From contig CANLEH010000001.1 in the NCBI GenBank assembly GCA_947489665.1, positions 1,522,501-1,586,500 on the forward strand: DNA of 64,000 nucleotides, read 5' to 3'. Source of the DNA: an uncultured Roseicyclus sp. (GTDB lineage: Bacteria; Pseudomonadota; Alphaproteobacteria; Rhodobacterales; Rhodobacteraceae). Position numbers and translations under genes: made by a program. The notes beneath the pieces were generated by a model that was not told the DNA's origin, made no database searches, and saw only the letters and a list, made by a program, of their open reading frames with translations. Positions within the stretch are counted from its first letter, which is position 1. Every line of letters begins with the position of its first letter. This document shows, piece after piece, positions 1 to 64,000 of this stretch.

Positions 1-821
1 CCTTGCTCAAACGTGACAATGCCAACGCCTTCATCGGCGTGCCCGGTATCGCCATCGACAGACGTATCCTCTTCAAACCGGAGCTGGATCGTATCCGTTC
101 CCGCACTGTCATTGCGGAAGATGACATTGCCGGTGTCGGTGTCATTGCGGGTCTGGGTTTCCGCGACGGTGATCGGATTGGTGAAATCGTCGCCAGTGGA
201 ATAGGTGGACCAGCCGGAATTCACGGTGCTGCCGTTCAGGGCGGCGCCGCTGTCGGTGCCATTTCCAGGCTCAATTGCGATCCAGCCCACCTGTTCGGTG
301 CCGTGCACGCCGTCCTGGCTTTCGGCCTCTTCCACGATCAGATTGAACCCTGAGGCGGTGATATTGTAGGGGTCGCTGTCGACGTTGGAGGCGTCATTGT
401 CGGACGCCACCGTCGTCAGAACTACCGGCGGGGCAGAGAACCCTGCGCTGAAGCCCACGGCCTCTCCATCGCCGTCGGCATCGGCGTGGCGCGCTTCGAT
501 CAGGCGGCCGTCTGGCAAGACATGGCTACCTTCCTCGACCGCAATCCAATTTATGTCTTCGACGCGAGGATGGGGGCCATCGTGGTTTTCCCATTCATCC
601 ATGGTGAACCGAAAACCGGTCGCCTCGCCAGCGGCATTGGTCTGCACGTCGATCAAGCGAAGCGAGAACTTGTTGCCCCCGAAATCGGTGGCCATCAGCA
701 CGATGACAGGATCATCCAGCGGGTCAGCGAAGGTTACAACAATGGGTTCGCCCGTGACGGTGGTGTTGTCGCTGATTGTACCGGCTTCTCCGATCGCCAA
801 TGTGGGCTCCTGATCCATCAT
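1..821 (-). CDS. Large repeat-containing surface/secreted protein (N-terminal part)
   Basis: An open frame runs off the left edge of the window; 273 codons are visible from ATG 821 (a second ATG is at 818). No signal peptide is present. The visible part is rich in Asp, Thr and Gly and contains three copies of a beta-type unit with an exact 88-residue period: each ends in a similar segment, WIAVEEG at 90-96, WIAIEPG at 178-184 and IVTFEQG at 266-272, preceded by E..(6-8)..DG.H..E. The second unit also carries SAPPVVLTTVAS and ASGFNLIVEE, a pattern resembling H-type-lectin-like sandwich domains. Absence of a signal peptide plus tandem beta domains is typical of type I secreted adhesins and RTX proteins. 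That class is inference; the C-terminus is not visible. Confidence 0.8.
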   Translation of the reverse strand, partial: MMDQEPTLAIGEAGTISDNTTVTGEPIVVTFADPLDDPVIVLMATDFGGNKFSLRLIDVQTNAAGEATGFRFTMDEWENHDGPHPRVEDINWIAVEEGSHVLPDGRLIEARHADADGDGEAVGFSAGFSAPPVVLTTVASDNDASNVDSDPYNITASGFNLIVEEAESQDGVHGTEQVGWIAIEPGNGTDSGAALNGSTVNSGWSTYSTGDDFTNPITVAETQTRNDTDTGNVIFRNDSAGTDTIQLRFEEDTSVDGDTGHADEGVGIVTFEQ

Positions 822-978
822 GCTTTGTGTCCAGTTTTCGTTTGAAAACAGGAGGAAACTCGCACCTGTATACAGCTAAGGGACAAATCAGTTCAGGGGG
901 AAATGTGGCGCGACGTTGCCCCTAGCACCGGTCAGCGAGGTCTTGCCGAAACCGCGCATCGCGCAGGCGGCGGAGCGC

Positions 979-1350
979 TTAGCCAGACCCTTCGCGCCGC
1001 CGAACGACAAACTCCCAGACGCCTGCCAAAACCAACAGCGCAGCGCCGAACAGAATGCCAAGCCCATAGGCAAGTAGAGCAACACCCGAAATCTGGTCTG
1101 CGGCCGTTCCAGTTAGCCCAATCCCGGGACAGGTCCCAAATCCGTAGAGGAAATTGCCGGTACAGTTGGCCGTCAAAGCAATGAACACCACAAAGGCTGC
1201 GGTCAAAATGACGACCCAGAAAAGCGCGCTGATCTTGAGGATCTTGGACAGGCGCAGCGACCAGGAATGGGCGCCCCAGGCGGCAAAGGCTGCACAGATG
1301 CACCAGGTCGGCAGCAATACGGTCAGGGATGCAACGATAAGATCGCTCAC
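979..1350 (-). CDS. Small integral membrane protein downstream of hisA
   Basis: 123 residues from a GTG start whose bases overlap the hisA stop (GTGA), so translation is probably coupled. Three long hydrophobic segments are visible (about residues 4-27, 38-61 and 85-113), with a short Cys-containing loop ([17 protein letters not shown]) between the second and third that could carry a disulfide. It ends in a basic tail. No family is recognised. Its position suggests co-transcription with hisA, but nothing in the sequence links it to histidine synthesis. Confidence 0.7.
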
Positions 1351-2063
1351 GCCAATGCGCCAAGCGCCTCGGCGAGGTCGAGCGCACCGTCGTAGAGCGC
1401 GCGGCCCGAGATTGCGCCTGAGATCACACCGGTGGCCTTGAGGGCCTGCAAATCCGCGAGCGACGACACGCCGCCTGATGCAATCACCGGAATGGATGTC
1501 GCGCGCGCAAGATCAGCGGTGGCAGAGACATTCGGGCCACCCATCGCGCCATCACGGTCGATGTCGGTGTAGATGATGGCGGCTACGCCCGCATCCTCAA
1601 AAGCTTGCGCGAGGTCGGTGACCATAACGTCGGTCTCTTCCGCCCAACCCTTGGTGGCGACACGGCCCTTGCGGGCGTCGATGCCGACAGCGACCTGACC
1701 GGGAAAGGCTCTTGCGGCTTCGCGCACCAGGTCGGGGTTTTCCACCGCGACAGTCCCAAGGATCACGCGCGCGATCCCCTTTTTCAGCCACATCTCGATG
1801 GTGGACATGTCGCGGATGCCGCCGCCAAGCTGCGTCGGTACGTTTGTTGCGGCGAGGATGGCCTCAACCGCTGCTCCATTCACCGGCTCCCCCGCGAAAG
1901 CGCCATTAAGATCAACGAGGTGCAGCCATTCGCAGCCAGCCTCCTCAAATGCCTTGGCTTGTGCGGCGGGGTCGGTGTTGAAGACGGTCGCTTCAGACAT
2001 TTCGCCCCGCAAAAGGCGCACGGCGTTGCCGTCTTTGAGGTCGATGGCGGGGTAGAGGATCAT
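1347..2063 (-). CDS. hisA: Phosphoribosylformimino-5-aminoimidazole carboxamide ribotide isomerase
   Basis: 238 residues, normal for HisA, a (beta/alpha)8 barrel that performs the Amadori rearrangement of ProFAR to PRFAR, the fourth step of histidine synthesis. The start is set at ATG 2063 because the protein then begins [12 protein letters not shown], the conserved N-terminus; the frame is open further upstream but without family similarity. The two catalytic acids are visible as Asp8 (AIDLKDG) and Asp169 (YTDIDRDGA). Phosphate-binding glycines lie in QLGGGIRD and IASGGV. It follows hisH on the same strand but is separated from it by a lipoprotein gene and an oppositely oriented DUF2147 gene. 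The stop overlaps the next gene. Confidence 0.97.
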
Positions 2064-2204
2064 GGGTATCTCGCGTCCAAAGGGCAGGGTTGTGCGGCTT
2101 TTGTCGCAGACAAGGCGGGCCCGCAAGGCCGCAACGTCATCCTTGCCACCATGGGTTGCACACGAAATGATCGCGCGCAGAGGAGACCAAGGGAGATCAA
2201 GGTT

Positions 2205-2594
2205 ATGAAAAAGACGCTTCTTGGCGCCGTTTTGGCGCTTGTGGGCATGGCGGGGGCCGCGGCTGCGGATCCGTCGCATGGGGTGTGGCAGACCGAAGTG
2301 GATGACGGCAGCTATGCCTATGTCACGCTTGCGGGCTGCGGTGGGGCCGTTTGCGGCACCATCAGCCGCACGTTCGACAGCACCGGCGAATATCAAAGCC
2401 CGAACCTGGGCCGTCAGATCGTCATCGACATGGTGCCGCAGGGCGGCGGTGAGTACGAAGGCTCTGTCTGGCGTCCGTCGAACGATCGCATCTATATCGG
2501 CCGGATGAATGTCAGCGGCAACCAGTTGACGCTGCGCGGCTGCGTGGCCGGTGGCCTGATCTGCGCCCGTCAGACCTGGGTGCGCATCCAGTAA
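2205..2594 (+). CDS. DUF2147 family secreted protein
   Basis: 129 residues from ATG 2205, preceded by a purine-rich stretch (GGGAGATCAAGG). A signal peptide of about 21 residues ends in AAAAD. The mature part has the DUF2147 layout: an initial G.W.T strand ([11 protein letters not shown]), a Cys pair in [11 protein letters not shown], an N/D-rich loop, the [15 protein letters not shown] segment, then the C-terminal RGC...[11 protein letters not shown] signature. Four Cys could give two disulfides. DUF2147 proteins are periplasmic and of unknown biochemical role. It is divergent from hisA and convergent with the lipoprotein gene beyond it, so it is a separate transcription unit inside the his region. 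Confidence 0.85.
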
Positions 2595-2610
2595 GAGACT
2601 GTTCCAGAAC

Positions 2611-2643
2611 AAAAAAGGGGCGTGCCAATGGCGCGCCCCTTTC
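2611..2643. terminator. Bidirectional rho-independent terminator
   Basis: An 11-bp stem with one G-U pair (AGGGGCGTGCC / GGCGCGCCCCT) around the loop AAT. Six A precede it on the left and three T follow on the right. It lies between the convergent DUF2147 and lipoprotein genes. The minus-strand T-tract is longer, so it should stop the lipoprotein/his transcript best. Confidence 0.8.
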
Positions 2644-2660
2644 GCATTCAAAGGCGGCGT

Positions 2661-3086
2661 CTATGAGCCGCCGAAGGGTTGCCAGCGGGTCAGCTGGATC
2701 GCATTGCCCGTACGCACTGCGTTGCGAACCTGGCTTTGCGAAGCGCAGGACAAGACATGGCCGGCGTTCTGGGTGCGGGCCGACACACAGATGCCATCGC
2801 GGCCATTGTCGACCTCGCCCGCATAAATCGGATAGCCGAAGCCCGGAATCGGATTTGGTTCCGGCACCAGGCGGCAAACAGTGCGCAAGCCGTTGGAATC
2901 GTTTGAGAACTGCGTCATCGCAAGGATGCGGCCATATTCGTCTGGGACGTAGACTTCCAGATCAAACACATAGTTGCCGGTGAAGCAGTTCGCCGCCGTA
3001 TAGTTCTCAGGGTAGACGGTGGTGGTCGTGGGGGTACAGGCCGAAAGGCCGACAAGCGCCAGAACGGCAACAAGCATACGGATCAA
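2661..3086 (-). CDS. Predicted lipoprotein, function unknown
   Basis: 141 residues. The N-terminus is a type II signal peptide with the lipobox VGLSAC, lipidation predicted on Cys17, followed by a Thr-rich linker. The mature part carries four further Cys (ANCFTG, RTVCRL, DGICVS, VLSCAS) and reads as a compact beta domain. No family was recognised. It lies downstream of hisH on the same strand after a 138-base gap and ends at a bidirectional terminator. It may be the last gene of the hisB-hisH transcript. Confidence 0.8.
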   Translation of the reverse strand: MIRMLVAVLALVGLSACTPTTTTVYPENYTAANCFTGNYVFDLEVYVPDEYGRILAMTQFSNDSNGLRTVCRLVPEPNPIPGFGYPIYAGEVDNGRDGICVSARTQNAGHVLSCASQSQVRNAVRTGNAIQLTRWQPFGGS

Positions 3087-3224
3087 GGGAATCTCCTCCG
3101 GGGTTAAGCGTGATCACGGATGTGTGAACGATACGCATTCCGCTGGCCAAGACCACATGAATCCACAGTTTTTTCGCCGAGCCCTGCGGGTGTTGCACGG
3201 CCTACCTACCGGAAAAGACAGGTG

Positions 3225-3863
3225 TTAAGGCGCCCATGTCAGGAAATTCGCGATCATGCGCAGGCCTGCGGATTGGCTTTTCTCTGGGTGAAATTGCGTG
3301 CCGATCATGGTGTCGCGACCGACGATGGCCGTGACATCGCCGCCGTAATCGACATGCGCCAGACGGTGGGCAGGCGTGTCCACACGCATCGCGTAGGAGT
3401 GCACGAAGTAGGCGTGATCACCGGTAGAAACGCCTTCTAAAACAGGGTGTTGTGCGTCGATCTTCAAGTCGTTCCAGCCCATATGCGGGATCTTCAATGC
3501 CGGGTCTGAGGGGGTGATCCGGTCCACGACGCCGTCGATCCAGCCAAATCCCGCAACCTCCTGATATTCGAGGCCTAGGCGCGCCATCATTTGCATGCCA
3601 ACGCAGATCCCGAAGAATGGCACGCCGCGTGCCTCGACAGCTTCAAGCAGCGCTTCTTCCAGCCCGTCAATCTCTCTAAGCCCTTGACGGCATGCAGGAA
3701 AAGCGCCGTCGCCGGGCAGGACGATGCGGTCTGCCTTCGCGACAGTATCGGGATCGGCGGTGACGATCAGATCGCCTGCGCCGACCTCGGCCGACATGCG
3801 CTGAAACGCTTTTTCGGCGGAGTGCAGATTGCCTGCATCGTAGTCGATCAGAACGGTGGTCAT
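3225..3863 (-). CDS. hisH: Imidazole glycerol phosphate synthase, glutaminase subunit
   Basis: 212 residues from ATG 3863. The frame is open 14 codons upstream, but the family start MTTVLIDYDAGNL fits here. HisH is a class I glutamine amidotransferase that releases ammonia from glutamine and passes it to HisF, which makes IGP and AICAR. The nucleophile is Cys87 in FGICVGMQ; the His-Glu pair of the triad is in GTQFHPEKS near the C-terminus; the oxyanion strand PGDGAF is present. The partner gene hisF, normally close to hisA in this group, is not in the window. A motif-rich 162-base gap separates it from hisB upstream. Confidence 0.96.
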   Translation of the reverse strand: MTTVLIDYDAGNLHSAEKAFQRMSAEVGAGDLIVTADPDTVAKADRIVLPGDGAFPACRQGLREIDGLEEALLEAVEARGVPFFGICVGMQMMARLGLEYQEVAGFGWIDGVVDRITPSDPALKIPHMGWNDLKIDAQHPVLEGVSTGDHAYFVHSYAMRVDTPAHRLAHVDYGGDVTAIVGRDTMIGTQFHPEKSQSAGLRMIANFLTWAP

Positions 3864-3895
3864 GGGCGCATCCTTGGGCATCGAGGACCAGTAAA

Positions 3896-4014
3896 CTGTG
3901 ACCAAATGGACGGATATGTGTTCATTTGGTCAGTTTTTTCGCGAAAATTGCGTCCAGATGGTCACATATTTCACAGGGCAGCAGGGCGGCCTGAATATGT
4001 GACCAATTGGACGG
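3896..4014. promoter_or_regulatory. Four-copy dyad motif array between hisB and hisH
   Basis: Four related sites lie in the 162-base gap. Plus orientation: TGACCAAATGGACGG (3899-3913) and TGACCAATTGGACGG (4000-4014). Inverted: TTCATTTGGTCA (3921-3932) and CGTCCAGATGGTCA (3951-3964). The first two form a perfect 10-bp inverted repeat (TGACCAAATG/CATTTGGTCA, 14-base spacer). The last two form a longer imperfect one including the shared ATATGTGACC. Each site is itself a near palindrome, G(A/T)CCA-NN-TGG(A/T)C, as expected for a dimeric repressor such as a GntR-type protein. The pairs could alternatively fold as two mRNA hairpins. Both roles are inference. Confidence 0.6.
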
Positions 4015-4025
4015 GTTTGCACGCC

Positions 4026-4613
4026 CTATAGCGTGCCCTTGGTGGAGGGGATTGCGTCGCCCTTGCGCGGATCAACCTCAAGCGCGTCACGCAGGCTGCG
4101 GGCGACGGCCTTGAAGGCGGCCTCGGCAATGTGGTGGCTGTTGAAGCCTGCGCCTTGCGTGATGTGGAGCGTGATCCCGCCATGGGTCGCGAAAGCCTGG
4201 AAGAACTCCCGCACCAGCTCGGTGTCGAACGTGCCGATCTTCTGAGTTGGCATCTCAACCTCCCACACCAGAAAGGGGCGGCCGGAGAGGTCCAGCGCAC
4301 AGGCGACGCGCGCGTCGTCCATTGGAAGGGTGCATTCGCCGTAGCGGCGGATGCCGCGCTTGTCGCCCATGGCCTGGGTCAGGGCCTGGCCCAGTGCGAT
4401 GCCAACATCTTCGACGGAGTGGTGATCATCGATGTGCAGATCGCCGGTGCAGCGCACCACCATGTCGATCAGGGCGTGGCGAGCCAACTGATCGAGCATG
4501 TGATCGAAGAATCCCACGCCGGTCTGATTGTCATAGGTGCCGGTTCCGTCGAGGTTGATCTCGACCGAAATGTCGGTTTCCGCGGTCTTGCGGCTGATTT
4601 GGGCGGTGCGCAT
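4026..4613 (-). CDS. hisB: Imidazoleglycerol-phosphate dehydratase
   Basis: 195 residues, the usual length of a monofunctional HisB. It dehydrates imidazole glycerol phosphate to imidazole acetol phosphate, step six of histidine synthesis. The two Mn-binding signatures are intact: [10 protein letters not shown] at about 62-71 and [10 protein letters not shown] at about 159-168, together with the GVGFFDHML segment near residue 32. The start [13 protein letters not shown] matches the family N-terminus. It is the first gene of the local his unit, 27 bases behind a good promoter and downstream of a tRNA-Gly on the same strand. Confidence 0.97.
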
Positions 4614-4640
4614 GGTTTTCGTCCTCTAACCGTCGCGTGC

Positions 4641-4669
4641 CTTATAAAAAGCGACCATGGCAACGCCAA
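4641..4669 (-). promoter_or_regulatory. Probable hisB promoter
   Basis: On the minus strand TTGGCG (4669-4664) and TATAAG (4646-4641) are separated by exactly 17 bases, a good sigma-70 match. The predicted leader before the hisB ATG is about 20 bases. A half-palindrome GGCCAATTGGACG (4699-4711), like the sites in the hisB-hisH gap, lies 30 bases upstream. Confidence 0.65.
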
Positions 4670-4772
4670 GGCAGGCGGCATCCTTTTCCGCGAAGCGCGG
4701 CCAATTGGACGCAGAACGCGTGGAACCATGCGCCCCAGAATGGGGTAATGTTTTGATTTTCGGAGAAAACTT

Positions 4773-4847
4773 TGGAGCGGGTGATGAGATTCGAACTCAC
4801 GACCCTTACCTTGGCAAGGTAATGCTCTACCCCTGAGCTACACCCGC
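4773..4847 (-). tRNA. tRNA-Gly (anticodon GCC)
   Basis: The minus strand reads GCGGGTG ... CACCCGC with a complete cloverleaf. The acceptor stem is 7 bp, the D-loop is AGCTCAGGGGTAGAGC, and the anticodon arm is TTACCTTGCCAAGGTAA with GCC in the loop. The T-arm contains GAGTTCGAATCTC, the discriminator base is U, and CCA is encoded (4775-4773). It decodes GGC/GGU glycine codons. Confidence 0.97.
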
Positions 4848-4866
4848 TCACTAAGTGTGCGGGCGT

Positions 4867-4893
4867 CTTATAAACGTTTTCGGAGGGGCGCAA
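4867..4893 (-). promoter_or_regulatory. Probable tRNA-Gly promoter
   Basis: On the minus strand TTGCGC (4893-4888) and TATAAG (4872-4867) are spaced by 15 bases, just upstream of the tRNA 5' end at 4847. The -10 is strong; the spacer is shorter than the ideal 17. Confidence 0.5.
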
Positions 4894-5143
4894 GGGGGAA
4901 TTTCCTACCATTGTGCGAAGAGGTGGATCACGCCAGAGTGAGTGTGACCGCCCCAATGTTTCGGGGCACTGGGAGGACCGGGCCTTGACCGATCCGCTTG
5001 ATAGATTCCGTGCCCGCCGATGGCGGGTTGCGGCGCATGATCCACCGGGGCGTCCAATTTCTTATGGCGCATCCGGGGATACCGGCCGGGTTGGCCTATG
5101 CTGGCCCGGATACGAAGACCCCTGAGACGGAGACAATATTTCC
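4894..5143. other. Intergenic region with no supported gene
   Basis: This stretch between the tRNA promoter and the next plus-strand gene holds only a short open frame (4913-5125) with no coding character. The bases just before the gene (GAGACGGAGAC at about 5126-5136) can serve as its ribosome-binding region. No convincing promoter or terminator was seen. Confidence 0.5.
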
Positions 5144-6106
5144 ATGATTTCAAACCATCCCTTCCTGCCCGCGCTTGCGCTGGCAGCCACCGCTTTTGTG
5201 ACACCTGCTATTGCACAGACCGAGGCGCTGACCCTTTCGAGCCTGACGGTCACCCGTTACGACACGATGCCCAATATCGACCCCGATCTGGCCTCGCCTT
5301 GCTGTGCCTTGCACACTTACGAATCCGGTGAGGCCGAGGATTTCATCTATATCGACGCAAACTTTGCCGTTGCCTGGTCTGACGAGCTGGAACGCGTGCA
5401 GGTGCGGGCGGGCGATATTGGCCTTCAGCTGGAAAACGAGCCTGAAGCGCGCAGTGCATGGGGGCGGTTCAATTTCTTCCCCGAGGTCGAGCGCGGCGGT
5501 AACAGCCTGAACGCGCGCCGTCCGCGTGACTGGCCGGAAGAGAATGCCGGTGGGCATCTGGACCTCGTCTTTACCGTGCCTGCAGGGGCCACAAGTGCGA
5601 CCCTTGTGATCGGCGAAGGCGAGACGACGATGCGCATTCCGGTGGATCTGAACGTGCCCGTCACTGAATTGCCCGAAGCGTCGAGCTTCTTTGATGTTGC
5701 GATCAGCGGCATTTCCGCGTCGCCGGAACTGGTCACGGAAGACCGGATCGGTCGCACCAATATCCCCGGCCGGATCGTGCCGCGTCTGGGGGAGATCGTG
5801 CGGGTCGATATCTCGGTCACCGCTTTGCAGAACATCAATGTGGATGCGGAGCCGGGTGAGAACTCCTCCTTCTTCACCAACACCGATTTCGCGTTGATTG
5901 GCCCGGCGGGGTATCCGCTGCTGCCGATGGGTCGGTCGGTCTCGGGGTCGGTCCGCAACCGTTATTCGAATTCCATTAGCTGGGACGGGGAAGGGGCCTC
6001 CAACCCGGTCTCTGTCACCCTGTTCTTCCTAGGTGCGGGAACGGAAGGCGATTATGAGCTGTTCTTCTTCAACGAGACGGTTGGGAAGGTGACGTTGGGC
6101 GGATAA
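5144..6106 (+). CDS. Secreted protein of unknown function
   Basis: 320 residues with a clear signal peptide (cleavage expected after ...TPAIA at residue 24). The mature chain is acidic and strand-rich, with a Cys pair (SPCCALH) near the mature N-terminus, a segment PAGATSATLVIGEGE typical of beta-sandwich edges, and several SV.V./VDISV.A alternations in the C-terminal half. No catalytic motif or known family was recognised. It stands alone between the tRNA and a convergent phosphoesterase and ends in its own terminator. Confidence 0.75.
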   Translation: MISNHPFLPALALAATAFVTPAIAQTEALTLSSLTVTRYDTMPNIDPDLASPCCALHTYESGEAEDFIYIDANFAVAWSDELERVQVRAGDIGLQLENEPEARSAWGRFNFFPEVERGGNSLNARRPRDWPEENAGGHLDLVFTVPAGATSATLVIGEGETTMRIPVDLNVPVTELPEASSFFDVAISGISASPELVTEDRIGRTNIPGRIVPRLGEIVRVDISVTALQNINVDAEPGENSSFFTNTDFALIGPAGYPLLPMGRSVSGSVRNRYSNSISWDGEGASNPVSVTLFFLGAGTEGDYELFFFNETVGKVTLGG

Positions 6107-6126
6107 CGCCCTTGCAGTTGTGATGT

Positions 6127-6155
6127 AAGGCCCTCGGCGATGCCGGGGGCCTTTT
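6127..6155 (+). terminator. Rho-independent terminator
   Basis: A 12-bp stem with one mismatch, AAGGCCCTCGGC / GCCGGGGGCCTT around GAT, followed by TTTT. It lies 20 bases after the secreted-protein stop codon. Confidence 0.75.
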
Positions 6156-6267
6156 CGTTTGTCGCCTTGAGCATTTTGCGTTTGATTGGAGTCGCAACCC
6201 GCTGCCGCGCGCCGATGACGCGAACGCGGAACGCGATAGGATTGGCTCAGATAAGACGCAAAGTGCT

Positions 6268-7092
6268 TTAACGTTCGTAGGTCAGGACGGAGCCATCGGA
6301 GAGGGCAAAATCCTCGGTATGGAGCACAACGGTGTTCTTGAGGGCGAGAAGGATGCCGTAGGCGCCCGGCTCATCCACCGAATCCGCGAAGGTGCCCTGG
6401 CCCAGGATCATCGGGATCTGGTGGCAGGGGCTTTTGAGGATGCTGACCGGCAGGCCGTCTGCGGAGGCATGGATGGTGCGGTGGATATGTCCGCAGATCA
6501 GGTGCTTCACATGGGGGGCTGCGTGCAGGCGTGATAGCAGGGCATCGGCATTGGCCAGGCCAATCGCATCCATCGCCCAAAAGCCCACGGGGCAGGGCGG
6601 GTGGTGGCACATGACCACCACGCTTTTGCCGTCGGAGGCGGCGCGCGCAAGTTCAGCGTCCAGCCAGGCCAGCCGTGTGGCGCAAAGATAGCCGTCATGT
6701 TCCAGCGGGGCCTGCCCGTCATAGTCGTGAGTGTCGAGGATCAGGAGGCGCAGGGGGCCAAGGTCGAGGGCGGATTGCACGAAGCCGTCACGGTCAAGCG
6801 CGTCGGGGAAGACGGCGTGCAGGTTGTCGCGCAGGTCGTGGTTGCCCATCGTCGCGGTGATCGGGATGGGGCAATCGGCCAGGGCGGGGGCGAGGTGCGC
6901 GTATTCGGCAGGGGTGCCGTTATGGGTCAGGTCCCCCAGAAGGATCAGGTGCTGGGCGTCGGGGTGACGGGCCAAGGCATGGGCGAGGCCTTGCTTGAAC
7001 CGCGCCAGCGGTTCGAGGCCGATGATCGTTTCGCCCTCGGGGACGATGTGAAGATCGGTAAAGATCAGGGCTTTGTCGAAATGCTCTCCCAT
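6268..7092 (-). CDS. Calcineurin-like metallophosphoesterase
   Basis: 274 residues from ATG 7092; the frame also opens at a TTG six codons upstream, which is less likely. All metallophosphoesterase blocks are in order: D.H (TDLHIV, residues 13-15), GD (LLGDLTHNG), GNHD (TMGNHDLRD), an H block (MCHHPPCPVG) and GH.H (CGHIHR). This is the layout of class III cyclic-nucleotide phosphodiesterases related to CpdA, which use a dinuclear Fe/Mn centre. The true substrate (cAMP, 2',3'-cNMP or other) cannot be told from sequence. No signal peptide, so cytoplasmic. It lies after the pilin-like gene on the same strand. Confidence 0.9.
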   Translation of the reverse strand: MGEHFDKALIFTDLHIVPEGETIIGLEPLARFKQGLAHALARHPDAQHLILLGDLTHNGTPAEYAHLAPALADCPIPITATMGNHDLRDNLHAVFPDALDRDGFVQSALDLGPLRLLILDTHDYDGQAPLEHDGYLCATRLAWLDAELARAASDGKSVVVMCHHPPCPVGFWAMDAIGLANADALLSRLHAAPHVKHLICGHIHRTIHASADGLPVSILKSPCHQIPMILGQGTFADSVDEPGAYGILLALKNTVVLHTEDFALSDGSVLTYER

Positions 7093-7137
7093 CCCGCGAC
7101 GGTGCCGCAAGGGGCGCGGCGGGGCAAGACCCGTGCG

Positions 7138-7812
7138 TCAGCCGGCGCTGATTTCGACGTCGTCGATGGCGTAGAATTCATCGGATGTGGGTTCGGTCGA
7201 ATTTGATCCGACACCGAAGGTGAGCGTCTCACCCGGGTCGTCGACGGTGATTGTATAAGTCGCGCGGCTGTCATGGCCGTGGGTGCCGGAGCCCATCGGA
7301 TCGTTGGTGTATTGCTGGTCCACGGTCACGGAGATGCCTGCGACAGCGGGCGCGGAAGTGGTGATGTTGCCATGGTTGTCGGAGTAGATCGCAACCGCTT
7401 GCCCGTTGACGAAGACGGTCGCAGGCGCGCCGGAGAGGTCATCGACGCCGATCAGGTCGAATGTGATGGTGGCAGCAGTCGAGCCGGCGGGCAGGGTCGC
7501 TGTGGTTGTCGCCAGCACGCCCGGGCCAAGTTGCAGGACGTTTCCGAAGCCCGCTAGGTTGACCATCTGGCCACCGGACCAACCGGCGGCGCCGGCAGAG
7601 AAGGTATCGGAAAAGATCGAGCTGAGATTGCTGAAGGGGGAGGCGCCCACGCGCATATTGGCGAGGCTGTTGCCGATATCGCCCGTCAGGTTCTCAACCC
7701 CGCTGGACAGAACAGCCATGGTCGCCAGGCCAAGCCCGACAAGGCCGCCCGTCAGGACAACCCAATCGACGGTGACGGCACCGCTTTCATCTGTGGCGAA
7801 TTCCGCAAACAT
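7138..7812 (-). CDS. Pilin-like protein with C-terminal beta domain
   Basis: 224 residues. The first 45 look like a Flp/Tad-type pilin: DESG at residues 8-11, then A-V-T-V-D-W-V-V and a long hydrophobic helix (LTGGLVGLGLATMAVLSSG), a class III signal-peptide layout with predicted cleavage after Gly11. A normal Flp pilin ends about 20 residues later. Here another 165 residues follow, beginning SDTFSAGAAGWSGG and ending DEFYAIDDVEISAG, rich in Thr, Gly and alternating strands, similar in look to jelly-roll carbohydrate-binding sheets. It could be a minor pilin or adhesin anchored through its helix. No tad genes are in the window. Confidence 0.75.
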   Translation of the reverse strand: MFAEFATDESGAVTVDWVVLTGGLVGLGLATMAVLSSGVENLTGDIGNSLANMRVGASPFSNLSSIFSDTFSAGAAGWSGGQMVNLAGFGNVLQLGPGVLATTTATLPAGSTAATITFDLIGVDDLSGAPATVFVNGQAVAIYSDNHGNITTSAPAVAGISVTVDQQYTNDPMGSGTHGHDSRATYTITVDDPGETLTFGVGSNSTEPTSDEFYAIDDVEISAG

Positions 7813-7887
7813 CCCTTGCGCGCCTTGTTCCTGACTGCGCCCCCAAACGTAGTAAAAAGGGTCAGTTAGGCGGAAATATGGCGCGTT

Positions 7888-8421
7888 TTACTGCCAATTG
7901 GCCGGAAGTGGGTCAGGCGTGAGCGACTGCCACAAATAGTCATTGCCGGGCTGGGCCGCGATCACACGGGTGGTGTAGTTGCCGTAGAGACCTTCGGGGG
8001 TTGCAAGCGACCAGTCGCGGACATCGGCGGCCTCGAACGTTACGCGGTCGCCTTGGCTCCAATCCCCCAAGTTGAACGGCTGGTTGTTGAGGAAGCCCTC
8101 AAAGCTGCCATCTTCCAATTGCCGGAACCCGGCGACCCAGATGATCTCGTGCCCGATATCCTGCGGGAAGGTCTGGAAGGCGACCTTCAGCGACCCGCCC
8201 TGCGCGATGCCAAATTCGTCGAGGACGAAATCGAGGAACAGGGGCAGGGTTGCCTGCGCCTCGGCCACGGCTTCGTTCATGACGATATGGGTATCCTCGA
8301 ACAGCTCGATGCCCTCGGCCTCAATGATGGCGGGCGCATCCTCTGGCGGGTCGGTCTTTTGCGCGAGCGCGGGGGTGGACAGCAAAACAAGGGTCAGGGT
8401 CAGGCGGAGAAGCGGCATCAT
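7888..8421 (-). CDS. Secreted DUF2314-like protein (copy 3 of a tandem trio)
   Basis: 177 residues from ATG 8421, which overlaps the stop of the preceding gene; a second ATG is adjacent. The signal peptide ends at TPALA. The mature part fits the DUF2314 (YegJ) pattern: A.A.LPLFLDF, then SLKVAFQTF, GHEIIWVAGF, FEGFLNNQP, QGDRVTF and VRDWSLATPEGLYGNYTTRV. It ends SLTPDPLPANWQ, a tail shared with the two upstream neighbours. The family's function is unknown. Low overall identity among the three copies points to an old duplication. Confidence 0.8.
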   Translation of the reverse strand: MMPLLRLTLTLVLLSTPALAQKTDPPEDAPAIIEAEGIELFEDTHIVMNEAVAEAQATLPLFLDFVLDEFGIAQGGSLKVAFQTFPQDIGHEIIWVAGFRQLEDGSFEGFLNNQPFNLGDWSQGDRVTFEAADVRDWSLATPEGLYGNYTTRVIAAQPGNDYLWQSLTPDPLPANWQ

Positions 8422-8906
8422 TTCCAATCCGGTGGCAAGATATCTGGCATGAGGGTTGCGAGAAATTCGGGGTTGTTCTGGGCAATGGCTTGCGCGCGGG
8501 CGCTGAGATAACCCCAGCGGCGTCCATCGGGGGCGACGAAGCCCCAATCGGCCACGGCCACTTCACTGACGCTGATCGGGGTGCCTGCGGGCAGGTTGGG
8601 GTTGGTGGCGGAGCCGGTGATCAGGTGCCCGTGAAACAGACCATCCGCATCGCGGCGGATCTGGTTCACCCAGAGAAACTCGGCGTTCGGAGATTCCGGT
8701 GGTGAGCGGAAGGCGAACAGCAGCTGCGCGTTCGGGTGGCCTGTGCCGGATTCGTCGAAGGCGCGGTCCATGAAGGTGGGCAGGGTCGCATCGAGCAGGC
8801 GAAAGACCATATCGAGCGGTTCTTCCCCCTCCAACAACACGGCCGCCTGGGCATGGGCCGGTGGGGCAAGAGTGGTCAGCAGTAACGCGAGGAGGAGGCG
8901 GCGCAT
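8418..8906 (-). CDS. Secreted DUF2314-like protein (copy 2 of a tandem trio)
   Basis: 162 residues with a signal peptide (MRRLLLALLLTTLAPPAHA). It has the same order of blocks as its neighbours: LDATLPTFMDRAF, QLLFAFRSP, AEFLWVNQI, FHGHLITG, PAGTPISVSEVAVADWGFVAPDGRRWGYLSAR, and the terminal ATLMPDILPPDWK. Its stop overlaps the next gene's start (ATGATG), so the two are probably translated in tandem. Function unknown. Confidence 0.8.
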   Translation of the reverse strand: MRRLLLALLLTTLAPPAHAQAAVLLEGEEPLDMVFRLLDATLPTFMDRAFDESGTGHPNAQLLFAFRSPPESPNAEFLWVNQIRRDADGLFHGHLITGSATNPNLPAGTPISVSEVAVADWGFVAPDGRRWGYLSARAQAIAQNNPEFLATLMPDILPPDWK

Positions 8907-8910
8907 GGGG

Positions 8911-9426
8911 TCAGTTCCAGTCTGGCGGTAGAGGGTCTGGCATTAACGTTATCATAACTCCGCCGCCATCGGGTGCCCATGTCACGAAATCGCGGCCCCG
9001 GAAGTTGCCATAGAAGCGGCCTTCGGAGGCGGGGGTGATGAGTTGCCAATCCCAGACCTGGTCGGTTGTGAAGGTGAAGGTCTGCCCGAAGAGATGGGAG
9101 TGATGGGAGAGGGAGTTGTGGACGACGTAGCCCTCGAAAAGGCCATCGCCGAGGTCGCGGATGCCGCGCATGGGCTCGATGGAGCCGAAGGGGCAATCGG
9201 GGGTGAGGGTTCCGGGGAGGTGGACCGAGACGTCGAGAAGTTCGGGGCCGGTGCCGTCGATGAAGGTGTTGCGGGTGACGATGGGAAAGCTCTCGCGGGC
9301 CGGGGTGGTATCGTAAAGCTGGATGAATGGGGGCGAAGTTTGGCAGAGGGGGTGGGTTTGGGCGAGCGCCGGTGTCGGCAGCGCGAAGACCAGCAAAAGA
9401 AAAAGACGAAGATGAAGATGGTTCAT
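8911..9426 (-). CDS. Secreted DUF2314-like protein (copy 1 of a tandem trio, divergent)
   Basis: 171 residues; signal peptide ends at TPALA. It shares the second half of the family layout: LGDGLFEGYVVHNS, HLFGQTFTFTTDQVWDWQLITPASEGRFYGNFRGR, and the closing VMITLMPDPLPPDWN. The first half is different from the other two, with a Cys pair (PLCQTS, PDCPFG) in place of the TLP helix, so it is only a probable member. It ends four bases before the next copy and is likely the first gene of a three-gene unit. Confidence 0.75.
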   Translation of the reverse strand: MNHLHLRLFLLLVFALPTPALAQTHPLCQTSPPFIQLYDTTPARESFPIVTRNTFIDGTGPELLDVSVHLPGTLTPDCPFGSIEPMRGIRDLGDGLFEGYVVHNSLSHHSHLFGQTFTFTTDQVWDWQLITPASEGRFYGNFRGRDFVTWAPDGGGVMITLMPDPLPPDWN

Positions 9427-9496
9427 CCTCGTCTTATAGCACTCGCGACAAGGAAGGTCAGGTAAGGTCAGTCATGCGTAAACCGGCGTCTGATGC

Positions 9497-10240
9497 TCAG
9501 AAGCGGTAGGCAACGTTCAGGCGCAGGATGTTGCCGCCAAAATCTGTAACGCCGACGCGTGGGTTGCCACTAGCGCCAGCCCCCAAATGTTGGGGACGTT
9601 CGATCAGATGAAGGAAATCAAAACCAACGCTGATTTGGTCGGTTGCAAGGTAATCGGCACCAAGTCCGATCACGGCATTTGTTGCCGTGTCGTCAATGTC
9701 TGGCTGGAGCCCCACAAATGCCACGTTCACTTCCGTGAATGCGACCCCGGCGGTAAGATAGGGGAGGAGACGGTTAGATGCGGCGTATCCGACGCGGCCA
9801 CGTAACATCGTCAATTGGCTTATACTCAATTGGCATGCATTTGCCGCGCCACAAGCGAAGCCTCCGGCTGCTGGCGCTCCGTCAACCAAATCTCCGAACA
9901 TGATGTCGCCAGCGACGCCGTAGACAATGTTGCCGGCCTGCCAGTCGTATCCTGCCGTTATCCCTACCATGGCGCCCTCAGGCTGGGGCTCTGGAAGGAC
10001 CGGGAATACAGCGTGATCAATGCCTTCACTACAGCTGGCACCGAGGGCGCCTTCCTGACAAAACGTTCCTTGGAACGCGCCGTAGGCCAGCGATCCACCG
10101 ACATAGGCGCCGGTCCACGTGTCGTTGGCGACAACCACGGGCGGCACGACAACAGGTGCAGGCTGGATGCCGTTGGCGAATGCGGGAAGGGCCATGGTGG
10201 CCAGCGCGGTTGCGAGGGCGAGGGTGGTAAGACGGGTCAT
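9497..10240 (-). CDS. Outer-membrane beta-barrel protein
   Basis: 247 residues. A signal peptide (cleavage near FA-NG at 22) is followed by a Pro/Val linker and a barrel of alternating strands of the Omp25/RopB-like type: the first strand WTGAYVGGSLAYGAF, then ITAGYDWQAGNIVYGVAGDI, LRGRVGYA, LLPYLTAGVAFTEVNVAF, DQISVGFDFLHL and the terminal NILRLNVAYRF, ending in Phe as barrels recognised by BamA do. Four Cys lie in extracellular-loop positions (FCQEGALGASC, FACGAANAC), probably two disulfides. It is transcribed alone; its role (porin-like or structural) cannot be set further. Confidence 0.85.
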   Translation of the reverse strand: MTRLTTLALATALATMALPAFANGIQPAPVVVPPVVVANDTWTGAYVGGSLAYGAFQGTFCQEGALGASCSEGIDHAVFPVLPEPQPEGAMVGITAGYDWQAGNIVYGVAGDIMFGDLVDGAPAAGGFACGAANACQLSISQLTMLRGRVGYAASNRLLPYLTAGVAFTEVNVAFVGLQPDIDDTATNAVIGLGADYLATDQISVGFDFLHLIERPQHLGAGASGNPRVGVTDFGGNILRLNVAYRF

Positions 10241-10383
10241 GGCGGGAAGCTCCCAAAATTAGCAAAAGCAATTGTTGCTATGTTACGTGCAGACGTGCCG
10301 CTTTTCAGAAATTGTCCCTCGCTGCTACGAAATAGTCGCTCTGCGTAACGAATCCGCAACGTTTTAGGGGGGCTGGCGGTGCC

Positions 10384-13300
10384 TCACTCCAACTCTACCA
10401 ACAAATCCTTCGCGTCGATCTGGCCGCCGGGTGTGACGTGCACGGCCTTGATCGTGGCATCTTTTTCGGCGTGGAGGCCGGTTTCCATCTTCATCGCCTC
10501 GATGGTTAGCAGAAGCGTACCTGCAGCGACCTTTTGGCCGGCTTGGACGCCGACGCTTGCCACGACACCGGGCATGGGGGCGCCGATATGGTTGGGGTTG
10601 CCGGCCTCGGCCTTGGGACGTGCGGCTTTGCCGCCGCCTGCGATGCGGTTGGGGACGCGGACGGTGCGGGGTTGGCCGTTGAGCTCGAAGAACACGCGAA
10701 CCTCGCCTTCGTCGTTGGTCTCGCCCACGGCCACCAGACGGATCACGAGGGTGACGCCGGGGTCGATCTCGGCCTCGATCTCTTCGCCCTGGTCCATGCC
10801 GTAGAAGAAGGTTTTCGTCGGCAGGGTGCGGACGGGGCCGTATTCGGCGTGGCGGGTGGCGTAATCGGTGAAGACCTTGGGGTACATGAGGTAGCCGTTG
10901 AGGTCTTCGTCGTCGATGTCGACACCGAGTTCTTTGGCCAGCTTGGCGCGGGTGGCTTCCATATCGACGGGGTCAAGGTGTTTGCCGGGGCGTTCCAGGT
11001 TGGGCTTTTCGCCTTTGAGGGCCTTCTTGACAATGGCCTTGGGGAAGCCGTTGGGGGGCTGGCCCAGATCGCCTTTGAGCATGCCGATGACGCTGTCGGG
11101 GAAGGAGACTTCGGTGTTCGGGTCTTCCACCTGCGCGCGGTCGAGGCCTTGGGAGACCATCATCAGGGCCATGTCGCCAACGACCTTGGAGGATGGCGTG
11201 ACCTTCACGATATCGCCGAACATCTGGTTAACATCGGCGTACATCTGGGCGACCTCGTGCCAGCGTTCCTCAAGCCCCATGGAGCGGGCCTGCGCCTTGA
11301 GGTTGGTGAACTGGCCGCCGGGCATTTCGTGCAGGTAGACCTCGGAGGCTGGGGCTTGCATGCCCGACTCGAACGCGGCGTAGTGGAAGCGGACGGCTTC
11401 CCAATAATCGGAGATCTGGCGGATTGCGCCGATGTCGAGCCCGGTGTCGCGTTCGGTGAAGCGCAGGGATTCCACGATGGTGCCGAGGGTGGCCTGGGAC
11501 GTGTTCCCCGAGAGCGCGTCCATGGCGCAATCGACGGCGTCCACGCCCGCTTCGGACGCGCGCAGGATGGTGCCGCAGGCGCTGCCAGCCGTGTCGTGGG
11601 TGTGGAAGTGGATCGGCAGATCGGTGGCGTCCTTGAGGGCGGGGATCAGGACCTCTGCTGCTGCTGGGCGCAGGAGGCCTGCCATATCCTTGAGGCCGAG
11701 AACGTGGGCGCCGGCTTTCTCAAGCTCTTTCGCCATATCGACATAGTATTTCACGTCATATTTGGCGCGGTCGGGGTCGAGGATGTTGCCGGTGTAGCAG
11801 ATGGTGCCTTCGACGATTTTTCCGGTCTCGCCCACGGCATCCATGGCGACGCGCATGTTTTCGACCCAGTTGAGGCTGTCGAAGACGCGGAAGACGTCGA
11901 CGCCACTCTCGGCGGCTTGTTTCACGAAGCCTTCGACAACGTTGTCGGGGTAGTTGGTGTAGCCCACGCCGTTTGAGGCGCGCAGGAGCATCTGCGTCAT
12001 GATGTTGGGCATCTTGGCGCGGATGTCGCGCAGGCGCTGCCACGGGCATTCCTGCAAGAAGCGGTAGGCGACGTCGAAGGTGGCCCCGCCCCAGCATTCG
12101 ACGGAGAAGAGGCCCGAGAGGTTATGCGCATAGGCGGGCGCCACCTTGATCATGTCGAGCGAGCGCATGCGGGTGGCAAGCAGCGATTGGTGCCCGTCGC
12201 GCATGGTGGTGTCGGTGATGAGGAGCTGTTTCTGCGCTTTCATCCACTTGGCGACGGCCTCCGGCCCTTTGTCGTCCAGCATCGTACGGGTGCCGGGGGG
12301 CGGCGCGTCGTAGGAGACCTGCGGCGCGCGTGCGGGCTTGATGTCGGCGGGCGGCGTGGGCCTGCCTTGGGTTTCCGGGTGGCCGTTGACGGTGATGTCG
12401 GCGACGTAGCGCAGGATCTTGGTGGCGCGGTCGCGGCGGGGGCGGAAATCGAAGAGTTCCGGCGTCTCGTCAATGAACTTGGTGTGGTACTGGTAGTTAA
12501 GGAAGGTGGGGTGCTTGAGGAGGTTCTCCACGAAGGCGATGTTCGTGCTGACGCCCCGGATACGGAATTCGCGAAGCGCGCGGTCCATCCGGGCGATGGC
12601 AGCGTCGGGGGTGGGGGCCCAGGCGGTGACTTTTTCCAGCAGGGAGTCGTAATAGCGCGTGATCACAGCGCCGGAATAGGCCGTGCCGCCGTCAAGGCGG
12701 ATGCCCATGCCTGTCGCGCCGCGATAGGCGGTGATGCGGCCATAATCGGGGATGAAGTTGTTTGCGGGATCTTCCGTGGTCACGCGGCACTGGATCGCGT
12801 GGCCGTCGAGTTTCACGTCGTATTGAGAGGCAACGCCGGTGGCGGCGGCAAGCATCTTGCCCTCGGCGATCAGGATTTGCGCGCGCACGATGTCGATGCC
12901 GGTGACTTCTTCGGTCACGGTATGTTCGACCTGCACGCGGGGGTTCACCTCGATGAAGTAGAAATTGCCCGAGTCCATATCCATCAGGAATTCGACGGTG
13001 CCCGCGCATTCGTAATTCACATGCTCGCAGATCTTCTTGCCCAGAAGACAGATCTCATTGCGCTGCATGTCCGTCAGGTACGGCGCAGGGGCGCGTTCCA
13101 CGACCTTCTGGTTGCGGCGCTGGACGGAACAATCGCGTTCGTAGAGGTGGTAGATATTGCCGTGGCTGTCGCCGAGGATCTGCACCTCCACGTGGCGGGC
13201 GCGCAGGATCATCTTTTCCAGGTAGCCTTCGCCGTTGCCAAAGGCAGCTTCGGCTTCGCGGCGGCCTTCGAGGACTTTTTCTTCCAGCTCATCCTCGGAG

Positions 13301-13824
13301 GCGATGGGCCGCATCCCGCGCCCGCCGCCGCCCCAAGAGGCCTTGAGCATCAGGGGATAGCCGATTTCAGCGGCTTCTTTCTTGATGGCCGCCATATCGT
13401 CGCCGAGAACTTCGGTGGCCGGGATGACGGGGACGCCGGCCTCAATTGCCACGCGGCGGGCAGAGGCCTTATCGCCAAGGGCGCGCATGGTTTCCGCTTT
13501 GGGGCCGATGAAGGTGATCCCATTGGCGGCGCAGGCATCCACGAAATCGGGGTTCTCCGAAAGCAGACCGTAGCCGGGGTGGATCGCGTCGGCGCCGCAT
13601 TGCTTTGCGACGCGGATGATTTCTTCGATGGAAAGGTAGGCGGCGACGGGGCCCAGGCCTTCGCCAATCTTGTAGGCTTCGTCTGCCTTGAAGCGGTGCA
13701 GGCTGAGTTTGTCTTCCTCGGCATAGACGGCGACGGTGCGCTTGCCCAATTCGTTGGCGGCGCGCATCACGCGGATGGCGATTTCGCCCCGGTTTGCGAC
13801 AAGGATTTTCTGGAATTCAGCCAT
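10384..13824 (-). CDS. pyc: Pyruvate carboxylase
   Basis: 1146 residues, the full length of the single-chain biotin enzyme. It carboxylates pyruvate to oxaloacetate to refill the TCA cycle. The order is a biotin-carboxylase/ATP-grasp domain (1 to about 450; glycine-rich ATP loop KASWGGGGRGM, EVNPRVQVEHTVTEE), the carboxyltransferase barrel (about 535-800; DTTMRDGHQSLLATR, ECWGGATFDVA, FHTHDTAGSA), the conserved PYC/OADA domain, and a C-terminal biotinyl domain with IEAMKMET, biotinylated on Lys1112. A 35-bp tandem repeat starts 13 bases upstream of the ATG and supplies the GAGGG ribosome-binding sequence, so it may shape expression. Confidence 0.98.
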   Translation of the reverse strand: MAEFQKILVANRGEIAIRVMRAANELGKRTVAVYAEEDKLSLHRFKADEAYKIGEGLGPVAAYLSIEEIIRVAKQCGADAIHPGYGLLSENPDFVDACAANGITFIGPKAETMRALGDKASARRVAIEAGVPVIPATEVLGDDMAAIKKEAAEIGYPLMLKASWGGGGRGMRPIASEDELEEKVLEGRREAEAAFGNGEGYLEKMILRARHVEVQILGDSHGNIYHLYERDCSVQRRNQKVVERAPAPYLTDMQRNEICLLGKKICEHVNYECAGTVEFLMDMDSGNFYFIEVNPRVQVEHTVTEEVTGIDIVRAQILIAEGKMLAAATGVASQYDVKLDGHAIQCRVTTEDPANNFIPDYGRITAYRGATGMGIRLDGGTAYSGAVITRYYDSLLEKVTAWAPTPDAAIARMDRALREFRIRGVSTNIAFVENLLKHPTFLNYQYHTKFIDETPELFDFRPRRDRATKILRYVADITVNGHPETQGRPTPPADIKPARAPQVSYDAPPPGTRTMLDDKGPEAVAKWMKAQKQLLITDTTMRDGHQSLLATRMRSLDMIKVAPAYAHNLSGLFSVECWGGATFDVAYRFLQECPWQRLRDIRAKMPNIMTQMLLRASNGVGYTNYPDNVVEGFVKQAAESGVDVFRVFDSLNWVENMRVAMDAVGETGKIVEGTICYTGNILDPDRAKYDVKYYVDMAKELEKAGAHVLGLKDMAGLLRPAAAEVLIPALKDATDLPIHFHTHDTAGSACGTILRASEAGVDAVDCAMDALSGNTSQATLGTIVESLRFTERDTGLDIGAIRQISDYWEAVRFHYAAFESGMQAPASEVYLHEMPGGQFTNLKAQARSMGLEERWHEVAQMYADVNQMFGDIVKVTPSSKVVGDMALMMVSQGLDRAQVEDPNTEVSFPDSVIGMLKGDLGQPPNGFPKAIVKKALKGEKPNLERPGKHLDPVDMEATRAKLAKELGVDIDDEDLNGYLMYPKVFTDYATRHAEYGPVRTLPTKTFFYGMDQGEEIEAEIDPGVTLVIRLVAVGETNDEGEVRVFFELNGQPRTVRVPNRIAGGGKAARPKAEAGNPNHIGAPMPGVVASVGVQAGQKVAAGTLLLTIEAMKMETGLHAEKDATIKAVHVTPGGQIDAKDLLVELE

Positions 13825-13836
13825 GGGTGCACGTCC

Positions 13837-13963
13837 CTCAAGTAGCGAAGCGGTAGGGCGGAAAGACTGCCCTCAAGTAGCGAAGCGGTAGGGCGGAAAG
13901 ACTGCCCTCAAGTAGCGAAGCGGTGGGGCGGAAAGACTGCCCTCAAGTAGCGAAGCGGTAGGG
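13837..13963. repeat. 35-bp tandem repeat, 3.6 copies, in the pyc leader
   Basis: Three full units (13837-13871, 13872-13906, 13907-13941) and a 22-base partial unit (13942-13963). The units are identical except one A-to-G change in the third. Each contains AGGGC...GCCCT across its junction (5-bp stem, 9-base loop) on either strand. Read toward pyc, each junction carries TTGAGGG, a Shine-Dalgarno-like sequence; the last one is that of pyc itself. The unit length is not a multiple of three, so it is not coding. The remaining bases 13964-14130 show no other feature. Confidence 0.95.
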
Positions 13964-14130
13964 TATTTCGGCACCCTTTCGCAGTTGCAGCAAATCTGTA
14001 AGGGCAGCGTGACCTGAGGGCAAGCGAGACGCAGGGAGGTGGCGGCAATTGCGGCTGGTCTGGAAACCAATTTCTAACGATTTGACGCTAGTTCAATTCG
14101 AGCAGCCACAAAGGCGAGGAGCTTTGCGCC

Positions 14131-14571
14131 GTGCATCGCGTCATCTACAGAAGCCGTGCCACGCGGTACTTTTCCGTTCAGGGCGTTGAGGCGTTGAGTG
14201 CCACGTGCCGCCGCAAAAATGCGGCGCTGGAGCTGACGGGCATTCTGGTTTTCCACGAAGGCCGGTTCTTTCAGGTTCTGGAGGGTGAGGATCAGGCGCT
14301 TCTGAATGTGATGCAGTCGATCACGAAAGACACACGGCACATGCAGCTGGAGCTGTTGGAGCATGGCCCGGTTGAACGGCGTGCCTTTCAGACATGGCGG
14401 ATGGGGTATGCGATCCCGGACGGGTTGCAACGATCCCCTTTGGCGGCGTTTTCGATCCGGGATTTGTTGTCGCCGGACAGCCAGTATCGCGGGCAGGATG
14501 CGAATGTGCGCAATCACGTCCGACTGTTTCTGGCGAGTCTGCAGCAGCTTCCCAGCGCTGCGGCGAGTTAG
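14131..14571 (+). CDS. Stand-alone BLUF-domain blue-light photoreceptor
   Basis: 146 residues from a GTG start with GAGGAG upstream. Residues 1-95 are a complete FAD-binding BLUF domain. The residues of the AppA photocycle are present with identical spacing: Tyr6 (VIYRSR), Asn30 (RRKNAALELTG), Gln48 (FFQVLEGE), Trp89 and Met91 (QTWRMGY). The 50-residue tail is of the short-BLUF kind, which usually acts by binding a partner instead of carrying an attached output domain. No obvious partner is encoded beside it. Its stop overlaps that of the convergent gene by four bases. FAD binding and light sensing are inferred from the intact residues. Confidence 0.93.
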   Translation: MHRVIYRSRATRYFSVQGVEALSATCRRKNAALELTGILVFHEGRFFQVLEGEDQALLNVMQSITKDTRHMQLELLEHGPVERRAFQTWRMGYAIPDGLQRSPLAAFSIRDLLSPDSQYRGQDANVRNHVRLFLASLQQLPSAAAS

Positions 14572-14945
14572 GGGCGCGCCCCGCGCAGCCGGAAGGGTTG
14601 GGTCATCTGCCAGCGGATGAGGTAATCCTCATCATAGACCTGATAGGCCACGCCGTGATGGCGGCTGACGGTCTCTATCTGGTACTCGTACTGGCTTTCG
14701 ACCCCATCGGTGTCGATCAGAACCACCATCGGCTCCAACCCGGCCTCAAGCGCGTTGAACGTGGCCTGGTGCAGGCTGTCATAGGCCCCGCGCGTGCGGT
14801 CCAGCCCAACTTCGATCGCATGGGTGTCGGTCACGCAATCCACCCGAACATGGGACGAGACCGCATGCAGATCATAGGCGACCCGCTGCTCGGGCTCGCC
14901 GCCCAGAAGGGCGCACAGGATCAGGATGGCATCGGCCTCGGTCAT
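14568..14945 (-). CDS. Hypothetical protein, possibly PD-(D/E)XK-like, behind a CtrA-type promoter
   Basis: 125 residues, no signal peptide. The centre reads RVDCVTDTHAIEVGLDRTRGAYDSLHQATFNALEAG followed by the strand PMVVLIDTDG. The order D...(6-8)...E, then a helix and a hydrophobic strand, recalls the core of PD-(D/E)XK nucleases, where the second block is normally E-x-K. Here the Lys position is Gly, so catalysis is doubtful and the assignment is only a suggestion. The promoter is unusual: a TTAA-N7-TTAA CtrA box over the -35 and a -10 that would place the transcript start at or next to the ATG. Confidence 0.6.
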   Translation of the reverse strand: MTEADAILILCALLGGEPEQRVAYDLHAVSSHVRVDCVTDTHAIEVGLDRTRGAYDSLHQATFNALEAGLEPMVVLIDTDGVESQYEYQIETVSRHHGVAYQVYDEDYLIRWQMTQPFRLRGARP

Positions 14946-14951
14946 GAGAAC

Positions 14952-14991
14952 GATATAGGAACATACGCTCCGGATGTTAACCCATTGTTAA
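14952..14991 (-). promoter_or_regulatory. CtrA-box promoter, probably leaderless
   Basis: TTAACCCATTGTTAA (14977-14991) is a full TTAA-N7-TTAA site as bound by CtrA. On the minus strand its inner half gives TTAACA (14980-14975), then 17 bases, then TATATC (14957-14952). The start codon begins at 14945, seven bases after the -10, so the mRNA would begin at the ATG. A further TTAAC is at 15001. Confidence 0.65.
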
Positions 14992-15044
14992 TGAATTCGG
15001 TTAACGGAGTGTGAATGGGAAGGACGGCGTGCAAAGTGCGGTGA

Positions 15045-15350
15045 TCAGCACTCCGGCCCGGTATAACGCACGCGGTTGAAGCCGGTTTGTTCAATCAAAC
15101 CATCGCTGTAGATGGCGAAGGCGGCCTCGGTCACCATGCCCGTGTCGTGCTGCCCTGCGGGTGTGGAATAGGGAAAGGCAGCGGCAAAGGCATCGTCGAT
15201 TTCGCGCGCGGTCATCTCGCAGCCGTTCGCCACCATCATGGCGACATACCAGTCACGCGCCTGATCCAAAGTGGTCAGGCTGCCCTGAGCCATGGCGGCA
15301 GAGGCCCAAAGGGCCAACACAGGCAGCAGAATGGGGTGTGCGGTGCGCAT
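15045..15350 (-). CDS. Small secreted protein, function unknown
   Basis: 101 residues from ATG 15350, whose first codons lie just past the stop of the upstream oxidase gene. The signal peptide ends at AAMA. The mature part is about 80 residues, helical at first (TLDQARDWYVAMMVANGCEMTAREIDDAFAAAF) with one Cys there and a second at the last residue (YTGPEC), a likely disulfide. No family was recognised. It follows the alpha-hydroxy-acid dehydrogenase gene with a 4-base gap, so the two are probably one transcript. Confidence 0.7.
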   Translation of the reverse strand: MRTAHPILLPVLALWASAAMAQGSLTTLDQARDWYVAMMVANGCEMTAREIDDAFAAAFPYSTPAGQHDTGMVTEAAFAIYSDGLIEQTGFNRVRYTGPEC

Positions 15351-15354
15351 CGTA

Positions 15355-16521
15355 TCAACTCCGTCCGTCGTAATAGGGCGACTTGCAAAGACGGCCCGGG
15401 ATTTCGGCAAGGGTTCGCGCCCCGATCTGGGCCATATTGCTTTCCATGTCCTTTACGAGGACATCGTGCCAATGGGCTGGGCCCTCGGCCCCGAGCGCGC
15501 CAAGCGCGTAGTGCCAGGCACGCCCCATCATGACGAAATCTGCCCCAAGGGCGAGCGCACGGAGCACGTCGAGCCCGCCTTCCACGCCGCTGTCGAAAAT
15601 CAGGGGCAGGCGCGTGGCTGCCCGCATGTCCGGCAGCACAGCAGCCGCGCCCGGCGCGCCATCGAACTGACGGCCGGCATGGTTCGACACCCAGATGGCA
15701 TCGACGCCTTCTGTTTCGGCACGCTGGGCGATTTCGGGCTCTGTCACGCCCTTGAGGATGAATGCGCCGTCCCATCGTTCGCGGAGCGCCGCGACATAGT
15801 CCCAGTCCGGGGCCGCGCGCAGCAGGTAGCCGATATGGGCGGTCGAGGGCAGGGGGCCTTTTTCAAGCAGCCCCTCCGCGTAGCTGTCCATCAGCCGCAT
15901 GCGGGGCATGCCGCTGGCCCGGATGCCAAGCGCCCAGGCCGGGCAGCGCGCGACCTGCGCCATCAGACGCGGCGTGAGGCGCGGCGGTTGCACCAACCCG
16001 CCGCGGGTCTGACGTTCCCGGCGCGAGGCTGCGGGGACATCGACGGTCAGAACCAGCGTGTGAAAGCCCGCGGCCTTGGCGCGGGTCAGCATATCATCGC
16101 GGATCTCCGGCGCTTTGGGGGGATACATCTGGAACCAGCCTTGATCGGCGGCAATTGGCCCGATGACCTCGGGCAGGGCGGTTGCCACGGTGGACAGCCC
16201 GTAAGGAATGCCGGCGTGCGCGGCGTGCCGGGCCAGCAGCCCCTCCGCGTCCGGCCAGATCAGGCCCGACATGCCAACGGGCGCGATGCCGAACGGCACC
16301 GGATAATCGCGCCCCAGAAAGGTGGTGGTGAGCGACGGGGCAACCTCACCGCGCAAGGCAGCGGGGTGCAGCAAAACTGCATCGAGCGCCGCGCGGTTCC
16401 GGCGCGCCGTGGCCTCTTGCCCGGTGGCCGAGTCCAAATATTCCCAAACGAAATGCGGAATGCGCCGACGCGCGCGCGCCTTCAGATCGCTCAGGGCAGG
16501 GTATTTGGCGTGCAGATCCAT
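15355..16521 (-). CDS. FMN-dependent alpha-hydroxy-acid dehydrogenase (LldD-like)
   Basis: 388 residues, the normal length for the family that oxidises L-lactate, glycolate or mandelate to the 2-oxo acid. The N-terminal helix and DSATGQEATARRN, the FMN-binding FGIAPVGMSGLIWP, the QMYPPK segment, TVDVPAASRRERQTRGG, the Lys in FILKGV and the FMN phosphate region FDSGVEGGLDVLRALALGAD...GRAW are in place. The catalytic base is His281 in VSNHAGRQFDG; the usual sequence is NHGGRQ, so the first Gly is Ala here. Substrate is uncertain; L-lactate is the default. It appears membrane-peripheral or cytoplasmic. Confidence 0.88.
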   Translation of the reverse strand: MDLHAKYPALSDLKARARRRIPHFVWEYLDSATGQEATARRNRAALDAVLLHPAALRGEVAPSLTTTFLGRDYPVPFGIAPVGMSGLIWPDAEGLLARHAAHAGIPYGLSTVATALPEVIGPIAADQGWFQMYPPKAPEIRDDMLTRAKAAGFHTLVLTVDVPAASRRERQTRGGLVQPPRLTPRLMAQVARCPAWALGIRASGMPRMRLMDSYAEGLLEKGPLPSTAHIGYLLRAAPDWDYVAALRERWDGAFILKGVTEPEIAQRAETEGVDAIWVSNHAGRQFDGAPGAAAVLPDMRAATRLPLIFDSGVEGGLDVLRALALGADFVMMGRAWHYALGALGAEGPAHWHDVLVKDMESNMAQIGARTLAEIPGRLCKSPYYDGRS

Positions 16522-16719
16522 GGCGCCTGAATACCGCCAAACCCCCGCAACTCAATCAGATTTGTCACAAATTGCGCGCGCGCCCTCTTTGTTCCCCGAA
16601 AATGCCGGGGGAGCGCGAGGGGGCTGGCCCCCTCGCACCGGACATCGGCCACAGACGCGGACAGAACAATCTGCGAACAAACCTTTAAAATCATGCGCGC
16701 CCGCTCTATTCTCCGGCGC

Positions 16720-19164
16720 ATGAGCAGTTTTGACGATTCCGACGCGTTCGAGGCCGCCGCTGGCGCCTCCCTCGCGGCCCGCGCCATGGCCGCGCGGCCC
16801 ATGCCGTATATGGACGGCCTCAACCCCGCACAGCGGGAGGCGGTCGAACAACTCGACGGTCCCGTCCTGATGCTGGCGGGCGCGGGCACGGGAAAAACCC
16901 GCGCGTTGACGGCGCGGATTGCGCATCTGCTGAGCACCGGCCATGCGCGCCCCAATGACATTCTGGCCGTGACCTTCACCAACAAGGCCGCGCGCGAGAT
17001 GAAGAACCGGGTGGGCCAGCTTCTGGGCCAACCGGCGGAGGGGATGCCCTGGCTGGGCACGTTCCACGCGATCTGCGTGAAACTTTTGCGGCGGCATGCG
17101 GAGTTAGTGGATCTGAAGTCGAACTTCACGATCCTCGATACCGACGATCAGAACCGGCTCTTGAAGCAGTTGATCATTGCGGCGGAGATTGACGAAAAAC
17201 GCTGGCCCGCCCGGGCTTTGGGGTCGATCATCGACGGCTGGAAAAACCGCGCGTTGTTGCCTGACAAGGTGCCCGCTGCCGACCACGGCGCGTTCAACCA
17301 TCGCGGCGTGGAGCTTTATGCGCAGTATCAGGCTCGTCTGCGCGACCTGAACGCCTGCGATTTCGGCGACCTTCTGCTGCACATGATCCGGATTTTCCAG
17401 GAAAACGAGGATCTTCTGGCGCAGTATCAACGCTGGTTCCGCTACATCCTGGTGGACGAATATCAGGATACCAACGTGGCGCAGTATCTGTGGCTGCGGC
17501 TGCTGGCGGCGGGGCATCAGAATATCTGCTGCGTGGGCGATGATGACCAGTCGATCTACGGCTGGCGCGGGGCCGAGGTGGGCAACATCCTGCGGTTCGA
17601 GAAGGATTTTCCCGGCGCCAAGGTGGTGCGGCTGGAGCAGAATTACCGCTCGACCGGGCATATCTTGGCAGCGGCGTCTGGCGTGATCGAGGGCAACAAG
17701 GGGCGGCTAGGCAAGACGCTGTGGACTGCTGGCGACGACGGCGAAAAGGTCCGCCTGATCGGCCATTGGGATGGCGACGAGGAAGCGCGCTGGGTTGGTG
17801 AAGAGATCGAAGCGATGGGGCAGGGCACGCGGGGGATGGACCCGATCGGGCCGAATTCCATTGCGATCCTCGTCCGCGCCTCCCACCAGATGCGGGCGTT
17901 TGAGGATCGGTTTCTGACGATTGGACTGCCGTACCGCGTGATTGGCGGGCCGCGCTTTTATGAGCGGATGGAGATCCGCGATGCGATGGCTTATTTCCGC
18001 GTGGTCGTGAGCCCTGATGATGATCTGGCGTTTGAGCGGATTGTGAATACGCCGAAGCGGGGGCTTGGCGACAAGGCGCAGCAGACGATCCAGAAAATGG
18101 CGCGCTCCAACGGGGTGAGCCTGTTGGAAGGCGCGCGGTTATGTGTGGAAACCAAGGCAATTGGCGGAAAGGGCGGCAAGGCGCTTGGGGAACTGGTCGA
18201 AGGGATTGCGCGCTGGCGTCAGATGCTGACCGGGCCATTGAGACAGGTCGGGCCTGCCGAGGATCTGATCGAGGAAGAGAACGCGCCGTCTGGGGTCAGC
18301 CACATTGAACTGGCCGAGATCATTCTGGATGAGAGCGGCTACATCGCCCATTGGCAGAACGACAAGACGCCCGAGGCGCCGGGGCGGTTGGAGAACCTCA
18401 AGGAACTGGTCAAGGCGCTGGAATCGTTTGAGAACCTGCAAGGCTTCCTCGAACATGTCAGCCTGATCATGGACAATGAGAGCGATGATCAGGAACCCAA
18501 AGTGACGATCATGACGCTGCACGCCGCGAAGGGGCTGGAATTTCCGGCGATCTTCCTGCCGGGTTGGGAAGATGGTCTGTTCCCAAGTCAGCGCAGCATG
18601 GATGAGAGCGGGATGACCGGCCTGGAGGAAGAGCGGCGGCTTGCTTATGTGGGCATCACGCGCGCTGAAGAGGTCTGCACGATTAGTTTTGCGGGCAATC
18701 GGCGGGTTTATGGGCAATGGCAAAGCCAGCTTCCCAGCCGGTTCATCGATGAATTGCCAGAGGAGCATGTGGAGGTGCTGACGCCGCCGGGGCTCTATGG
18801 GCATCAGGGATCAGTTTCGGCCAGTGCCTCACCGGTTTCGCAGACCATGGCGGGCAGCAACCTGCATGATCGGGCGTCCAAGGCGGATGTCTATAACTCT
18901 CCGGGCTGGCGGCGGTTGCAGGCCAATCAGGGGCAGCGCCCCATGCGCCAGCCGTCTGAGGCCAAGAACATGACCATCGACGCGGATGCGGTCAGCGCAT
19001 TCACCATTGGCGACCGGGTGTTTCACCAGAAGTTCGGGTATGGCGAGGTCATGAGCGTTGAGGGCGACAAGCTGGGGATCGAGTTTGACAAAGCGGGCAG
19101 CAAGCACGTGGTGGGCCGGTTTCTGGTGGCGGCGGGCAGCGAAGGCGGCGACGTGCCGTTCTAG
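16720..19164 (+). CDS. uvrD: UvrD/PcrA-type superfamily 1 DNA helicase
   Basis: 814 residues from ATG 16720; an in-frame ATG nine codons earlier (16693) is also possible. A 3'-5' helicase used in nucleotide-excision and mismatch repair. Visible motifs: Q motif LNPAQREAV (34-42), Walker A AGAGTGKT (53-60), TFTNKAAREMKNR, LGTFHAIC, DEYQDTN (Walker B), GDDDQSIYGWRGA, VRLEQNYRST, TIMTLHAAKGLEF and YVGITRAEE. The C-terminal 60 residues (FTIGDRVFHQKFGYGEVMSVEGDKLGIEF) form the small Tudor-like domain found in PcrA, which binds RNA polymerase. It stands alone on the plus strand. Confidence 0.96.
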   Translation: MSSFDDSDAFEAAAGASLAARAMAARPMPYMDGLNPAQREAVEQLDGPVLMLAGAGTGKTRALTARIAHLLSTGHARPNDILAVTFTNKAAREMKNRVGQLLGQPAEGMPWLGTFHAICVKLLRRHAELVDLKSNFTILDTDDQNRLLKQLIIAAEIDEKRWPARALGSIIDGWKNRALLPDKVPAADHGAFNHRGVELYAQYQARLRDLNACDFGDLLLHMIRIFQENEDLLAQYQRWFRYILVDEYQDTNVAQYLWLRLLAAGHQNICCVGDDDQSIYGWRGAEVGNILRFEKDFPGAKVVRLEQNYRSTGHILAAASGVIEGNKGRLGKTLWTAGDDGEKVRLIGHWDGDEEARWVGEEIEAMGQGTRGMDPIGPNSIAILVRASHQMRAFEDRFLTIGLPYRVIGGPRFYERMEIRDAMAYFRVVVSPDDDLAFERIVNTPKRGLGDKAQQTIQKMARSNGVSLLEGARLCVETKAIGGKGGKALGELVEGIARWRQMLTGPLRQVGPAEDLIEEENAPSGVSHIELAEIILDESGYIAHWQNDKTPEAPGRLENLKELVKALESFENLQGFLEHVSLIMDNESDDQEPKVTIMTLHAAKGLEFPAIFLPGWEDGLFPSQRSMDESGMTGLEEERRLAYVGITRAEEVCTISFAGNRRVYGQWQSQLPSRFIDELPEEHVEVLTPPGLYGHQGSVSASASPVSQTMAGSNLHDRASKADVYNSPGWRRLQANQGQRPMRQPSEAKNMTIDADAVSAFTIGDRVFHQKFGYGEVMSVEGDKLGIEFDKAGSKHVVGRFLVAAGSEGGDVPF

Positions 19165-19176
19165 CGGCTGGTGCAT

Positions 19177-19190
19177 GCGGGTTAACCCGC
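19177..19190. promoter_or_regulatory. Perfect 14-bp palindrome between uvrD and the next gene
   Basis: GCGGGTTAACCCGC is a perfect palindrome 12 bases after the uvrD stop. It lacks a T-tract, so it is a weak terminator at best. It includes a TTAACC CtrA half-site. No regulator can be assigned. Confidence 0.3.
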
Positions 19191-19256
19191 TATCGACATT
19201 TCGCGCACAGAGCTTAGGTTTTCACGGAATTGCCCGTCGCTTTGAAGGATAATGCA

Positions 19257-19823
19257 ATGACGATCCGCTTGTTTGCCCCCTCTCTACTGGCCATCGGCCT
19301 GTGTGCCGCACCCGTTGCCGCGCAGGAGTTTCTGAGCCGGGCGGAGGTTGAGGCGGTGATGCAGGACTTTGCGTTTTGCTATCATCCAAGCGACCGGTTT
19401 TCCTGCGCCTGGGCCGAGATTTATTCGGATTTTGGTGAGGATCATGTGATTTTGCACACTGCCTCGGCCGTGTGGGAGGAGCCGCTGGAGGTGCAGCGCT
19501 ATCGCCTCAACTGGGTCGATAACGCCCTGTGCATTCCCTACGAGGATCAGGGGCTTGAGGCGGCATGGGAGGCCGATGGCTACCGCTTTGCCTTTGATCT
19601 GTCCGGGCTAACACCGTTGGGCGACGACGTTCTGCCGGAGCGGATCGAGAACCTGCGAGAGGCCTCGCCGCGCGATTTCTGCTTCCGCTACACGATTGAC
19701 GATGCGGGACCCGATGCGCTGTTCCAGCATGTTTTCCGCGATGGCGTCGTCGATGAGGCGCTGGACCCGATTGCGCTGATCCCGCTGTTTGCCAGCGGCG
19801 TTGCGATTGCGCCGTCGGGTTAA
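19257..19823 (+). CDS. Secreted protein of unknown function
   Basis: 188 residues from ATG 19257, with GAAGGA eight bases upstream; the frame is open earlier without a good site. The signal peptide ends at PVAAQ. The mature chain has Cys in AFCYHP, FSCAWAEI, ALCIPY and RDFCFRY, an even number that fits two disulfides, and several amphipathic strands. No family is recognised. Its stop overlaps the stop of the convergent LysE gene by four bases. Confidence 0.75.
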   Translation: MTIRLFAPSLLAIGLCAAPVAAQEFLSRAEVEAVMQDFAFCYHPSDRFSCAWAEIYSDFGEDHVILHTASAVWEEPLEVQRYRLNWVDNALCIPYEDQGLEAAWEADGYRFAFDLSGLTPLGDDVLPERIENLREASPRDFCFRYTIDDAGPDALFQHVFRDGVVDEALDPIALIPLFASGVAIAPSG

Positions 19824-20425
19824 CCCTCGGACGGCAGCAGCATCGGGTAAAGCGACAGGACCAGCAGGGCGGCCATTGTCCAGTTGAAGGCTTGCAGGCG
19901 GCCCGGGCCATCCAGCCAGCGTCGGATCTGCGTGCCGCCCCACGCCCAGGTGAAGACCGAGGGCAGGTTCACCATCCCGAAGACCAAAGCCACCAGGACC
20001 GCGCCGAACCAGCCGCCATCATCGGGGGCATAGGTCGTTTGCGCGTAGATCGACATGTAGATGGCCTTGGGGTTTACCCATTGAAAGCCCGCGGCCTGCA
20101 GGAAGGTGAGCGGTCTCGCGTCGTGATCCGCGTCTTTGGGTGGGGCCGCGTTGGCGACTTTCCAGGCCAGCCAGAGCAGGTAGGCGACGGAAATGACGGT
20201 CAGCGCGGTGCGCAGCCATGGGATGACCTCGAATACCTGCACGAGGCCAAGGCCCAGGATCAGCGTCATCGCGGCATGGCCCATCGACACGCCCAACATA
20301 TGCGGCAGCGTGCGGGAGAGGCCGAAATTCACGCCGGAGGCCATGAGCATGATGTTGTTCGGCCCCGGCGTGATCGAGGAGGCGAAGGCAAAGAGCACGA
20401 GGCCGGAGAGGAGTTCGTATGTCAT
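19820..20425 (-). CDS. LysE/RhtB-family amino-acid exporter
   Basis: 201 residues from ATG 20425. About six hydrophobic segments and the family's N-terminal signature ASSITPGPNNIMLMASGVNFG (residues 15-35) are clear, as is the central QWVNPKAIYMSI. The family exports homoserine, threonine, leucine or other amino acids by proton antiport across the inner membrane. It is divergent from an Lrp/AsnC regulator with only 73 bases between, the classic arrangement where the regulator senses the amino acid and controls the exporter. The substrate is not determinable from sequence. Confidence 0.9.
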   Translation of the reverse strand: MTYELLSGLVLFAFASSITPGPNNIMLMASGVNFGLSRTLPHMLGVSMGHAAMTLILGLGLVQVFEVIPWLRTALTVISVAYLLWLAWKVANAAPPKDADHDARPLTFLQAAGFQWVNPKAIYMSIYAQTTYAPDDGGWFGAVLVALVFGMVNLPSVFTWAWGGTQIRRWLDGPGRLQAFNWTMAALLVLSLYPMLLPSEG

Positions 20426-20460
20426 GGACGCAACATTAGGCAGGTGCAGGGGCAATGAAA

Positions 20461-20496
20461 TTGCGAAGTTGCGTGAGATGGGATAGTTTTCGCAAC
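20461..20496. promoter_or_regulatory. Inverted repeat between the LysE exporter and Lrp regulator genes
   Basis: TTGCGAA (20461-20467) and TTCGCAA (20489-20495) are exact inverted repeats, with an additional GTTGCG (20469-20474) and CGCAAC (20491-20496) pair inside. They fill the 73-base divergent region next to the Lrp start codon and are a natural operator candidate for that regulator. Confidence 0.5.
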
Positions 20497-20498
20497 AA

Positions 20499-20951
20499 AT
20501 GACGAAGATTGACGAAAAAGATCAGCAGATATTGCAAGAGCTATCGCGGGATGGCCGGATCTCGAATCTCGATCTGGCGGAACGTGTGGCGCTGTCGCCC
20601 TCGGCCACGCTGCGCCGGGTGCAGGCGCTTGAGGCAGCCGGCGTGATCAGCGGATATCGTGCGGTGTTGGATCAGGCAAAGCTGGGGATCGGCTTTATCG
20701 CCTATATTACGGTTGGTTTGGGGACGCATACCAAGGCGAGCCAGGCCGCGTTCGAGGCGGCGATTGCGCGGGCGGACGAGGTGCGGGAGTGCCATAACAT
20801 CACCGGGACCGTGGAATATCTGCTGCGGGTCGAGGTGGCGGACCTGCCGACCTACAAGCAATTCCACACCGATGTTCTGGGCGCGCTGCCGCAGGTGGCG
20901 ACGATCACGACTTTTGTGGTGATGGGATCGCCGAAGGACACTCGGGCCTGA
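20499..20951 (+). CDS. Lrp/AsnC-family transcriptional regulator
   Basis: 150 residues. The N-terminal winged helix-turn-helix (DEKDQQILQELSRDGRISNLDLAERVALSPSATLRRVQALEAAGVISGYRAVLD) is followed by a RAM/SAM effector-binding domain (residues about 68-145) with the family's CHNITGTVEYLLRVEVADL strand. Members form dimers to octamers and change DNA binding on sensing an amino acid. Divergent from the LysE exporter, so it is probably its activator or repressor. The short leader contains inverted TTGCGAA repeats, which suggests autoregulation. Confidence 0.93.
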   Translation: MTKIDEKDQQILQELSRDGRISNLDLAERVALSPSATLRRVQALEAAGVISGYRAVLDQAKLGIGFIAYITVGLGTHTKASQAAFEAAIARADEVRECHNITGTVEYLLRVEVADLPTYKQFHTDVLGALPQVATITTFVVMGSPKDTRA

Positions 20952-20965
20952 AGATCAGAGCATAA

Positions 20966-21005
20966 AAAAACGGCGATGATCCAAGGGAGGAGAGGATCAT
21001 CGCCG
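20966..21005 (-). terminator. Terminator of the DUF1127/CcsR-like transcript (hairpin 1)
   Basis: A perfect 10-bp stem CGGCGATGAT/ATCATCGCCG (20971-21005) whose loop on the minus strand is CCTCTCCTCCCTTGG, followed on that strand by seven T. It is both the intrinsic terminator and the last anti-SD hairpin of the array. Confidence 0.85.
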
Positions 21006-21220
21006 CATATCTTGGCCCCTTCCAAGGGAGGAGAGGAAGGCGCCTATGGCATCGCCCCTCAAGGGAGGACGAGGAACTTTGCCGGTCGTCACGGCCCCGA
21101 TTTGGGAGGAGAGGGACCGATCTTCAAGACCCGTTGCCGAGCCTTTTGTTGGTGCGGACAGACCCAAGGGAGGAGAGGGTTGCCCGCCGTCCCATGCGCC
21201 AAGGGAGGAGCGGCGCATGG
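20971..21220 (-). ncRNA. CcsR/cuckoo-type sRNA array, six anti-Shine-Dalgarno hairpins
   Basis: Six copies of a loop motif, CTCCTCCC within CCTCTCCTCCCTTGG on the minus strand, lie downstream of the DUF1127 gene. Stems: 20971-21005 (10 bp, perfect), 21014-21044 (8 positions, one mismatch), about 21048-21083 (weak; core CCTC/GAGG), about 21083-21119 (CGGTC/GACCG), 21154-21187 (two short helices), 21192-21220 (CCATGCG/CGCATGG, perfect). They group as three pairs. In Rhodobacter sphaeroides, CcsR RNAs are two-hairpin sRNAs with CCUCCUCCC loops, encoded behind a DUF1127 gene and induced by stress; order and strand match here. The loops could base-pair with ribosome-binding sites or bind a protein. 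Confidence 0.85.
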
Positions 21221-21236
21221 TATTCCGTGAGGTGCC

Positions 21237-21458
21237 TCAGGCGGTCTTGCCGTAGGCGGCTTCCAGCGCGATGCGGCGGATCATCGATGGGTTGATGCCC
21301 AGATCTGCCATTTCGCGAGCCGAAAGCTCATTCAATTCGTTCAGCGTGTTGCGGTAGACGCGCCAGTTGCGGTACGCCGCCACTGCGTCGGTGCGCAGGG
21401 CTGCAAAGCGGGCGGCAAGCGATTCAGATGCTGCGCGGTTGCTCGTTACATATGCCAT
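21237..21458 (-). CDS. DUF1127 small protein upstream of CcsR-like RNAs (CcaF1-like)
   Basis: 73 residues. The C-terminal half is the DUF1127 signature: YRNWRVYRNTLNELNELSAREMADLGINPSMI, a basic-helical domain of small RNA-interacting proteins. The gene immediately precedes the anti-SD hairpin array on the same strand. In R. sphaeroides the DUF1127 protein of the equivalent locus (CcaF1) influences sRNA maturation and RNA turnover; a similar role here is inferred from context. A candidate promoter lies about 90 bases upstream. Confidence 0.88.
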   Translation of the reverse strand: MAYVTSNRAASESLAARFAALRTDAVAAYRNWRVYRNTLNELNELSAREMADLGINPSMIRRIALEAAYGKTA

Positions 21459-21545
21459 TTTACTACTCTCTCATCGATCTGCTGCGGTCCGGACCCCTTG
21501 TCCTTGAACCGCGTTGGTGATTGGGTCGTTGCCCTGTCCCGATTG

Positions 21546-21573
21546 AATTTAGGCCAATGCTGCAATTGCACAA
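21546..21573 (-). promoter_or_regulatory. Candidate promoter of the DUF1127/sRNA transcript
   Basis: On the minus strand TTGTGC (21573-21568), 16 bases, TAAATT (21551-21546). In R. sphaeroides the equivalent locus is driven by RpoH-type sigma factors; the match here is too loose to say which sigma factor is used. It implies a leader of about 80 bases. Confidence 0.4.
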
Positions 21574-21633
21574 TAACCGATGGCGAATTGCTGCTATGCA
21601 GCGAGCGCATGACACATTTCCGTTACATTACGT

Positions 21634-22854
21634 ATGGTTAACGGGATGCTGATTGCCGGTGGAGCCTTCGCGGATCGTCAATTTCGGCTGTTTTTCGGCG
21701 GCGTGTTCTTTGCCGTGCAGGCCATTTGGATCCAGCGCGTGACTTTGGGATGGCTGGCGTGGGAGCGCACGGGCTCCGCCCGCGTCGTGGGGTTGGTTGC
21801 GGCGCTGAGCCTTATGCCGACGCTCTTCGCGGGGCCGTTCTTTGGCGTTCTGGCGGACCGGGTGGATATCAAGCGTGCAGCCCTGGTCACAAACGGCTTG
21901 ATGGCGCTGGTGCTTGCCGTTCTGGCGGTGATCGCGGGGGAAGTCGGGCCAGTGGGGCTCGGGGCTGCGGCTTTGGCGATTGGCATCATCTCGGCCGCGC
22001 ACCATCCGATCCGGATGTCGTTGGGGCCACGGTTGGTGAGCACCGACATGGTGCAACACGTGGTTTCGGCCACAGCGCTGAATTTCAACATTGCGCGTCT
22101 GGTTGCGCCGGTCTTTGCGGGCTGGATCATTGCGACAGCAGAGGGCGGCACCGCGCTATGGATCGCGGCCGTCTGTTACGTGCCGATGCTGGCCGTGCTG
22201 CCGGTGTTGCGCCCCAGAGCTTTGGAGCCACGCGCGCCGTCGCCGTTCCTGCGCGATCTGCGCGACGGGATCGCTTACGCGGTAAAGACGCCGCTGATCC
22301 GGCAGGCGCTGCTGATCACGCTGGTCTTTGCAACGGTTGCGCGGGGCGCATTGGAGGTTTTGCCGGTGCTGGCCGATGGCGGGTTCGGACGCGGGGCGGC
22401 GGGCCTGGGCTTTCTGACAGGGGCGGCCGGGGCCGGGGCCTTGGCATCGGCGGTTATGAAGGCGGCCGGTGTGGGGGCCGTGGGCGCGCGCATTCCGCTG
22501 GCGGTTTGGGCAGCGGCTTTGGCCGGGCAGGGTGCCGTGATCGCCATGGGGCTGGCGCCCAGCTGGCCCATGGCGCTGGCCGCCACCGCACTGACCGGCT
22601 TTTGCGCCACATGGTGTGGTGTCAGCCTGCAATCGGCCATTCAGACCGATCTGCCCGACGGATTGCGGGGCCGCGTGATGAGCCTGTGGGTGGTTGTGGG
22701 TTTTGGCACGGTGGCGATCGGCGCGCTTGGGATTGGCGCGCTGGCAGATGTGACCGATGTTGGCCAGGCGCTGGCCCTTGCAGGCGTTTGCGGGGCTGCG
22801 GCAATGGGGGCGGTGGCCTTGGGGGTGCGCACCCGGCGAAATCACCCTATGTGA
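21634..22854 (+). CDS. Major facilitator superfamily transporter (EntS-like MFS_3 type)
   Basis: 406 residues with about 10-12 transmembrane segments, a central loop near 190-215 (RPRALEPRAPSPFLRDLRDGIAYAV) and the MFS loop 2-3 signature GPFFGVLADRVDIKRA at about 66-81. The layout with an early GWLAWERTGSA helix and the DLRDGIAY segment resembles the EntS/MFS_3 exporters, which expel siderophores or drugs. Substrate unknown. The ATG at 21634 has little Shine-Dalgarno complementarity; MLIAGG four codons later is an alternative. It ends 33 bases before mrp and may share a transcript with it. Confidence 0.9.
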   Translation: MVNGMLIAGGAFADRQFRLFFGGVFFAVQAIWIQRVTLGWLAWERTGSARVVGLVAALSLMPTLFAGPFFGVLADRVDIKRAALVTNGLMALVLAVLAVIAGEVGPVGLGAAALAIGIISAAHHPIRMSLGPRLVSTDMVQHVVSATALNFNIARLVAPVFAGWIIATAEGGTALWIAAVCYVPMLAVLPVLRPRALEPRAPSPFLRDLRDGIAYAVKTPLIRQALLITLVFATVARGALEVLPVLADGGFGRGAAGLGFLTGAAGAGALASAVMKAAGVGAVGARIPLAVWAAALAGQGAVIAMGLAPSWPMALAATALTGFCATWCGVSLQSAIQTDLPDGLRGRVMSLWVVVGFGTVAIGALGIGALADVTDVGQALALAGVCGAAAMGAVALGVRTRRNHPM

Positions 22855-22887
22855 GGGGAAAGATGCCTGTCCCTGGAGCCTTCTGAC

Positions 22888-23970
22888 ATGTCGCAAACTC
22901 GTGAAACCATTCTGGATGCCTTGCGCGCAGTGGCATTGCCCGATGGCGGTGATCTCGTCAGCCGGGACATGGTGCGTGCAGTTCAGGTGCAAGGCGCGAA
23001 GGTGAGCTTCATCATTGAAGCCGCAACGCCTGAGGCAGCGCAGGCTATGGGCCCGGTGCGGGACGCGGCGCAGGCGCTGGTCGAACGCATGGACGGTGTG
23101 GACAGCGCCATGGTCGCCCTGACGGCCCCGGCGCCTGCCAAGGCCGCCGCACCGCAAACACCGCCCCCCAATCTGAAAGTGGGCGGGCATATGAAGCCGC
23201 AGGAAGGGTCGATGAAGCCGAGCGGCGTGCAGCGGATCATCGGCATCGGCTCGGGCAAGGGGGGCGTCGGCAAATCGACCGTGTCCACAAACCTCGCCGT
23301 GGCTCTGGCCCGGCAGGGGCGCAAGGTTGGTCTGTTGGATGCGGACATCTACGGGCCGTCCGTCCCGCGCATGATGGGGGTGAACAAGCGCCCGGCCTCG
23401 CCCGATGGGAAGACGATCATCCCGCTTCAGGGGCACGGCGTGACGCTGATGTCGATTGGCTTCATGCTGCCCGAGGAGAAGGCCGTGGTCTGGCGCGGCC
23501 CGATGCTGATGGGTGCGTTGCAACAAATGCTGACGCAGGTGGAATGGGGTGAGCTGGACGTTTTGCTCGTCGATCTGCCGCCCGGGACCGGTGATGTGGC
23601 GATGACGCTGTGCCAGAAATCGGACGTGACAGGTGCGATCATCGTGTCGACCCCGCAGGACGTGGCGCTGTTGGATGCGAAGAAAGCGCTCGACATGTTC
23701 AACACGCTCAAGACGCCGATCCTGGGCCTGATCGAGAATATGGGTGCCTTCCATTGCCCCAATTGCGGGCATGAGGCGCATATCTTTGGGCAGGGGGGCG
23801 TGATGGATGCCGCGGCTGAGGCCGGGCTGCCGTTTCTTGGAACGCTGCCAATTGATCTGGAGACGCGCGTGGCCGGCGATGCCGGTGTGCCGATTGCCGC
23901 GGGCGATAGCCCTATGGCGGAGGCCTATGCCTCCCTCGCGCGGCGCTTCATTGATGGCGGGATGGCCTGA
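22888..23970 (+). CDS. mrp: Mrp/NBP35-family iron-sulfur cluster carrier ATPase
   Basis: 360 residues. The N-terminal 80 residues are a MIP18-like (DUF59) domain, followed by a Pro/Ala linker and a deviant Walker A P-loop GSGKGGVGKST at 121-131, GLLDADIYGPSVPRM, DLPPGTGDVAMTL and the CxxC motif FHCPNCGH near 288, which bridges a 4Fe-4S cluster between two monomers. The protein carries clusters to apo-proteins. The stop codon sits in the loop of an 8-bp hairpin, GGATGGCC/GGCCATCC (23960-23983), which may mark the end of the transcript. Confidence 0.95.
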   Translation: MSQTRETILDALRAVALPDGGDLVSRDMVRAVQVQGAKVSFIIEAATPEAAQAMGPVRDAAQALVERMDGVDSAMVALTAPAPAKAAAPQTPPPNLKVGGHMKPQEGSMKPSGVQRIIGIGSGKGGVGKSTVSTNLAVALARQGRKVGLLDADIYGPSVPRMMGVNKRPASPDGKTIIPLQGHGVTLMSIGFMLPEEKAVVWRGPMLMGALQQMLTQVEWGELDVLLVDLPPGTGDVAMTLCQKSDVTGAIIVSTPQDVALLDAKKALDMFNTLKTPILGLIENMGAFHCPNCGHEAHIFGQGGVMDAAAEAGLPFLGTLPIDLETRVAGDAGVPIAAGDSPMAEAYASLARRFIDGGMA

Positions 23971-24202
23971 TACCGGGCCATCCTGAGGTGAAACGAATCA
24001 CCTGAAACCAGAACAAACCAAGATCGTCTGATCGGCCTTGGGATTTTCTGGGAAAAAACTTCCACATTCCTCCACTTTCTTCCCCCACCGCCCGTGGACC
24101 CCATATCGTGGGATCGTCTTCCATTGGGACACAATATGGGGCGTCTACCGCCGTGCGCTTCACACAAGATGCAGTGTTACAGTGGGGTCAAAATCAACAG
24201 AT
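23971..24202. other. Upstream half of the mrp-mraZ intergenic region
   Basis: No gene is supported. A second small hairpin AGGTGA/TCACCT lies at 23986-24003. On the minus strand at about 24062-24090 GTGGGG, AAAGTGG and AATGTGG recur, the last two exactly 10 bases apart, like MraZ boxes but facing away from mraZ. CCCCATAT (24099-24106) and ATATGGGG (24134-24141) form an inverted repeat with a 27-base spacer. Confidence 0.5.
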
Positions 24203-24236
24203 TGGGGCAAAGTGGAGAAAAAAGGTGTTGATTGGG
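24203..24236 (+). promoter_or_regulatory. Phased MraZ-type boxes upstream of the dcw promoter
   Basis: TGGG (24203), TGGA (24213), AGGT (24223) and TGGG (24233) recur at an exact 10-bp period with A-rich spacers (AAAGTGGAGAAAAA). MraZ proteins of Mycoplasma and E. coli bind direct GTGG/TGGG repeats of about 9-10 bp, usually as autorepressors. The last box overlaps the proposed -35 element. Confidence 0.65.
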
Positions 24237-24260
24237 AGGCTTTCCCATGGGACACATAGT
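24232..24260 (+). promoter_or_regulatory. Proposed dcw-cluster promoter
   Basis: TTGGGA (24232-24237), 17 bases, CATAGT (24255-24260). Four of six bases match consensus in each half. The start would be near 24267, giving a leader of about 285 bases before the mraZ GTG. The overlap of the last MraZ box with the -35 supports it. Confidence 0.5.
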
Positions 24261-24266
24261 CATCGG

Positions 24267-24468
24267 CAGAACGAGACACACAACGGGTCGCAAAGACCTG
24301 AACCAAAAACAAAAATAGGCAGGTTCATACAGGCATCTCATTACGCCGAACAAAGAGATCCGGCGCGCAGGCGAGCAGACATCCCCCCAGGTAGTTTGCG
24401 CAGTCGGACACCCCAGAAATGGGACGAGGGCGGCGGTTGAGGAGTGGCAGCTTCCTCAACCGCCGTTT
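24267..24468 (+). ncRNA. UpsM-like leader RNA of mraZ
   Basis: In R. sphaeroides the mraZ 5' leader is released as the abundant sRNA UpsM (about 206 nt) by partial termination upstream of mraZ. Here the distance from the proposed start (about 24267) to the end of a strong hairpin (24465) plus its T residues is about 200 bases. The region contains no gene. The identification rests on position, size and the terminator; sequence similarity to UpsM was not tested. Confidence 0.55.
24431..24468 (+). terminator. Attenuator-like hairpin between dcw promoter and mraZ
   Basis: A perfect 13-bp stem CGGCGGTTGAGGA (24431-24443) / TCCTCAACCGCCG (24453-24465), 9-base loop, followed by only three T. It sits 84 bases before the mraZ start. 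A short T-run implies incomplete termination, as needed for read-through to the division genes. Confidence 0.7.
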
Positions 24469-24551
24469 CCATTTCCGGGACCAAGATTAAGGCCGCTTTG
24501 CGGCGAGAATGTGGCGCGACTGACGCGTCCGGGACATGAGGCAGCAGCTAG

Positions 24552-25082
24552 GTGGACGCGCGCTTTACAGGAACAAGCACCGTCAAGGTTGACGGGAAGG
24601 GCCGGGTCTCGCTCCCGGCTAAGTTCCGTCGTGCGTTGCAGGCCGCCGATAGCGCTTGCGGCCCTGGCGATGCGCCGCGCCTCTACATCGCGTACGGCAA
24701 TCCCGCTTACGATTATGTCGAGTGTCTTTCAGGCGACGCTTATGACGACCTTGATGCGCGTATTCAGGCCATGCCAGAGGGCGAGGCCGAGCGCGAAGTC
24801 CTTGAAATTCTGTTCTATTCCCTCTGCGACGAGATCGTGGTCGACGATGCGGGCCGCTTCGTTCTGCCCGGTGCGGCGCGCGAGAAGCTGGCGCTGGACG
24901 GCGAGGCCGTGTTCCAGGGCAAGGGCACCAAGTTCCACATCCTCAAGCCCGCCGACAGCGAGGCGTCGAAGGACAAGCTGGCCGCGATGCTGTCGAAACT
25001 TGGCGAGGGCAAGGAGTTCTTCAATCCCGTGTCTTTGGCGAATCCGCCGAAACCCGCTCCGGTAAATGACGATGACGCATGA
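24552..25082 (+). CDS. mraZ: Division/cell-wall cluster transcriptional regulator MraZ
   Basis: 176 residues from a GTG start (GAGG ten bases upstream). Two SpoVT-AbrB-like half-domains: [25 protein letters not shown] at 5-29 and [23 protein letters not shown] at 92-114. MraZ forms rings that bind direct repeats upstream of its own operon and adjust division-gene output. The C-terminal 35 residues (Pro/Lys/Asp-rich) are longer than in E. coli. Its phased boxes lie about 320-350 bases upstream. The stop overlaps rsmH (ATGA). Confidence 0.96.
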
Positions 25083-26050
25083 CCGACAGCCCGCATATCC
25101 CCGTTCTTCTTGGCGCAATCCTGGAGCACGTGGGCCCGATCTCTGGCGTGTGGTTGGACGGAACCTTCGGCGCTGGTGGATACGCCCGTGGATTGCTGGA
25201 TAGGGGGGCGGATCTGGTGATTGGGGTGGATCGCGATCCTTTGGCATTTGAAATGGCTGCAGACTGGGCCGGGACCTACGGGGACCGGCTTCGGCTTGTC
25301 TCGGGCACGTTTTCTGATTTGGACGAATTGGCCGGTGAGCCCTTGGACGGGGTGACACTGGATCTTGGCGTATCGTCCATGCAGTTGGACATGGCGGAGC
25401 GTGGCTTTTCCTTCATGCGTGACGGGCCGCTGGACATGCGAATGGGGCAGGCCGGTGTGTCGGCTGAGGATGTGGTCAATGAGGCATCCGAGGCGCTGTT
25501 AGCGGACATTCTGTTTCATTACGGAGAGGAGCGCGCGGCACGACGGATTGCAAAGGCGATTGTCGCGGAACGGTTAAAGCAACGCATTAATTCCACGCTA
25601 CAACTCGCTGAGATTGTTGAGAAGTGTTTGCCGCGAAAGAAGCCTGGGCAAAGCCATCCGGCGACCCGCAGCTTTCAGGCGATCCGCATTGCCGTCAACG
25701 ATGAATATGGCCAACTGGCCCAAGGCTTGATGGCCGCTGAGCGCGCGTTGAAGCCCGGCGGAAAGCTGGCTGTCGTCACGTTTCATTCGTCCGAGGATCG
25801 GATCGTGAAGCGCTTCATGACTGAACGTTCCAGCACGGGTGGCGGCGGATCGCGCTATGCGCCCGAGGCCGATGCAAAGACGCCCGCCTTCACGCTGACG
25901 CCCCGCAAAGCCATCCCGCCGACGGACGTGGAAATTGCGCAAAACCCGCGTGCGCGGTCCGCGAAGTTGCGGATCGCCACGCGCACAGATGCCCCTGCGC
26001 AAAGTATCGACCCAAGCCAGCTTGGCCTGCCTGATGTGAGGTTGAACTGA
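25079..26050 (+). CDS. rsmH: 16S rRNA m4C1402 methyltransferase
   Basis: 323 residues. It methylates N4 of C1402 in 16S rRNA using SAM. N-terminal [12 protein letters not shown], the SAM loop [35 protein letters not shown] and the C-terminal [16 protein letters not shown] are all typical of RsmH (MraW). It overlaps mraZ by four bases and its stop shares a base with the ftsL start (TGATG). The protein is cytoplasmic. Confidence 0.97.
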
Positions 26051-26409
26051 TGCGGCTGACGACCCTAATTGCTGCGATTGTCGTGATTGGTCTTGGCTAT
26101 TGGGCCTATCATCAGACGATCCAGACCCAGATGGCGGACCGTCAGGTGGACCGGTTGCAGCGCCAGATCGCGGCAGAGCATGAGCGTTTGGGCGTTTTGC
26201 GCGCCGAATGGGCCTATCTGAACCGCCCGGACCGCTTGCGGGACCTTGCGGCTTTCAATTTCGAGCGTCTTGGCCTGTTGCCGCTGGCGCCGGATCAGTT
26301 TGGCGATGTGGCGCAAATCCCGTTCCCGCCGCCGGAGCCGGAAGAGCTTGCGCCGGAACTCCTGCAGGGCACGTCGTCCTTGCCAGAAGGGGAGATTGAG
26401 CCGCTATGA
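26050..26409 (+). CDS. ftsL: Cell division protein FtsL
   Basis: 119 residues, bitopic: one transmembrane helix at 4-24 (TTLIAAIVVIGLGYWAYHQT), then a periplasmic coiled coil (VDRLQRQIAAEHERLGVLRAEWAYLNRP) and a Pro-rich tail. This is the FtsL layout; FtsL pairs with DivIC/FtsB and activates FtsW-FtsI. Sequence conservation is always low, so the assignment leans on position between rsmH and ftsI. It overlaps ftsI by four bases. Confidence 0.88.
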   Translation: MRLTTLIAAIVVIGLGYWAYHQTIQTQMADRQVDRLQRQIAAEHERLGVLRAEWAYLNRPDRLRDLAAFNFERLGLLPLAPDQFGDVAQIPFPPPEPEELAPELLQGTSSLPEGEIEPL

Positions 26410-28187
26410 GCCTGCGTATTCCCCTGCGTCCGCTGACGCGCATTCTTGATGCCCGCGCACGGGGCGAAAACCCTGATAACGTTGAGAAAGAGAACCTGCG
26501 TCTGCGCCATGAAGCGCAGCGTGACAAGCTGCGGGTTCGGGCCGAGAGCCGCCTTTTGCTGGTCGCGGCCTGCTTTGTCATGGCGTTTGGCGCGGTGGGC
26601 TACAAGATGGCCGCGCTGGCGACTTCTGAGCCCTCGGAGCCACGTATCATCAGCCAGGGTCCGACGATCCTGAACACACGCGCCGACATCACGGACCGCC
26701 ACGGGCGTCTGTTGGCCACGAATTTCGCCACCAACGCGCTTTATGCGCATCCGCAAGACATCATCTACCCGCGCCGCGCGGCCGATGGTCTGGCTGCCAT
26801 CTTCCCCGAGATGGATGCCGAGGATCTCTATCGTCGGTTCACGGGCGAAAGCCGCTTCATCTGGCTGCGTCGCTACATCTCACCCGAGCAGGAGCAACAG
26901 GTGCATGACATCGGCTCCCCCGGATTGCTGTTTGGGCCGCGTGAAATGCGGCTGTATCCCAACGGTTCCATCGCAGCGCACGTTTTGGGCGGTGCGAGCT
27001 TCGGGGAAGAGGCGGTGAATGCCGCCGAGGTCATCGGGATTGCGGGCGTCGAGGCGCATTTTGACGAAGAGTTGCGCGATCCCGCCCGTGTTGACCCGCT
27101 GATGCTGTCGCTGGATCTTACGGTGCAGGCGACGGTCGAAGAAGTGCTGGCGGGTGGCATGGCGTTGATGAACGCGCGGGGTGCGGCTGCGGTGTTGATG
27201 GATGTGCATACCGGTGAAGTCATCTCGATGGCGAGCCTTCCCGATTTCGACCCGAACGCGCGGCCCCGCCCGTTGCTGGAAGGGGATCAGGCTGATAGCC
27301 CGCTGTTCAACCGCGCCGTCCAGGGCGTTTACGAATTGGGCAGTGTTTTCAAGACGTTCACCATCGCGCAGGCCTTGGAGCTGAACCTGTTCAGCCCCTA
27401 TGACATGATCGATACGACCGGGCCAATCCGCATGGCGGGCTTTGCGATCCGCGATTTCTCGAACTACGGGCCAGAGCAGTCGGTGGCGGACGTTCTAATC
27501 CATTCCTCCAACATTGGTACGGCCCGCATCGCACGGGTGATCGGGGCCTCGCGGCAGGAGAACTTCCTGGCTTCGCTGAACCTGTTGGAGCCCACGGAGG
27601 TGGAGCTGGTCGAAGCGCCGTCCGGGCGTCCGCTGACACCGCCCCGTTGGGGCGAGTTGGCGACGATGACGATCAGCTATGGTCACGGCATCTCGACCAG
27701 CCCGCTACATCTGGCTGCCGCCTATTCCACCATCGTGAATGGCGGGACGGAGATCATTCCGACGCTGGAACGCCGCGAAGAGCCACAGAATGGCGAGCGC
27801 ATCATCTCGGAGGCGACCAGCGTGGCGATGAACGCGCTGCTGCGGGCCATTGTCACGGATGGCACGGCCAGTTTTGGCGAGGTTGAGGGCTACCATGTGG
27901 GCGGCAAGACCGGCACAGCCGACCTGCCGCGCCCCAATGGCGGTTATTACGAGGACCGCAACCTCAATACGTTCGCCAGCGCGTTCCCGATGAATGATCC
28001 GCAATATGTGCTGATCGTGACGTTGCAGGAGGCAGCGGAGCTGTCTGGCCCGCAACCGCGCCGGACGGCCGGCTGGACCGCTGTTCCGGTGGCGGCCGAG
28101 ATCATTCGGCGCACGGCACCGCTTTTGGGCTTGCGGCCTGACATTGAACATCCCCTTGGTTTGCAGCTATCCAACTCCTCGAATTGA
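26406..28187 (+). CDS. ftsI: Septal peptidoglycan transpeptidase FtsI (PBP3)
   Basis: 593 residues. Cytoplasmic basic N-terminus, one transmembrane helix at about 45-65, a pedestal domain (beginning TILNTRADITDRHGRLLATN) and a C-terminal transpeptidase domain with the three active-site motifs: S313-V-F-K316, S367-S-N369 and K501-T-G503. It cross-links septal peptidoglycan together with FtsW. The tail after the KTG domain is short. It starts inside the end of ftsL and ends 12 bases before murE. Confidence 0.97.
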   Translation: MSLRIPLRPLTRILDARARGENPDNVEKENLRLRHEAQRDKLRVRAESRLLLVAACFVMAFGAVGYKMAALATSEPSEPRIISQGPTILNTRADITDRHGRLLATNFATNALYAHPQDIIYPRRAADGLAAIFPEMDAEDLYRRFTGESRFIWLRRYISPEQEQQVHDIGSPGLLFGPREMRLYPNGSIAAHVLGGASFGEEAVNAAEVIGIAGVEAHFDEELRDPARVDPLMLSLDLTVQATVEEVLAGGMALMNARGAAAVLMDVHTGEVISMASLPDFDPNARPRPLLEGDQADSPLFNRAVQGVYELGSVFKTFTIAQALELNLFSPYDMIDTTGPIRMAGFAIRDFSNYGPEQSVADVLIHSSNIGTARIARVIGASRQENFLASLNLLEPTEVELVEAPSGRPLTPPRWGELATMTISYGHGISTSPLHLAAAYSTIVNGGTEIIPTLERREEPQNGERIISEATSVAMNALLRAIVTDGTASFGEVEGYHVGGKTGTADLPRPNGGYYEDRNLNTFASAFPMNDPQYVLIVTLQEAAELSGPQPRRTAGWTAVPVAAEIIRRTAPLLGLRPDIEHPLGLQLSNSSN

Positions 28188-28199
28188 GGGGTGAGGCGC

Positions 28200-29672
28200 A
28201 TGGCTGCAAAACGACTCTCCGATCTGGGCCTGACGCCCCGCGGGGATGACGTGCCTGTCACGGGTGTGGTTCTGGATTCACGGAACGTCGAAAAAGGCAA
28301 TCTTTTCGCGGCATTGCCTGGCACCCGGGTGCATGGGGCGGAGTTCATTCAATACGCATTGCGGATGGGCGCAGGTGCGGTTCTGACGGATCGGGACGGG
28401 GCCGAAATTGCAAGGGCTGAGTTGGACGCGTCAGAGGCCGCGCTGGTTGTGGTCGAGGATCCGGCGGCGGCCTTGGCCCATGCGGCGGCGCTGTTTTTTG
28501 GCGGGCAACCGGACTGCATGGTTGCGGTGACGGGGACCAATGGCAAAACCTCGGTCGCGAGTTTCACGCGCCAGATCTGGGAAGCGCTTGGGCGCGAGGC
28601 CGTCAATATCGGCACAACCGGTGTTGAGGGCGCGTTTGCCGCGCCCGGTCTTCACACGACGCCGGAGCCTGTGACCCTGCATAAAGTGCTGGCGGATATG
28701 GCGGCGGGTGGTGTGACCCATGCGGCGATGGAGGCGTCGTCCCACGGGCTGGATCAGAAACGGATGGATGGCGTGCGGCTGGCGGCGGCGGCATTCACGA
28801 ACCTGACGCAGGACCATCTGGATTATCACGGAGATATGGAGACGTATTTCCAAGCCAAGCTACGGTTGTTCAACGATCTTTTGACCGAGGATGGCGTGGC
28901 GGTTGTCAACATGGACGACAGCTACGGCGCGCGTGTGGCCGAGGCCTGTGCTGCGCGTGGGATCGAGGTTCTGGGTGTCGGGCAATATGCAGAGGCCGCG
29001 CTGAAGATTACCGGACGCCGGATTGATGAGACGGGGCAGGATGTGCTGTTCCGCTGGCAGGGGGAGGCGCGGCAGACGCGGCTGGACCTGATCGGTGCGT
29101 TTCAGGCGATGAACGTGCTGACGGCGGCGGGGTTGGTGATTGCAGGCGGCGAAGCGCCGGATGATGTCTTTACAGTGCTGCCGAAGCTGGAAGGCGTGCG
29201 GGGGCGGATGCAGCTGGCGGCCCGGCGGGGCCATGGCGCACCGATCTACGTGGATTATTCGCACACGCCGGACTCGCTGGAGGTCGCGCTGAAGGCGCTG
29301 CGCCCCCATGTCCTGGGCCGATTGATCGTGGTCTTTGGCGCCGGTGGGGACAGGGACAAGGGCAAACGCCCGCTGATGGGCAAAGCGGCGGCGGATTATG
29401 CCGATATTGCCATCGTCACGGACGACAATCCGCGCAGTGAAGAGCCGGGGATCATCCGCATGGAAGTGCTGGCGGGTTGCCCCGAGGCGACCGAAGTGGG
29501 CGACAGGGCCGAGGCGATTTTGCGCGCTGTGGACATGTTGGAGCCGGGTGATGCTCTGTTGATTGCGGGCAAGGGGCATGAGACCGGCCAGCAGGTGGGC
29601 GATGTGATCTATCCCTTTGATGATGTTGAACAAGCCTCGGTCGCCGTGGCCGCGTTGGAGGGGTTGGTATGA
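28200..29672 (+). CDS. murE: UDP-MurNAc-tripeptide synthetase (meso-DAP adding)
   Basis: 490 residues from ATG 28200; a GTG three codons earlier is possible, but GAGGGG lies well placed for the ATG. ATP-dependent ligase that adds the third residue of the stem peptide. P-loop TGTNGKT at 111-117, YSHTPDSLE in the C-terminal domain, and the substrate-specificity motif D409-N-P-R412, which marks meso-diaminopimelate enzymes of Gram-negative bacteria. The stop overlaps murF (ATGA). Confidence 0.97.
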   Translation: MAAKRLSDLGLTPRGDDVPVTGVVLDSRNVEKGNLFAALPGTRVHGAEFIQYALRMGAGAVLTDRDGAEIARAELDASEAALVVVEDPAAALAHAAALFFGGQPDCMVAVTGTNGKTSVASFTRQIWEALGREAVNIGTTGVEGAFAAPGLHTTPEPVTLHKVLADMAAGGVTHAAMEASSHGLDQKRMDGVRLAAAAFTNLTQDHLDYHGDMETYFQAKLRLFNDLLTEDGVAVVNMDDSYGARVAEACAARGIEVLGVGQYAEAALKITGRRIDETGQDVLFRWQGEARQTRLDLIGAFQAMNVLTAAGLVIAGGEAPDDVFTVLPKLEGVRGRMQLAARRGHGAPIYVDYSHTPDSLEVALKALRPHVLGRLIVVFGAGGDRDKGKRPLMGKAAADYADIAIVTDDNPRSEEPGIIRMEVLAGCPEATEVGDRAEAILRAVDMLEPGDALLIAGKGHETGQQVGDVIYPFDDVEQASVAVAALEGLV

Positions 29673-31072
29673 GCCTTTGGACAGCCTCTGAGGCCGCTGA
29701 AGCGACGGGTGGTCAGGTGGCCTCGGACTGGGTGGCGGACGGCGTTTCGATCGACACGCGGACGTTGCAACCGGGAGATCTGTTTGTAGCGCTGTCCGAC
29801 CTGCGGGACGGGCACGATTTTGTGGCGCAAGCGTTGGAGAGCGGGGCCGCGGCGGCGATGGTGAGCCGTGTGCCGGACGGCGTGGACCCTGCGAAGTGCC
29901 TGCTGGTTGAAGATGTGTTGCCGGCGTTGGAGCGGCTTGGCGTCGCGGCGCGCGCACGGACAGAGGCTAAGGTGATCGCGATCACCGGCTCGGTCGGCAA
30001 GACAACGGCCAAGGAAATGCTACGCAAGGCGCTGGAGGGGCAGGGGAACATCCATGCAGCGGTGGCCAGCTACAACAACCATTGGGGCGTGCCGCTGACG
30101 CTGGCGCGCATGCCCGTGGACACCGACTACGCGATCATCGAGATCGGCATGAACCATGCCGGAGAGATTGCACCGCTGACCAAGATGGCCCGGCCTCACG
30201 TGTCGATGATCACGACGATTGCACCGGCGCATCTGGAAAACCTCGGCTCGATGGAGGCGATTGCTGCCGAGAAGGGCGCGATCTTTGAAGGGCTTGAACC
30301 CGGTGGCATTGCCGTCGTTCCGCTAGATGTCGAAACGCGCGACATTCTGTTGGCGGCGGGTCAGGCCCATTCGGCGGAGGTTGTGACCTTTGGCGAGACG
30401 CCGGGCGCTGACCTGCAGCTAAGCGATGTGATCGTGGCCGATGACAGCACGGTGATGCGCGTGGCTACGCCGGAAGGCGCGCGATTGGCCAAATTGTCCG
30501 TTGCCGGGCGTCACTATGCCAGCAATGCGGTCGGCGTGATGCTGAGCGTTGCGGCGGCGGGGGCTGACCTGACCCAGGCCACAATGGCGCTGTCGCAATG
30601 GCAGCCCGTGGAAGGGCGGGGGCAGCGCGAGCGGATCACGTTGAGCCGGACCGATGATATCGCCATTGAACTGATTGATGATGCGTTCAACGCCAATCCA
30701 ACCTCGCTGGCCGCAGGGCTGGAGGTTCTGGCCGGGATCGAGCCACCGCGCGGCGGACGGCGGATCGCTGTTTTGGGTGACATGCTGGAACTGGGGCCGG
30801 AGGCAGAGGTGATGCATGCTGAGGTCGCGGACCTGCCGGCGATGGACGCGGTCGCAGAGGTGCACACATGCGGCCCCTTGATGGAGCATCTGCACAATGC
30901 GTTGCCAGGCGCAAAGCGCGGGCTGCACACGGAAACAGCGCAGGACATGCGCCAACAAATCGTCCGACATCTGCGGCCCGGCGACGTGGTTCTGGTCAAG
31001 GGATCAAAGGGATCGAAGGTGTCCCTCGTGGTTGACGCGCTGCGCAAACTCGGGCAATCGGTTGAGGCGTGA
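29669..31072 (+). CDS. murF: UDP-MurNAc-tripeptide:D-Ala-D-Ala ligase
   Basis: 467 residues. It joins D-Ala-D-Ala to UDP-MurNAc-tripeptide. The N-terminal domain binds the uridine nucleotide (SIDTRTLQPGDLFVAL), the central ATPase has P-loop TGSVGKTT with Lys111 and ASYNNHWGVPLTL and EIGMNHAGEIAPLT, and the C-terminal domain has DDAFNANPTSLAAGLEVL and VLVKGSKGSKV. All are family signatures. Overlaps murE by four bases; mraY starts 18 bases later. Confidence 0.97.
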   Translation: MSLWTASEAAEATGGQVASDWVADGVSIDTRTLQPGDLFVALSDLRDGHDFVAQALESGAAAAMVSRVPDGVDPAKCLLVEDVLPALERLGVAARARTEAKVIAITGSVGKTTAKEMLRKALEGQGNIHAAVASYNNHWGVPLTLARMPVDTDYAIIEIGMNHAGEIAPLTKMARPHVSMITTIAPAHLENLGSMEAIAAEKGAIFEGLEPGGIAVVPLDVETRDILLAAGQAHSAEVVTFGETPGADLQLSDVIVADDSTVMRVATPEGARLAKLSVAGRHYASNAVGVMLSVAAAGADLTQATMALSQWQPVEGRGQRERITLSRTDDIAIELIDDAFNANPTSLAAGLEVLAGIEPPRGGRRIAVLGDMLELGPEAEVMHAEVADLPAMDAVAEVHTCGPLMEHLHNALPGAKRGLHTETAQDMRQQIVRHLRPGDVVLVKGSKGSKVSLVVDALRKLGQSVEA

Positions 31073-31090
31073 GAGGTGAGGAACCGCTAG

Positions 31091-32176
31091 ATGTTGTATT
31101 GGCTGAGTGACCTTTCGGACGGCGGCGGTTTCTTCAACCTGTTTCGCTACATCACCTTTCGGGCCGGTGGCGCGTTCTTCACGGCGCTGGTCTTCGGGTT
31201 TATCTTTGGCCAGCCGCTGATCAACATGCTGCGGCGCAAGTATCAGCATGGCCAGCCGATCCGCGAAGATGGCCCCGCAAGCCATCTGGAAACCAAGGCT
31301 GGCACGCCCACGATGGGCGGCTTGTTGATCTTGGCGGCTTTGACACTGTCGACGCTGCTTTGGGCGCGGATGGACAACCCCTATGTCTGGCTGGTTCTGG
31401 GCGTCACGGTCTGCTTCGGTCTGATCGGCTTTGCGGACGATTGGGCGAAGGTCAGCCGCAATACGACCGCTGGCGTGTCTGGCAAGATCAGGTTGGCGGC
31501 GGGCTTTGCCGTGGCCTGCGCGGCCGCCCTGGTGGCGGCGCAATTGCACCCGGTCGAGCTGTCGAACCATCTGGCCTTTCCGGTGTTCAAGGACGTGCTT
31601 TTGAACATGGGTTGGCTGTTCATTCCCTTTGCGATGATCGTTATCGTGGGCTCTGCCAATGCGGTGAATCTGACGGATGGTCTGGATGGTCTGGCGATCA
31701 TGCCAGTGATGATTGCGGCGGGCACACTTGGCGTGATTGCCTATGCGGTGGGCCGCGTCGATTTCACTGAATATCTTGATGTGCACTACGTGCCTGGCAC
31801 GGGTGAGTTGTTGATCTTCACCGCCGGTCTGATCGGCGGGGGCCTTGGCTTTCTGTGGTACAACGCGCCTCCGGCGGCGGTGTTCATGGGCGACACCGGC
31901 TCGCTTGCCTTGGGCGGGGCCTTGGGCGCGATTGCGGTGGCCACAAAGCACGAGATTGTTCTGGCGATTGTCGGCGGATTGTTCGTGGCGGAGGCCGTTT
32001 CGGTCATCATCCAGGTCGCCTACTTCAAGGCCACCGGAAAGCGCGTCTTCCTGATGGCGCCAATCCACCACCACTATGAAAAGCGCGGATGGGCCGAGCC
32101 GCAGATCGTGATCCGCTTCTGGATCATCTCGCTGATTTTGGCGTTGATCGGTTTGGCGACGCTGAAATTGCGGTGA
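31091..32176 (+). CDS. mraY: Phospho-MurNAc-pentapeptide translocase
   Basis: 361 residues, about ten transmembrane helices. It transfers phospho-MurNAc-pentapeptide to undecaprenyl phosphate, making lipid I. Signatures: KAGTPTMGG (near 70), [10 protein letters not shown] (Asp-Asp pair), [13 protein letters not shown] (catalytic Asp) and [15 protein letters not shown] in the last cytoplasmic loop. TTG and GTG alternatives are unnecessary because the ATG gives the family N-terminus MLYWLSDLS. Confidence 0.97.
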
Positions 32177-32228
32177 ATGTCGCGGCCTGCGCTGGTGTGC
32201 AGTGGCCGTTGCAAGGGGCGAAGGCGAT

Positions 32229-32510
32229 ATGGCGCTGTTCGATAAATGGGTGCGGGTCGAGGTTGAGGGCCGCCGGATCGAATGTCTGAACACCTGGTTC
32301 AACGGGGCGGCGATCTTTGTCGATGGCGTTGAGGTTGCGCGCAACATGGGCAAGCTGGCGCTGGATGAGGCGCATCCCTTTGTGGACGCTCAGGTGGATG
32401 ATTTGCATATCGAGATGCATATCCTGTCGATCCTGTTCACGCAGATCGAGGTGCGTGTGAACGGGCGGCATGTGGCAGGCGACCAACTGGTCAAGGAGAG
32501 CGGCGAATGA
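32229..32510 (+). CDS. Small cytoplasmic protein inserted between mraY and murD
   Basis: 93 residues from ATG 32229, with AGGGGCGAAGG upstream. No signal peptide or membrane segment. It reads as alternating beta strands: [33 protein letters not shown], then [24 protein letters not shown], and ends GEW-less with VKESGE. The pattern suggests a small all-beta fold. The stop overlaps the murD start (ATGA), so it is translationally coupled with murD. No family is recognised; it is not part of the canonical dcw order. Confidence 0.75.
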
Positions 32511-33907
32511 TCCCGGTATTGGGTTTTGAGGGGGCCAAGGTTCTGGTTCTGGGGCTCGGGCGCTCGGGCTTGGCCGCAGCGCGCGCTTTGCGGGCTGGCG
32601 GGGCGGAGGCGCTGTGCTGGGACGATGGTGAGGCGGGTCGTGCGCGCGCGGAGGAAGAGGGGTTCGTGCTGCGCGACCCGATGGGCAACGGCGCGTTTGC
32701 GGATGTCGCCTCTCTGATAACGTCACCAGGTATTCCGCACCTCTACCCCACGCCTCACCGCGCGATTGCTGCGGCCTACGCGGCGGGTGTGCCGGTGGAT
32801 AATGATATCGGGCTGTTTTTCCGCTCTCTCGCGACGCCGGAATGGGACCGGATGGAAAGCCCGCCCAAGGTTGTGGCCGTGACGGGATCGAACGGGAAAT
32901 CGACGACCTCTGCCCTGATTGCGCATATTCTGGAGGCGACGGGCACTGAGGTGCAATTGGCCGGGAATATCGGGCGTGGGGTCCTGGATATCGACCCGCC
33001 GACCGATGGCGGAGTGGTGGTGCTTGAGTTGAGCTCATACCAGACGGAGCTTGCGCGCGCGCTGACACCGGACATCGCGGTCTTTACCAATCTCAGCCCC
33101 GATCATCTGGATCGGCATAGCGGAATGGGCGGCTATTTTGCCGCCAAGCGCAGGCTCATTGCAGAAGGTGGACCAGAGCGGGCGATTGTGGGTGTGGACG
33201 AGGCCGAGGGCGCTTACCTGGCCGGGCAATTGAGCGAACGCGCCAGTGATCCCCGCGTGATCCGCGTGCGATCAGGTAAGATCGGCGATGCCCCGGGATG
33301 GGAGCTTTCGACGCGCAAAGGTTGGCTGAGCGAGGTGCGCAAAGGGCGGCAGGTTGCCTCGCTGGAACTGCGCGGTGTTCCGGGGTTGCCTGGTGCACAC
33401 AATCACCAGAACGCGGCCTGCGCCTACGGTGTGGCGCGCGCTTTGGGGGTCGCGCCGCGCGTGATCGAGGACGCATTCCAGACGTTCGAAGGGTTGCCGC
33501 ACCGATCCCAGCGCGTGGCCGATATCGGCGGCGTGGCCTTTGTGAACGACAGCAAGGCCACGAACGTGGATGCGGCGGCGAAGGCTTTGGGTGCGTTTAA
33601 GCGGATCCGGTGGATCTGCGGTGGGCTGGAGAAGGAAGGTGGCCTCGACGGATTGTGGGAGGCGGCGAATTCTGTTGTGAAAGCCTATGTCATCGGGCGC
33701 GAGGCCGAGGCCTTTGCGATGCGTCTGGGCGATATCCCCAGCGAGGTGTGCGGCGATATGGCGACGGCCGTGGCGCGCGCGGCGGCTGAGGCCGAAGCGG
33801 GCGAGACGGTATTGCTGGCACCGGCGGCGGCCAGTTTCGATCAATACGACAGTTTTGAGGCGCGGGGCGCGGATTTCATTGCGCAGGTTGAGGGCCTGCC
33901 GCGTTAA
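32507..33907 (+). CDS. murD: UDP-MurNAc-L-alanine:D-glutamate ligase
   Basis: 466 residues. It adds D-glutamate to UDP-MurNAc-L-Ala. N-terminal Rossmann [13 protein letters not shown], the ATP-binding TGSNGKST at 126-133, [19 protein letters not shown] and [19 protein letters not shown] are the diagnostic blocks. It overlaps the preceding small gene by four bases. Its last 32 bases are overlapped by a convergent membrane gene, and the dcw order is interrupted after it. Confidence 0.97.
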
Positions 33908-34268
33908 GCGCGCGGAATTGCCAGAGCGCGAGAGCGGTGACCAGAAGCGCATCGGAGGCCAGCAGGGTTTGGCCGAGCGGCGTTGCGATGGGGCTAAAGA
34001 TCAGTAGCGCGATCAGGGTGAGCACGTAAGCTGCGAGGGCTGCGATGTTGCGTGCTATCCACCAGGCGATCGTAGCGCGGCCTGAGGCCCACATCAGAAT
34101 GAGCGTGTGCAGGATCAAGATGCCGCCGATGACCTGGTAGGTCGTGCCCGCGGCAAGGCCGATTGTTTGGGCGAGGGGTGCAGACATCAGCAGGCCTGCG
34201 AGCCCCGTTACAAGTGAAGCCAGAGCATTGGCGCGCAGGGCGCGGGGCAGGGGAAGCGTTTGCGTCAT
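33876..34268 (-). CDS. Four-helix membrane protein antisense to the dcw cluster
   Basis: 130 residues from ATG 34268 (the frame is open further upstream without a site). Four hydrophobic segments, about 13-35, 44-63, 70-95 and 99-118, with few charges between; the third and fourth are nearly continuous. It is transcribed opposite to the surrounding genes and overlaps the end of murD by 32 bases. No family is recognised. Hydrophobicity, length and a plausible start support a real gene. Confidence 0.65.
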
Positions 34269-34493
34269 TGGACGCAGGGTGCCGGGCTGAACCGTAATGC
34301 GCAAGGTTTTGCGCGATGCGCGGACGGGCAAATGGCCGTTTGAAACGGGGGTGAGCGGGTGGAGCTGCAATATGGGGGTTTGCCCTCATATCGGGCGCGC
34401 GCGCTCTTGGGCATTAAGGGCGCAATCCGGGCGCATCCCCTTCACCCCATGGCTGCCTGGTGCATTTTTATCCCTCCCGAAAGGAGGCCCATT

Positions 34494-34943
34494 ATGAAAA
34501 AGACACTTTCAATCCTCGCCCTCGCCGCGGCCCTGCCGTTTCTGACGCCCATGCCTGCGGAGGCTTGCTTTTCGGACGACTGCGGTCCTGTTGAAGCACC
34601 GTATTCTCAGCAATTCATCATTGTGGGCGCGAATGGCGAACTTCCCGTTTCCATCGGAAATCGGGCCCAACCAAACCCGCGCGATCCGCTTCCGTTTGCC
34701 GAGCCGATCAGTAGGAACCTGATGCAGGTTTTTGTGACCGACGAGCGCACGGAATGCCCACGGATCTGGGGCGCGATTGACTGCCCTGTGGTCGTTCACG
34801 GGGACGGCACCCGCGAAGGCATGGTGATTGCGAATTACACACACGACGGCGCCGATTTTGTCACGGTGGAGCGGATCGAATACCCGCAATCTGTCACGTT
34901 TACCGATGCATGGCCCTTGCATTTCGTCGCGGTCGAGGGCTGA
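34494..34943 (+). CDS. Secreted Cys-containing protein (first of three between murD and ftsW)
   Basis: 149 residues from ATG 34494 with a strong AAGGAGG eight bases upstream. Signal peptide ends ...PMPAEA; the mature chain starts CFSDDCGPVE. A second Cys pair spans ECPRIWGAIDCPVVVHGDGTREG. The remainder is strand-rich. No family recognised. The next gene follows after four bases. Confidence 0.75.
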   Translation: MKKTLSILALAAALPFLTPMPAEACFSDDCGPVEAPYSQQFIIVGANGELPVSIGNRAQPNPRDPLPFAEPISRNLMQVFVTDERTECPRIWGAIDCPVVVHGDGTREGMVIANYTHDGADFVTVERIEYPQSVTFTDAWPLHFVAVEG

Positions 34944-34947
34944 GAGA

Positions 34948-35295
34948 ATGAAACACTTCGTTCTTATCGCCGCGCTTTTGGCGCCAAGTGTCGCACTGTC
35001 CCAAAGCTTCTTGGATACGGTCAACGCCGGATTGCCGCCAGTGATCGCCGAGACCCCAATGAGTGTTGAGGTTTTGGCTGAGCCCGGTGCCTGCATGGTG
35101 CATCCACTGATGCCGCCGTCCGCGTGCGCCCGCGTGCGGATGCCGGACGGGTCGTTGCAGGATCACTTCATTGAAGGCTTTGACGAGGAAGGTCCGGCGA
35201 GGCTGCACGTGAACAGGCTGACCTATGATTGGTCGCAAAACACGCTGAGCCATCCGGTTGTGCCGGGCTTCTCGCTGATTGAACGGTTGGATTGA
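34948..35295 (+). CDS. Secreted Cys-pair protein (second of three between murD and ftsW)
   Basis: 115 residues. The signal peptide ends PSVALSQ. The mature 97 residues have a single Cys pair (GACMVHPLMPPSACARV) followed by MPDGSLQDHF, the same C...P..C......DG order as its neighbours. Function unknown. It probably shares a transcript with the genes on either side. Confidence 0.7.
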   Translation: MKHFVLIAALLAPSVALSQSFLDTVNAGLPPVIAETPMSVEVLAEPGACMVHPLMPPSACARVRMPDGSLQDHFIEGFDEEGPARLHVNRLTYDWSQNTLSHPVVPGFSLIERLD

Positions 35296-35344
35296 GCGCA
35301 TGCCCTACTTTTCAAAATCCACCCGCGCTGAAAGGAGGCGCCCT

Positions 35345-35845
35345 TTGTTCAACTTCCTTTTCAGGTTTGCCCTTGTAGCTGCCCTTCCATTTTCGGCCTT
35401 TGCGGACACTGGTGCGATTTCTGTGCCAGACCAGGTGAGCCGCGTTCTGACCGGTTTCGAGCACCCGGAGACGGCACGCTCTCCCAACCGCACCGATGAC
35501 GCCATTCACCGGGCCGTGCAGCCGATCGACTACGCAACAATGTCAAGCTATCACGACGCAACAGTTGTGCGCGTTGAGATAATTGCGGGGCCCGCGATGC
35601 ACACATGCCTTTTGATATCGCGCGGTGATGGACAGGGTCGGCCAGAGATGCCGTGCGCCCATTATCTGTTCCCCGATGGCCGAACGGGCCCGTTGCAGCT
35701 TGTGGGTAACGTGGACGTTCAGATTGAATATGCGACCGCGCCGCGCGTTTTGATCGATGTGTTGAGCAGGGTAAACTTCACCTCCTGCATGGGGCATAGG
35801 CCCGATGCTTGCCGGTTTACGGAGTATCATCAGGTGGTGGAGTGA
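35345..35845 (+). CDS. Secreted Cys-containing protein with TTG start (third of three)
   Basis: 166 residues if translation starts at TTG 35345. The upstream ATG at 35300 gives 15 extra charged residues before the signal peptide. AAGGAGG at 35332-35338 is perfectly placed (six bases) for the TTG, and the protein then begins LFNFLFRFALVAALPFSAFA, a clean signal peptide, so the TTG is preferred. The mature chain has HTCLLISRGDGQGRPEMPCAHYLFPDGRTG and a second pair FTSCMGHRPDACRF. Function unknown. Confidence 0.75.
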   Translation: MFNFLFRFALVAALPFSAFADTGAISVPDQVSRVLTGFEHPETARSPNRTDDAIHRAVQPIDYATMSSYHDATVVRVEIIAGPAMHTCLLISRGDGQGRPEMPCAHYLFPDGRTGPLQLVGNVDVQIEYATAPRVLIDVLSRVNFTSCMGHRPDACRFTEYHQVVE

Positions 35846-36006
35846 TCTTGGGCGCGGCCCGGGGCCGTCGGCTTGTGATGGCCCGACACACGCAAACCCT
35901 AGCCAGCCCTGCATTTTCAGGCTAAACTGACCGGATAGATCCGGGAAAACCCGGGCTTTGAGCAGAAGACGCGGTAGCAAACACCGCATGGCAAGGCAGG
36001 CGACCC

Positions 36007-37173
36007 ATGACAGAAATGGCGCATGGCACGGTAATCGTGCACACGGGCGACGCGGTTATTCCGCGATGGTGGAGCACGATCGATCGGGTCACGCTCGGCT
36101 GTATCTTTGGGCTTTTCGCCATCGGCATCCTTCTGGGCTTCGCGGCCTCGCCGCCCTTGGCCGAACGCAACGGGCATGAGCCGTTCTACTACGTGATCCG
36201 TCAGGCGCTGTTTGGCGGATTGGCGCTGAGCGTGATGGTGCTGGTGTCGATGATGACGCCAACAACCGTACGCCGGTGGGGTGTTTTGGGCTTTTTTGCC
36301 GCCGTGGCCGCCGTGGCTTTGCTGCCCGTCTTCGGGACGGATTACGGGATGGGCGCTACGCGGTGGTATTCGCTTGGCTTTGCCTCCCTCCAGCCGTCGG
36401 AATTCCTCAAGCCGATGTTCGTGGTCTTCACGGCGTGGATGATGGCGGCAAGCCAGGAGGTTGCCGGCCCACCGGGCAAGAGCGTGTCTTTGTTTGTGAC
36501 CGTGATGATCGTGGGGTTCCTCGCGTTGCAGCCCGACTTTGGGCAGGCCGCGTTGATCATTTTCGCCTGGGGCGTGATTTACTTCGTCGCTGGCGCGCCG
36601 ATGCTGATCCTGATGATCCTTGCGGGTGCGGTGGTCGGTGTCGGGGTGTTGGCCTACAACTCGTCTGAGCACTTTCAACGCCGGATCGACGGTTTCCTGA
36701 GCGATGAAGTGGGCGAGAATACGCAGCTGGGATTTGCCACGGATGCCATCCGCGAGGGCGGCTTGTTCGGCACCGGGCTCGGCGAAGGGTCGGTCAAATG
36801 GACGCTGCCTGATGCGCATACCGATTTCATCATCGCGGTTGCGGCGGAAGAGTATGGCTTCGTCCTGGTCGCTGTGATCATCGCGCTGTTCCTGACGATT
36901 GCCATGCGCAGCTATTTCCGCCTGATGAAAGAGCGTGACCCCTTCGCGCGTCTCGCCGGCACTGGGTTGGTCAGCCTGCTGGCGTTGCAGGCGTTCATCA
37001 ACATGGGCGTGGCCGTGCGGCTTTTGCCGGCGAAAGGCATGACCTTGCCGTTCGTCAGCTATGGCGGTTCGTCCCTGATCGCGACGGGCATCGCCGTTGG
37101 TATGCTGCTGGTGTTCACACGGACGCGACCGCAGGGCGATATTGCGGATCATCTTCTTACGAGGTCCCGGTAA
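36007..37173 (+). CDS. ftsW: Septal peptidoglycan glycosyltransferase FtsW
   Basis: 388 residues, about ten transmembrane helices, SEDS family. It polymerises lipid II at the septum with FtsI. Signatures: GATRWYSLGFASLQPSEFLKP, LQPDFGQAALI, the GEN.QLGFATDAIREGGLFGTGLGEGSVKWTLPDAHTDFIIAV loop containing the catalytic Asp, and LPAKGMTLPFVSYGGSS near the C-terminus. The 161-base gap before it holds no recognised feature. murG follows after three bases. Confidence 0.96.
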   Translation: MTEMAHGTVIVHTGDAVIPRWWSTIDRVTLGCIFGLFAIGILLGFAASPPLAERNGHEPFYYVIRQALFGGLALSVMVLVSMMTPTTVRRWGVLGFFAAVAAVALLPVFGTDYGMGATRWYSLGFASLQPSEFLKPMFVVFTAWMMAASQEVAGPPGKSVSLFVTVMIVGFLALQPDFGQAALIIFAWGVIYFVAGAPMLILMILAGAVVGVGVLAYNSSEHFQRRIDGFLSDEVGENTQLGFATDAIREGGLFGTGLGEGSVKWTLPDAHTDFIIAVAAEEYGFVLVAVIIALFLTIAMRSYFRLMKERDPFARLAGTGLVSLLALQAFINMGVAVRLLPAKGMTLPFVSYGGSSLIATGIAVGMLLVFTRTRPQGDIADHLLTRSR

Positions 37174-37176
37174 GGC

Positions 37177-38271
37177 ATGACGCAGAAGCACCTCATCATC
37201 GCGGCGGGCGGCACGGGAGGGCATATGTTCCCGGCCCAGGCCTTGTCCGAGGTGATGTTGCGGAAAGGCTGGCGCGTGACGCTTTCGACCGACGCGCGTG
37301 GGGCAAGGTATGTGGGCGGGTTTTCCCATGCCGTTGAGATCAGGCAGGTGTCCAGCGCCACGTTCACACGCGGTGGTGTGTTGGCCAAGCTGGCGGTTCC
37401 GTTTCGGATTTTCGGCGGGGTGATCGGGGCGACTTTCCGCATGTGGCGGGAAAAGCCTGATGTCGTTGTGGGCTTTGGCGGCTATCCAACGATCCCTGCC
37501 ATGGCGGCAGCGGTCCTGACGCGGCGACCCCGGATGCTGCATGAACAAAACGGCGTTCTGGGCCGGGTGAACCGCATCTTTGCCAAGCGTGTAGCCCATG
37601 TGGCCTGCGGCACCTGGCCGACCGAGGTGCCCGAGGGTGCCGATGCGCGCGACACGGGCAATCCAGTGCGCGCGGCAATTGTTGAGCGCGCCGGTGCCCC
37701 TTACACGCCGCCGGGCGATTGGCCGATGAGCCTGCTGGTGTTCGGCGGCTCCCAAGGGGCGCGGATCCTGTCGGATATGGTGCCTGCGGCGGTGGCCCTG
37801 TTACCCCAGGATATCCGCCACCATTTGCGCGTCAGCCAACAGGCCCGCGAAGAAGATGTGGAGCGTGTGCGTCACGCTTATGACGAGATGGGCCTGCGGG
37901 CCGAGGTTGAAACGTTCCTGCACGATATGCCGACCCGGTTGGCGGAGGCGCAGCTTGTGATTTGTCGGTCTGGCGCGTCTTCTGTGGCCGATATCTGCGT
38001 TGTGGGGCGACCTGCGATTTACGTGCCATTGGCCATTGCCGTGCGGGACGAGCAAACGGCAAACGCGCGTGGCCCGGTGGATGCGGGGGCCGCGGCCCTT
38101 ATGCCGGAAAGCCAATTGACGCCTGAGGCTTTGGCCGAGATCATCAAATCAATCCTGACCCAGCCTGAGGCTGCCACGCAGATGGCGATTGCGGCCTTGT
38201 CCGTCGGCAAGCCCGATGCCACCGAAAGGCTGGTTGCGCTCGTGGAGAATCTGGCCGAAGAGCGCGCCTGA
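37177..38271 (+). CDS. murG: UDP-GlcNAc:lipid I N-acetylglucosaminyltransferase
   Basis: 364 residues. It makes lipid II on the inner face of the membrane. N-terminal [13 protein letters not shown] (residues 11-23), the second glycine loop [12 protein letters not shown], and the donor-site region [33 protein letters not shown] with the DEQ..NA motif. GT-B fold, peripheral membrane. It ends 19 bases before murC. Confidence 0.97.
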
Positions 38272-38290
38272 GCAAAAAAGGACTAAGCGA

Positions 38291-39715
38291 ATGAATGCCG
38301 CCGCGACGAAACTGCCCACACAACTTGGCCCGATCCATTTTGTTGGCATCGGCGGGATCGGCATGTCGGGGATCGCGGAGGTTCTGCTGAACCACGGCTA
38401 TCAGGTGCAGGGCTCTGATCTGAAGCCGTCGAAGATCACCGAAAGGCTGCGGGACTTGGGCGCGCAGATCTTCATCGGGCAGAAGGCCGAGAACCTTGAG
38501 AATGCGGAGGTCGTCGTGATCTCCAGCGCGATCAAGCCGGGCAATGCGGAATTGGACGCGGCGCGCCTGAAGGGCCTGCCGGTTGTGCGCCGGGCCGAGA
38601 TGCTGGCGGAATTGATGCGTCTGCGGTCGAACATCGCGGTGGCGGGCACGCACGGGAAAACGACGACCACCACGCTGGTGGCGACACTTCTGGATCATGG
38701 CGGGGTTGATCCGACCGTGATCAACGGCGGCATCATTCACGCCTATGGCTCCAACGCGCGGGTGGGGCAGGGCGACTGGATGGTGGTCGAGGCCGACGAG
38801 TCGGACGGCACCTTCAACCGACTGCCCGCGACCATTGCCATCGTGACGAATATCGACCCCGAGCATATGGAGCATTGGGGGACCGAGGAGAACCTGCACC
38901 AGGGCTTCCTCGATTTCGTCTCCAACATTCCATTCTATGGCGTTGCCGTTTGCTGCACCGATGACCCCGATGTGCAAACCCTTGTGGGGCGCATCACCGA
39001 CCGCCGCGTTGTGACCTTTGGCTTCAACGCGCAGGCCGATGTGCGGGCGATGAACCTGACCTATCAGGGCGGCGTGGCGCATTTCGACATCGCGCTGCAA
39101 GGCGATGATATGGTGATTGACAACTGCCGCCTGCCGATGCCGGGAAATCACAACGTCTCCAATGCTTTGGCGGCGGTCGCGGTTGCGCGGCATCTGGGGA
39201 TGAAGGCGGATGAAATCCGAGAGGCACTGGCGGGCTTCAAAGGTGTGAACCGGCGCTTCACCAAGGTGGGCGAAGTTGGTGGAATTACCGTGATTGATGA
39301 TTACGGCCATCACCCGGTGGAAATTGCGGCCGTTCTGAAAGCGGCGCGCCAATCCAGCGAAGGCCGCGTGATCGCCGTGCATCAGCCACACCGCTATTCG
39401 CGCCTGCATTCCCTGTTTGAAGATTTCTGCGGCTGCTTCAGCGAGGCCGACGTGGTTGCCATCGCTGAGGTCTATGCCGCCGGTGAGGAGCCGATTGAGG
39501 GCGCGTCCCGCGATGATTTGGTGGCCGGTATGATCCGCCACGGGCACCGCCATGCTCGTGCCATAATGGACGAAGATGATTTGGAGCGACTCGTGCGCGA
39601 ACAGGCGCGGCCCGGTGATATGGTTGTCTGCCTAGGTGCGGGTACGATCAGCGCATGGGCCAATGGCCTGCCTGAGCGCTTGAAGGATCTGAATAAGAAG
39701 GTGGTCGGCGGATGA
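38291..39715 (+). CDS. murC: UDP-MurNAc:L-alanine ligase
   Basis: 474 residues from ATG 38291, preceded by AGGA; the open frame extends into murG but the family N-terminus is here. It attaches L-Ala to UDP-MurNAc, the first amino acid of the stem. [17 protein letters not shown]-loop GTHGKTTTT (119-127, Lys123), [23 protein letters not shown] and [12 protein letters not shown]...[10 protein letters not shown] are the classic blocks. Confidence 0.97.
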
Positions 39716-39749
39716 AAGCGAACGCGTCCGTTTGCGGAGGTTGGATGTG

Positions 39750-40076
39750 ATGCCCGGTGTCGGCTGGATCACGATTCTGACCGTGCTGCCGGGCCTTCTG
39801 GCGTTCGGATTGTCGCGCAAGTTTGGCGCGCGCGCTGGCTGGATCGTTGTGGGCTGTGTTGCTCTTCTGAACCTGCCGAATGCTCTGGGTCATGTGAGCT
39901 TGATGATCGAACGCTCACAATCCTCGATCGGCGCGTTTGGCGCGCCTGGGGATGCGGCGATTGGGGCTTCGGGCTACTTGGCGCTTGGGGCTTTCTCATT
40001 CGTCTTTGCGACGCTGCTATCGGCCGTACTGGGAACGGTTTTTGGTGCCCGCAACAGGAAAGGGGCCGCGGCATGA
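39750..40076 (+). CDS. Small membrane protein (murC-murB insert, gene 1)
   Basis: 108 residues from ATG 39750 with GCGGAGG nine bases upstream. Three hydrophobic segments (about 5-22, 30-50, 76-99) with a Ser/Gly/Ala-rich loop between the second and third. The 3' end overlaps the next gene by four bases. No family recognised; its neighbours suggest a membrane module tied to the division cluster. Confidence 0.7.
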   Translation: MPGVGWITILTVLPGLLAFGLSRKFGARAGWIVVGCVALLNLPNALGHVSLMIERSQSSIGAFGAPGDAAIGASGYLALGAFSFVFATLLSAVLGTVFGARNRKGAAA

Positions 40077-40315
40077 GCCTTGCCTTGATCCTTGCCAGCT
40101 TTTGGATTGTCGCCTCAGCCTTTACGGCGATGCTGCCCTATCGCATGCAGTTTCCACCCGGCATTGCGTTGTTGGTGCTGTCCGTGCCGCTGCTCATCTT
40201 TATCGGTATCAGCCATGGGTTCATCTGGGTGGCGCTGTTTTTGTTCGCCATCGGCTCCATGTTCCGCAACCCGCTGATCTACTTTGTAAAACGTTTGACA
40301 GGGCGGGCCGCCTGA
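40073..40315 (+). CDS. DUF2484 family membrane protein (copy 1)
   Basis: 80 residues, two to three transmembrane segments. It starts MSLALILASFWIVAS and contains LPYRMQFPPGIALL and FRNPLIYFVKRL, the DUF2484 signature of alphaproteobacteria. Function unknown. It overlaps both neighbours (ATGA in front, TGATG behind), so the four small genes are translated as a chain. Confidence 0.85.
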   Translation: MSLALILASFWIVASAFTAMLPYRMQFPPGIALLVLSVPLLIFIGISHGFIWVALFLFAIGSMFRNPLIYFVKRLTGRAA

Positions 40316-40584
40316 TGCCGCTATCGCTGATCCTTGCCTGCATCTGGGCGTTGATTGCCTGTGCCGCTGGCATGGGGCCGCGCCGGTTCCATATCCCAGC
40401 CGCATGGGTGCTGATCCTGACAGGTATCCCGCTTCTGGGCTTCGTAACTTATCAAACCGGCCCGTTCTGGGGGATCGTCCTGCTTTTAGCCGGTGCTTCG
40501 GTTCTGCGCTGGCCCCTGATCCGGCTGGGGCAGCGCATTCGCCGCGCCCTGTTCCCAGAGCGGGCGGAGGATGAGGCAGGCTGA
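40315..40584 (+). CDS. DUF2484 family membrane protein (copy 2)
   Basis: 89 residues, paralogue of the gene in front: it starts [15 protein letters not shown], has [15 protein letters not shown] and ends [19 protein letters not shown], the same order of blocks with a basic tail. About three transmembrane segments. Tandem duplication of a membrane subunit. Its stop shares a base with the next start. Confidence 0.85.
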
Positions 40585-40865
40585 TGGATACGCTGGTGCT
40601 CTATATCGGTTTTGCGATCCTCGCAGGCATGGCAGCGGGCTATATGACCGCGCGTCTCGGCACCCGGCGGATGGTGTTGGCGCTGTGGTCGGCAAGTGCG
40701 TTGACGATCACCGCAGCCATCCTGTGGTCGGATGCCCATGGCGGCAATGTGGATGCGATCTTGCTGGTCTACGGCATGCTGGTGCCATTTGCCGGGTGCG
40801 CCATTGTCGCCGGTGCCTTGGGGCTGGCGGTGCGTTCGGTCGTGGCGCGCGTTGGTTCGGAATGA
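40584..40865 (+). CDS. Small membrane protein (murC-murB insert, gene 4)
   Basis: 93 residues with three hydrophobic segments (4-20, 29-47, 57-83) and a Arg-Arg loop (RLGTRRM). It begins [10 protein letters not shown] and ends VARVGSE, overlapping the murB start by four bases. No family recognised. Part of the tightly coupled run between murC and murB. Confidence 0.72.
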
Positions 40866-41794
40866 GTTTTACCCTGCCGGACGTTCGGGGGCGCCTGACC
40901 CCCAATCGCGACCTGTCGGGTCTGACCTGGCTGCGCGTGGGTGGCCCGGCGGAGTGGCTGTTTCAACCTGCTGATACGGCTGATCTTGCGGAGTTTCTAG
41001 CAGCTCTTGACCCTGATGTGCCTGTGTTCCCGATGGGCGTCGGATCGAACCTGATCGTTCGGGACGGGGGACTTCCCGGTGTCACGATCAAGCTGGGGCG
41101 TCCGTTCATGGATGTCGTGGTGGATGGTGACCGGATCACGGCCGGGGCCGCAGCCCTTGATGCGCGTGTGGCAAAGGCGGCGGCAGATGCGGGTGTGGAC
41201 CTCACGTTTTTGCGGACGATCCCGGGCTCGCTTGGCGGGGCCCTCAAGATGAATGCGGGGTGTTATGGCAGCTATATCGCCGATCATTTTGTATCGGCGC
41301 AGGCGATCCTTCGCGATGGGACAGCGATCAGCCTGACAAAAGACGACATCACGTTCAACTACCGCCAGACCGACATACCCGATGGTGCGGTCGTTACCTC
41401 TGTCACTTTGCGAGGTCCCCATGCGGAACCGACCGCGTTGCACGCCCGGATGGAAGAGCAACTCGCCAAACGCGATGCGACCCAACCCACAAAGGAGCTG
41501 ACAGCGGGCTCAACCTTCCGCAATCCGGCGGGTTTCAGCTCAACCGGCAGGGCCGACGATACCCATGATCTGAAGGCCTGGAAGGTGATTGACGAGGCTG
41601 GCATGCGCGGGGCCACGCGCGGCGGGGCTAAGATGTCTGAGATGCATTCCAATTTCCTCGTGAACAAGGGTGGCGCAACTGCCGCAGATTTGGAGGGATT
41701 GGGCGAAGAGGTGCGAAAAAGGGTTTCCGAAACCCAAGGCATCGATTTACAGTGGGAAATCATGCGGGTGGGTGTTCCCATCGGCAATTCATAA
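40862..41794 (+). CDS. murB: UDP-N-acetylenolpyruvoylglucosamine reductase
   Basis: 310 residues from ATG 40862; the frame is open upstream through other genes. FAD enzyme that reduces UDP-GlcNAc-enolpyruvate to UDP-MurNAc with NADPH. FAD loop [32 protein letters not shown], the catalytic Ser in GSTFRNP and the closing VHEE-like Glu region [14 protein letters not shown] fit a type IIb/short MurB. It ends 77 bases before ddl. Confidence 0.96.
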
Positions 41795-41871
41795 AAGCAA
41801 GGGTCCGCGAAAATCGCGGGCATAACCGACCCGGCAGGCACGTATCTGATGGGCAGTTTGAGGACCAGGTG

Positions 41872-42822
41872 GTGGCAGGGCAGAGCAGCCTCCCCTCCCG
41901 CGTCGTCGTTTTGATGGGTGGCCCCTCGGCGGAACGCGAGGTGTCGCTGAGCACCGGAGCAGGGTGCGCCGAAGCGTTACGCGGTGAAGGTTTTGACGTG
42001 ATCGAACTCGATCCCGGTGCCTTTGGCTCGGGTGAAGATTTGTGCGTGTCGCTTCGCGCCGCCAATCCCGATGTCGTGTTCAATGCATTGCACGGGCGCT
42101 GGGGCGAAGATGGCTGTGTGCAGGGTCTGCTGGAATGGATGCGCCTGCCATACACGCATTCCGGTGTGTTGGCCTCGGCGCTTGCGATGGACAAGACCCG
42201 CGCCAAGGACGTGTATCGCCGCCATGGCCTGCCCGTTGCGAATTCCGTGATTGCGCCGCGCGACCGCGTCCGGGCCGAGCATGTGATGGACGCGCCTTAT
42301 GTGGTGAAGCCAAACAACGAAGGCTCCTCTGTTGGGGTCTATCTTGTGCATGAGGCCGCGAATGGCCCGCCGCAGCTGGACGATCAGATGCCCGAAGAGG
42401 TGTTGGTTGAGCAATTCGCGCCCGGCCGCGAGTTGACCTGTTCCGTCCTCGGCGATGGCCCGAATGATCCCGGCGCCCTCACCGTCACCGACATTATCAC
42501 GGACGGCTGGTACGATTACGACGCCAAGTACAAGCCGGGCGGTTCGCGCCATGAAGTGCCCGCCAATGTGCCGGATGAGATTTTCGACGCCTGCATGGAT
42601 ATGGCCGCACGTGCGCATACAGCGCTTGGATGCCGGGGTGTCAGCCGCACGGATTTCCGCTGGGACGATAGCAAAGGCCTCGGCGGTCTGATCGTGCTGG
42701 AGACAAATACGCAGCCCGGCATGACGCCCACCTCGCTGACGCCCGAACAGGCCGAGGCGAAAGGCATGTCGTTTGGGGCCTTGTGCCGTTGGTTGGTGGA
42801 GGATGCGTCATGCGATCGTTGA
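41872..42822 (+). CDS. ddl: D-alanine:D-alanine ligase
   Basis: 316 residues starting at GTG 41872, where GAGGA lies seven bases upstream; a GTG one codon earlier is equivalent. ATP-grasp enzyme that makes D-Ala-D-Ala for MurF. VVLMGGPSAEREVSLSTG, HGRWGEDGCVQGLLEWMRLPYTHSGVLASALAMDK, PYVVKPNNEGSSVGV and LVLETNTQPGMTPTSL-type Mg/ATP site are the family signatures. Its end overlaps ftsQ by 13 bases. Confidence 0.96.
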   Translation: MAGQSSLPSRVVVLMGGPSAEREVSLSTGAGCAEALRGEGFDVIELDPGAFGSGEDLCVSLRAANPDVVFNALHGRWGEDGCVQGLLEWMRLPYTHSGVLASALAMDKTRAKDVYRRHGLPVANSVIAPRDRVRAEHVMDAPYVVKPNNEGSSVGVYLVHEAANGPPQLDDQMPEEVLVEQFAPGRELTCSVLGDGPNDPGALTVTDIITDGWYDYDAKYKPGGSRHEVPANVPDEIFDACMDMAARAHTALGCRGVSRTDFRWDDSKGLGGLIVLETNTQPGMTPTSLTPEQAEAKGMSFGALCRWLVEDASCDR

Positions 42823-43730
42823 TTGCCGGTAAATCGTCGGTGCCGCAGCGCCCCGTTGCCCCCCATGATCCCGCACCCTCGCGGTTGAGCTACCGCGTGC
42901 AACGCCTTTGGCTGACGCCCGTTTTCCGCAAAGCGCTCAACATCGGCGTACCTCTGTTCCTGCTGTTTGCTGCGATCAGTTGGTATCTGAGTGACGAAGA
43001 GCGGGTCGCGAGCCTGTTTGACGCCGCCTATGAGATCCGCCGCGAGGTGGAGAACCGCCCCGAATTCCGCGTGAACGTTCTTGGCATTGATGGCGCCAGC
43101 GACGATGTCACGGAAGAGGTGCGCGCCGCCCTTGCGATTGACCTGCCCATCTCCTCCTTCGATCTGGACCTTGAGGAATTGCGTGGTCGGCTTGAGGCGT
43201 TGCCCGCCGTGCGCACCGCCGATCTTCGCATCCAAACCGGTGGCTATCTGGCCGTGCGCATTGATGAACGCCGCCCCGCAGCGCTTTGGCTGACCCATGA
43301 GGGTCTTTCAATCATCGACCATGAAGGGCATTTCATTGCCGGTTTTGGGCAGCGTGCGTTGGATGGCCCGCTTCCGCTATTGGCAGGAGAGGGCGCAGAC
43401 CTGGCCGTGCCCGAGGCGCTGGAATTGATTGAGGCCGCCTTGCCGCTTGGCGAACGTGTGCATGGTTTGGTGCGCATGGGTGAACGGCGCTGGGACGTCG
43501 TTTTGACCAATGGCACACGGGTCATGCTGCCAGAGGTCGGCGCCCGCGGGGCGTTTGACCGTGTGCTGGCCCTTCATGATGTGGGCGAGATCCTGTCGCG
43601 CGATCTGACAGCGGTTGATTTGCGCAATCCGGGCCGCCTGACGGTTCGCCTGACAGATACAGCTATGGAAGAGTTTCGCCGCATCCGTGCGTTGGTGGCG
43701 AATGGGACGAGTGGAGAGAACCAGGGATGA
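42810..43730 (+). CDS. ftsQ: Cell division protein FtsQ
   Basis: 306 residues, from ATG 42810 inside the end of ddl, with GGAGGATG upstream. Cytoplasmic tail rich in Pro, one transmembrane helix at about 48-66 (IGVPLFLLFAAISWYLSDEE), a periplasmic POTRA domain beginning FRVNVLGIDGASDDVTEEVRAAL and a beta domain ending RLTVRLTDTAMEEFRR. FtsQ scaffolds FtsL/FtsB for the divisome. It overlaps ftsA by four bases. Confidence 0.94.
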   Translation: MRSLIAGKSSVPQRPVAPHDPAPSRLSYRVQRLWLTPVFRKALNIGVPLFLLFAAISWYLSDEERVASLFDAAYEIRREVENRPEFRVNVLGIDGASDDVTEEVRAALAIDLPISSFDLDLEELRGRLEALPAVRTADLRIQTGGYLAVRIDERRPAALWLTHEGLSIIDHEGHFIAGFGQRALDGPLPLLAGEGADLAVPEALELIEAALPLGERVHGLVRMGERRWDVVLTNGTRVMLPEVGARGAFDRVLALHDVGEILSRDLTAVDLRNPGRLTVRLTDTAMEEFRRIRALVANGTSGENQG

Positions 43731-45055
43731 CGTTGCTCTATCAGACGCAGCGGGCCATGCGGGCCAAGCGGACGGAAGCCATGCGGCGCGGTGTGATTGC
43801 TGTATTGGACATTGGCACCTTCAAAGTTGCCTGCCTCGTGCTGCGCTTTGACGGTGCGCAAGTTGAGGATGAGGGCATCGGTGCAATGGCCGGGCAGTCT
43901 TCGTTCCGTGTGATCGGAGCCGCGACCACAAGATCGCGTGGCGTAAAGTTCGGCGAAATCGATACCGTCCACGAGACGGAACGCGCGATCCGAACCGCTG
44001 TGCAGGCAGCGCAGAAGATGGCGAATGCCCGCGTTGACCATGTGATCGTGTCACTCTCCGGCGCACGGCCGCGCAGCTATGGCCTGACCGGGGAAGTTGA
44101 GATCCAAACAGGGGCTGTGGAAGATCACGATATCGGGCGCGTTCTGGCGATGTGCGATATGCCGGACATTGGGCCAGGTCGCGAGGTTCTGCACGCGCAG
44201 CCCGTTAATTTCTCGCTGGATCATCGCACGGGCCTGGGCGATCCGCGTGGTCATGTCGGCAACCGCCTGTCGTGCGATATGCACCTTTTGACGGTGGACG
44301 CCGCCGCGATTGAGACATTGCTGCACTGTGTAAAGCGCTGCGATCTCGAACTTGCCGGCGTGGCCAGCGCACCCTACGTCGCCGCGATGTCGTCGCTGGT
44401 AGAGGATGAGCAAGAGCTAGGCGCGGCCTGCATCGACCTTGGGGCAGGGGCAACTTCTCTGTCCATCTTCATGAAAAAACACATGATTTTTGCCGATACG
44501 GTGCGGATGGGCGGGGCCCATGTGACACGCGATATCAGCCAGGGACTGCAAATTCCGGTCGACGACGCAGAACGGATCAAAACCAAGTTCGGCGGGTTGA
44601 TGGCCACTGGCCTGGATGATCGAGAAATCATCGAGCTTGAGGGGCAGACCGGCGATTGGCACCACGACAGGCGCACGGTCAGCCGGGCCGAATTGATCGG
44701 CGTGATGCGCCCCCGCGTCGAAGAGATTCTTGAAGAGGTGCGCGCAAGGCTTGATGCGGCCGGGTTTGAACATCTGCCGTCACAACGGATCGTCCTGACA
44801 GGCGGCAGCGCGCAGATCCCGGGTCTCGATGGCCTCGCAAGCCGCATTCTGGGCAATCAGGTGCGCCTTGGGCGTCCCATGCGTGTCGCGGGCCTGCCGC
44901 AATCGGCCTATGGGTCCGCATTCTCGGCCTGTGTCGGCCTTTCGCTGTTTGCAGCCAGCCCGCAGGACGAGTGGTGGGACTTCGATCTGCCCGCCGACAG
45001 ACTGCCTGCGCGGTCCATCCGGCGTGCCGTTAAGTGGTTCCGCGACAACTGGTAG
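43727..45055 (+). CDS. ftsA: Cell division protein FtsA
   Basis: 442 residues, actin/HSP70 fold. Phosphate-1 loop AVLDIGTFKVACLV, the 1C domain, ACIDLGAGATSLSIF (phosphate 2), and VLTGGSAQIPGL (adenosine site). The C-terminus SIRRAVKWFRDNW is the amphipathic helix that attaches FtsA, and through it FtsZ, to the membrane. Coupled to ftsQ by ATGA. The 189-base gap to ftsZ contains TGTGGCCACA (a perfect palindrome, about 45106-45115) but no sure promoter. Confidence 0.96.
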   Translation: MTLLYQTQRAMRAKRTEAMRRGVIAVLDIGTFKVACLVLRFDGAQVEDEGIGAMAGQSSFRVIGAATTRSRGVKFGEIDTVHETERAIRTAVQAAQKMANARVDHVIVSLSGARPRSYGLTGEVEIQTGAVEDHDIGRVLAMCDMPDIGPGREVLHAQPVNFSLDHRTGLGDPRGHVGNRLSCDMHLLTVDAAAIETLLHCVKRCDLELAGVASAPYVAAMSSLVEDEQELGAACIDLGAGATSLSIFMKKHMIFADTVRMGGAHVTRDISQGLQIPVDDAERIKTKFGGLMATGLDDREIIELEGQTGDWHHDRRTVSRAELIGVMRPRVEEILEEVRARLDAAGFEHLPSQRIVLTGGSAQIPGLDGLASRILGNQVRLGRPMRVAGLPQSAYGSAFSACVGLSLFAASPQDEWWDFDLPADRLPARSIRRAVKWFRDNW

Positions 45056-45244
45056 GCCCTTCATCTGGGGTGCAGACGCTAAATCGCCGGTTTTCCCGTC
45101 ACATTGTGGCCACATTTCGCCCATTGGGGGTATTTTCCGCGTGACGCGCCGGAAACGAGTCGGTAGGCTTGCGTCCAATAAATGAGGCAGAACGGCGATC
45201 CGGCGCAGACTGGAAGCCAGGACAGAAACAGGCGGACAGTACCC

Positions 45245-46873
45245 ATGACTCTTAATCTTACCATGACCGACGCTCAGCCTGAGCTGAAGCCACGTATTAC
45301 AGTATTCGGCGTCGGCGGGGCCGGCGGCAATGCGGTCAACAACATGATCGACCAGCAATTGGACGGTTGTGAATTTGTCGTCGCCAACACGGACGCGCAG
45401 GCGCTGCAGCAAAGCCGTGCCCATAGCCGCATCCAGATGGGTGCGCGCGTGACCGAAGGCCTTGGCGCAGGTGCGCGCCCCGCAGTTGGCGCAAGCGCCG
45501 CGGAAGAAAGCATCGAAGATATCGTCGACCATCTGGCCGGTGCGCACATGGCGTTCATCACCGCTGGTATGGGCGGTGGCACAGGCACAGGTGCCGCGCC
45601 CATCATCGCGCAAGCCGCGCGGGAGCTTGGCGTTCTGACAGTCGGTGTTGTCACCAAGCCGTTCCAGTTCGAAGGCAACAAGCGGATGAAGCAGGCCGAT
45701 GAGGGGATCGAAGCCCTTCAGAAGGTTGTCGACACGCTGATCATCATCCCGAACCAGAACCTGTTCCGGCTCGCCAATGAAAAGACCACGTTCACCGAAG
45801 CCTTCGCGCTAGCGGATGATGTGCTTTATCAAGGCGTTAAGGGCGTGACCGACCTGATGGTGCGCCCTGGCCTCATCAACCTCGACTTCGCGGATGTCCG
45901 CGCCGTGATGAACGAGATGGGCAAAGCCATGATGGGCACAGGCGAGGCCGACGGCGAAAATCGCGCCTTGGCCGCGGCTGAGAAGGCCATTGCCAACCCG
46001 CTGCTCGATGAAATCAGCCTCAAAGGTGCAAAAGGCGTCCTGATCAACGTGACCGGCGGCTACGACCTGACCCTGTTCGAACTGGATGAGGCGGCCAACC
46101 GTATCCGCGAGGAAGTGGATCAGGAAGCCAACATCATCGTTGGCTCGACGCTCGACACCGACATGGAAGGCCAGATGCGCGTCAGCGTTGTGGCCACTGG
46201 CATCGACGCAGCTGAGCGCCAGGCCGAAACGCCAATGCCTGCGCGTCAGCTGGCTGCGGCTGCTGCGGCCATGACCGAGAGTGAAGCGCCGGCGGAGACT
46301 GCAGCCCCTGCCGAGATCGAAGCGCCCGAAGCGACAGGGACGGAGCCGTCCTTGTTCGAGGGCTTCGATGCCGCCGCCGCATCGGCTGAAGCGACCGAAG
46401 TTGCAGCGGAAGATGATGTGCCGCCGCCAGCTTATCAGCCCGCACCGGCACCGGCCGCCGAAGCACCTGCGCCTGTCCTGAACCAGAGCCCGACACGCGC
46501 TCCGATCGCGGCAGTGGCTGAGCAACCCCAGCAGGGTTACGTCGCTCCGAAACCAGCAGCCGCCGGATCCCCGACGCCGGAAGCATTGGCCCGCCTGCGC
46601 GCGGCGATCCAACGCGACACGCCCCGTGCCGAGGTTGAACCAGCGCAAACGCAGGAACCAAAGCGTGGTTTTGGCATCAACTCGCTGATCAACCGGATGA
46701 CGGGCAGCGCCGATGATGGACCGGCCCCGGTTGAGCGTCGCCAGCCCACAATGGGCGCGGCACCTGCGCCTGCACCGGCCGCCACGCAGCCGACATCGGC
46801 GGATGATGGCATCGTTGACCCAGACCAGGAGCGCATTGAAATTCCGGCATTCCTGCGCCGTCAGGCGAACTGA
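45245..46873 (+). CDS. ftsZ: Cell division GTPase FtsZ
   Basis: 542 residues from ATG 45245 (an in-frame ATG follows at 45263). Tubulin-like GTPase forming the Z-ring. Nucleotide site [13 protein letters not shown] (22-34), tubulin signature GGGTGTG (110-116), T7-loop region [11 protein letters not shown]. The GTPase core ends near 325; a Pro/Ala/Glu-rich disordered linker of about 190 residues follows, then the conserved C-terminal peptide [11 protein letters not shown] that binds FtsA. Long linkers are usual in alphaproteobacteria. A terminator follows. Confidence 0.98.
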
Positions 46874-46893
46874 GGCCAGTCACAACACATACG

Positions 46894-46923
46894 GAAAGGC
46901 CAGCCTTGCGCTGGCCTTTTTTG
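46894..46923 (+). terminator. Rho-independent terminator after ftsZ
   Basis: AAAGGCCAG / CTGGCCTTT stem around CCTTGCG, followed by six T. It separates ftsZ from lpxC, so lpxC needs its own promoter in the following 220 bases, where no clear one was seen. Confidence 0.9.
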
Positions 46924-47146
46924 TATCTAAATCATAGACTTAAATGGTTATCCCCAGTGCACCGGCAAGAATCTGCCGACAGTTTTGGTCAATGTTGCAG
47001 TGCGTCATAAAGGTTGAGTTGCCCATGCCACCGCCCCCCGATAGGCCATATCCAGCGACAAAGGGGCTATTCCGACGTTGCGTTGCCGCAGAGCGTTCGA
47101 GGTTAATGAACGCCGCGATACGGGTGGGACAGTTAGTGCAGGCGAA

Positions 47147-48067
47147 ATGATGCAGGCGACAATCCGCAAGATGGTAACGTTCGATGGCGTTGGCCTCCAC
47201 CTGGGCCAAAGCGCGTCCGTTAGCATCCTTCCGCAAGCGATTAATGTTGGCATCTGGTTCCGTCGCACGGATCTGGACGATGCCCAGATGATCCCTGCAC
47301 GCTACAACCTTGTTCCCGAAAGCCGCCTTTGCACGCGGCTGGTCGCGGAAGACGGCACCGAAGTTTCGACCGTTGAACACATCATGGCCGCCCTTGTCGG
47401 GTGCGGCATCCACAATGCGTTGGTGGAAGTGAACGGGCCGGAGCTTCCAATTCTGGATGGCTCGGCAGCGCCGTTTGTCCGGGGCATTCTGGATGCGGGC
47501 ATCCAGCGTCAGGCAGCCCCGATCCATGCGTTCGAAGTGCTCAAGGCCGTGCGGGTTGAAGATGGTGATGCCTGGGCCGAGCTTGAACCGGCCCCTGGCC
47601 TCGAAATGGATTATACGATCAGCTTTGTGGACGAAGCGATCGGCTACCAACGGCGAGTTGAAAAACTCGCCAACGGCAAATTCGTGCGGGAGCTGTGTGA
47701 CAGCCGCACCTTCTGCCGTCGCGCCGATGTCGACATGATGCGTGAGGCGGGTCTTGCCCTTGGCGGCACGTATGAAAACGCGGTTGTTGTGGATGGCGAT
47801 GTCGTTCTCAGCCCCGGCGGGTTCCGCCATGCGGATGAAGCCGTGCGCCACAAAATGCTGGACGCTCTGGGTGATCTGGCCCTTGCCGGTGCCCCGATCC
47901 TTGGCCGCTATATCGGTGTTCGCTCGGGCCACATGCTGACCAACAAATTGCTGCGCGCCCTGTTTGCCACGCCGGGTGCGGTGCGGTTGGTGGAATGCAG
48001 CCCCGAACAGGCCGCGCGTTTGCCCGGTGTCGGGGTCAAAACCGGTGATTTGGCCGAGGTGGCCTAA
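47147..48067 (+). CDS. lpxC: UDP-3-O-acyl-N-acetylglucosamine deacetylase
   Basis: 306 residues from ATG 47147 (ATGATG; the second is equivalent). Zn enzyme for the committed step of lipid A synthesis. Zinc ligands His78 (STVEHIMAAL), His235 and Asp239 (RHKMLDALGD); the catalytic His262 lies in SGHMLTNKLL. LDGSAAPFVRGI and FRHADEAVRHKM are typical. The enzyme is cytoplasmic. Presence of lpxC after ftsZ is the usual Gram-negative order. Confidence 0.97.
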   Translation: MMQATIRKMVTFDGVGLHLGQSASVSILPQAINVGIWFRRTDLDDAQMIPARYNLVPESRLCTRLVAEDGTEVSTVEHIMAALVGCGIHNALVEVNGPELPILDGSAAPFVRGILDAGIQRQAAPIHAFEVLKAVRVEDGDAWAELEPAPGLEMDYTISFVDEAIGYQRRVEKLANGKFVRELCDSRTFCRRADVDMMREAGLALGGTYENAVVVDGDVVLSPGGFRHADEAVRHKMLDALGDLALAGAPILGRYIGVRSGHMLTNKLLRALFATPGAVRLVECSPEQAARLPGVGVKTGDLAEVA

Positions 48068-48213
48068 GCTTTGCCCGGCAATCCGCAGCTTATTGAGCGC
48101 AACAGGGATTTTGCCCGCAAAAGGAATGTGCTAGAGGAAAGGCAATCAGCCTCGAATGGGGCGAAATTGATTGTCTGCGCCGCTGTCTGGCGCTTGGATT
48201 TGGGGCCGTCTGC

Positions 48214-49116
48214 ATGAGTATCACCCGCTTCCGTCTCTCCGGTGCTGCGCTTGCGCTGACACTCGTTCTGGCGGGCTGCGGTGGTGGCGGCGGATTGTTT
48301 GGCGGTGGCGGCGGTCTATTCGGCGGCGGCGGTGGTGGTGGCTTGTTTGCCAGCCGTGGCTCGAACCTTCCGCTTGAAGAGCTCGACGCTCAAACGATCT
48401 ACCAACAAGCCGAATTTGAGCTTGAGCGCGGACAGGCAGATGATGCCGCAGAGCTGTTCATCGAAGTGGAACGCCTCCACCCCTATTCGGAGTGGGCAGA
48501 GCGTGCACTGATCATGGCGGCGTTTGCGTACCACGAAGATGGTGACTACGAGGCCGCCCGCGTTGCAGCACAGCGCTATCTCGATTTCTATCCCGGCAAC
48601 GAAGACGCGGCTTATGCGCAATATCTTCTGGCGCTGAGCTACTATGATCAGATCGATCAGGTCGGCCGCGATCAGGGCGTGACCTATCAGGCGCTGCAAG
48701 CGCTTCGCGTTGTGATCGAACGCTATCCCGATAGCGAATACACGCAAGATGCGATCCTGCGCTTTGACCTTGCCTTCGACCATCTTGCTGGCAAGGAAAT
48801 GGAAGTTGGACGCTACTACTTGCGTCGGCAGCATTATACCTCTGCAATCAACCGCTTCCGCGTGGTTGTTGAGGAATTCCAGACAACATCGCACACACCG
48901 GAAGCCCTGCTGCGCCTTGTGGAAAGCTACCTCGCGCTCGGGCTCACCGATGAGGCACAAACCGCTGGCGCCATTCTGGGCTACAACTTCCGCTCGTCGC
49001 CCTTCTACGACGATGCCTACCGCCAGCTGACCGGGCAGGGCCTGTCGCTGGAAGCCGCCGGAGAGAACTGGCTGCGCGAAGTCTGGCAACAGACCGTGCG
49101 GGGCGATTGGCTGTAA
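48214..49116 (+). CDS. bamD: Outer-membrane assembly lipoprotein BamD
   Basis: 300 residues. A type II signal peptide with lipobox LVLAGC, Cys22 lipidated, then TPR-like helices (LDAQTIYQQAEFELERGQADDAAELFIEVERLHPYSEWAERALIMAAFAYHEDGDYEAARVAAQRYL) that bind BamA and unfolded barrel substrates. Unusual is the linker right after Cys22: residues 23-45 are nearly all Gly with three LF dipeptides (GGGGGLF repeated). Length otherwise normal. It lies between lpxC and recN. Confidence 0.95.
   Translation: MSITRFRLSGAALALTLVLAGCGGGGGLFGGGGGLFGGGGGGGLFASRGSNLPLEELDAQTIYQQAEFELERGQADDAAELFIEVERLHPYSEWAERALIMAAFAYHEDGDYEAARVAAQRYLDFYPGNEDAAYAQYLLALSYYDQIDQVGRDQGVTYQALQALRVVIERYPDSEYTQDAILRFDLAFDHLAGKEMEVGRYYLRRQHYTSAINRFRVVVEEFQTTSHTPEALLRLVESYLALGLTDEAQTAGAILGYNFRSSPFYDDAYRQLTGQGLSLEAAGENWLREVWQQTVRGDWL
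48280..48348. repeat. In-frame glycine-rich repeat in bamD
   Basis: Three imperfect tandem units of (Gly)5-7-Leu-Phe, written with GGCGGTGGC-type codons, encode residues 23-45 of BamD directly after the lipid anchor. Confidence 0.9.
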
Positions 49117-49156
49117 GCGTCTTGACGCCCCCAACAGCTTAGGGAACACCCATCCC

Positions 49157-50812
49157 ATGCTGCGCCATCTCGACATACGTGACATGCTGATCATCGACCG
49201 GCTGGAATTGGCGTTCCAGCCCGGTTTGAATGTTCTGACGGGTGAGACCGGCGCGGGCAAATCGATCCTGCTGGACTCGCTCGGGTTTGTCCTTGGCTGG
49301 CGTGGGCGCGCGGATCTTGTCCGGGCGGGCGCGCAGCAGGGTGAAGTCTTGGCCGAATTCGAACTGCCCGACGCACATCCAGCCCGCGCAGTACTGGAAG
49401 AGGCCGGTTTGCCCGTGTCCGATGAACTGATCCTGCGCCGGATCAACACGCCCGAGGGCCGCAAAACGGCCTGGGTCAATGATCGCCGCGTCTCCGGCGA
49501 TGTTCTGCGCGCTTTGTCGGATTGCCTTGTGGAGTTGCACGGGCAACAGGATGACAAGGGCCTGCTTGATCCCAAGAACCATCGCTTGATGTTGGATGAG
49601 TTTGGCGGCTTGGAGCCCGTTCGCCTGAAGGTTGCCGAGGCGTGGCGCAAAAAGGCGGCGGTCGCCAAAGCTCTAGCCGCCGCGGAAGCGCGGTTGGCTG
49701 ATATGCGGGCTGAGGAGGAGTTCCTTCGCCATTCCGTGGCTGAGCTTGAAAAGCTGGCCCCTTTGGAAGGGGAGGAGGCGGAACTCGACACCCGTCGCCG
49801 CCTGATGCAGGGCGCAGAGAAGATGCGCGAAGACGTCGCCCGCGCCATCGATGGGCTTGGCCTGAACGGCGCCGAAGGCGCGATCGTTGACGCCCAACGC
49901 TGGTTGGATGGCGTTGTCGATCAGGCCGAAGGCAAGCTGGAGACACCGCTTGCCGCTTTGGAACGGGCTATGGTCGAATTGGGCGAGGCCCAGGCAGGTG
50001 TTGCGGCCTTCGCCGAACGGCTGGAATTCAACCCATCTGAGCTTGAGATGGTTGAAGAGCGCCTCTTTGCGCTGCGCGGTTTGGCGCGAAAGCACAATAT
50101 TCTGGCCGATGAACTTGCCGGATTGGCGGCAGACCTGTCGGGCCGTTTGGCAGCGCTTGATGGCGGCGAGGCTGAAATAGCCGAGCTGCGTGTACAGTTA
50201 GACACGGCGGAGCGTGCCTATCAGGACATGGCCGGGCAATTGAGCAGCAAGCGCAAAGCCGCGGCCAAGAAGCTCGACAAAGCCATGGCGGCAGAACTGG
50301 CACCGTTGAAGATGGAGCGGGCAGTGTTCGAGACCCGTTGCGAAGCGACACCCCCCGGGCCGGATGGCAGCGATACCGTCACGTTCACTGTGGCCACCAA
50401 TCCTGGCGCCCCGGCTGGTGCTCTCAACAAGATCGCATCCGGCGGCGAGCTGTCCCGGTTCTTGCTGGCCCTCAAGGTGTGCCTGACCGCTGAAGCCTCT
50501 GGTTTGACAATGATTTTTGATGAGATCGACCGGGGCGTCGGCGGGGCTACGGCCAATGCGGTTGGCCGCCGCTTGGCCGCGTTGGCGGACGGGGGCCAGG
50601 TTCTGGTTGTCACCCACTCCCCCCAGGTTGCCGCCCTTGGCGCCCATCACTGGCGCGTTGCGAAATCGGTTGAAAAGGGCGTGACCTTTAGCCGGGTCGT
50701 CCCGCTTTCCGAAGGGGAGCGTATCGACGAAGTGGCACGCATGGTCGCGGGCGATACCATAACCGACGCGGCGCGAGAGGCCGCGAAGGCGCTTTTGACC
50801 GGCGGCACTTAA
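49157..50812 (+). CDS. recN: DNA repair protein RecN
   Basis: 551 residues, SMC-like. Walker A GETGAGKS at 29-36 in MLIIDRLELAFQPGLNVLTGETGAGKS, long coiled-coil arms (about 160-380), ABC signature ASGGELSRF and Walker B IFDEIDRGVGG near the C-terminus, then QVLVVTHSPQVAALGAHH. It brings broken DNA ends together for recombinational repair. It is the last gene of the plus-strand division region and starts 40 bases after bamD. Confidence 0.96.
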   Translation: MLRHLDIRDMLIIDRLELAFQPGLNVLTGETGAGKSILLDSLGFVLGWRGRADLVRAGAQQGEVLAEFELPDAHPARAVLEEAGLPVSDELILRRINTPEGRKTAWVNDRRVSGDVLRALSDCLVELHGQQDDKGLLDPKNHRLMLDEFGGLEPVRLKVAEAWRKKAAVAKALAAAEARLADMRAEEEFLRHSVAELEKLAPLEGEEAELDTRRRLMQGAEKMREDVARAIDGLGLNGAEGAIVDAQRWLDGVVDQAEGKLETPLAALERAMVELGEAQAGVAAFAERLEFNPSELEMVEERLFALRGLARKHNILADELAGLAADLSGRLAALDGGEAEIAELRVQLDTAERAYQDMAGQLSSKRKAAAKKLDKAMAAELAPLKMERAVFETRCEATPPGPDGSDTVTFTVATNPGAPAGALNKIASGGELSRFLLALKVCLTAEASGLTMIFDEIDRGVGGATANAVGRRLAALADGGQVLVVTHSPQVAALGAHHWRVAKSVEKGVTFSRVVPLSEGERIDEVARMVAGDTITDAAREAAKALLTGGT

Positions 50813-50974
50813 GCGGCAGCTAGAAACGCTGAATTGAAGAGGTGCCGGGTTTTCAAAGCCTTGGCCCTCGTCTACCACTGAACTCAGGCCACCTGATCTG
50901 CCGGCACGCGCGGTACCGGGGCAGGGGATGGCCAAGGGTGCCACACACCCCGCCAAGCAGAAAGAGAGCCCGCC

Positions 50975-52663
50975 GTGGCCGAACCATCTCGCGGATATGT
51001 CCAAAGCCAAGCCCATCGGCTGCTTATGGGCGCACGCGGGGCTTGGGCACTGCTTCTGGAAAAGGGACCAAGTCAGTTCCAATTCTGGTTGATCGCCCTG
51101 ATCATCGGGGTCCTTGCGGGCTTCGCCGCGCTCTTGTTCCGCAAAGGGATCTCCTGGCTGCAGACCACGCTTTACGGGGTCGAGGATGTGCGCATGCTGC
51201 ACTCCTTTGCCGAAAGCCTGCCCTGGTGGGTGATCCTGATAATCCCAGTGGGCGGCGGGCTGATTGTGGGCGCGATCCTGCACCACTTCACGCCGGATGG
51301 CCGGGTACGCTCCGTCGCCGACGTCATCGAAGGGGCCGCGCTGAACGAAGGCCGGGTCGAAGGGCGCGCGGGCCTGGCTTCAGCGGCAGCCTCGCTGATC
51401 ACTCTGGGTTCCGGCGGATCAAGTGGTCGCGAAGGGCCTGTCGTGCATTTGGCGGCCGTCATCTCTTCCAAAATCTCGCGTTGGATCAATGCGGACGGGA
51501 TCACTGGCCGCGATCTTTTGGGATGCGCTGTGGCGGCTGCGGTTTCGGCCAGCTTCAATGCACCGATTGCTGGGGCGATCTTCGCCCTTGAAGTTGTCCT
51601 GCGCCACTTCGCCGTTCATGCCTTCGCCCCCATCGTCATCGCAAGTGCCGCAGGCACGATCATCAACCGGCTTGAGTTCGGCAATGTGACCGAATTCATG
51701 CTGAGCAGCGACAGTATGCTTCAATTTTACGTGGAATTGCCGGCCTTCCTTCTGCTCGGCATTGTAAGCGGGCTGGTCGCCGTTCTTTTCATGCGGGGCA
51801 CGTTCTGGGCCGAAGATATGGGCACGGCCTTGCAAAACAGGATCAACCTGCCGCGCTGGCTGCGTCCTGCCATTGCAGGGCTGATGCTTGGCGGGATCGC
51901 GATCTGGTTCCCGCACATCATCGGTGTCGGATACGAGACGACCTCGGCCGCGCTGACCGGTGAGTTGTTGCTGTGGGAGGCGGTGGTCTTTGCCATTCTC
52001 AAGGCCCTTGCAGCCGCGATAACGATCGCGGGGCGTATGGGGGGTGGTGTATTCTCCCCCTCCTTGATGATCGGTGCGATCCTGGGCCTTGCCTTTGGAT
52101 TGGTCGCCACGGGTATTTTCCCCGATGTCTCCGGGTCCGAGACGCTTTATGCCCTGGCCGGGATGGGGGCGGTTGCCGCCGCCGTTCTTGGCGCACCGAT
52201 TTCGACAACCCTGATCGTATTTGAGCTGACAGGCGACTGGCAGACCGGCCTGGCGGTTATGGTCGCCGTGTCCATGTCCACCGCCATTTCAACGAAGTTG
52301 GTGCACCGGTCCTTCTTCCTGACCCAGTTGGAACGGCGCAATATTCACCTTGCCGCCGGGCCGCAGGCCTATCTTCTGTCGATGTTCCGCGTCGGCAATG
52401 TCATGCGGCCCATGGCCCATGAAAACGCGGCCCCGCAAGAGCGGCTGTTTACCCTAATCGAGCAGGGCATTTTCACCGATACCCAATCGACACTGGAAAG
52501 CGCCTTGCCGATTTTCGAGCGCACGGGGCTGGACTTTGTGCCAGTGGTTCAGTTGTCGCCGCAAGGCGGCGCGCCCGCCCTTGAAGGGGCATTGTTTCAC
52601 GTAGACGCCCTGAAGGCTTATAACCGGGCCTTGGCGGCGACAGCTGCGGAAGAACATTCCTGA
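50975..52663 (+). CDS. CLC-family chloride channel/transporter
   Basis: 562 residues from a GTG start. Roughly 10-11 hydrophobic segments. Selectivity region LGSGGSSGREGPVV with the gating glutamate Glu153, then FNAPIAGAIFALEVVLRHF. Aligning FNAP with E. coli ClcA puts Val207 at the position of the internal proton glutamate (Glu203). Val there is typical of CLC channels, Glu of H+/Cl- antiporters, so coupled antiport is doubtful here. The last 120 residues look like a degenerate CBS pair (VMRPMAHENA..., TGLDFVPVV). It stands alone downstream of recN. Confidence 0.9.
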   Translation: MAEPSRGYVQSQAHRLLMGARGAWALLLEKGPSQFQFWLIALIIGVLAGFAALLFRKGISWLQTTLYGVEDVRMLHSFAESLPWWVILIIPVGGGLIVGAILHHFTPDGRVRSVADVIEGAALNEGRVEGRAGLASAAASLITLGSGGSSGREGPVVHLAAVISSKISRWINADGITGRDLLGCAVAAAVSASFNAPIAGAIFALEVVLRHFAVHAFAPIVIASAAGTIINRLEFGNVTEFMLSSDSMLQFYVELPAFLLLGIVSGLVAVLFMRGTFWAEDMGTALQNRINLPRWLRPAIAGLMLGGIAIWFPHIIGVGYETTSAALTGELLLWEAVVFAILKALAAAITIAGRMGGGVFSPSLMIGAILGLAFGLVATGIFPDVSGSETLYALAGMGAVAAAVLGAPISTTLIVFELTGDWQTGLAVMVAVSMSTAISTKLVHRSFFLTQLERRNIHLAAGPQAYLLSMFRVGNVMRPMAHENAAPQERLFTLIEQGIFTDTQSTLESALPIFERTGLDFVPVVQLSPQGGAPALEGALFHVDALKAYNRALAATAAEEHS

Positions 52664-52711
52664 CGGTTCTGGAAACAGAATTTTTCTTTGGAGAACGTGG
52701 GAAGGCACGGC

Positions 52712-53791
52712 ATGGTTAACGCCATGTTGAACCGGATTCTGTTTCTCGTATTTTCCCTTGGTTTGCTCGCAACCGGCGCCAGCGCGCAGGGCGCGGCGGA
52801 TCGGCTGCAAACCATCCTGGGCCGCGTGCCCGTCGCCGCCTTGCAAGCGGGGGAGGGCGCGATTGTTGCTGGCTTTGGGAACGGCGATGCCGTGCGCTGG
52901 ATCGCGGTGCGTGGCGCGCAAGCCGGGCGCAATCCCAATACGCCAAACCGGTTCGCAGCCCTACGGTCGGCCGCCCCGAACCAGCAGGCCATCATCGCCG
53001 CCAACGCCGATGCCGCCTTGCGGGCGGCAGTTGGATTGCAGGCAAGCGATTGGGTGAACACTTGGGAGGTCGCCCAAGGGGCCGCCCGGGTCGGGGCGCT
53101 GGATATCTTCCCCGATAGCGAAATGCGCCTGCGGGGCGCGCTTTATGTGCGCGGACTGACGGAAGAAGATCGTGGCGGCACGCCCATCATGTGGACCGGG
53201 GACGAGGATTTCCAACCGGCGCAGGATCGTATCGATCCGGCCAATCCGTTTGGCGGGGATATGGGCTTGCCTCTGCGCATGGCCTTCCTTGGCGACCGCG
53301 CCGTCTGGGCAACCGGGTGGAGTGCACTTGACCTCGCCTTGTCGCCAAGCGGTGAAACCGTTGGCTCCCGCGCAGATGCGCAGGCGGTAATCGCGGGCCT
53401 CAGGCGGGTCGGCAATCTAGGGGCGCTCGTCTCGGTGCGGTGCTGGTTGCGCAATGGCGCGGAGATGCCGGTCACGGGTGCGGAGGCCGGGCCGGTCGAA
53501 GGGTTGGCCCTTGCCGATTACGCCAACCGCGAAACCGAAGGTGCCGCGATGGTCCTTCTGCTGGAAGAGGGGCGTGATACGGAGGCGCTTGCGGCCAGCC
53601 TGCGCGAGGCTTGGCCGATCCTGTCGGACCTTCCCTCCCCTGCCGAGCCCGAGATCAGCGCAGGCGGCCAGACCATCACGATCACCATGCGCAGCGATTG
53701 GGGGGAGAACGGCGCAGAAAGCAATGACGCCTATGATGTTTTCCTCAACGTACTGGAAGGCGGGCGCCTAGGGTTCCTGCTGTCACGCTAG
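52712..53791 (+). CDS. Secreted protein, tandem paralogue 1 (NPFGG family)
   Basis: 359 residues from ATG 52712. The signal peptide ends TGASAQG. The segment at 160-195 has MWTGDEDFQPAQDRIDPANPFGGDMGLPLRM, matched in the downstream neighbour at the same distance from its start (WTG at 161, NPFGG at 178). It also has one Cys pair-less Cys (RCWLR) and several beta-like stretches. No family is recognised. It starts 48 bases after the CLC gene. Confidence 0.75.
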   Translation: MVNAMLNRILFLVFSLGLLATGASAQGAADRLQTILGRVPVAALQAGEGAIVAGFGNGDAVRWIAVRGAQAGRNPNTPNRFAALRSAAPNQQAIIAANADAALRAAVGLQASDWVNTWEVAQGAARVGALDIFPDSEMRLRGALYVRGLTEEDRGGTPIMWTGDEDFQPAQDRIDPANPFGGDMGLPLRMAFLGDRAVWATGWSALDLALSPSGETVGSRADAQAVIAGLRRVGNLGALVSVRCWLRNGAEMPVTGAEAGPVEGLALADYANRETEGAAMVLLLEEGRDTEALAASLREAWPILSDLPSPAEPEISAGGQTITITMRSDWGENGAESNDAYDVFLNVLEGGRLGFLLSR

Positions 53792-53837
53792 GACCTTTGG
53801 GCTTGCGGCGAAAACGGCAATACGCCCATGGTTTTGC

Positions 53838-54962
53838 ATGGAAAAAACTGTCTCTCTGAAATCTTCTGCGGTCGCCGCGGCTTTGCTGCTGACCGCAACG
53901 CCATTGGCAGCTCAATCGCTGTCCCCGTTCGAAGATGCGCTTTTGAACGTGCCCTCGAACGCTGTTGCCTTTGAGCGCCCCTATGTTGAAGTCGAATTTG
54001 GCGACCCGGACGCCTCATCGAACATCGCAGACATTCGACGCGCGGCGGGCCTGCCGTCACCCGATCCTTATGTCGCCCATCTTGGCGGGCTTCCCACATA
54101 CCTTCGGCAAGCGCTTGTCCTTGTCGAACCCGATGACGTCATTCCGACCATTGGGATAGCCCCCTACGATCTGGGTGCGTCCCTGCATCTGTCCGTGCCG
54201 CCAAATGGGCTGCTGTCCATTGCGCTCGCGCCAGAAGCACGCGCTGCGATGCGCGCGGCGCTGGCCGACAGCGACTCAATGACGTTCGAGCGGAGGGGCG
54301 AGGCGGAGGTGGCGTGGACGGGCGCGCAAGACTTTGCGGTCAACATCCAAAACCGCGACCCGTCCAATCCCTTTGGCGGAAATCTAGGCTTGTCCGGGCG
54401 GTACCTGCTTACCGATCCCGGTGTGCTGTGGTCGCCCGGCTGGCCTGCCATCGAAGCGGCCCTGTCAGACGCTGAACCGTTTGCCACGGATGATCGTCTG
54501 GCGGCGATCATCGACGTGCTCGACGCGACGAACGCGGAAGCGGGTTCCGTATTGCGCCATGTCTACGGCGTTGTGGCTGACCCTGCGCAACTCCCGGCCT
54601 TTGCACAAACGATGCTGAGCAACCCGTCCATCGCCATGACCGCTCTCATGGCGTTCGACCTTGCCACGCAGGACACCGACATTGGCTTTATGGTGCTGAC
54701 CTTTTCTGCGGGCACGGACGTGACAGCACTTGCTGCAAACGTACGGACGACGCTGACCGACGGCATGAGCCTTGGGGCGCGCAGGCCATTTAATCAGATT
54801 TTCGAAGACGCACCGATCGTTACCGTCCATGACGGTGAGGTTCCTGCCCTAAGCATCCGATCATCCGCGCCGGCGTCCGATGACTTTCTTCAAAACCGCC
54901 CGTCCCATACGCTAACGAATCTGCTGTTCATCGGTGATTTGGGACATGTCCTGACCCCGTGA
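53838..54962 (+). CDS. Secreted protein, tandem paralogue 2 (NPFGG family)
   Basis: 374 residues. The signal peptide ends PLAAQS. It shares with the gene in front WTGAQDF and RDPSNPFGGNLGLSGRY (WTG at 160, NPFGG at 177) and a following LWSPGWPAIEAAL that matches WATGWSALDLAL. Similar length and the same position of the conserved core show a tandem duplication with strong divergence outside it. No cysteine-rich or catalytic motif was found. Its stop lies three bases before that of the convergent DUF427 gene. Confidence 0.78.
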   Translation: MEKTVSLKSSAVAAALLLTATPLAAQSLSPFEDALLNVPSNAVAFERPYVEVEFGDPDASSNIADIRRAAGLPSPDPYVAHLGGLPTYLRQALVLVEPDDVIPTIGIAPYDLGASLHLSVPPNGLLSIALAPEARAAMRAALADSDSMTFERRGEAEVAWTGAQDFAVNIQNRDPSNPFGGNLGLSGRYLLTDPGVLWSPGWPAIEAALSDAEPFATDDRLAAIIDVLDATNAEAGSVLRHVYGVVADPAQLPAFAQTMLSNPSIAMTALMAFDLATQDTDIGFMVLTFSAGTDVTALAANVRTTLTDGMSLGARRPFNQIFEDAPIVTVHDGEVPALSIRSSAPASDDFLQNRPSHTLTNLLFIGDLGHVLTP

Positions 54963-54965
54963 AGG

Positions 54966-55307
54966 TCAGAGCTTTTCGACTGCGACCCGATCCGAATAGA
55001 AGGCGATGTGCCCGGCAATCTCGCTGACTTGATCCAGCGGGGTCTCATAACTCCAGGCGGCATCGACGATCTCGCCATCTGGACCGGACACCGTGAAATA
55101 CGTGGCCGTTCCCTTGTGAGGGCACCGCGTGGTCGAGGTCGTCTGTTCCAAAAAGCTCATCCCGATATCTTCGCGCGGGAAGTAGATCACCGGCGGATAG
55201 GAGCCTTCGGTCAATTCCAGGGCATTGGCGCTTTCGCCCAGAACAGCACCGCTGGCGCGAACAACCCAAGTGCCGGATACCTTACGGATCGTGATATGGT
55301 CTGCCAT
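54966..55307 (-). CDS. DUF427 family protein
   Basis: 113 residues from ATG 55307 (the open frame is longer upstream, but the family starts at MADHITIRK). The DUF427 signature is complete: WVVRASGAVLGESANALELTEGSYPPVIYFPREDI, then TRCPHKGTATYFTV and AWSYETPLDQVSEIAGHIAFYSDRV. The family is widespread, of unknown function; the Cys-His-Lys (CPHKG) segment is invariant. No signal peptide. It is convergent with the secreted paralogue gene. Confidence 0.9.
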   Translation of the reverse strand: MADHITIRKVSGTWVVRASGAVLGESANALELTEGSYPPVIYFPREDIGMSFLEQTTSTTRCPHKGTATYFTVSGPDGEIVDAAWSYETPLDQVSEIAGHIAFYSDRVAVEKL

Positions 55308-55385
55308 CGTGCCTGTCCCCCCAATGTTGAACGCCGCTTCTACCCTGCTCGGTCGCAGTTGCACAAGGGAGGGGCGCGTTTGTCT

Positions 55386-57191
55386 TCAGATTGGCGCACA
55401 CGCCGCTGCAAGCCAGGTTGCGGTCGACTTGTGCCCGCCATCCGTCAAACGTGGGCCGATCTTTTGCAGCACGTCTGAATGGTAGGAGTTCAGCCAATCG
55501 CGTTCTTCAGGGGCCAGCATATCTGCAACGATCAGGCGGCGGTCGATTGGCGCATAGGTCAGTGTCTCAAACCCCAGCATCTCACGATGTGCGTCGGCCC
55601 CTTCCGGGGCTTCGGCCACGTAAATGAGGTTCTCGATCCGAATGCCAAACGCACCTTCGCGGTAATAGCCGGGCTCGTTGGACACGATCATGCCCGCCTC
55701 AAAAGGCACGCGCCCCGTCCGCGCCAACCGTTGTGGCCCTTCATGGACACTCAGATACACCCCAACCCCGTGACCCGTACCGTGGTCGTAATCTCGACCT
55801 GTGGCCCAAAGGGGCGCGCGCGCCAATGCATCAAGATGTGCGCCACTGACACCCTTGGGAAACCGCGCGCGGTGGATGGCGATCAGGCCTTTCAGCACAA
55901 GCGTGAAGCACAACCGCTCTTCCAGCCCGACTTCGCCCACAGGCAAGGTGCGCGTGATGTCCGTGGTGCCGTCCTCATACTGCGCGCCACTGTCGATCAG
56001 GAACAACTGGCCCGGCAGAACCGGTGCATTTGTCTTCGTGGTCACGCGGTAATGCACGATGGCACCGTTGGGTCCGGCGCCCGCAATCGAATCGAACGAC
56101 AGGTCGCGCAGTGCGCCAGTCTCCGCGCGAAAGCCTTCCAACTGCGTGGCCACGTCTATTTCCGTCAGGCCCCCCGCTGGCGCCTTTTCGTCAAACCAAT
56201 GCAGGAAGCGCGCCATTGCGACACCGTCGCGCAGATGGGCGTCCGCACTTCCGGCCAGTTCGGCTTCGGTCTTGCGCGCCTTTGGCAAAAGGCAGGGATC
56301 GGCGGCCTTCACGATTTCTGTGCCCGCACCCTCCAGCGCCCATCGAACCGCATCGGGGCAGGTGGCCGGATCAACGCGCACCGGGCCCTTCAACTCTGCA
56401 AGGGCGGCTTCGAACGCATCCCAAGCGGCAACGCGCACGCCCTCGCCAAGATCGAGCCGCTCGAATTTCGCAGGGTCCGAGAACACGGTCATGGCGCCAT
56501 TGGCATCAAGGATCGCAAAGGCCTGCACGACTGGCAGGTTGGCCAGATCGGACCCGCGGATATTCAGCAACCAGTTGATCGAATCCGGCAGTGTCAGAAC
56601 AACGGCGCCCTGACCCTTTTCGCGCAGAATGCTCAGGATCTCGTCCCGCTTTTCCGAACTGGACCGGCCCGCAAGCGCCTCGGGATACGGCACAGCCGCT
56701 CCAGCCGGTCGTCCCGGCTGTTCAGATCCCCAGATCGCATCAACGGCGTTGTCGATGGGCGCCAGGCTGATCTGATGTGGCCCCACCTTGGCCTCAAGCC
56801 GCGCAATCTCGTTGATGGTGTGCAGCCAAGGGTCAAAGCCGATTTCGCCCCCACCGGGCATGTGCTCCAGCAACCAATCACCAAGTTGAACCTCGGGCCA
56901 ATGTACCGGCGTGAAGTCCGCGGCAATCTGGGATTTGACCTGGACGCGGTAGCGCCCGTCGATGAAGACGCCTGCGATGTCCGGTAAGATCGCGGCGAAA
57001 CCGGCTGATCCGGTGAACCCCGTCAGCCAGGCCAGACGCTCATCACGCGGGGCGACATATTCGCCCTGATGCGCATCGGCACGGGGGACCAGAAAGCCGT
57101 CCAGATCCTTGGCTGCAAGATGGGCCCGCAGGGTTGCCAAGCGGGGCGGACCATCTTCGGGCCGCGTCTGTTCCTCAAAGTTCTGAAACAT
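55386..57191 (-). CDS. pepP: Xaa-Pro aminopeptidase (M24B, long type)
   Basis: 601 residues. Two N-terminal creatinase-like domains (to about 300) and a C-terminal pita-bread catalytic domain. Metal ligands are visible: Asp-Asp in IDSGAQYEDGTTDITRT, His in GTGHGVGVYLSVHEGP, Glu in SNEPGYYREGAFGIRIENL. It removes an N-terminal residue before proline. The long three-domain form is common in alphaproteobacteria. It is adjacent to DUF427 (78 bases) and cobT (35 bases) on the same strand. Confidence 0.93.
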   Translation of the reverse strand: MFQNFEEQTRPEDGPPRLATLRAHLAAKDLDGFLVPRADAHQGEYVAPRDERLAWLTGFTGSAGFAAILPDIAGVFIDGRYRVQVKSQIAADFTPVHWPEVQLGDWLLEHMPGGGEIGFDPWLHTINEIARLEAKVGPHQISLAPIDNAVDAIWGSEQPGRPAGAAVPYPEALAGRSSSEKRDEILSILREKGQGAVVLTLPDSINWLLNIRGSDLANLPVVQAFAILDANGAMTVFSDPAKFERLDLGEGVRVAAWDAFEAALAELKGPVRVDPATCPDAVRWALEGAGTEIVKAADPCLLPKARKTEAELAGSADAHLRDGVAMARFLHWFDEKAPAGGLTEIDVATQLEGFRAETGALRDLSFDSIAGAGPNGAIVHYRVTTKTNAPVLPGQLFLIDSGAQYEDGTTDITRTLPVGEVGLEERLCFTLVLKGLIAIHRARFPKGVSGAHLDALARAPLWATGRDYDHGTGHGVGVYLSVHEGPQRLARTGRVPFEAGMIVSNEPGYYREGAFGIRIENLIYVAEAPEGADAHREMLGFETLTYAPIDRRLIVADMLAPEERDWLNSYHSDVLQKIGPRLTDGGHKSTATWLAAACAPI

Positions 57192-57226
57192 CCCGTGCTC
57201 CCCTCAATGGTGTTGCAGAGCTTGCG

Positions 57227-59107
57227 TCAGCCTGCCTTGCGCATCCCCATCACGCGCGCCCGCGCCCTTGGGTCTGTGTCGAAAAGCGAGGCCAGCTGTT
57301 CAGTGATCGCTCCGGCAAGCTGTTCGGCATCCGTGATCGTCACCGCGCGTTCGTAGTATCGCGTCACGTCATGGCCGATCCCGATAGCCAGCAGTTCGAC
57401 CGCGCGCCGCTTCTCAACCATGGCGATCACATCACGCAGATGCTTTTCCAGATAGTTGGCCGGGTTCACCGACAAGGTGCTGTCATCCACCGGCGCGCCG
57501 TCCGAGATCACCATCAGGATCTTGCGTGCCTCGGGCCTGCCGGCCATCCGCCGATGCGCCCATTCGAGCGCCTCACCGTCGATGTTTTCCTTGAGCAAGC
57601 CCTCTTTCATCATAAGGCCAAGATTGTCCCGCACACGCCGCCACGGCGCGTCCGCGCTCTTGTAGATGATATGGCGCAGGTCGTTCAGGCGCCCGGGCTG
57701 TTGCGGACGGCCTTGGCCGAGCCATTCCTCCCGCGCCTTGCCGCCCTTCCAGGCGCGTGTGGTGAAGCCGAGGATTTCGACCTTGACCCCGCATCGCTCC
57801 AGCGTACGCGCCAGAACATCGGCGCAGATCGCAGCGATCGAGATTGGGCGCCCGCGCATAGAGCCGGAGTTGTCGAGCAGCAGCGTCACGCACGTATCGC
57901 GAAACTCGGTGTCGTGTTCGATCTTGAAGCTCAGCGGCGTGGTGGGGTTGGCCACAACCCGCGCCAGACGGCCAGCATCCAAAATGCCTTCTTCCTTGTC
58001 GAATTCCCACGACCGGTTCTGCTGCGCCTGCAACCGCCGTTGCAATTTGTTGGCCAGCCGCGACACCGCGCCTTTCAGGGGCTCAAGCTGCTGGTCCAGA
58101 TAGGCACGCAGGCGCTCAAGCTCCTGCGCCTCGGCCAGATCCTCGGCGGCGATTTCCTCGTCGTTTTCGGTCGAGAACACCACGTATTCGGGGTCAGCTT
58201 CGGAATGCGGGGCAGGGGGCGGCGGATCAAGCGGCGCTTCGCCATCGGGCAGCTCCTGCTCCTCCATATCCTCCGACTCGCCATTGTCGTCCATCTCGAC
58301 CTGCGCCTGGGAGGCATCCTGCTGCTCTTCCTGGCTGCGCTCGGGCGAGGCTTCGGCCTCTTCCTCCTGGTTATCGTCTTCGCCGGTCGAGTCGGGCTGA
58401 TCCTCTTCCTGATCCTCGCCCGCATCCTCGTCGGACTCGTCGTCGATTTCGTCCGGGTCGTCGCCCAATTGGTCGCCGTAGCCCAGATCGTCGATCAGCT
58501 GTCGCGCGAATTTTGCAAAGGAGGTCTGGTTAGACAGAACATCTTGAAGGTTTTCCAAGGTCCCATCGCAACGATCCTCAATGAAGCCGCGCCACAACTC
58601 CATCACATTGGCCGCCTCGGTCGGCATGTCACGACCGGTTGCCAAATGTCGGATCAAATATCCCGCAGCCGTGGCCAGGGGGGCGTCGGCCGCATCGCGG
58701 ATCTCACCATATCCCTTGCGGCGCGCGTCCGAGCCGATTTTGGCATCGATATTGCCCGCCGTGCCCGGCATGTCGCGCGCGCCCATCGCTTCGCAGCGGG
58801 CGGTTTCCATCGCTTCCATCAGATCGCGGGCCATAGCACCCTGCGGCGCGTAGCGCGCAGCGGTGCCTTGATCGTGGTATTTGTGGCGCAAGGCCAAGGC
58901 GTCCGCCGTCCCGCGGGCCAGCAACACCTCTTCGCGCGTCATCCGTCGACTGACTTGCGGCAGACGCACACTGTCACCCGACAGGCCCGGCGGGTCCACC
59001 GTGTAGGTAACCGCCAGTTCCGGGTCATCCGCCATAACACGCGTTGCTTCGGCCAGCGCCTTCTTGAACGGGTCGGCAGGGTTGTCGGATGGATTGAACT
59101 TGCTCAT
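57227..59107 (-). CDS. cobT: Cobaltochelatase subunit CobT
   Basis: 626 residues from ATG 59107. CobT forms with CobS (AAA+ ATPase) the motor that helps CobN insert cobalt into hydrogenobyrinic acid a,c-diamide in aerobic B12 synthesis. N-terminal [22 protein letters not shown], a highly acidic Asp/Glu middle (about 230-320), and a C-terminal von Willebrand A domain with the MIDAS motif DNSGSMRG near 413 and [20 protein letters not shown]. The ORF is extendable upstream, but this N-terminus matches the family. Its partner cobS is at the right edge of the window. Confidence 0.96.
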
Positions 59108-59157
59108 GCCCGATATGTGGACCGCAGGGGCGGGGAGGGCAAGGGGAACTCGTGCCC

Positions 59158-59817
59158 CTAGGGCCCGGCCGCCCACCAGTCATCCAACGGACCCGTGCAG
59201 GGTGCAGGCAAGGCTGCTGTCCAATCCCATTCCGATAGTCTCACACGCGGGATCTCGGCACGGCCTGAATCCGCAACGGAATAGAGCACCGCCTCAGTCT
59301 CCCCTTCACCGCCGCGTTCCCCAAAAACCTCCCAATCGCCGGTCAGCATGTTCACATCACAGCGAAAACCACCTGCATCCAGCCGGTCATAGGTGGAATA
59401 GGTGAACCCAGCGATCACAAAGGCACTGTCGCGAAAGGCAATTGTCAGCGTCTGCGACCAGGGCGACCGGCCAATCCCAATCTGCTCTGATTGCAAAAGG
59501 AGGGAGCCGTTTTCAGCTTCCTCAAGCCACGGGGCCTGCCCAAAAAGCGGGCCGTTGAATGCGATATTGCGCACCACCTCTAGAACGGCGCTGCCGTCCG
59601 ACCGGCGCCGGTCGGTGAAAATCACCAGATCAGCGCCATCAGGCTCGTCTTCTGAGGTCAAAAGCACCGCCGTTTCGCACCCATTGCTCCCCTCAACGAG
59701 GTCGAGACAAAGACTGTCAATCAGGCGGGGCAATATGGACGCCTCCGCCTCCGTCAGCTCTTGGCCGATTGCAGGGGCTGCGGCAAGAAATCCCGCCACG
59801 AATGCCAGATATCTCAT
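59158..59817 (-). CDS. Secreted protein, 219-residue paralogue B
   Basis: 219 residues from ATG 59817. The signal peptide ends APAIGQ. It shares with the next upstream gene Cys37/Cys47 ([21 protein letters not shown]), FTYSTYDR at 138-145 and [14 protein letters not shown] at 151-164, at nearly the same residue numbers. Ends in Pro/Trp-rich DDWWAAGP. No known family. It starts 23 bases after the end of its paralogue, so the pair is probably co-transcribed toward cobT. Confidence 0.75.
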
Positions 59818-59840
59818 GCGTCGTCTCCAATCTCGCCAAA

Positions 59841-60500
59841 TCAAGGTGCGTGGTCGAACCAGCTTGCAAGGATTTCATCGCAATGCGACGGCGGCTCGCG
59901 AAATGACCACCATCGCACATCCGTTTCATCGGGAAAGGCCTGTCCGACGGTATCCCAGTCTATCGTCTCTTCGGTTGATTCAGGATCGACGCGAACAGCA
60001 ACGGCGCGCCATGTCCCTGCAACCATATCGACATCGCAGCTGAAATCGCCCCCCATCGGGCGGTCATAGCTGCTGTAGGAGTAGCCAACGACCTGAAACG
60101 CATCGTCGTGATAGGCGATTTCGAGCGTTTCGAACCAGGGGTAGCGGCCATGGCTGGACTGTTGCGAATGCACCAAAAGGGCGCCGCGTTCGCCCATTGC
60201 CAACCGCGCGCGTTGCCCGTCCAAATCACGGTGCAATGCGAAATCGCGGGCAACCAACGGCTCGATGGCCTCGTTTGAGGGGACGATCAGCAGATCGACC
60301 ATGCCCTCCAACGTTTCCGAGGTCAGCAGCAGGACACGGTCACAGGTCGGGCCACCCGGCGCCAGCTCGATGCAAGCCGCATCTACCAAACGTGCGGCGA
60401 TGGCGGCTTCCATTGCCGTTGGGGCCGGGGCATCGGCCAATGCGGGGGCCGACGCGATCAAGGCCAGCAAAATGCCGGTCATGTGGGATTTGGACAGCAT
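59841..60500 (-). CDS. Secreted protein, 219-residue paralogue A
   Basis: 219 residues from ATG 60500, with GGAG six bases upstream (a GTG five codons earlier is possible). The signal peptide ends ...APALADA. Cys43/Cys53 (ACIELAPGGPTCDRVLLLTSE), YSYSSYDR at 140-147 and FSCDVDMVAGTWRA at 153-166 match paralogue B. Same length as B, which supports a direct duplication. Unknown function; exported domain with at least one disulfide expected. Confidence 0.75.
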   Translation of the reverse strand: MLSKSHMTGILLALIASAPALADAPAPTAMEAAIAARLVDAACIELAPGGPTCDRVLLLTSETLEGMVDLLIVPSNEAIEPLVARDFALHRDLDGQRARLAMGERGALLVHSQQSSHGRYPWFETLEIAYHDDAFQVVGYSYSSYDRPMGGDFSCDVDMVAGTWRAVAVRVDPESTEETIDWDTVGQAFPDETDVRWWSFREPPSHCDEILASWFDHAP

Positions 60501-60565
60501 ATTCACTCCGCTCACTGCGAAGAGAGTGCCCTCAGGCCCACCATCCCGTCGAGTGCGGGAAACCC

Positions 60566-60970
60566 TTACAGCGCGTAGCGATCCACGCAGGATTGCACCG
60601 CCATCACCAACTCTCGGCCATCATCGGCGAGGTACGGCGTGCCGTCACCGACAAGGCGTGGATAAAAGCTGGTGCGCGCCACGCTTTCCGCATGGCTGAA
60701 ATAGCCTGCTGCCAGGTCTTCAATGGCACTCAGGCTGGCGTCACCGCCGGCCTCCTGCACCAATGTGGCCGGCGGACCGCCAAAAGGCAGCGCCTCGACC
60801 TGGGCGAGGGTATTGGCGAATTCATAGGCATGGCCATAAGCCGAAAGGACCGCTGCACAATGCAGTGCCATCGCTTCGCCTTCATCGGGCCAGTTGAGTG
60901 GTGAGGCCCCCGCGTGGGGGGCGGACAGGCACACGGCAACAGCCGCGGCCCAAAGCCGTGATTGACGCAT
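60566..60970 (-). CDS. Small secreted protein, function unknown
   Basis: 134 residues from ATG 60970, with AGGGGAAG upstream. The signal peptide ends HAGASP. The mature part has Cys in ALHCAAVLSAYGHAYEF and near the end in VQSCVDRYAL, a possible disulfide joining the first and last helix. Helical prediction by eye. No family recognised. It sits between the dehydratase gene and the 219-residue paralogues, on the same strand. Confidence 0.7.
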   Translation of the reverse strand: MRQSRLWAAAVAVCLSAPHAGASPLNWPDEGEAMALHCAAVLSAYGHAYEFANTLAQVEALPFGGPPATLVQEAGGDASLSAIEDLAAGYFSHAESVARTSFYPRLVGDGTPYLADDGRELVMAVQSCVDRYAL

Positions 60971-61106
60971 TATCTTCCCCTTCACGTGATTGCAGTCGGA
61001 TCGTTTTTCCGTCCGACCGTCGCGGTTGCAGAATAGCAGACGGCGGAATTCCGCCCAAATCACAAATGAAGGTTCCGTTGCGTTATGTTGCTGCCTTGCA
61101 TGATCT

Positions 61107-62048
61107 TTAGGCGGTTACAAACCAATCGGGCTCGGCATTGCCGCCGCAAAGCAAGACGCAAACGCGCTCCCCTGCGGATGGTATATATGCGCCGGACGTC
61201 AGTGCTGCCAGCGCCACTGCGCTGCCGGGCTCTCCCACAAGACGCGTGCCCTCCCACAGGCGTTGGGCGGCCTCATATGTGGCTGCGTCGTCCACGATGA
61301 TGGCTTCATCGACATGGTTCCGGATCGCCTCAAAACTGTCGACGCCCAGGCGCGGACCACCAAGCGACCCAGCCGCCACGCCACTGGCGGACACGTCGAT
61401 ATCCGGCCCCTCACGCAGGGATTGCTCCAGCGTATTCGTGCCTTCGGTCTCGACCGAGACGATCTTCACCCGGTCTCGCAGCCAAGACGCCACGCCACCG
61501 ATCAAACCGCCCCCACCGGTGGAAACCAGGATCGTGTCAATTCCGCCCGTTTGCTCCTCGATCTCTTGCGCAACCGTCCCCTGACCGGTCAGGGTTGGCA
61601 CCGTGTCATAGGGGTGAACCGACAGCGCGCCGCTTTCCTCGGCATAGGTCGCGTATTCCGCCATGCAGTCCGCGACGGAGCCGTCCGTCAGAATAACCTC
61701 GCCTCCGAACGCCCGCATCCGGCGCAGTTTCTCTTCCTTGGCAATCGCCTTGGGCACGTAGATGCGGCTCTTGTGCCCCAGCTTGGTCGCCGCATAGGCC
61801 ACCGCCGCGCCATGGTTGCCGCCGGAGGCCGCGACGATCCCCACATCTGGGACATCGCGGGTCAGCATGTTGAAGAACGCGCCCCGTACCTTGAACGATC
61901 CGGTGACCTGCGTGTGCTCCAGCTTGAGCGTGATTGAACCAGAGAGGCCAAGCGCGTCTTCTGATATCGAAAGAATGGGCGTTTTGCGGATATACGGCGC
62001 GATCAGAGGCGCGGCATCGGATATCTCTTGGGGTGTCGGATATGGCAT
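61107..62048 (-). CDS. PLP-dependent threonine/serine dehydratase family protein
   Basis: 313 residues, fold type II. The PLP lysine is Lys53 in TGSFKVRGAFF, the phosphate loop is STGGGGLIGGVA, and ASGGNHGAAVAYAA is the Asn-His substrate loop. There is no ACT regulatory domain, so it is not the allosteric biosynthetic IlvA. It could be catabolic threonine dehydratase, serine dehydratase, or an ectoine-degradation EutB-type enzyme; context does not separate these. It is flanked by unrelated small genes. Confidence 0.87.
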   Translation of the reverse strand: MPYPTPQEISDAAPLIAPYIRKTPILSISEDALGLSGSITLKLEHTQVTGSFKVRGAFFNMLTRDVPDVGIVAASGGNHGAAVAYAATKLGHKSRIYVPKAIAKEEKLRRMRAFGGEVILTDGSVADCMAEYATYAEESGALSVHPYDTVPTLTGQGTVAQEIEEQTGGIDTILVSTGGGGLIGGVASWLRDRVKIVSVETEGTNTLEQSLREGPDIDVSASGVAAGSLGGPRLGVDSFEAIRNHVDEAIIVDDAATYEAAQRLWEGTRLVGEPGSAVALAALTSGAYIPSAGERVCVLLCGGNAEPDWFVTA

Positions 62049-62090
62049 GGCCGGACGATGGACCGGGTGGCCGAGGGCGTCAATCCACGC

Positions 62091-62564
62091 CTAAAGCCCG
62101 GCACACGGATCCGGCGCTTGCGGTGTCGCAGGCCGCCCCTCGATCCGCCGCGCAATTTCCTGACTGCGCCGCCAAATCCCAAGTGTATTGCCCGGAAGGC
62201 CAACTGCATCCAGCACAGCCCCCTCAACCGCGCCACGAACCCGGCCTTGCACATGCTGCCCGGCGCGGCATTCCGCTTCGGCCCGGCTCTGCGGGATGGT
62301 CGGGATATTCGGCACGCCCGGCACATCGCTCAGGTTGATGCCCGGCGCAATTTCGGGGTTTAGCTGCGCATTGATATCCGGCGTCTGAATGTCTGCCACG
62401 ATCGTGCCGCGCGTGGGGCATTGCAGGCGGGTGCCCTGCGGGTCAGGTCCCAAGACCTGGCACACCTCACCATCGGCCAAGGTGATGGACTGGCCCGGGG
62501 AATAGACCGGCTGACACGCACCCAGCGCACAAAGAGCGATTGGAATGACGAAAAGGCGTTGCAT
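62091..62564 (-). CDS. Predicted lipoprotein
   Basis: 157 residues from ATG 62564. Type II signal peptide with lipobox CALGAC, Cys17 lipidated. The mature region has two Cys (GEVCQVLG, LQCPTRG) and a Pro-rich SDVPGVPNIPTIPQ stretch, then AECRAGQHVQGRVRGAVEGAVLDAVGLP. No family is recognised. It lies 42 bases upstream of the dehydratase gene and may share a transcript with it. Confidence 0.78.
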   Translation of the reverse strand: MQRLFVIPIALCALGACQPVYSPGQSITLADGEVCQVLGPDPQGTRLQCPTRGTIVADIQTPDINAQLNPEIAPGINLSDVPGVPNIPTIPQSRAEAECRAGQHVQGRVRGAVEGAVLDAVGLPGNTLGIWRRSQEIARRIEGRPATPQAPDPCAGL

Positions 62565-62625
62565 CGTTTCATTGTGCACGAAGGCTGGCGGCCCCGTCGC
62601 GGGGAAACCCCGCACAGTCGGCCCC

Positions 62626-63576
62626 TTAGCGCAGCGGACAGGCCACTGCAGCACTGCCTGCGATGCGTGTGCAGCTCGGCAGTGGACCGGGTGGCGGGGC
62701 CTCGACCTGCTCCTCTCCCGTCTCGTCAATGATAACGAAAGATGCACCGTCGCCTAGCACGTCCGAGTGCGCCAAAAGCAGCCACATATAGTACCGGCCG
62801 AACGGGTCCTGCGGATCGTCCGAGACCCGCGCCAGGATCTCAGCGACCTCGGCCTCCGTTAGGCCGTCGAAGCTCTCCGGATTGGGCAGCAACAGGTCGG
62901 TTGCGAGCGCTTCAGCGGCATTTGTCCCGGGCAGGGCCGTGTAAAGTGGCAGAGCCTCTTCAATATCGGCTAGCGACAGATTGGCCCGGCCACTGACGGC
63001 TTGAAGCAAGGCTTCAACATCCGCGCCAAAATCACCTGCTGCCAACGCCTCGTCGATCCCGCGGATCACCGCCGTCAGCCGCTGCCTGCGCTCAAAATCG
63101 AAGGGCAGGGGATCAATTTCACCGCGCAAGGCCGTCGCGCGCGTTGGCGAAACATCCGGGAACCGGCGGGTGGAAAGCTCCCGTTCCACAACCCGGCGCG
63201 CGCGCTCCCAATCCTGACAATCGGCCTGCGCCTGCCGCAGGATCGTCAGAAACGGTTCAGGCGGGTCGCGGAGCGGTTCGCCGCCCCGGCGCAGGACGTC
63301 TACCGCGATGTCATGCTCAGTGGCGCGCGCCTCTGCCATGGCACGGATGCGGTCAACCGAAACACCCGACTCCACCGCAACATCCTCCAGCCGGATCACA
63401 TCGCCGTAGAGGTCAACCTCAGACGCCCCCAACAGGCAGGCCGCGCCGTACCACGCAATCGCGAACCGCATTTCTTCAAGCGATTGCGGCGGGTTGGACG
63501 GCCGCTCCCCCGGCGGGCTCGCCTGTGCGGTACCGAGGCTCAGCGCAGCCGCCAAAAGACCCGCAGCCACCCTCAT
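62626..63576 (-). CDS. Secreted helical protein, function unknown
   Basis: 316 residues from ATG 63576, which overlaps the stop of the membrane gene in front. The signal peptide ends GTAQAS. Mostly alpha-helical with many Glu/Arg (FLTILRQAQADCQDWERARRVVERELSTRRFP; LTEAEVAEILARVSDDP), two Cys pairs possible (GAACLLG, ADCQDW, PSCTRI, VACPLR). No family recognised. Likely periplasmic. Confidence 0.75.
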   Translation of the reverse strand: MRVAAGLLAAALSLGTAQASPPGERPSNPPQSLEEMRFAIAWYGAACLLGASEVDLYGDVIRLEDVAVESGVSVDRIRAMAEARATEHDIAVDVLRRGGEPLRDPPEPFLTILRQAQADCQDWERARRVVERELSTRRFPDVSPTRATALRGEIDPLPFDFERRQRLTAVIRGIDEALAAGDFGADVEALLQAVSGRANLSLADIEEALPLYTALPGTNAAEALATDLLLPNPESFDGLTEAEVAEILARVSDDPQDPFGRYYMWLLLAHSDVLGDGASFVIIDETGEEQVEAPPPGPLPSCTRIAGSAAVACPLR

Positions 63577-63884
63577 GCCGAAGCCGCGGCGACAATATTG
63601 GCCGTGTTCAGCACCAGGAAAGCCACAAACGCCACAAGGAAAAAGCCAAGGCCCGGGCGTTTGCGCCACAAAAGACCAAGGCACCCAAAGAGCATCGGTA
63701 TTGCGATCAATCCCAGCGAGAAGCCAATGAAGCCCGCCCAGTCAAAGCCGGACCCAGCCCCCTCGGTCAGAATGATGTAAAGTGGAAAGCCCGCTTGCAG
63801 GCCCCAAAGCAGAATGAACGTGAACAGCACCCACCACCCCGTCCTGCGACGGGGGCGTGGCGTCGGATCGACGTCGTCAGCCAA
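63573..63884 (-). CDS. Small membrane protein behind cobS
   Basis: 103 residues starting at TTG 63884, whose bases overlap the cobS stop codon (CTTGGCTGA). A short Pro/Arg-rich N-terminus ([10 protein letters not shown]) precedes three transmembrane segments (17-38, 49-70, 77-99). The RRR before the first helix sets a cytoplasmic N-terminus. Overlap indicates translational coupling with cobS. Function unknown; context alone would suggest a link to cobalamin synthesis, but this is not supported otherwise. Confidence 0.72.
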
Positions 63885-64000
63885 GGCTCATCGAGGCCGC
63901 GCTTTCCGGCAATTCCTCATCGAAGCAGCGCTGGTAGAATTCCGCGACCGTCTGCCGCTCAAGCTCGTCACATTTGTTGAGGAACGAGACGCGGAACGCA
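63877..64000 (-). CDS. cobS: Cobaltochelatase subunit CobS (C-terminal end)
   Basis: The last 40 codons are visible, reading [31 protein letters not shown] and ending SMSLG, then TGA. This C-terminal NKCDELER...AEFYQRCF segment is characteristic of CobS, the AAA+ ATPase of the aerobic cobaltochelatase. The rest lies beyond the right edge. In this genome cobS and cobT are split by seven unrelated genes. Confidence 0.85.

Follow-up and report, generated by a model that had tools for sequence, protein, structure and literature searches.

In the 64,000-nt stretch of Roseicyclus DNA analyzed here (hereafter, the window), a minus-strand gene at 21237..21458 encodes a CcaF1-like DUF1127 protein of 73 amino acids (Pfam PF06568, E 7.7e-14) and is the first gene of its operon. 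Directly downstream on the same strand, as in a CIN1 locus, this gene is adjoined by an array of hairpins with anti-SD (aSD) loops, the first of which starts 16 nt after the gene end, and on the opposite side of the array, a convergent AsnC/Lrp gene ends at 20951. Relatives of the DUF1127 protein, 58-96% identical to it, are present in 12/12 same-genus genomes. The same genome contains two further DUF1127 genes, at C7:38731 (L010) and C5:107113 (L012), with no aSD array found within about 1.5 kb of either; at L010, a single lone aSD core lies close to the gene end. Elsewhere in this genome (C1 near 30979, minus strand; L001, 1490-1545), a lone 12-bp hairpin, with two aSD motifs in a 29-nt loop, sits downstream of small curlin-repeat-like genes, which were named by eye.

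The array, which like the gene is read from the minus strand, consists of six aSD hairpins. H1 (21192..21220) has 10 bp and the loop CUCCUCCCU; H2 (21154..21187) has 11 bp and the loop UCUCCUCCCUU. These two are followed by the sole long spacer, in which sits a further hairpin without an aSD motif (21126..21145). Beyond it lie H3 (21092..21119), with 7 bp and a 14-nt loop that includes CUCCUCCC; H4 (21048..21083), with 12 bp and the loop UCCUCCCU after CG, where GUCCUCCC replaces CUCCUCCC; H5 (21014..21044), with 9 bp and the loop UCUCCUCCCUU; and H6 with its U7 tail (20964..21006; z -7.3), a Rho-independent terminator that comprises a 13-bp hairpin proper with the loop UCUCCUCCCUU (20970-21006) and the U run (20964-20970). 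A generic terminator scan found none here, its loop limit being 8 nt versus the 11-nt loop of H6.

The initial annotation of this DNA had described a DUF1127 gene followed on its own strand by six aSD-loop hairpins, the last doubling as the terminator, and folding, shuffling and the comparison of loci all bear this out. The 286-nt region folds on the minus strand at -126.9 kcal/mol (z -5.0), with 0/200 shuffles as good, whereas the plus-strand fold has z -1.1, with 24/200 shuffles as good; the annotation had allowed for a fold on the opposite transcript only, and this is not what we see. A hairpin caller that requires an aSD core (TCCTCCC or CTCCTCC) in the loop, and misses eroded loops, finds six hairpins in the region versus a maximum of three in 2000 dinucleotide shuffles, and besides the caller, all six were read directly from the sequence and its fold.

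The comparison covers 110 DUF1127 loci, the better matches only, namely, 30 of the 47 matches listed in a search of 61 genomes, 34 of which had a match, together with 80 of 106 named relatives, chosen as the best-matching ones. Among the 108 loci for which 300 nt or more of downstream sequence is available (L089 and L116 have less; the window is included as L013), which are related so that the counts are not independent, 106 have, in the 400 nt that follow the gene, at least three aSD hairpins in sense orientation. By the same measure, nothing was found in antisense (0/108) or in upstream stretches (0/107), and shuffles yielded 1/540. The two misses, L032 and L038, have no array, and together with L010 and L012, they make it clear that the array is not universal behind DUF1127 genes. 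Duplicates (L043, L044, L045, L046, L052 and L072), kept in the 108-locus count, were removed from the array-size counts and from the 104-locus counts given below. Array size was taken from 95 non-redundant arrays, each having three or more hairpins and no less than 700 nt of available sequence, a set that omits five with less than 700 nt along with L032, L038, L117 and L119, where fewer than three hairpins were called; L117 and L119 have six cores each on direct reading. The sizes range from 3 to 15, with six hairpins in 24 arrays, seven in 20 and eight in 19. Given this range, six is an ordinary size, and three pairs, which the initial annotation had named as one difference from the R. sphaeroides layout, do not set it apart. 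An even-number rule for array size was considered and rejected: 64/95 arrays are even, yet 20 have seven hairpins. There are eight hairpins in Cereibacter johrii and at both R. capsulatus loci, 3+3 in Mesorhizobium, and seven in 5/6 Yoonia-titled loci. In arrays of four or more, the last hairpin exceeds the mean of the others in strength in 87/97 cases and is followed by TTTT in 74/97. The largest arrays, L033 with 15 hairpins and L035 with 14, have cores 35-54 nt apart and lack any long spacer; in L033, the Rfam ar14 cut-off is reached by two stretches.

The aSD core UCCUCCC is unpaired in the loop in all six hairpins of the window (6/6). The initial annotation had credited the six loops with one aSD motif, which holds for this core and not for CUCCUCCC, which is found in 5/6, with GUCCUCCC in H4; in the window as a whole, CUCCUCCC has 8 matches versus 2.5 expected, 5 of these within the array. 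The constancy of the 7-mer UCCUCCC across loci is partly an artefact of the caller, which seeks that core. The exact 9-mer CCUCCUCCC that names the cuckoo family occurs in 0/6 loops of the window, and it is for this reason that we file the array as a variant. The full CCUCCUCCC is present in 13 of the 83 called loops in 13 genomes of the window's genus (L013-L025), in 53/61 loops of eight close arrays (L047-L051, L053-L055), and in 509/577 called loops of the remaining arrays. The loops have thus drifted from the full CCUCCUCCC, and the variant is common to the genus of the window. We considered, and rejected, the notion that this drift tracks shifted ribosome-binding sites: perfect complements of the 9-mer are rare at such sites in each of the six genomes tested (1-9 places; controls, 1-5) and, accordingly, the drift is not linkable to a change of targets.

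Covariation was analyzed in seven sequences, the window and six relatives, among them L017, for which the caller gives five hairpins. Of 429 cells, 90.0% preserve the structure of the window, and 19/62 pairs have changed on both sides; in each case, 0/500 shuffles are as high. The covariation score is 0.333 versus 0.187 in shuffles, none of which (0/500) reaches 0.333, and in a slid control, with the partners moved by 1-3 columns, 36-48% are paired. A count of further pair types gives 43 versus 38.7 in shuffles (38/500 as high), only weakly above chance. The stems, in short, vary while the pairing is kept: changes on both sides affect 6/10 pairs of H1 and 5 pairs of H5 (helices 5 + 6), and H6 (helix 7) is paired in 100% of cells.

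Stems 3 and 4 call for separate consideration. The initial annotation had regarded both as weak, which is correct for stem 3 and mistaken for stem 4. When excised, H3 prefers another fold (-12.5, z +0.35), and it is missing from the centroid of the whole-region fold; H4, in contrast, at -18.5 (z -2.8), is about as strong as H1 (-17.9), H2 (-18.0) and H5 (-17.9). Across the seven sequences, window included, the stem of H3 shows pairing in 100% of cells without any double-sided change, so that, as it never breaks, it is supported by conservation rather than covariation, and H4 is paired in 85% of cells, with 4 pairs changed on both sides. From the weakness of these stems, the annotation had suggested that units turn over; given that stem 3 is weak alone but conserved, they provide no evidence of this. 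Conceivably, the array could be decaying, with stems 3 and 4 as dying units: H3 alone folds no better than shuffles, H4 has lost CUCCUCCC, and in L017, L018, L019 and L025, the H2 loop has eroded to CCCUCCC, with the stem kept. We consider this very improbable in view of the pairing of H3 and H4 across relatives, the retention of the core in every loop of the window, and the more general trend for the third hairpin to be weaker than the fourth (67/97 arrays, called hairpins counted). A different property of H3 is that it competes with an alternative fold; at 21082-21126 of the window, CGGUC pairs with the downstream GACCG, altering the loop. Both arms of this refold are largely conserved across the seven aligned sequences and, therefore, a switch at H3 is possible.

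The core-to-core steps in the window are 35, 64, 41, 37 and 41 nt, with one long spacer, which suggests a 2+4 arrangement rather than the three pairs of the initial annotation. A clear three-pair array does exist in R. mahoneyensis (L048), where six hairpins are spaced at 37, 66, 41, 70 and 37 nt; by comparison, the second long spacer is absent from the window as well as from its close relatives. The spacer hairpin at 21126..21145 is a candidate processing region between the units H1-H2 and H3-H6, where cleavage might be placed.

Turnover of units is nevertheless real in the family at large: in 4/13 chosen arrays (L049, L066, L081 and L069 of C. johrii), some neighboring pair units are 96-100% identical, and the number of called hairpins varies from 4 to 8 in the genus of the window (the 4 of L025 being an undercount, with eroded loops uncalled) and from 4 to 12 among Roseicyclus-titled records. 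Because such near-identical neighbors occur in some arrays and the counts vary, the hairpin pair is the duplicated unit; in the window, where neighboring pair units are 54 and 59% identical, no recent event is visible. Tandem pair units 88-100% identical to their neighbors (L049, L066, L081) would also be expected of mobile or REP-like palindromes that came to lie beside the gene by chance, an explanation that we find barely credible. The loop form CTCTCCTCCCTTG, which the genome-wide search covered, occurs with at most 1 mismatch at 9 places in the own genome, 4 in the array and 5 single and at least 3.9 kb apart (two of these five were read), and array, gene and strand go together in 106/108 loci. 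Constant loops with changing stems are, moreover, unlike REP elements. What emerges for the evolution of such arrays is duplication of entire pairs, with stem sequences changing under the constraint of pairing and loop motifs drifting jointly.

The initial annotation had likened the layout to that of CcsR/cuckoo RNAs, and the resemblance to the published locus is indeed close. In R. sphaeroides, a ccaF1-CcsR1-4 operon has been reported, and a DUF1127 gene with such RNAs in alphaproteobacteria is termed the CIN1 locus in the same account (PMC10253847). Like ccaF1-CcsR1-4 (RSP_6037), the operon of the window combines, on one strand, a DUF1127 gene, aSD hairpins in the 3' UTR and a terminator in the last position, with a candidate RpoH-like promoter as a further likeness, and similar arrays stand behind nearly all of the surveyed DUF1127 relatives. 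It differs in having six hairpins versus eight (counted in Cereibacter johrii, which we take to be near R. sphaeroides), spaced 2+4 versus 2+2+2+2, and loops that are mostly UCUCCUCCC versus CCUCCUCCC in 8/8 loops of C. johrii. With the cuckoo RNA family, which according to citing papers was reportedly described by Reinkensmeier and Giegerich in 2015, and with its Rfam representative CcsR1 (RF02791), the window shares modular hairpins, a constant aSD loop and free stems, but it is without the exact 9-mer. In a covariance-model search, the check put forward in the initial annotation, CcsR1 matches the window at 28 bits (E 1.2e-4), below the gathering cut-off of 65.3. The best Rfam score of the window is that of ar14 (RF02344), 45.8 bits (E 4e-7), also below the cut-off (58.8), and every sRNA family stays below its gathering score in the window; a search of the own genome with RF02344 gave no match and was uninformative. 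These scores are to be read alongside those of C. johrii, where the first pair scores 106 bits as CcsR1, and the three other pairs, at 39-47 bits, also miss the CcsR1 cut-off of 65.3.

The hairpins of the alphaproteobacterial ar14/NfeR1 RNAs (RF02344) each have an aSD loop, as in the window; unlike the window, ar14 is described with three hairpins, and NfeR1 is reported as a trans-acting sRNA with its own sigma-70 promoter (PMC10746234, PMC7143759). In Mesorhizobium (L108), two triplets score as Rfam ar14, at 93 and 90 bits. With a C. johrii pair scoring as CcsR1 and these triplets as ar14, it follows that CcsR and ar14 occupy one kind of locus, in keeping with a 2011 proposal, made for Rhizobiales, of one family whose members differ in how many CCUCCUCCC hairpins they have (PMC3927594). 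The L108 locus itself (1799-2096) presents two tandem ar14 RNAs behind its DUF1127 gene and, upstream, a site that resembles the VtlR box with 3 mismatches. Comparison provides good support for the identity of the window array as a CcsR/cuckoo-type aSD RNA operon, of a known kind but in a copy that is a variant in loops and spacing. With it, the range of this stress-RNA operon now includes the Roseicyclus group.

Very probably, then, we are dealing with a CIN1-type operon, in which the 3' UTR of a DUF1127 mRNA contains six aSD hairpins, in the genus-wide loop variant, that by analogy would act in trans. A stress-type promoter would transcribe the CcaF1-like DUF1127 mRNA together with the long 3' UTR, and H6 would end the transcript. 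As in R. sphaeroides, where the four CcsR RNAs are reported to be cut by RNase E from the ccaF1 3' UTR (PMC10253847, PMC8625941), RNase E, helped by the DUF1127 protein, could release stable small RNAs from this 3' UTR, in the window most likely one unit of H1-H2 and another of H3-H6. The unpaired UCCUCCC loops might then base-pair with numerous mRNAs at their GGGAGGA ribosome-binding sites, reducing translation. In the own genome, GGGAGGA N3-10 ATG is found 81 times (one match falls within the array, and one site with two ATGs contributes two matches) versus 16 for the reversed pattern, and the control TCCTCCC N3-10 ATG shows no excess (24, two of them in the array, versus 23). The excess of GGGAGGA at start codons points to possible targets and is not proof of regulation. 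As for the protein, DUF1127 proteins may, according to one report, act via proteins such as PhoR instead of RNA (PMC12501420).

All six hairpins lie in the 3' UTR, the last one being the terminator, and maturation of the operon transcript that encodes CcaF1 is reportedly influenced by CcaF1 itself (PMC10253847). The hairpins could act mainly in cis, protecting and terminating the DUF1127 mRNA or serving as an autoregulatory platform for the DUF1127 protein, with no targets in trans. This seems improbable to us: for protection, a 3' UTR would not require a constant loop, yet the core stays while the stems covary; the core complements ribosome-binding sites in genomic excess, as opposed to the control; and processed trans-acting CcsR RNAs have been published for R. 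sphaeroides (PMC8625941, PMC8307010).

The promoter region provides a further lead. On the minus strand upstream of the gene, there is an imperfect palindrome, CGCTGCATAGCAGCA (site A, 21589..21603), which overlaps a VtlR-box-like 15-mer and contains an exact PhaR-type CTGCNNNGCAG at 21591-21601; then TTGTGCAATTGCAGCA (site B, 21558..21573), which overlaps the presumed -35; and then the presumed -10, CCTAAATT (21546..21553), in the place of which relatives have CCTATCTT or CCCATGTT. The functions of sites A and B are putative, and the presumed -10 would be sigma-32-like; a sigma-70 scan found no site on the minus strand. For R. sphaeroides, an RpoHI/RpoHII promoter has been published (PMC10253847). 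TTGTGC and the -10-like CCTATCTT/CCCATGTT recur in the upstream sequences of relatives, and the site-B pattern TTGTGCAN2-4GCAG is present in 85/104 loci. From the start of the site A box to ATTGTGCANNNGCAGCA of site B, the distance is 27 or 28 nt in 80 loci; the block formed by the two sites is conserved across Rhodobacteraceae. Two spaced sites, one of them over the -35, are the usual LysR plan.

The VtlR motif of Brucella is reported as CAATGCAGCCATGCA, and VtlR is said to control three DUF1127 genes and AbcR2 in that bacterium (PMC12595884). With at most 3 mismatches, this motif is found upstream in 94/104 loci versus 1/197 downstream stretches, and the best of 2000 shuffled boxes reaches 17 loci; site A of the window itself has 4 mismatches to it. 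VtlR adjoins trxB in Brucella, according to the same source (PMC12595884). Synteny of this kind was sought and rejected in the own genome, where the neighbor of trxB looks, by eye, like AsnC/Lrp and not LysR and, consequently, an LsrB-like gene was sought by sequence, the query being a Mesorhizobium LsrB-like protein encoded beside trxB, the location of VtlR in Brucella. Each of four Rhodobacteraceae genomes (4/4) has one outstanding match, 40-43% identical (E 7e-74 to 5e-78), with the next-best matches at 8e-35 to 2e-32, and at the N-terminus, 47/65 residues agree with the own-genome copy. On sequence grounds, these LsrB-like proteins could be orthologs, one of which may bind at these promoters. 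We propose, tentatively and with somewhat more doubt than conviction, that the DUF1127/aSD-RNA operons of Rhodobacterales are activated by an LsrB/VtlR-type LysR protein via two sites, one well upstream and one over the -35, as three DUF1127 genes and AbcR2 are in Brucella, a circuit that would reach beyond Rhizobiales, with the loops of the genus shifted in concert. According to one paper, only Rhizobiales have LsrB (PMC11975290), and in the literature listings, we found no report of a link between a LysR regulator and these operons. If the proposal is true, one old LysR circuit controls a multi-target aSD RNA array beyond Rhizobiales. The regulator hypothesis is the part that deserves a bench test, for which the conserved promoter element offers a direct and cheap means to identify the controller of the operons outside Rhizobiales.

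A live rival regulator for this promoter block is PhaR, which we judge to be less likely at site A without dismissing it. CTGC-N3/4-GCAG is present upstream in 64/104 loci, and site A of the window, taken by itself, is an exact match to the published R. sphaeroides PhaR site, CTGCNNNGCAG (PMC12542648), and fits it better than it does the LsrB/VtlR box. Against PhaR, 40/104 loci are without CTGC-N3/4-GCAG; in addition, among the 84 site-A rows with up to 3 mismatches that come from outside Mesorhizobium/Hyphomicrobiales, all 84 have A or G as third base of the spacer, whereas the reported S. meliloti PhaR consensus asks for Y at this position (PMC12542648). CTGCNNNGCAG alone is not above chance in the window (2 found versus 2.2 expected). 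PhaR may also act at site B: the phasin-phaC intergenic region of the own genome holds TTGTGCACACGCAGCA beside PhaR-like palindromes, and this, together with the PhaR evidence at site A, slightly lowered our confidence in the LysR reading. The region in question (L124, 1500-1570, on C5; gene names assigned by eye) contains two PhaR-like palindromes and a copy of site B, TTGTGCANNNGCAGCA.
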